A stretch of 16,258 nucleotides of DNA from a bacterium. Its GTDB lineage: Bacteria > Babelota > Babeliae > Babelales > RVW-14. Positions 1-16,258 of the stretch are shown one piece after another. The position numbers were made by a program, and so were the translations under genes. The DNA lies in the NCBI GenBank assembly GCA_023249895.1, contig JAHFBS010000005.1:1-16258 (forward strand). The letters are read 5' to 3'. Numbering within the stretch: the stretch's first letter is position 1; each line of letters begins with the position of its first letter. The notes under the pieces are model-generated. The model saw nothing but the letters and a program-made list of their open reading frames with translations, ran no database searches and had not been told where the DNA came from.

Positions 1-1108
1 GAACAGCTGTATGAACAGCTTGTGCAACCACATCAACCGCAATAGCATTGATCCATTCACGACGATGCTTTACGGTAACGATGGTGGCCAAAGAACTATC
101 AAGCGGTGCCCATTCAGGATTTTTAAGACGCATCAGCGCAACAACCGGAATTTTGAGTGCGTTGGCCAAATGCATTGTAGCAGTCTCAACTGAAACAACC
201 AAATCGCATTGACTCATGATTGAGGGCAATTGAAAGAAATTATAATCAGCACAACACAAGAACGTGTTATTGAGTGAAAGCCGATCAAAATATTTTTTCG
301 TCGCTCGAAACTTTTCTGGAACAACGTTTACCACAAAGCTCACATCGCCCCATTCATCCTGCTGTTTAAGCAAGCGAATAAGTTCGCCAACGCGCTCGGG
401 TGACCAGCTGCGCTTCTTATCTTTGGCGAATGGATTAATAAAAATAACACGGCCAAATTTTTTGGTCTTTCGATCGATTCCCCATTTTAAAAAGCGTAAT
501 TTGGCGAACACAATCCATTTGTTGGGAACTTTAATAAACGGATAACGTAATGCAGGTTCAACATAAACACCAAGCACCAACTCGAAGTATTCTGCAAATT
601 GGTTAGTTACATGCCCCAACGATTTTTTATCACGCCACCAAAAGCCCTGATTCAGTGATCGATAATTAAGTCGTTTTACAACCTGATAAAATGCCGTTGG
701 CTGTCGAATTCCAACAACAAATCCTTGCGGAGATAATTCTCGCGCAAGAAGCGCGTATTTATCTGAGCGTAACGTCGCCAACGAAATAACAAGCGGATAC
801 TGTTCTTTGCGCGCTTCTTCGATAGATTTTTTAAATCCTGATGGCGAATAGGTGGTACGATACACTTTGTGAATAAAAGGACAGGTATCAAGCCAATCAT
901 ACAGTGCATAACGCGCAAGATATTTCCATCGCCAAAAACAGTATGATCGACGAAGCTCATCTACAAAAATGTGAATCTCAAGATGCGGATAACGTTGTGC
1001 AAAAGCCTGTAGGTAATTTTGTAAGTAGGCAAAATCACCAATTGCAAGATGCGCTACGAATAAAACCTTTGTTGACCGTTGCAACAATTCTTCAGAAACG
1101 AGAGGCAT
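1..1108 (-). CDS. GT9-family glycosyltransferase (heptosyltransferase-like), 3' end outside window
   Basis: The reading frame starts at the ATG whose A is position 1108 and stays open to the left edge, about 369 codons, so only the last few residues can be missing (family usually 330-360 aa). Seen: an N-terminal Rossmann-type stretch with VLFVAHLAIGDFAYLQ (about residues 15-30), which matches the GT9 'lGaiGD' start; a donor-side segment near residues 223-247 with INPFA, KRSWSPERV and GELIRLL; and SVETATMHLANAL (about 306-318) followed by PVVAL, the classic GT9 C-terminal motif. Known: the family transfers heptose or other sugars from nucleotide donors to lipopolysaccharide core on the cytoplasmic face of the inner membrane. 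The acceptor here cannot be told. It starts 5 nt after the stop of the yicC-like gene and probably depends on that operon; I see no clear ribosome-binding site of its own, so translational coupling is likely. Confidence 0.82.
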   Translation of the reverse strand, partial: MPLVSEELLQRSTKVLFVAHLAIGDFAYLQNYLQAFAQRYPHLEIHIFVDELRRSYCFWRWKYLARYALYDWLDTCPFIHKVYRTTYSPSGFKKSIEEARKEQYPLVISLATLRSDKYALLARELSPQGFVVGIRQPTAFYQVVKRLNYRSLNQGFWWRDKKSLGHVTNQFAEYFELVLGVYVEPALRYPFIKVPNKWIVFAKLRFLKWGIDRKTKKFGRVIFINPFAKDKKRSWSPERVGELIRLLKQQDEWGDVSFVVNVVPEKFRATKKYFDRLSLNNTFLCCADYNFFQLPSIMSQCDLVVSVETATMHLANALKIPVVALMRLKNPEWAPLDSSLATIVTVKHRREWINAIAVDVVAQAVHTAV

Positions 1109-1113
1109 AACAT

Positions 1114-2001
1114 TTACACAATATTTTGAATTTGTTCGCGTGCTTTTTCCAATTCAACCTTGATGTCAATTCCCGCAGTGCTTACCTGATACGAAGGGCT
1201 CTTTGCCATCATCGTATTCGTTTCACGCAACAATTCCTGCAGGATAAAATCAAGTTTTTTACCTTTTTCGAACTGTGATGATTTCAAGATGGGATCAATA
1301 CTTGCTAAATGACTTTTAAAGCGTGTTATTTCTTCGTGAATATCTATTTTGCGTAAGGCAACCTGAAGTTCCTCGACGTGGGCATCGGGCTTGTCAGGAT
1401 GTTGATTTGCCGCAAGCGCTTGATGCAACTCTGCTTTATACTGCTCAACTACCTGGTGCGAAGCTTGTTCAATATCATTGATCTTGGTAGCGCACATCGC
1501 AAAAATTTTTACAAAATCCTGCTCAAGTCGTAGACCTTCTTCCTTGCGCATACGCATCAAAGCATCTGCGGCTTTTGCAATAAGGGCTAAAATAGATTTC
1601 TCATCTTCAGCAGAAATACCACCCTCTTGTGCGGCAAAAACATCGGGCAATCGCATGAGGTCAACAAGCGTTAGATCTTGCTCAAAGTGATATTTTTTTT
1701 TGATGTCCTTACTTGCTTGCACGTAATTATCAATCGTCGACCAGGATGGCACCATGGTCGTAAGCGTTCGCGATGAATCAGCAAAACGCATATTGAAATA
1801 CACTCTACCGCGCAATAATTTTTCTTGGAGAATATTAGAAAGAGGAATTTCAAGGCGACTGAGGCCGCTTGGAAGCTTTGCCACAACTTCCAAAAATCTT
1901 CCATTAAGCGTTTTAAGCTCCATAGTAACGCCAACAGCACCACATGCCGATAGCTGCAATTGCTCGTTGAGGCTACAATATCCTGTCATGCTTACTAACA
2001 C
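1114..2001 (-). CDS. yicC: YicC/YloC-family endoribonuclease
   Basis: A 295-residue protein, close to the family's usual length (about 290). It opens with LVSMTGY, the SMTGY signature of the YicC N-terminal domain, and ends with the conserved DUF1732 block: KGKKLDFILQELLRETNT at about residues 246-263, then KVELEKAREQIQNI at the C-terminus. Known: E. coli YicC and B. subtilis YloC are RNA endonucleases linked to RNA turnover and stress. The start is a GTG at 2001, supported by a purine-rich AAGGTGAG just upstream; the internal ATG at 1989 would remove part of the domain start and lies too far from that site. It begins 14 nt after the yebC stop and ends 5 nt before the glycosyltransferase start, so it is the middle gene of a three-gene operon. 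The common neighbours gmk and rpoZ are not next to it. Confidence 0.9.
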   Translation of the reverse strand: MLVSMTGYCSLNEQLQLSACGAVGVTMELKTLNGRFLEVVAKLPSGLSRLEIPLSNILQEKLLRGRVYFNMRFADSSRTLTTMVPSWSTIDNYVQASKDIKKKYHFEQDLTLVDLMRLPDVFAAQEGGISAEDEKSILALIAKAADALMRMRKEEGLRLEQDFVKIFAMCATKINDIEQASHQVVEQYKAELHQALAANQHPDKPDAHVEELQVALRKIDIHEEITRFKSHLASIDPILKSSQFEKGKKLDFILQELLRETNTMMAKSPSYQVSTAGIDIKVELEKAREQIQNIV

Positions 2002-2015
2002 AAGCTCACCTTCCC

Positions 2016-2735
2016 TTAATCGCCTAAATTTGCATAAACGTTTTGTGTATCATCAAGATCATCAAGTGCTTCAAGGAATTTATACACATTTTCTTCAGAG
2101 TTTTTACCAACCGAAATAGGCTCTTTTGCAACCCACTCCAACTGTGCTGATTCAACCTTAAGGCCCAATTGTTCAATAGCCTTTTTAATTTTATCAAGAT
2201 CTTGCAGCTTACAGATTACAGAAAAAGTACCTTCATCAAGTGAAACATCATCGATATTATAATCGAGCAGTTTTTCAAGCAAGTCATCTTCAGAAAGCGT
2301 CACGCTTGCACGAATTACCCCTTTACGCTCAAACATCCATGCAACTGCGCCAGATTCAGCCAAAGCACCACCAAACTTAGTAAATTGATGACGCAAGTCT
2401 GCTACCGTGCGATTTTTGTTATCGGTAAGAACTTCAATCATGACCGCTATACCATGAGGACCATATCCTTCATAGGTATGCGCTTCATACGCAGCACCAC
2501 CCGCAAGCTCTCCGGTGCCTTTTTTAATTGCACGAGTCACGTTGTCACTTGGCATATTTTCTGTTTTTGCCTTATCAAGAATAATACGCAACCGTGCATT
2601 ATGAAGAGGATCGCCACCGCCATCACGCGCGGCAACCGTAATTTCTCGAATAAGTTTGGTAAAAACCTTGCCTCTCTTTGAATCCTCTTTTGCTTTTTTA
2701 TGCTTTATCGTCGACCATTTTGAATGTCCAGACAT
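2016..2735 (-). CDS. yebC: YebC/TACO1-family translation factor / regulator
   Basis: A full-length 239-residue YebC. It begins MSGHSKWSTIKHKKAKEDSKRG-type (residues 1-22), the family's most conserved stretch, followed by KLIREITVAARDGGGDP, NMPSDNVTRAIKKGTGE and YEGYGPHGIAVM. Known: members were first described as DNA-binding regulators (PmpR/YebC); the mitochondrial relative TACO1 and bacterial YebC help ribosomes translate proline-rich stretches. Which role applies here cannot be read from sequence. The ATG at 2735 is preceded by GCAGGAG with a 5-nt spacer. It is the first gene of the minus-strand operon yebC - yicC - glycosyltransferase and is divergent from the phospholipase gene. It is commonly found beside ruvC/ruvA in other bacteria; here ruvB is nearby but separated by the phospholipase gene and in its own unit. 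Confidence 0.95.
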   Translation of the reverse strand: MSGHSKWSTIKHKKAKEDSKRGKVFTKLIREITVAARDGGGDPLHNARLRIILDKAKTENMPSDNVTRAIKKGTGELAGGAAYEAHTYEGYGPHGIAVMIEVLTDNKNRTVADLRHQFTKFGGALAESGAVAWMFERKGVIRASVTLSEDDLLEKLLDYNIDDVSLDEGTFSVICKLQDLDKIKKAIEQLGLKVESAQLEWVAKEPISVGKNSEENVYKFLEALDDLDDTQNVYANLGD

Positions 2736-2801
2736 CGTAACTCCTGCTTTTTATATCTGTTTTTGAGCCCCCAATATCTCTCCCGACACCTTTCAAAACA
2801 A

Positions 2802-2831
2802 TGTATAATTTCTTTAAAAATCACTGGACAA
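2802..2831 (-). promoter_or_regulatory. Candidate promoter for yebC operon
   Basis: Read on the minus strand, TTGTCC (2831-2826) and TATACA (2807-2802) are spaced by 18 nt, about 70 nt upstream of the yebC start. This is a fair sigma-70-type match. The divergent 245-nt gap (2736-2980) must also serve the phospholipase gene. Confidence 0.35.
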
Positions 2832-2909
2832 TGTACCTTGTTTTACAACTATTGTCGACAGGCATTTATCTCATCCAGAGGCCTCAATGCATCAAAAAGA
2901 TGTAAGAGC

Positions 2910-2937
2910 TTGCCTTAGCAAGAATACCTGATAAATA
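2910..2937 (+). promoter_or_regulatory. Weak candidate promoter for the phospholipase gene
   Basis: TTGCCT (2910-2915) and TAAATA (2932-2937), 16 nt apart, lie about 45 nt before the phospholipase start. The -10 match is poor. A small inverted repeat, CTTGC-CTTA-GCAAG, overlaps the -35 element and could be a regulator site or chance. Confidence 0.2.
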
Positions 2938-2970
2938 CTTGGTAATTGTCATGATAAGGTAAAAAGGGAA

Positions 2971-2980
2971 AGGATTGATC
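2971..2980 (+). promoter_or_regulatory. Ribosome-binding site that fixes the phospholipase start
   Basis: AGGATTGATC directly abuts ATG 2981. The AAGGA core is 6 nt from this ATG, which selects it over the in-frame TTG at 2975. The same ten bases directly precede the GTG start of the membrane protease at 13216. Confidence 0.7.
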
Positions 2981-4402
2981 ATGAGACATATATCTTTATC
3001 TGCCACACTGCTTATCACTATTTCTACCTATGCAGTACATGCAAACCAAATCACCAGAAGTGTCCCACACTACGAAGATGCCAATTTTCTGGTCAGTCGC
3101 GATAACGATTTATGCAAACTTGAACATTCAGCACTCAAACAACGCTATCCCATCGCTCACGATACACTTGAAAAATTTCTTGGTGAAAAGCTTGAGCCCC
3201 AAGCCGTTCCCACCATTGGAATCTCGTGTAGCGGCGGCGGCGTACGAGCAGCAATAGCAATGCTCGGGCTTTTACGAGGACTCGATCGTATTAATCTTTT
3301 GAATGCTGTTACCTATTGCGCAACGCTTTCTGGATCAACGTGGACCACCGCATCATGGTTTCTTCATAATCTGCCACTGCCCAAACTAACCGAATATCTT
3401 AAAGAGAAAACGAGCCATACATTTGATTCTGCATATATCGACGAAGTAGCAATCATTCAGGCGCTCTCTAACAAAAAAAAGAAGGGGCGTCTTCTGTCAG
3501 TAACGGACATCTGGGGTGGACTCGTGGCCGATTCTTTTTTAAGTACCTTTAAAGAACCAGGTCAATACTATTTACTTACCGATCTTCAACAACAAGTGCT
3601 CACTGGCGCATTCCCTATCCCTATTTTTACTGCAGTTATTGGAGAAACTGACCCTCGCTATGAGTGGGTAGAAATGACCCCTTTTTCGGTTGGAAGCACG
3701 TTTCTAAGTGCATGGATCAATCCTCATGCACTCGGCAGAAAATTTGCAAAGGGGGCCTCGTTTGATCAGGACCAAGAAGAAACACTCAGCTATGTTCTTG
3801 GAGCTGCAAGTTCTGCTTATGCCCTAAGTGGTCTTGATGTAATTAAAGCAATAAGCAAAAAGTTAGGCGTTGAATGCTGTTTCCCTTCGATAACAGAGTT
3901 CTGCGCGCCTTGCAGCAATGCACGGATAGCCAACCCGGAAATATACAACTTTGTATACGGCATTAACGGATGCCCACTTTCTGATCTTAAAAAAATAACC
4001 CTCGTTGATGCAGGATTCGCTTTTTATCACCCATTACCACCACTGCTCAGACGCCACACCGCCATCTACATCATTTGTGATGTGGCAAAAGCAAAAGAAG
4101 GAATAGGCAAGAGTCTTGCACGCGCTGCAGCATATGCTCAAGAGCACAAATATCCATTTCCACCAATCAATTACGCCGATCTTGGCAAACATCCATTGAG
4201 TGTATTTTCTGATCCTAAAAATAAAGACTGCCCCGTGGTCATCTATATTCCGAATTTGTCAGAATTTCCAACATTAAAATTTGCTTATTCTTCGGCAGAA
4301 TTTGATCAGGTTATGGGCGGCATCGAGAAGGCTATCATTGATAACACCAAACTCATTGAAGATGCTGTACGCATAAAAATCAAGCATCTAGTCGCCAAAT
4401 AA
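2981..4402 (+). CDS. Secreted cPLA2-like phospholipase (eukaryotic-type lysophospholipase/PLA2 catalytic domain)
   Basis: 473 residues. The N-terminus (about 1-21, ending AVHA before N22) is a signal peptide with a likely signal peptidase I site. The rest matches the cytosolic PLA2/fungal phospholipase B catalytic domain rather than ordinary bacterial patatins: SGGGVRA at 84-90 (oxyanion loop and the conserved Arg at 89), ATYxAxLSGSTW-like TYCATLSGSTW at 111-121 with the predicted nucleophile Ser117, EMTPFSVGS at 231-239, and VDAGFAFYHPLPPLL at 342-356 with the predicted catalytic Asp343. Known: this Ser-Asp dyad cleaves fatty acyl chains from phospholipids. Inferred: an exported enzyme acting on host or vacuole membranes. 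Oddity: Thr115 stands where the usual GLSGS/G motif has Gly. It lies alone, divergent from yebC and convergent with ruvB, overlapping ruvB by 15 nt at the 3' end. No C-terminal anchor is seen. Confidence 0.88.
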   Translation: MRHISLSATLLITISTYAVHANQITRSVPHYEDANFLVSRDNDLCKLEHSALKQRYPIAHDTLEKFLGEKLEPQAVPTIGISCSGGGVRAAIAMLGLLRGLDRINLLNAVTYCATLSGSTWTTASWFLHNLPLPKLTEYLKEKTSHTFDSAYIDEVAIIQALSNKKKKGRLLSVTDIWGGLVADSFLSTFKEPGQYYLLTDLQQQVLTGAFPIPIFTAVIGETDPRYEWVEMTPFSVGSTFLSAWINPHALGRKFAKGASFDQDQEETLSYVLGAASSAYALSGLDVIKAISKKLGVECCFPSITEFCAPCSNARIANPEIYNFVYGINGCPLSDLKKITLVDAGFAFYHPLPPLLRRHTAIYIICDVAKAKEGIGKSLARAAAYAQEHKYPFPPINYADLGKHPLSVFSDPKNKDCPVVIYIPNLSEFPTLKFAYSSAEFDQVMGGIEKAIIDNTKLIEDAVRIKIKHLVAK

Positions 4403-5428
4403 AGTCGCTTGCTCACTCTGCTGTTCCCCTAAGAGCTTACGGCGCAGATATAAAACTTTTTTGGCAGGAATAATTCTTCCGCGTGGTGTTTTTTGCAAAA
4501 GACCTTTGCGCAGCAAAAATGGCTCAATGACATCTTCAAGGGTCTCGCGATCTTCTCCCGTCATGGCCGCAAGTGTTTCAACACCAACAGGCCCACCATC
4601 AAAGTCTTTAAGAATGTGCGTTAGTACATCTCGATCAAGTTTATTAAGGCCATCTTCGTCAATGCCCAAAAAATGAAGAGCGTGTTCGACAAGGGCCGTA
4701 TCTGCAACCGAGCATTGATTAACTTGGGCAAAATCGCGTACACGCCGCACCAGACGTTTAACAATACGTGGCGTACCGCGCGCTCGTGAGCCAAGACACA
4801 ACGCCGCATCAGGAAGCAAGGGAGCGCCTAAAAATTGGGCATTTTGCAACGCAATTTGTGTAAGTTCCTCAGGCTCATAAAAATCAAGCCGCTCGACAAT
4901 GCCAAAGCGTGTTTGCAATGGTGCTGATACCAATGAGGTCTTGGTCGTAGCCCCGATAAGGGTAAAGTGATTGAGTGGTAAGCGAATTGACTTTGCACCG
5001 GCACCTTGGCCAATAATGACATCAACACAAAACTGCTCCATGGCGCTATAAAGTATTTCTTCAACATTTTTAGGCAACCGATGAATCTCATCGATAAAAA
5101 GTATTTCTGAGGGGCCAATGCCTGAAAGAAGCGCCACCAAATCACCCGTTCGCTCAAGAATAGGAGCACTCGTAATTTTAAGAGTAACCCCAAGTTCTTT
5201 TGCAATAACACGTGCTAACGTTGTTTTACCAAGCCCCGGAGGGCCAAAAAGAAGTACATGATCGAGCGGCTCGCTGCGCATTTTTGCCGCGGTAACATAA
5301 ATTTTGAGCTTTTCTTTGATAGCCTGCTGGCCAAGATATTCATCAAAACAGCTCGGTTCAAAACTTATAACTTTGTCTTCGGGAGTTTCTTGTAGATTCA
5401 ATAATTCGATGGGAGCAGAGAAATTCAT
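4388..5428 (-). CDS. ruvB: Holliday junction branch-migration helicase RuvB
   Basis: 346 residues, normal length. Motor motifs are intact: Walker A GPPGLGKTT (62-70), Walker B LFIDEI (110-115), sensor 1 GATT (159-162), the arginine finger in TRFG (R174), and sensor 2 in GTPRI (R221). The C-terminal winged-helix domain is present (DGGPVGVETLAAMTGEDRETLEDVIEP region). Known: RuvB hexamers drive branch migration together with RuvA, and RuvC cuts the junction. Neither ruvA nor ruvC is adjacent here. The ATG at 5428 has a good GAGGTAA upstream. The last 15 nt overlap, tail to tail, the end of the phospholipase gene, so no terminator separates the two. Confidence 0.97.
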   Translation of the reverse strand: MNFSAPIELLNLQETPEDKVISFEPSCFDEYLGQQAIKEKLKIYVTAAKMRSEPLDHVLLFGPPGLGKTTLARVIAKELGVTLKITSAPILERTGDLVALLSGIGPSEILFIDEIHRLPKNVEEILYSAMEQFCVDVIIGQGAGAKSIRLPLNHFTLIGATTKTSLVSAPLQTRFGIVERLDFYEPEELTQIALQNAQFLGAPLLPDAALCLGSRARGTPRIVKRLVRRVRDFAQVNQCSVADTALVEHALHFLGIDEDGLNKLDRDVLTHILKDFDGGPVGVETLAAMTGEDRETLEDVIEPFLLRKGLLQKTPRGRIIPAKKVLYLRRKLLGEQQSEQATLFGD

Positions 5429-5537
5429 AGCATTACCTCATAATTTTTATCACTTTTTAAGCTTATCATACAGAACATGTGTTAAAAAACTTTCAATCCA
5501 TCTTATTTTTGTTAAACTTTTGAAGTTCAGTCCGAAC

Positions 5538-5610
5538 GGGTTGCTAGCTCAATTGGTAGAGCAACAGACTCTTAATCTGCAGGTTCAGGGTTCAAGTCCC
5601 TGGCAACCCA
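5538..5610 (+). tRNA. tRNA-Lys (anticodon CTT)
   Basis: A complete cloverleaf of 73 nt can be drawn: acceptor GGGTTGC paired with GCAACCC, D arm GCTC/GAGC, anticodon loop CTCTTAA with CTT, and T arm CAGGG-TTCAAGT-CCCTG. Discriminator base is A73 and CCA is not encoded (followed by an A run). The top pair of the anticodon stem (27-43) is an A-C mismatch, otherwise stems pair fully. Confidence 0.95.
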
Positions 5611-5677
5611 AAAAACATTTTCGCAAACGGTTCGAGCTGCAATTGAACGGACTGATATCATTATCTTCACAAAATTA

Positions 5678-5706
5678 TTGCCCCTCCTTCAGACACTCGC
5701 TAGAGT
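5678..5706 (+). promoter_or_regulatory. Candidate promoter for tRNA-Leu and tig
   Basis: TTGCCC (5678-5683) and TAGAGT (5701-5706) with a 17-nt spacer lie 20 nt before the tRNA-Leu gene, which is a fitting distance for a short 5' leader. The transcript would read on into tig. Confidence 0.4.
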
Positions 5707-5725
5707 TGGTGTATGTAGTTTTTAC

Positions 5726-5812
5726 GCAAGGGTGGCGGAACTGGTAGACGCACTGGCCTTAGGAGCCAGCCCTCGAAAGAGGATGGGGGTTCAAGTCCCC
5801 CCTCTTGCACCA
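5726..5812 (+). tRNA. tRNA-Leu (anticodon TAG)
   Basis: A class II tRNA with a long variable arm. Acceptor GCAAGGG pairs with CTCTTGC (one G-U), anticodon stem CTGGC/GCCAG encloses CTTAGGA with anticodon TAG, the variable arm is CCTC-GAAA-GAGG, and the T arm is GGGGG-TTCAAGT-CCCCC. A73 is followed by CCA in the DNA (5810-5812). It ends 19 nt before the tig start. Confidence 0.96.
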
Positions 5813-5831
5813 GCGAAAAAAGGAGACGGGC

Positions 5832-7199
5832 ATGTGTTCGGATATCCAAACTTCTGAAGTCGGTGAATCTTTAGCGCGCTTGCTACCAACACCATTGCCC
5901 GACACAAGCGAACATGAAAATGTTCTTACGTTCACCGCAACAAAGCAATCATCGCATCTTTTACGCATTACCATTGATATCAATAAAAGCGCAGCACATG
6001 CTGTATTTTTGCAAACAGTTGAGCTTTTCAAAAATGGCCCACTTGATGGTTTTAACTTAAAACAGGCGTCAGCTGAATACATTCAAGAAATGTATACTGA
6101 AGAAATTATTGGGCACACCAAAGATTATTTTCTTCATCATCTGGTCATTGACTTTCTTATCAACGAAATTATCGCCCGCAAGATAGCGCTTGTTAATTAT
6201 CCACGTTTTGTTTCAAGCGAAAGCGCCCCTGACAAAAAACTCAGTTTTAATTTTGACGTTTCAATTGCCGATTCACTCGAACTTAAAGAATGGAAACATT
6301 TTGCCTTTAGATCACCCAAAAGGAAGCGCTACAAAGATCTTGATAAACAGGTATGTGCTTTTGTCGAAAACCGTCATGCATTGGCGCACAAACCAAACTA
6401 TGCCGTTGCAGAAGAAGATGATTGGGCTCTTTTTGACGCCACCATACTTAATAATGATTTAAAGCCCCTTCATAATGGGTGCGCTGGGTCTTTTTGGATA
6501 AAGCTCGGACACCAAGACGGAGCCGACTCGCTCTCGCGTCAGTTATTCAATAAATCCGTGGGCGATAGTTTTCAAAACTCGTCATTTCTGACCTATACGC
6601 CACGACATCAATCAGGCGATTGCGCCTATACGTTTCTCATCACTATAAAAGCGATTATCAAGGGCTCTCACTCTTCGCTTGATGTTCTTAAAATGACCTT
6701 CAAGCTCAAAAACAAATCGGATGTTCATAATAAATTGATGGAGATTTTTTCGTTCCGCAACGATATTTCGCAGCGACAAGCAATTGTTGAAGAAGTTTTT
6801 CATCTTTTACTCTCAAAACATCGCTTTGAAGTTCCTAAACACCTTATCTTGCGGCGCGAAGAGGACATCATTGCAACACTTACGCGCCAACCAGATTATC
6901 ATGTCTACAAAGCGCAACTTGATTTTCACGCATCGGTCGAAATGCTTGCTGAAAAGCAGCTCAAAGAAGAGATCATCATTGATCAAATTGCGTACAGCGA
7001 AAACATACGTACTGATATCAAAGACATAACCAATTATCTTTATCTTTTAAATAGCAAACGGCTCAAAGAATTTATCTACTTCAAACCGATTCTTGAACGC
7101 ATCGAAGAAACAAGCGCTCCTATTAATACTTCAACACTCACGCAAGCTGTCATGCGCGAGAAAACGCTTAATTTCATTATTCATTCTTTGACCAAATAA
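5832..7199 (+). CDS. tig: Divergent trigger factor (ribosome-associated chaperone)
   Basis: 455 residues, near normal trigger factor length. The three-domain plan can be followed: a ribosome-binding-type N domain at about 41-127 (LLRITIDINKSAA, then DGFNLKQAS, then EEII..YFLHHLVIDFLINEIIARKIAL), a PPIase/FKBP-like middle at about 165-275 with ..GCAGSFWIKLG.. and a TFLITIKAIIK end, and a helical C-terminal chaperone domain at 276-455 (EKQLKEEIIIDQIAYSE, and the closing REKTLNFIIHSL, which resembles the family end). Oddities: the ribosome-docking signature GFRxGKxP is degenerate (GFNLKQAS, 73-80), the FKBP GFE-type motif is not visible, and there is an N-terminal extension of some 30 residues. 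The ATG at 5832 follows AAAGGAG; an upstream TTG frame extension lies inside the tRNA and is rejected. It sits just behind tRNA-Leu and 14 nt before the next gene. Function as a nascent-chain chaperone is inferred from fold. Confidence 0.82.
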   Translation: MCSDIQTSEVGESLARLLPTPLPDTSEHENVLTFTATKQSSHLLRITIDINKSAAHAVFLQTVELFKNGPLDGFNLKQASAEYIQEMYTEEIIGHTKDYFLHHLVIDFLINEIIARKIALVNYPRFVSSESAPDKKLSFNFDVSIADSLELKEWKHFAFRSPKRKRYKDLDKQVCAFVENRHALAHKPNYAVAEEDDWALFDATILNNDLKPLHNGCAGSFWIKLGHQDGADSLSRQLFNKSVGDSFQNSSFLTYTPRHQSGDCAYTFLITIKAIIKGSHSSLDVLKMTFKLKNKSDVHNKLMEIFSFRNDISQRQAIVEEVFHLLLSKHRFEVPKHLILRREEDIIATLTRQPDYHVYKAQLDFHASVEMLAEKQLKEEIIIDQIAYSENIRTDIKDITNYLYLLNSKRLKEFIYFKPILERIEETSAPINTSTLTQAVMREKTLNFIIHSLTK

Positions 7200-7213
7200 A
7201 GGGAGAACGGTCC

Positions 7214-8206
7214 ATGAAACGAATTTGGGCGGTTGCGCTTATTTTATTCGTAACCTGCAATGCGAAAAGAAATGATCAACCGGCAACACCTCCTGAACCA
7301 ATCATGGTTGGCGGGCCCGGAACAACCACGCCACGGTGGTGCATGGAGAAAGAAGGGCCTCAAGGATTTCGTGCATATTTTTCTGATGGATCAAAAGTTT
7401 ATTTTTGCACCACAGCAGATGGTAAAACGCGTTATTTGGCAAGCATTATAGACCCAACCTCTGGACTTTATCATCTCGGATTGCAAGAAAAGTCAGCCGC
7501 TATGACCATTAAGCACAGCGGACCCGAATCTATCACGTTTGAACTACCCGAACCATTTGATCCACAAGAAAAAAGCTGGGCCGCAGGCCCTTGGCTTGTT
7601 TGGGCTGATCCTGCCCAGGCGCCTCAAGGATTCGGCGCCTATTCAAACTTTTGCAAAACGCTCAAACACGGCGAAGGCTTTTTAAACGAAGGCTCCGACG
7701 GGCGGCTTTTCCTTCCCAAAGAATTTGAAAGCCGAGACACTGCCATTAAATTTTGGTACACGGCAACAGAACCGGTTATAGCCAAAGAATATAGTTTCAA
7801 AGAACTTTCTAATGGCAGGCTTGTTACATTAAAAGTTGGTTCCAAATATCTCAATCGCACTATGGTTGATGTAGCTCCTAAAAAAGGGGTGTACTACTTT
7901 ATGAAGCCCGTCAAAGAGGTACTCTCCCTGGAACCATCCTCCCAAAAGTTTGAGGTTCAATCTAACCAGACGGGGGTTTTCTTTATGCCAGAAGGCTCTA
8001 ATAAGCCAGGCACGCGCACCACGCCCGGTTTTGGCCCTTTTAAGATTGTCCCTGTAGATCAGAAGAATCCCTCACTAAAGCAGGTATATCTACAAAATGC
8101 CCTTGATCCATCAACACCACAATATGTCAAAATTGACGCCCAAGGAACCGATAACAGGGGCGCCACTTTAGAAAATGCGACCATTTTTTGCATCGAAGTT
8201 GAATAA
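7214..8206 (+). CDS. Exported protein of unknown function
   Basis: 330 residues; I do not recognise a family. The N-terminus MKRIWAVALILFVTCNA is a short signal sequence. Cleavage after CNA by signal peptidase I is likeliest; a lipoprotein at Cys15 is possible, but FVTC is a poor lipobox. The mature part is soluble-looking, rich in Gly, Pro and aromatic residues, with no further hydrophobic segment. A short motif occurs twice, GPQGFRAY (48-55) and APQGFGAY (136-143), hinting at two related beta-rich repeats, each with a nearby Cys. The ATG at 7214 has GGGAG upstream and lies 14 nt after the tig stop, so it is probably co-transcribed with tig. This association with a chaperone may be simple genome packing. 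Confidence 0.8.
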   Translation: MKRIWAVALILFVTCNAKRNDQPATPPEPIMVGGPGTTTPRWCMEKEGPQGFRAYFSDGSKVYFCTTADGKTRYLASIIDPTSGLYHLGLQEKSAAMTIKHSGPESITFELPEPFDPQEKSWAAGPWLVWADPAQAPQGFGAYSNFCKTLKHGEGFLNEGSDGRLFLPKEFESRDTAIKFWYTATEPVIAKEYSFKELSNGRLVTLKVGSKYLNRTMVDVAPKKGVYYFMKPVKEVLSLEPSSQKFEVQSNQTGVFFMPEGSNKPGTRTTPGFGPFKIVPVDQKNPSLKQVYLQNALDPSTPQYVKIDAQGTDNRGATLENATIFCIEVE

Positions 8207-8227
8207 AATCTCATTCTGGCATAGAAT
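8199..8227 (+). promoter_or_regulatory. Candidate rpmH promoter
   Basis: TTGAAT (8199-8204) and TAGAAT (8222-8227) with an exact 17-nt spacer. The -35 overlaps the stop of the preceding gene. Expected start of transcription is near 8234, about 40 nt before rpmH. Confidence 0.5.
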
Positions 8228-8272
8228 TTAAAACTGCTTTTTACGAAATGTATTACTTTTCGGAGTTAAATT

Positions 8273-8407
8273 ATGTCAATTACCTATCAACCAAGCGTCA
8301 GACGCAGAAAAAAGAAACACGGATTCCGTAAACGTATGGCAACCAAAGACGGCCGTAATATCATCAACAGACGCCGTGCTCGCAAGCGTAAAAGACTTGC
8401 TGCGTAA
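8273..8407 (+). CDS. rpmH: 50S ribosomal protein L34
   Basis: A 44-residue, very basic protein beginning [19 protein letters not shown] and containing [22 protein letters not shown], the L34 signature through its whole length. It is a structural protein of the large ribosomal subunit. GGAG lies 7 nt before the ATG. In most bacteria rpmH is followed by rnpA and yidC; here it is followed at once by a terminator and by genes on the other strand, so it is transcribed alone. Confidence 0.97.
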
Positions 8408-8424
8408 TAACGCATAAGAATTCT

Positions 8425-8455
8425 AAAAGGGGCTGCGAAATCGCAGCCCCTTTTT
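8425..8455. terminator. Bidirectional intrinsic terminator
   Basis: Stem GGGGCTGCG / CGCAGCCCC (8429-8437 and 8442-8450) with loop AAAT, preceded by AAAA and followed by TTTTT. The U run reads correctly for both strands, so it can end rpmH from the left and the FKBP operon from the right. It lies 21 nt past rpmH and about 30 nt past the FKBP stop. Confidence 0.9.
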
Positions 8456-8481
8456 CTTTGATCAAAATCAACTATTAACGC

Positions 8482-8955
8482 TTACTTAAGTGCAAGCAAC
8501 TCAACATCAAAAATGAGTGTTGCATTGGGTGGAATAACCCCGCCAGCGCCACGCGTGCCATAGCCAAGATGGGCCGGAATCGTCAAACGAGATTTTTCGC
8601 CCACTTTCATCGCCATAACGCCATCATCCCAACCCTTAATCACCTGTCCAATACCGATAATAAACGAAAATGGTTCGCCGCGATCAACGCTGCTATCAAA
8701 TTTTTGGCCAGGCTTTCCACCCTCGTCCAACCAGCCGGTATAGTGAACAATCACGCGTTGGCCTTTGCGAGGGCTTTGAGCATCGGCAGGAGCCGCTTTG
8801 AGTACTTCACGACGCAATTCATTTGTTTCAGGCTTCATAAGAGAGACTTTCGTTGTTTTTTTTGATTCATGTTTTTCACCAATACCACACGATGCAACCA
8901 TACAGCTGCAACCGATCATTGCTACTGAGCTCACATACAATGCACGCTTCTGCAT
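8482..8955 (-). CDS. FKBP-type peptidyl-prolyl cis-trans isomerase, probable lipoprotein
   Basis: 157 residues. The N-terminus has a hydrophobic signal with VASC at 20-23 as probable lipobox (MIGC at 13-16 is a weaker alternative), then a short linker and one FKBP12-like domain from about residue 60 to the end. Active-site residues are kept: Y72 in VHYTGWL, D87 in FDSS, VIKGWDDGV with W109, Y132 in LGYG, and F149 near the C-terminus. Known: such enzymes catalyse proline isomerisation and help fold exported proteins; Mip-type relatives aid host infection in some bacteria, but this one lacks the long Mip dimerisation helix. Start ATG 8955 follows AAGGAG. It begins 21 nt after the SagB-like gene and probably shares its transcript. 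Confidence 0.92.
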   Translation of the reverse strand: MQKRALYVSSVAMIGCSCMVASCGIGEKHESKKTTKVSLMKPETNELRREVLKAAPADAQSPRKGQRVIVHYTGWLDEGGKPGQKFDSSVDRGEPFSFIIGIGQVIKGWDDGVMAMKVGEKSRLTIPAHLGYGTRGAGGVIPPNATLIFDVELLALK

Positions 8956-8976
8956 ATTCTTCTCCTTGTTCGAATT

Positions 8977-9666
8977 TTACTTCTTACCTATTGGCAAAAT
9001 ACACAATGGAATCTCGTCCTTTTCCGCCCCAATAATCTTTTGTACTACATCGTCATCAAATGCACCAACAAACACCGTTCCTATACCAAGTGCTGTTGCT
9101 TGAAGATATACATTTTCAGCCGCAGCTCCAACTTCCATATGCACATATTGATGAGCACGCTCATTGTATTTTTTTTCAGTATTTTTGTAATTTGCACAAA
9201 TCACAATTGCTGCTGCTGCCTGATGAACCCACTGTTGAGAAAATGCGGCTTCACTCATTGCAATACGCTGATCGCCATCAAGTATCTTACTTAATTCATG
9301 TTTTGGTGGATTGTATTTAAAAATCCCTGAAGAAAGACCTTTAACATCGCCAACCACAAGATAAATTTCAAGTGGATAGATGGCACCAGCTGATGGGGTA
9401 GCTCGCAATAAACGTTGCTTATCAGTCACGCCCTGACATGCCCACAATAATTGCGCAACATCAGTCACGACAAGCGGCTCATTCTTGTAAAGACGAACCG
9501 ACCGGCGCTGGCCAATTGCTTCCTCAACTGAAGTCGAACTGTGTGTACGAATTTCGGGAAGCCTAATAGTTTGCCCACCCCCTGCACGCATAAATTTCAT
9601 AACAATAACAATTGTGGCAATAGCGCCTATTACTGCTAAAAACCACCACCACGATAGACCTTGCAC
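8977..9666 (-). CDS. Membrane-anchored SagB-type nitroreductase-fold oxidoreductase
   Basis: 229 residues. One N-terminal membrane helix (about 5-24, WWWFLAVIGAIATIVIVM region) is followed by a single nitroreductase/SagB-like domain: RRSVRLY at 54-60, AQLLWACQGV at 71-80, PSAGAIYPLE at 91-100, a stretch with EVGAAAENVYLQATALGIG, and a C-terminal PLCILPIGKK. Known: the fold binds FMN; SagB proteins oxidise azolines in peptide toxins, but many stand-alone relatives are uncharacterised. No cyclodehydratase or precursor peptide gene lies nearby, so toxin maturation is not supported. Orientation inferred: domain in the periplasm if the helix acts as an uncleaved signal anchor, although the lysine after the helix could favour the cytoplasm. 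Start is a GTG at 9666 preceded by AAAGGGG. Confidence 0.82.
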   Translation of the reverse strand: MQGLSWWWFLAVIGAIATIVIVMKFMRAGGGQTIRLPEIRTHSSTSVEEAIGQRRSVRLYKNEPLVVTDVAQLLWACQGVTDKQRLLRATPSAGAIYPLEIYLVVGDVKGLSSGIFKYNPPKHELSKILDGDQRIAMSEAAFSQQWVHQAAAAIVICANYKNTEKKYNERAHQYVHMEVGAAAENVYLQATALGIGTVFVGAFDDDVVQKIIGAEKDEIPLCILPIGKK

Positions 9667-9762
9667 GAAAAGCCCCTTTCTATTAAACCTTACCTTTTGA
9701 TTCGCTTGTCGCTACACTGTACCAAGGTCGTTGTTCAAAGATCATCAAATTAAGGCCCTGGT

Positions 9763-10971
9763 ATGAATCACACGAAGCTTATCATAAGTTTTTTGCTTCT
9801 GGCGATCTCTGGTGCTATCGCCGTTTCAGTATTTCAACATCGCTCTGCAACAAAAAAAGCACCGTTTCTTATTGAGCATCCCGCACAGCGAGATCTTGTT
9901 CAATATGTAACTGCATCAGGAAATCTCAAAGCCAAAGATCCGATTTCTGTCGGCAGCTTAGTAGCTGGTAAAACTATCAAAATTTTGGTCGAAGACAATG
10001 ACCACGTTAAGAAAAACCAACTTTTGGCTGTTCTTGACAACGGAGTTGGCGACAGCGCCATTAAACGGCTTAAGGCTCTTTTGGCCGACGCCCAAGCGCG
10101 GCTTGACTACACTACCAGTTTTTATGCACGTCAAAAAGCCCTTTATAAATCAGGCCAACTTTCAAAAAATCTCTATGAACAATACACCCAAGATCTTGAA
10201 GTCGCTCAGGCACGTGTTGATCAAACCGCCGCAGAGCTGGAGATTGAAACAAAAACATACGAAAATCTTTTTATTAGATCACCGGTAGACGGCGTTGTTA
10301 TTGCCAAAAAAGTTAATCTTGGGCAAATGATCACCTCACAACTCGATGCAACGGTGCTTTTTGAGATTGCTCAAAATCTTGATTGCATGGAAGCGCATCT
10401 TGACGTTGATGAGGCTGATGTAGGCATGGTTAAAGAATGCCAGGAAGCATTTTTTACTGTCGACTCATTCCCTAAAGGAAAATTTTTGGCCATAGTTAAA
10501 CGCATTCAATATCAGGCAAAAATTATCGATAACGTCGTTACCTATGCAACGGTACTTGATGTAAATAATCCTGACCTACGACTTCGCCCTGGTATGACAA
10601 GCAATGTTGATATTAAAGTAGCAGAAGCAAAACAAGTATTGAGCATTTCAAACCGCGCATTTCGCATAAGCGCTGCAGAGCTTGAAAGCCTTGCACAAAA
10701 ATTAGGTATTACGCTGAAAAAGCTTCCTGCCGAACCACGAACTGCTTCTCCAAAACAAATGAAAATAAAAGATTATTTGTGGGTGCTTGAGGATAATCAA
10801 ACTATTAAACAAATCGAAGTTGGGCTTGGCATCAACGATGGCAAATTCACTCAAATCATCAATGATATTAATGCACAAACCCCTATCATCGTCGATATTA
10901 CCGCCCCGAGCGAAAACATTCTGCTTAAGGGTGTTTTTGGTAAACCAATTGGTATTGGAAACAAAAAATAA
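9763..10971 (+). CDS. macA: MacA-like periplasmic adaptor of an ABC efflux system (HlyD/MFP family)
   Basis: 402 residues. A membrane anchor at about 5-24 is followed by the first lipoyl half-motif (about 61-92, SVGSLVAGKTIKILVEDND), a coiled-coil hairpin (about 97-168), the second lipoyl half (IRSPVDGVVIAKKVNLGQ, 171-188), then beta-barrel and membrane-proximal parts with LRLRPGMTSNVDIKV and IEVGLGINDG. Known: MacA-type adaptors bridge an inner-membrane MacB pump to an outer-membrane TolC-like channel and stimulate the ATPase. No outer-membrane channel gene is in the window. The ribosome-binding site is weak (AAGG 7 nt upstream). It is divergent from the SagB-like gene across 96 nt. The ATPase gene starts 19 nt after it. 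The substrate is unknown. Confidence 0.9.
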   Translation: MNHTKLIISFLLLAISGAIAVSVFQHRSATKKAPFLIEHPAQRDLVQYVTASGNLKAKDPISVGSLVAGKTIKILVEDNDHVKKNQLLAVLDNGVGDSAIKRLKALLADAQARLDYTTSFYARQKALYKSGQLSKNLYEQYTQDLEVAQARVDQTAAELEIETKTYENLFIRSPVDGVVIAKKVNLGQMITSQLDATVLFEIAQNLDCMEAHLDVDEADVGMVKECQEAFFTVDSFPKGKFLAIVKRIQYQAKIIDNVVTYATVLDVNNPDLRLRPGMTSNVDIKVAEAKQVLSISNRAFRISAAELESLAQKLGITLKKLPAEPRTASPKQMKIKDYLWVLEDNQTIKQIEVGLGINDGKFTQIINDINAQTPIIVDITAPSENILLKGVFGKPIGIGNKK

Positions 10972-10990
10972 GTGTGAATAAAAAATACTT

Positions 10991-11677
10991 ATGAAACTTA
11001 TCGAAGCAAAAGATATTGTTAAGACGTATGTCATGGGCGAAGCGCAGATTACAGCGCTTAATAACGTAAGCATTGCCATTGAAGAAGGCGAGTTTGTCGC
11101 CATAACAGGATCATCAGGCTCAGGTAAATCAACGCTCATGCACCTTTTAGGATGCCTTGATACGCCTAATACTGGAACCTATTTTTTAGATAATATCAAT
11201 GTTTCGCAAGCAAGCCGCGATGAACTTGCGCATATTCGCAATCAAAAAATCGGTTTTGTATTCCAAAAATTCTATCTTTTAACTGATCTGACGGCGCTCG
11301 AAAATGTTGCTTTACCCCTATTGTATGCACGGGTCAAAGAATCTGATGCGTACCAACAGGCCACCGATCACTTGAAGAAAGTAAATCTTGCCGATCGTCT
11401 TAATCATTACCCTTATCAACTTTCGGGCGGGCAACAACAACGTGTTGCTATCGCACGTGCGCTGACCAACAGACCTTGTATTATCTTTGCCGATGAACCT
11501 ACCGGCAATCTCGATTCTGCTACCGGTAACATCATCATGGAAATATTTAAACAGCTTAATCAAGAACAACGCGTTACCATCGTTATGGTCACCCATTCTA
11601 CCGAAGTTGCACGCAAAGCTGGACGCGTTATAGAACTTGCAGATGGTAAAATCATTCGCGATGGAGCTCCATCATGA
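10991..11677 (+). CDS. ABC transporter ATPase, MacB/LolD type
   Basis: 228 residues, one complete nucleotide-binding domain: Walker [10 protein letters not shown] (40-48), Q-loop Q92 in FVFQKFYLL, signature LSGGQ (144-148), Walker B CIIFADE (163-169, catalytic E169), D-loop NLD, and switch His202 in VTHS. The closest types are MacB and LolD ATPases, which drive extraction or export of lipoproteins, peptides or macrolides. In E. coli the ATPase is fused to the MacB permease; here the two are separate. The stop overlaps the permease start by 4 nt (ATGA), so translation is coupled. No convincing Shine-Dalgarno site precedes the ATG. Confidence 0.93.
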
Positions 11678-12885
11678 CTTTTATTTTGCGCTTACGCTTC
11701 GCGCTAAGATCATTGCGCCACCACAAAATGCGCTCGCTTCTCACCACCCTTGGCATCATCATTGGGGTAGTTTCTATTATTGCAGTTATGTCGATCGGTG
11801 AAGGCGCTAAATACAAAGTCCGCAAAGAAATCGAAAAAATGGGCGCTAATTTTATTGTCGCGCTTGCAGCAAGCCCTAAAACGCTTACGCAGCGCGGCAA
11901 CATGTATTTCACGCTCAAACCTACTGATGTGCAAGCCATTCAGGACGAATGCAAAGAGATTCGTCTCATTTCACCGGCGGTTCAATATCAAGGTAAAGTC
12001 ATTACCGAAGGCGCAAATTGGCAAACAAGCATTGGTGGCGTCAATGAAGATTATTTAGAAATTCGCCAACTCAAAATGGATCGTGGCGAATTTTTTAGTG
12101 CGCAAGATATACGATCGGCAAGTAAAACGGCAACACTAGGACTCACCGTCGCCAAAGAGCTGTTTGGCGATAAAGATCCGGTTGGACACATCATTCGTAT
12201 CAAAAAAATACCGTTTAGAGTTATTGGGGTGGTGGCAGAACAAGGACGATCTCCTGATGGACGCGATATGGATGATTGCGTTTTTGTTCCTATAACAACC
12301 GCTCAACGCAAATTACTCGGCAAAACAAATTATAATGCACTTATTATGTCGGCAGCACATAAAGATCAAATGCCAATAGCATCACGCCAAGTACGTTCTA
12401 TTCTTCGTCAGAAGCATAGACTTTTGGAAACAGATGAAGATGATTTTACAATTTTTTCGCAAGATGATGCATTTCAAGCATCAGAAGCTGCAAGTTCAAT
12501 CCTCAATCTTCTGCTTATTATTATCGCGTCAATATCGCTGATTGTCGGCGGCATTGGCATTATGAATATTATGTTGGTAACGGTCAGCGAACGTACTAAA
12601 GAAATCGGTATTCGCATGGCACTGGGCGCAACCACCTACAGTATTTTGACCCAATTCATCATGGAAGCGGTAACAATCTGTTTGATTGGTGGCCTTGTTG
12701 GCGTCTTTTTTGGTGTCACAACGGCAGAAGCAGTGGGCTATCTCTTGGACTGGCCGATCGTTATTTCACAAAAATCGCTTATCATTTCGCTTGTTTCTGC
12801 AAGCTTGACGGGACTTTTCTTTGGTTACTATCCCGCACGAAAAGCATCTCTTTTGAATCCTGTTGATGCGCTGATCGAAAATTAG
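11674..12885 (+). CDS. MacB-like ABC transporter permease (MacB_PCD/FtsX)
   Basis: 403 residues. First membrane helix at about 20-42 (SLLTTLGIIIGVVSIIAVMS), then a periplasmic MacB core domain of some 220 residues, then three helices near 273-300, 331-350 and 365-385. Family marks are SERTKEIGIRMALGAT after the second helix and YPARKASLLNPVDAL at the C-terminus. Together with the ATPase and the MacA-like protein it forms a tripartite mechanotransmission-type transporter, pushing substrate from the periplasm through an outer channel without substrate crossing the inner membrane. The substrate cannot be deduced. No clear terminator follows its stop. Confidence 0.93.
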   Translation: MTFILRLRFALRSLRHHKMRSLLTTLGIIIGVVSIIAVMSIGEGAKYKVRKEIEKMGANFIVALAASPKTLTQRGNMYFTLKPTDVQAIQDECKEIRLISPAVQYQGKVITEGANWQTSIGGVNEDYLEIRQLKMDRGEFFSAQDIRSASKTATLGLTVAKELFGDKDPVGHIIRIKKIPFRVIGVVAEQGRSPDGRDMDDCVFVPITTAQRKLLGKTNYNALIMSAAHKDQMPIASRQVRSILRQKHRLLETDEDDFTIFSQDDAFQASEAASSILNLLLIIIASISLIVGGIGIMNIMLVTVSERTKEIGIRMALGATTYSILTQFIMEAVTICLIGGLVGVFFGVTTAEAVGYLLDWPIVISQKSLIISLVSASLTGLFFGYYPARKASLLNPVDALIEN

Positions 12886-13215
12886 TCACAAACAAGCTGA
12901 AACATATTCCCATCAGAATCTAAAATTGCGCATACGAAGAATGCCAGGGCAACCAGCGATTTCATCAAAGCAATGATTGAAAAAATTGCCAACAGGAAAA
13001 ATTTAGTTAAAAAAAGTTCAAAAGCATAGCGTCCGCCAACAAGCTTCAAAATATTTCCGAAATCAACGCCTCAGACTTAATTTAGAGCAACTTAAAAATT
13101 ACACGCTCGTCACAGCAAGCATTTTGACGCATGCAAGCTTGATTTATTACAAAATTTGATCATGCTTAGAGCCCTTTACAGCAACAAGTTATTGATAAAC
13201 ACAAGAGGATTGATC
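12886..13215. other. Intergenic stretch without a convincing gene
   Basis: 330 nt with no supported coding region and no clear intrinsic terminator. On the minus strand one open frame of about 62 codons ends at 12882 (overlapping the permease stop) and closes with CAILDSDGNMFQLV, which faintly resembles the end of a VOC/glyoxalase-like domain; it has no good start and could be a decayed remnant or chance. A TTGACG at 13124-13129 could be a -35 element for the next operon, with only weak -10 candidates 15-18 nt later (TATTAC, TACAAA). Confidence 0.5.
13206..13215 (+). promoter_or_regulatory. Ribosome-binding site that fixes the protease start
   Basis: AGGATTGATC directly before GTG 13216, inside AAGAGGAT. 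The earlier in-frame ATG at 13162 has no such site and would put 18 extra residues before the signal peptide. Confidence 0.65.
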
Positions 13216-14220
13216 GTGTTTAATTATTTGTTTGTAATTTTGCTCTTAACTTCAACACTATTTAATTGCAACGCCAGCATCGCCAACATTGACAGCAACC
13301 TCCATAAAAAAATCAATCGTGAATGCGTACAAAATTCCGAATTTGACCTACCACTCGTAACCCCATCAACGGAAGGCAGTGCACATACATCAGAGAGATT
13401 GATTACCGAATTATACAGCAAGAAAGACCTCGCTAAAATTTCCTTAACAGCGGCTTCTTGCCTATTGTTCATCCAAATGGCCATACTTTTGCATGAATGC
13501 GGTCATGCAGCTGCAGCAAAAATATTTGATTCCACTACCAATCCGCGCATTTATATGTGGCATAATATGTTTGAAGGAGGAACTTTAGTAGAAGACCAAT
13601 TCTTCAATCTATGCGGACTGCGTTTTAAGAAAAACATTTTAAGTAATGATTTTTCCTTTTTTACAGCGGTCACCACCAATGCTCAAAGCCCTGATAAATG
13701 GAAAAATGTTGGAATTCTTCTAGCTGGAGGAACAACTACACTCGTTCTTGGCTATTTAATCTTTACTGCTCATGCAATTTTGCAGAAATATAAAGAAACA
13801 AAAAACTTATCTCAAGCTCTCAAGTTTGGATTTGCCAATGCATTAACGCCATACAAAAACTTATTTCTAAACAAGGAGCAATCAAAGCTAGACATTGTCT
13901 TGCAATTGGCATTCATATCAATGGCTACCTTTATAATAATACAATCAACACTCTACACATATTTCCCAACATTTAGGCACGCTGATGGCTCTCGAGCATG
14001 GGGCCAAATATTTAAGGGAAAAGATCAAGAAATTTATATTCCAGATATTTCCGAACAACTCACAGGACAAAAGATATTTGGCTCAGTAATAATGGCAGGC
14101 ATCATGATTGCGCTTATTTATAAATCAGTAAAAACATATGAAAAATATTTTAACGAATCCATTCTGGATAGATCACGTGATGTTTTAGACGAAATTGAAG
14201 TTGTTCCACAAATCCAATAA
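13216..14220 (+). CDS. Membrane-embedded HExxH metalloprotease, site-2-protease (M50) type
   Basis: 334 residues from the GTG start. The N-terminus (MFNYLFVILLLTSTLFNCNASIA) is a signal peptide. A hydrophobic helix at about 76-100 carries HECGH (H93, E94, H97), the zinc-binding motif in the form typical of M50 proteases (helix, then HExxH followed by AAAAK). A second hydrophobic helix at about 164-185 carries NVGILLAGGTTTLVLGYL, comparable to the AGP-type second helix of that family. ADG at 256-258 (Asp257) is a candidate for the third zinc ligand, equivalent to the LDG motif. Further helices lie near 228-247 and 287-303. Known: M50 enzymes cut membrane proteins inside the bilayer. Inferred here from motif order only; overall sequence is divergent and the LDG-like site falls outside an obvious helix. 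No PDZ domain is seen. The MutS-like gene follows after 14 nt. Confidence 0.72.
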   Translation: MFNYLFVILLLTSTLFNCNASIANIDSNLHKKINRECVQNSEFDLPLVTPSTEGSAHTSERLITELYSKKDLAKISLTAASCLLFIQMAILLHECGHAAAAKIFDSTTNPRIYMWHNMFEGGTLVEDQFFNLCGLRFKKNILSNDFSFFTAVTTNAQSPDKWKNVGILLAGGTTTLVLGYLIFTAHAILQKYKETKNLSQALKFGFANALTPYKNLFLNKEQSKLDIVLQLAFISMATFIIIQSTLYTYFPTFRHADGSRAWGQIFKGKDQEIYIPDISEQLTGQKIFGSVIMAGIMIALIYKSVKTYEKYFNESILDRSRDVLDEIEVVPQIQ

Positions 14221-14234
14221 AGAAAAGTTATTTC

Positions 14235-16258
14235 ATGAAAAAAGGTATTATAGTTTTTATTTTTTATTTCTTGCTTGCATCGTCCACCATGACAACCGTT
14301 GCGCAAACAGTTATAGCTGAAAATTCTACTGATCCATATAATATCGCCGCGTTGTTGCATTTACCATCACTTGCAGAGGCAGAAAACAAAGAAATTGAAG
14401 AAGCACGGCAGCTTCGAGCAAAGGTGGAAGAGGTTGCGCTAAAAAACAGAACTGCAGGCACCGCCACTAAACTTCGCAATATCCCAACGCTGGGCCAAAT
14501 AGAAATGCTTAGGCTTTGTTATAATTTGTTCTCAAAAGCCGATAAAAATAGTTCCCAAGACCTTGATGAATCCCTGTTCAGTAAAGAAGTTTTTGGGGAT
14601 CTGGAGATATTTTGTGGTGGTAGCAAAAATTCGATTGATATGCATCTTGCAAAAGTTACCGACCAAACCCAAACGTGCTTTGGCAAGGTTTATTGGCAAT
14701 CAATGTTTACCAGAAAATATAAAGATATAACCTCACATATAACTACGGTAAAACGTAGGCAACAAATCATAAAATATCTCGTCGAAAATGAAAAATTATT
14801 CAATGAAATCGAAACGCAGTTGAATATTATCAAAGCAAATAGCCAATATCTTCTATGGTTTAATAAGGGGTTGAGCGCCTTTGAAAAAGACTCAGCAATG
14901 TCGGCTTATTGGCAGAAGTTTGAAAACTTTAACCAAAGCGAAACCATGCTTGGGCTTGGCGCAAGATGGTACCTTCTCCCATACGTGGTGTCGTCACCTC
15001 TCATCGCCACACTATCATCAGCTCACTTCCTCATGGCCAAGGAGGTTAAGGTGTTTTTAAAGAGTTCTGGTATCATGGCGCTCATCTTCTTATTAAGTCA
15101 ACTCACCATAGACGTACTTACAGGGTTTCCACTCTATAATCAAATTGTGACATCTGAGAGACACTGCTCCAAATATGCATATGGTTCTGCAAATTTTGTT
15201 TTCGCACTTGATAAGTTGGGGCAGGTGATTGGTGAAGATCAAAAAATTAAATCGCTTTTCCCACGCGGAGCATTACTACAGAAAGCAACTAATGGTACTT
15301 CTTCGGCAAAATTAACCGCACTCATACAAAAATTTAAATCAGACTCATTTAAAGCAAAGCCATCTTTTTTTTCTGATAAAGGTCGCGTTCTCTGGTGTTT
15401 TAAAACATTACAAGAAGTTCATGCGGAACTTGGAGATGCTTTAGTGGCGCTCGGGCAACTTGATGCGTACATGGGCATAGCAAGGCTTTACAAAAAATAC
15501 GCAGCTCGTTCAAATGCCAGAATATGTTTTACAGAGTTTAAACAATCAAACACGCCCTATGTATGCGCCAAAGATTTTTGGTACCCAATGCTGGACCTTG
15601 TCCTCAAACCTGAAGAAATTGTAACCAATAACCTAGAGCTTGGAACTGACATTCTTGGTCATAACATGATCTTAACTGGTCCAAATGCTGCCGGTAAATC
15701 TGTATCGTTAAAGGGAATAATGTGCAACATTATTTTCTCTCATATATTTGGAATTGCTTTTGCATCAAAGTTTGTTGTTACACCTTTTGCAAAAATTAGA
15801 AGCCACTTAAACATTGCAGATGATGCCATCAGCGGTGAATCTTTATTCAAGGCTGAAAAAAACCGTGCTCGGGATTTTTTGAATGAAGCCAAAAACTTAG
15901 GACAACAATCCGGTGATTTCAAACGTTTTAATTTTGTAATCATGGATGAGATGTTCTCAAGCACAAATCCTGCAGAAGGTGAAGCAGCTGCATTTGCTAT
16001 AACCAAGAACCTTGTAAATTTACCGCATTGCATGTGCTTGTTCGCAACGCACTTCAGTAAAATGAAGCAGCTTGAGTCTTTAACTAATGGGTACTTTAGG
16101 AATTACAAAGTTTGGGTCAATGTAGATGCAGATGGAAATATTAAAAGTCCATTCAAAATAATGCCTGGAGTATCACATCAAAGCGTCGCGATAAAACTGA
16201 TGCAAGGGGAATTTGATACAGAAATTATAAATGATGCTTATAACGCGCTGATTGAGCA
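14235..16258 (+). CDS. Membrane-associated MutS-family ATPase with signal sequence, 3' end outside window
   Basis: An uninterrupted frame from ATG 14235 to the right edge (674 codons). Residues 1-29 form a signal sequence or anchor (KKGIIVFIFYFLLASS, then VAQ or VIA before possible cleavage). A charged helical stretch (about 45-80) follows. The MutS core begins near 120: GDLEIF at 121-126, then TDQTQTCFGK and VKRRQQIIKYL, which match the MutS lever/connector start (LEIF, T..G..L, I..RQ..V). Two hydrophobic segments interrupt the core at about 245-268 and 278-295. The ATPase domain has Walker A GPNAAGKS (482-489), Walker B VIMDE (D571, E572), and FATH with H606. There is no room for the MutS mismatch-recognition domain (about 100 residues of other sequence precede the core). 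Known: MutS ATPases act on DNA in the cytoplasm; membrane versions are poorly characterised. Not a mismatch repair MutS. Only a weak AAAG precedes the start. Confidence 0.8.
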   Translation, partial: MKKGIIVFIFYFLLASSTMTTVAQTVIAENSTDPYNIAALLHLPSLAEAENKEIEEARQLRAKVEEVALKNRTAGTATKLRNIPTLGQIEMLRLCYNLFSKADKNSSQDLDESLFSKEVFGDLEIFCGGSKNSIDMHLAKVTDQTQTCFGKVYWQSMFTRKYKDITSHITTVKRRQQIIKYLVENEKLFNEIETQLNIIKANSQYLLWFNKGLSAFEKDSAMSAYWQKFENFNQSETMLGLGARWYLLPYVVSSPLIATLSSAHFLMAKEVKVFLKSSGIMALIFLLSQLTIDVLTGFPLYNQIVTSERHCSKYAYGSANFVFALDKLGQVIGEDQKIKSLFPRGALLQKATNGTSSAKLTALIQKFKSDSFKAKPSFFSDKGRVLWCFKTLQEVHAELGDALVALGQLDAYMGIARLYKKYAARSNARICFTEFKQSNTPYVCAKDFWYPMLDLVLKPEEIVTNNLELGTDILGHNMILTGPNAAGKSVSLKGIMCNIIFSHIFGIAFASKFVVTPFAKIRSHLNIADDAISGESLFKAEKNRARDFLNEAKNLGQQSGDFKRFNFVIMDEMFSSTNPAEGEAAAFAITKNLVNLPHCMCLFATHFSKMKQLESLTNGYFRNYKVWVNVDADGNIKSPFKIMPGVSHQSVAIKLMQGEFDTEIINDAYNALIE

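What the first reader, a model, noticed from the sequence alone, without database searches (positions are those of the whole stretch)
13216..16258. Two-gene cassette: exported/membrane HExxH protease plus membrane MutS-like ATPase
An S2P-type metalloprotease and a MutS-family ATPase, both with N-terminal signal sequences and internal hydrophobic segments, lie 14 nt apart on the same strand. I know of no described system that pairs these. The shared envelope targeting and close spacing suggest that the proteins act together, for example a membrane ATPase remodelling or presenting a target that the protease cuts. It may continue to the right of the window.
Basis: partly seen in the sequence, partly recalled or inferred. 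Interest (0 to 1): 0.8.

Follow-up and report, generated by a model that had tools for sequence, protein, structure and literature searches.

The report
Exported MutS8-like ATPase beside membrane protease
In a bacterium of a group that lives inside protists, a gene for a membrane-type protease sits next to a gene of a family often labelled DNA repair that looks instead like an exported membrane ATPase, of a kind also found in giant viruses.

Summary
The window is a whole contig of a Dependentiae (TM6) draft. An M50/S2P-type protease (13216-14220) lies 14 nt before a MutS-core ATPase (14235-16256, open at the contig end). The pair is lineage-specific: the protease is in 3 of 101 phylum genomes.

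The larger finding is the ATPase. Its family is in 85 of 101 Dependentiae genomes. 54 of 57 complete members have a signal-like N-terminus, against 1 of 20 MutS1 proteins. It keeps the MutS lever and ATPase parts, lacks mismatch domain I and DNA clamp IV, and has a hydrophobic insert between the lever halves. Its best viral structural matches include a giant-virus protein named MutS subfamily 8. All 49 genomes searched carry TLC (ATP/ADP translocase) genes, so host ATP probably crosses the periplasm.

Best reading: an exported, membrane-anchored MutS8-type ATPase run on host ATP, not mismatch repair, joined in one lineage to an intramembrane protease. Location, fuel and partnership are inferred.

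The parts
13216..14220 (+). M50/site-2-protease-like membrane metalloprotease, 334 aa from the GTG (frame open upstream to TTG 13156)
13492..13506 (+). HECGH zinc-site motif (residues 93-97)
   Evidence: sequence; H93, E94, G96, H97 invariant in 7 of 7 rows of A2
13984..13986 (+). Asp257 of the invariant ADG motif, candidate third zinc ligand
   Evidence: A256, D257, G258 invariant in 7 of 7 rows; role as ligand recalled from the M50 family, not shown here
14221..14234 (+). 14-nt gap between the two genes
   Evidence: sequence; 17 nt in G001; no + strand terminator-like site in 12880-14300
14235..16256 (+). MutS-core ATPase, 674 aa seen, open at the contig end
14235..14303 (+). signal-peptide-like N-terminus (residues 1-23)
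   Evidence: positive start then hydrophobic 12-mer of mean 2.82; own heuristic, no signal-peptide predictor available
14517..14936 (+). first half of the MutS domain III (lever) region, about residues 95-234
   Evidence: hhalign to MutS1, confident over about residues 116-212; PF05192 in relatives, not in the window protein itself
14937..15134 (+). hydrophobic insert (about residues 235-300), between the lever halves where MutS1 has clamp domain IV
   Evidence: lies between the two confidently aligned blocks; residue-level alignment there is unreliable; hydrophobic segments
15135..15503 (+). second half of the lever region, about residues 301-423
   Evidence: model helices H299-334 and H382-423; hhalign confident only from about residue 405
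15666..16247 (+). MutS domain V, ATPase, residues 478-671
   Evidence: PF00488
15678..15701 (+). Walker A GPNAAGKS, residues 482-489
   Evidence: GPNxxGK[ST] in 26 of 26 rows (window and P0008-P0032); Walker B D571, E572 and H606 invariant in A1

Best explanation
A two-gene, lineage-specific unit in a Dependentiae bacterium: an S2P-type metalloprotease and an exported, membrane-anchored ATPase of the MutS8 type. Steps with support: (1) the ATPase keeps the MutS lever and ATPase parts but has no detectable mismatch domain I and no DNA clamp IV; a hydrophobic segment or hairpin lies between the lever halves, where the clamp would be. (2) It carries a signal-like N-terminus, like nearly all its many paralogues. 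Inferred steps: (3) both lever halves and the ATPase domain lie outside the bacterial cytoplasm, on the outer face of the inner membrane or beyond it, towards the host. (4) It runs on host ATP, which should be present in the periplasm because inner-membrane translocases import it. (5) ATP-driven closing of a MutS-like dimer acts on a membrane or a protein at a membrane, as MutS clamps DNA. (6) In this lineage the protease cuts the membrane segment of the ATPase, or of something the ATPase holds, to release or limit it.
For: Domains: neither PF01624 (I) nor PF05190 (IV) appears in 16 family proteins scanned (window, nine, six) or in the precomputed domains of the 77 proteins P0008-P0084; the MutS1 control P0088 shows all five MutS domains. 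In P0024 one MutS_III match runs 102-449, profile 2-194, across a hydrophobic segment at 237-255. Profile alignment to MutS1 is confident over about residues 116-212 and 405-674, the insert lying between. Model pTM 0.80, MutS fold over residues 109-674. Export: 54 of 57 complete family members pass the hydrophobic N-terminus rule, 1 of 20 MutS1 controls, 162 of 314 other ORFs of the same loci (Fisher p 4e-11). Family in 85 of 101 genomes. Host ATP: TLC in 49 of 49 genomes, 0 of 14 controls; a published Dependentiae genome encodes an ADP/ATP antiporter (PMC6561590, passages). Kinship: relatives with the insert but no signal form one clade with the signal-bearing ones, apart from MutS1 and MutS2 (100/99); giant-virus hits in BFVD. 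Cardinium MutS8 proteins carry signal peptides (PMC5698495). Pair: 4 of 4 shared contigs.
Against: Charge counts around the insert do not fix the topology. Two clear hydrophobic segments are found in only 13 of 26 signal-bearing rows (25 of 26 have at least one). 52% of other ORFs pass the same loose N-terminus rule, so it is not specific. The Amoebophilus MutS8 homologues are reported to lack signal peptides, so export is not general in the subfamily. TLC was in all genomes searched, also in those without the family, so it does not discriminate. 16 of 101 genomes show only the MutS1 level. No experiment places the protein. Seven family rows lack a Walker A match. Nothing but gene order links protease and ATPase, and P0011 has no matching protease.
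Confidence: 0.5

Rival explanations
1. Inner-membrane protein with a cytoplasmic ATPase. The N-terminal segment is an uncleaved anchor or the insert spans the membrane an odd number of times, so the ATPase uses ordinary bacterial ATP.
For: Walker A is kept in 26 of 26 rows; the charge pattern does not exclude it; only one strong hydrophobic segment is seen in about half of the rows.
Against: The MutS fold needs both lever halves on the side of the ATPase domain (inferred), and a signal-like N-terminus puts the first half outside. The positive start and a small residue before Gln in the window and three orthologues (read by eye; not in P0011) would fit a cleaved signal.
Confidence: 0.25
2. Incidental neighbours. 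Protease and ATPase are two unrelated exported factors that happen to be inherited together in one lineage.
For: The family lives without the protease in nearly all genomes; two distant protease homologues lie away from listed family members; P0011 has no protease of matching contig length.
Against: Pair kept at 14-17 nt while the left flank differs between the window and G001; 4 of 4 shared contigs in the close orthologues.
Confidence: 0.3
3. A secreted DNA-acting MutS that manipulates host DNA, as proposed for the Cardinium MutS8 proteins.
For: Published proposal (PMC5698495, section 13 read); MutS ancestry.
Against: The domains that contact DNA in MutS (I and IV, recalled) are not detected, and a hydrophobic insert lies where IV would be.
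Confidence: 0.08

Closest known systems
MutS subfamily 8 (giant viruses; Cardinium, Amoebophilus)
   Same: MutS_V ATPase without domain I; among the three best BFVD matches are Yasminevirus and Tetraselmis virus 1 'MutS subfamily 8' (E 5.2e-18, TMt 0.67), the third has no name; Cardinium members carry signal peptides
   Different: Dependentiae members have signal-like N-termini, the 52 relatives P0033-P0084 do not and Amoebophilus ones are reported not to; large paralogue expansion; the passages seen here treat MutS7/8 as DNA repair or DNA-interacting and mention no membrane insert
MutS1 / MSH mismatch repair proteins
   Different: No domain I or IV found; signal-like N-terminus; a separate MutS1 was fetched from each of 20 genomes, the window's own included
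MutS-like with N-terminal membrane segments (P0086 type)
   Same: MutS III + V with hydrophobic segments
   Different: Hydrophobic segments also lie at residues 28-65; separate clade, 100/99
KamC reactivase ATPase (NCBIfam NF052383)
   Same: MutS-type ATPase named for acting on an enzyme, E 2.2e-19
   Different: Score 69.7 far below its cut-off of 300; not a member
Site-2 proteases (RseP, SpoIVFB, mjS2P)
   Same: HExGH, ADG, M50 Pfam match, best structural rows
   Different: No sequence relative among solved structures at E <= 1; no PDZ domain listed by Pfam at E <= 1

Membership tests
M50 / site-2 protease | Pfam Peptidase_M50 above gathering score | tested here: met
   28.3 against 27.2 bits in the window protein; the P0006 orthologue scores 20.1 and the G001 one 23.2, both below it
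M50 / site-2 protease | HExxH and a later Asp, conserved | tested here: met
   H93, E94, H97, D257 invariant in 7 of 7 rows
M50 / site-2 protease | S2P fold | tested here: inconclusive
M50 / site-2 protease | Intramembrane proteolysis | not testable with these tools
   needs an assay
MutS8 | MutS_V ATPase with intact Walker A | tested here: met
MutS8 | Closest relatives are giant-virus MutS8 | tested here: inconclusive
   BFVD ranks 1-3 are Yasminevirus, an unnamed entry and Tetraselmis virus MutS8, by structure only; no named MutS8 sequence was put in the tree; origin of P0033-P0084 not shown (searches found nothing)
MutS8 | Criteria of Ogata et al. 2011 | not tested
   paper not held
MutS1 mismatch repair | Mismatch domain I (PF01624) | tested here: not met
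   absent at E <= 1; present in MutS1 control P0088
MutS1 mismatch repair | Clamp domain IV (PF05190) | tested here: not met
   absent at E <= 1; present in P0088
Secreted host-acting effector | Signal peptide | tested here: met
   own heuristic only, 54 of 57 in the family against a baseline of 162 of 314
Secreted host-acting effector | Delivery to the host | not testable with these tools
   needs localisation in infected protists

The most novel reading that the evidence does not exclude
MutS8 is not a DNA-repair family but a family of membrane-embedded ATPases that act in or towards the cytosol of a host cell. Giant viruses make them there directly; intracellular bacteria (Dependentiae, Cardinium) export them, power them with host ATP, and in Dependentiae expand them into large paralogous sets. 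A MutS clamp has thus been turned from DNA to membranes, and in one lineage an intramembrane protease has been added to release or trim it.
Probability: 0.3. Interest if true: 0.85.

Novelty: new variant of a known kind. Interest (0 to 1): 0.62.

Why it matters
If right, a gene family that is treated as mismatch repair in giant viruses and in intracellular bacteria would be a membrane machine used on the host side, and the idea that giant viruses keep MutS8 to guard large genomes would need a new look. It would also show ATPases working outside the bacterial cytoplasm on host ATP, which is not expected in free-living bacteria. The claim is directly testable by topology and localisation.

Tried and rejected
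Ogata 2011 (MutS7/8) is not held. Positive-inside test on the insert: inconclusive (loop K+R 299 and D+E 247 over 2275 residues, flanks 155 and 121 over 1200; 40 of 54 rows used, those with two segments of at least 1.0). My Walker B pattern matched no row and was a bad pattern; the DE pair was read from A1. The MutS1 control for hydrophobic segments (2 of 20) used a window set from Walker A, not the same cut as for the family. Four scans of viral contigs for the no-signal relatives found nothing; A1 found six weak loci (22-25% identity), not pursued. Plasmids and phages gave only partial MutS-domain matches, none covering 80% of the query. The profile search with A4 was swamped by ordinary MutS and MSH proteins. 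In the first tree (70 rows) I had labelled P0119 and P0120 viral-like; they fall with P0086, so the label was wrong and was changed, where long-branch rows were left out and others thinned (41 of 70 rows kept); the corresponding clade of 54 rows had SH-aLRT 98, with one Dependentiae row (fam_L036_7) placed outside the two signal-bearing groups. PHROGs gave two families of unknown function over domain V. The anti-phage library gave only a weak AbiLi match over the P-loop (E 0.00056); rejected. A Walker A pattern scan of signal-like ORFs gave 9 of 148, mostly chance by eye; two were scanned and had no Pfam match. Promoter and terminator scans were at shuffle level. P0002 and P0003 contigs are short and may hold only a fragment of the ATPase; not counted either way. 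Papers: in the listings of searches and the passages read (the terms asked for were not in that paper) I saw no account of a MutS/site-2 protease pair or a membrane MutS8. Several listings showed only the top of many papers (10 of 134, 15 of 4,550, 15 of 398), and the library is incomplete, so this is no proof of absence from print.

Full report
What the window is. The window is the complete contig C118 of a 0.91-Mb draft in 142 contigs, 79% complete.

Is it a cassette? In G001 the pair is kept with a 17-nt gap, and of 15 window ORFs against 16 ORFs of the 18-kb G001 locus only these two match; the right flank of the window is missing. Two further pairs share a metagenome contig, judged by equal contig length and source (P0005/P0009, 3824 nt; P0006/P0010, 14566 nt): 4 of 4 where both can be seen. 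P0002 and P0003 cannot be judged. P0011, the next ATPase orthologue (59%), has no protease hit of its contig length. Outside this group the protease is rare: 3 of 101 phylum genomes, one of them weak, and neither the second G001 copy nor the G074 homologue adjoins a listed ATPase of this family. The ATPase family needs no such partner: among 220 neighbours within three genes of family members, the protease occurs only in the window and G001. Other M50 proteins are common in the group (47 of 49 genomes over the Pfam cut-off).

Kinship beyond the phylum. Of the 82 proteins found, P0033-P0084 (52 rows, 536-725 aa) lack the signal (0 of 52); 50 of 50 assessed rows have at least one hydrophobic segment in the same place, 22 have two (P0083 and one row without a Walker A match left out). 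In a 41-row tree ten of them join 18 signal-bearing rows in one clade (100/99) apart from MutS1, MutS2 and a type with N-terminal membrane segments; branches are long and letter make-up differs, so this is support, not proof. In the viral structure library the best matches are Yasminevirus, an unnamed entry and Tetraselmis virus 1 'MutS subfamily 8' (E 1.6e-23 to 5.2e-18), ahead of that virus's MutS7 (1.7e-16). MutS7/8 are described as hallmark genes of giant viruses with a suggested genome-integrity role (PMC3749498, passages). Cardinium MutS8 proteins are reported to have signal peptides, while the Amoebophilus homologues are reported to lack them, and they were proposed as DNA-interacting host-manipulation candidates (PMC5698495, passages and section 13). 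That P0033-P0084 are viral is my inference; scans of viral contigs did not show it.

How it may work. Both lever halves and the ATPase must be on one side of a membrane for the MutS fold to form. With a cleaved signal that side is outside the cytoplasm. ATP there is plausible, because all 49 genomes searched carry TLC-family genes (0 of 14 controls); the family's role as ATP/ADP translocase is recalled, and some members may carry other nucleotides. A MutS-type dimer that clamps through a membrane insert in place of the DNA clamp would couple ATP binding to a membrane or membrane-protein event. The protease, an intramembrane type, could cut the membrane segment of the ATPase or of its client. 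Shown: genes, domains, conservation, distribution. Inferred: location, energy source, target, partnership. The charge pattern did not settle the topology.

Verdict. The pairing is real but lineage-specific. The more important point is that this MutS-type gene, whose relatives are sometimes named mismatch repair (P0026, P0027, P0032), belongs to a widespread, probably exported family with a hydrophobic insert where the DNA clamp would be.

Noticed in passing
window 2975-4402: Protein with a PLA2_B (lysophospholipase catalytic) domain, E 2.5e-21, with a signal-like N-terminus by eye; possibly exported.
   Followed up: no
window 5805-7199: Divergent trigger-factor-like protein (PF05698, E 1.4e-6), followed by a signal-bearing protein (7214-8206) without any Pfam match.
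   Followed up: no
L077 1146-2177 and 2234-3838: G074: distant M50 homologue (HEFGH) set off from a signal-bearing ORF by a stop, convergent with a P-loop NTPase with a signal-like start (KAP_NTPase 21.6 bits over cut-off 20): a second M50 protease beside a possibly exported ATPase.
   Followed up: partly
L038 9280-10274: G001: distant M50 homologue preceded by a 64-aa signal-bearing ORF with a stop between, the same arrangement as in G074.
   Followed up: partly
G000:C103, G001:C12, G004:C11, G005:C7, G033:C24, G038:C23: Neighbouring short M50 matches in frames of about 210-500 aa, suggesting tandem small proteases.
   Followed up: no
G081:C12, G014:C11 (L073), G077:C12: Tandem runs of three or four MutS-like family genes.
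   Followed up: no
L061 6717-8849, L053 3737-5338, L067 10344-12176, L045 11539-12843: Family members without a Walker A match lying beside ones that have it; possible inactive partners of a heterodimer.
   Followed up: partly
L072, L073, L074, L068, L061: A small membrane protein starting M..Y/F..HL (YdjM, PF04307 in L072; the others by eye) recurs near MutS-like family genes in two families; may be shared synteny.
   Followed up: partly
L051 6895-8298: TLC-family (ATP/ADP translocase) gene directly upstream (54 nt) of a MutS-like family gene in G027.
   Followed up: no
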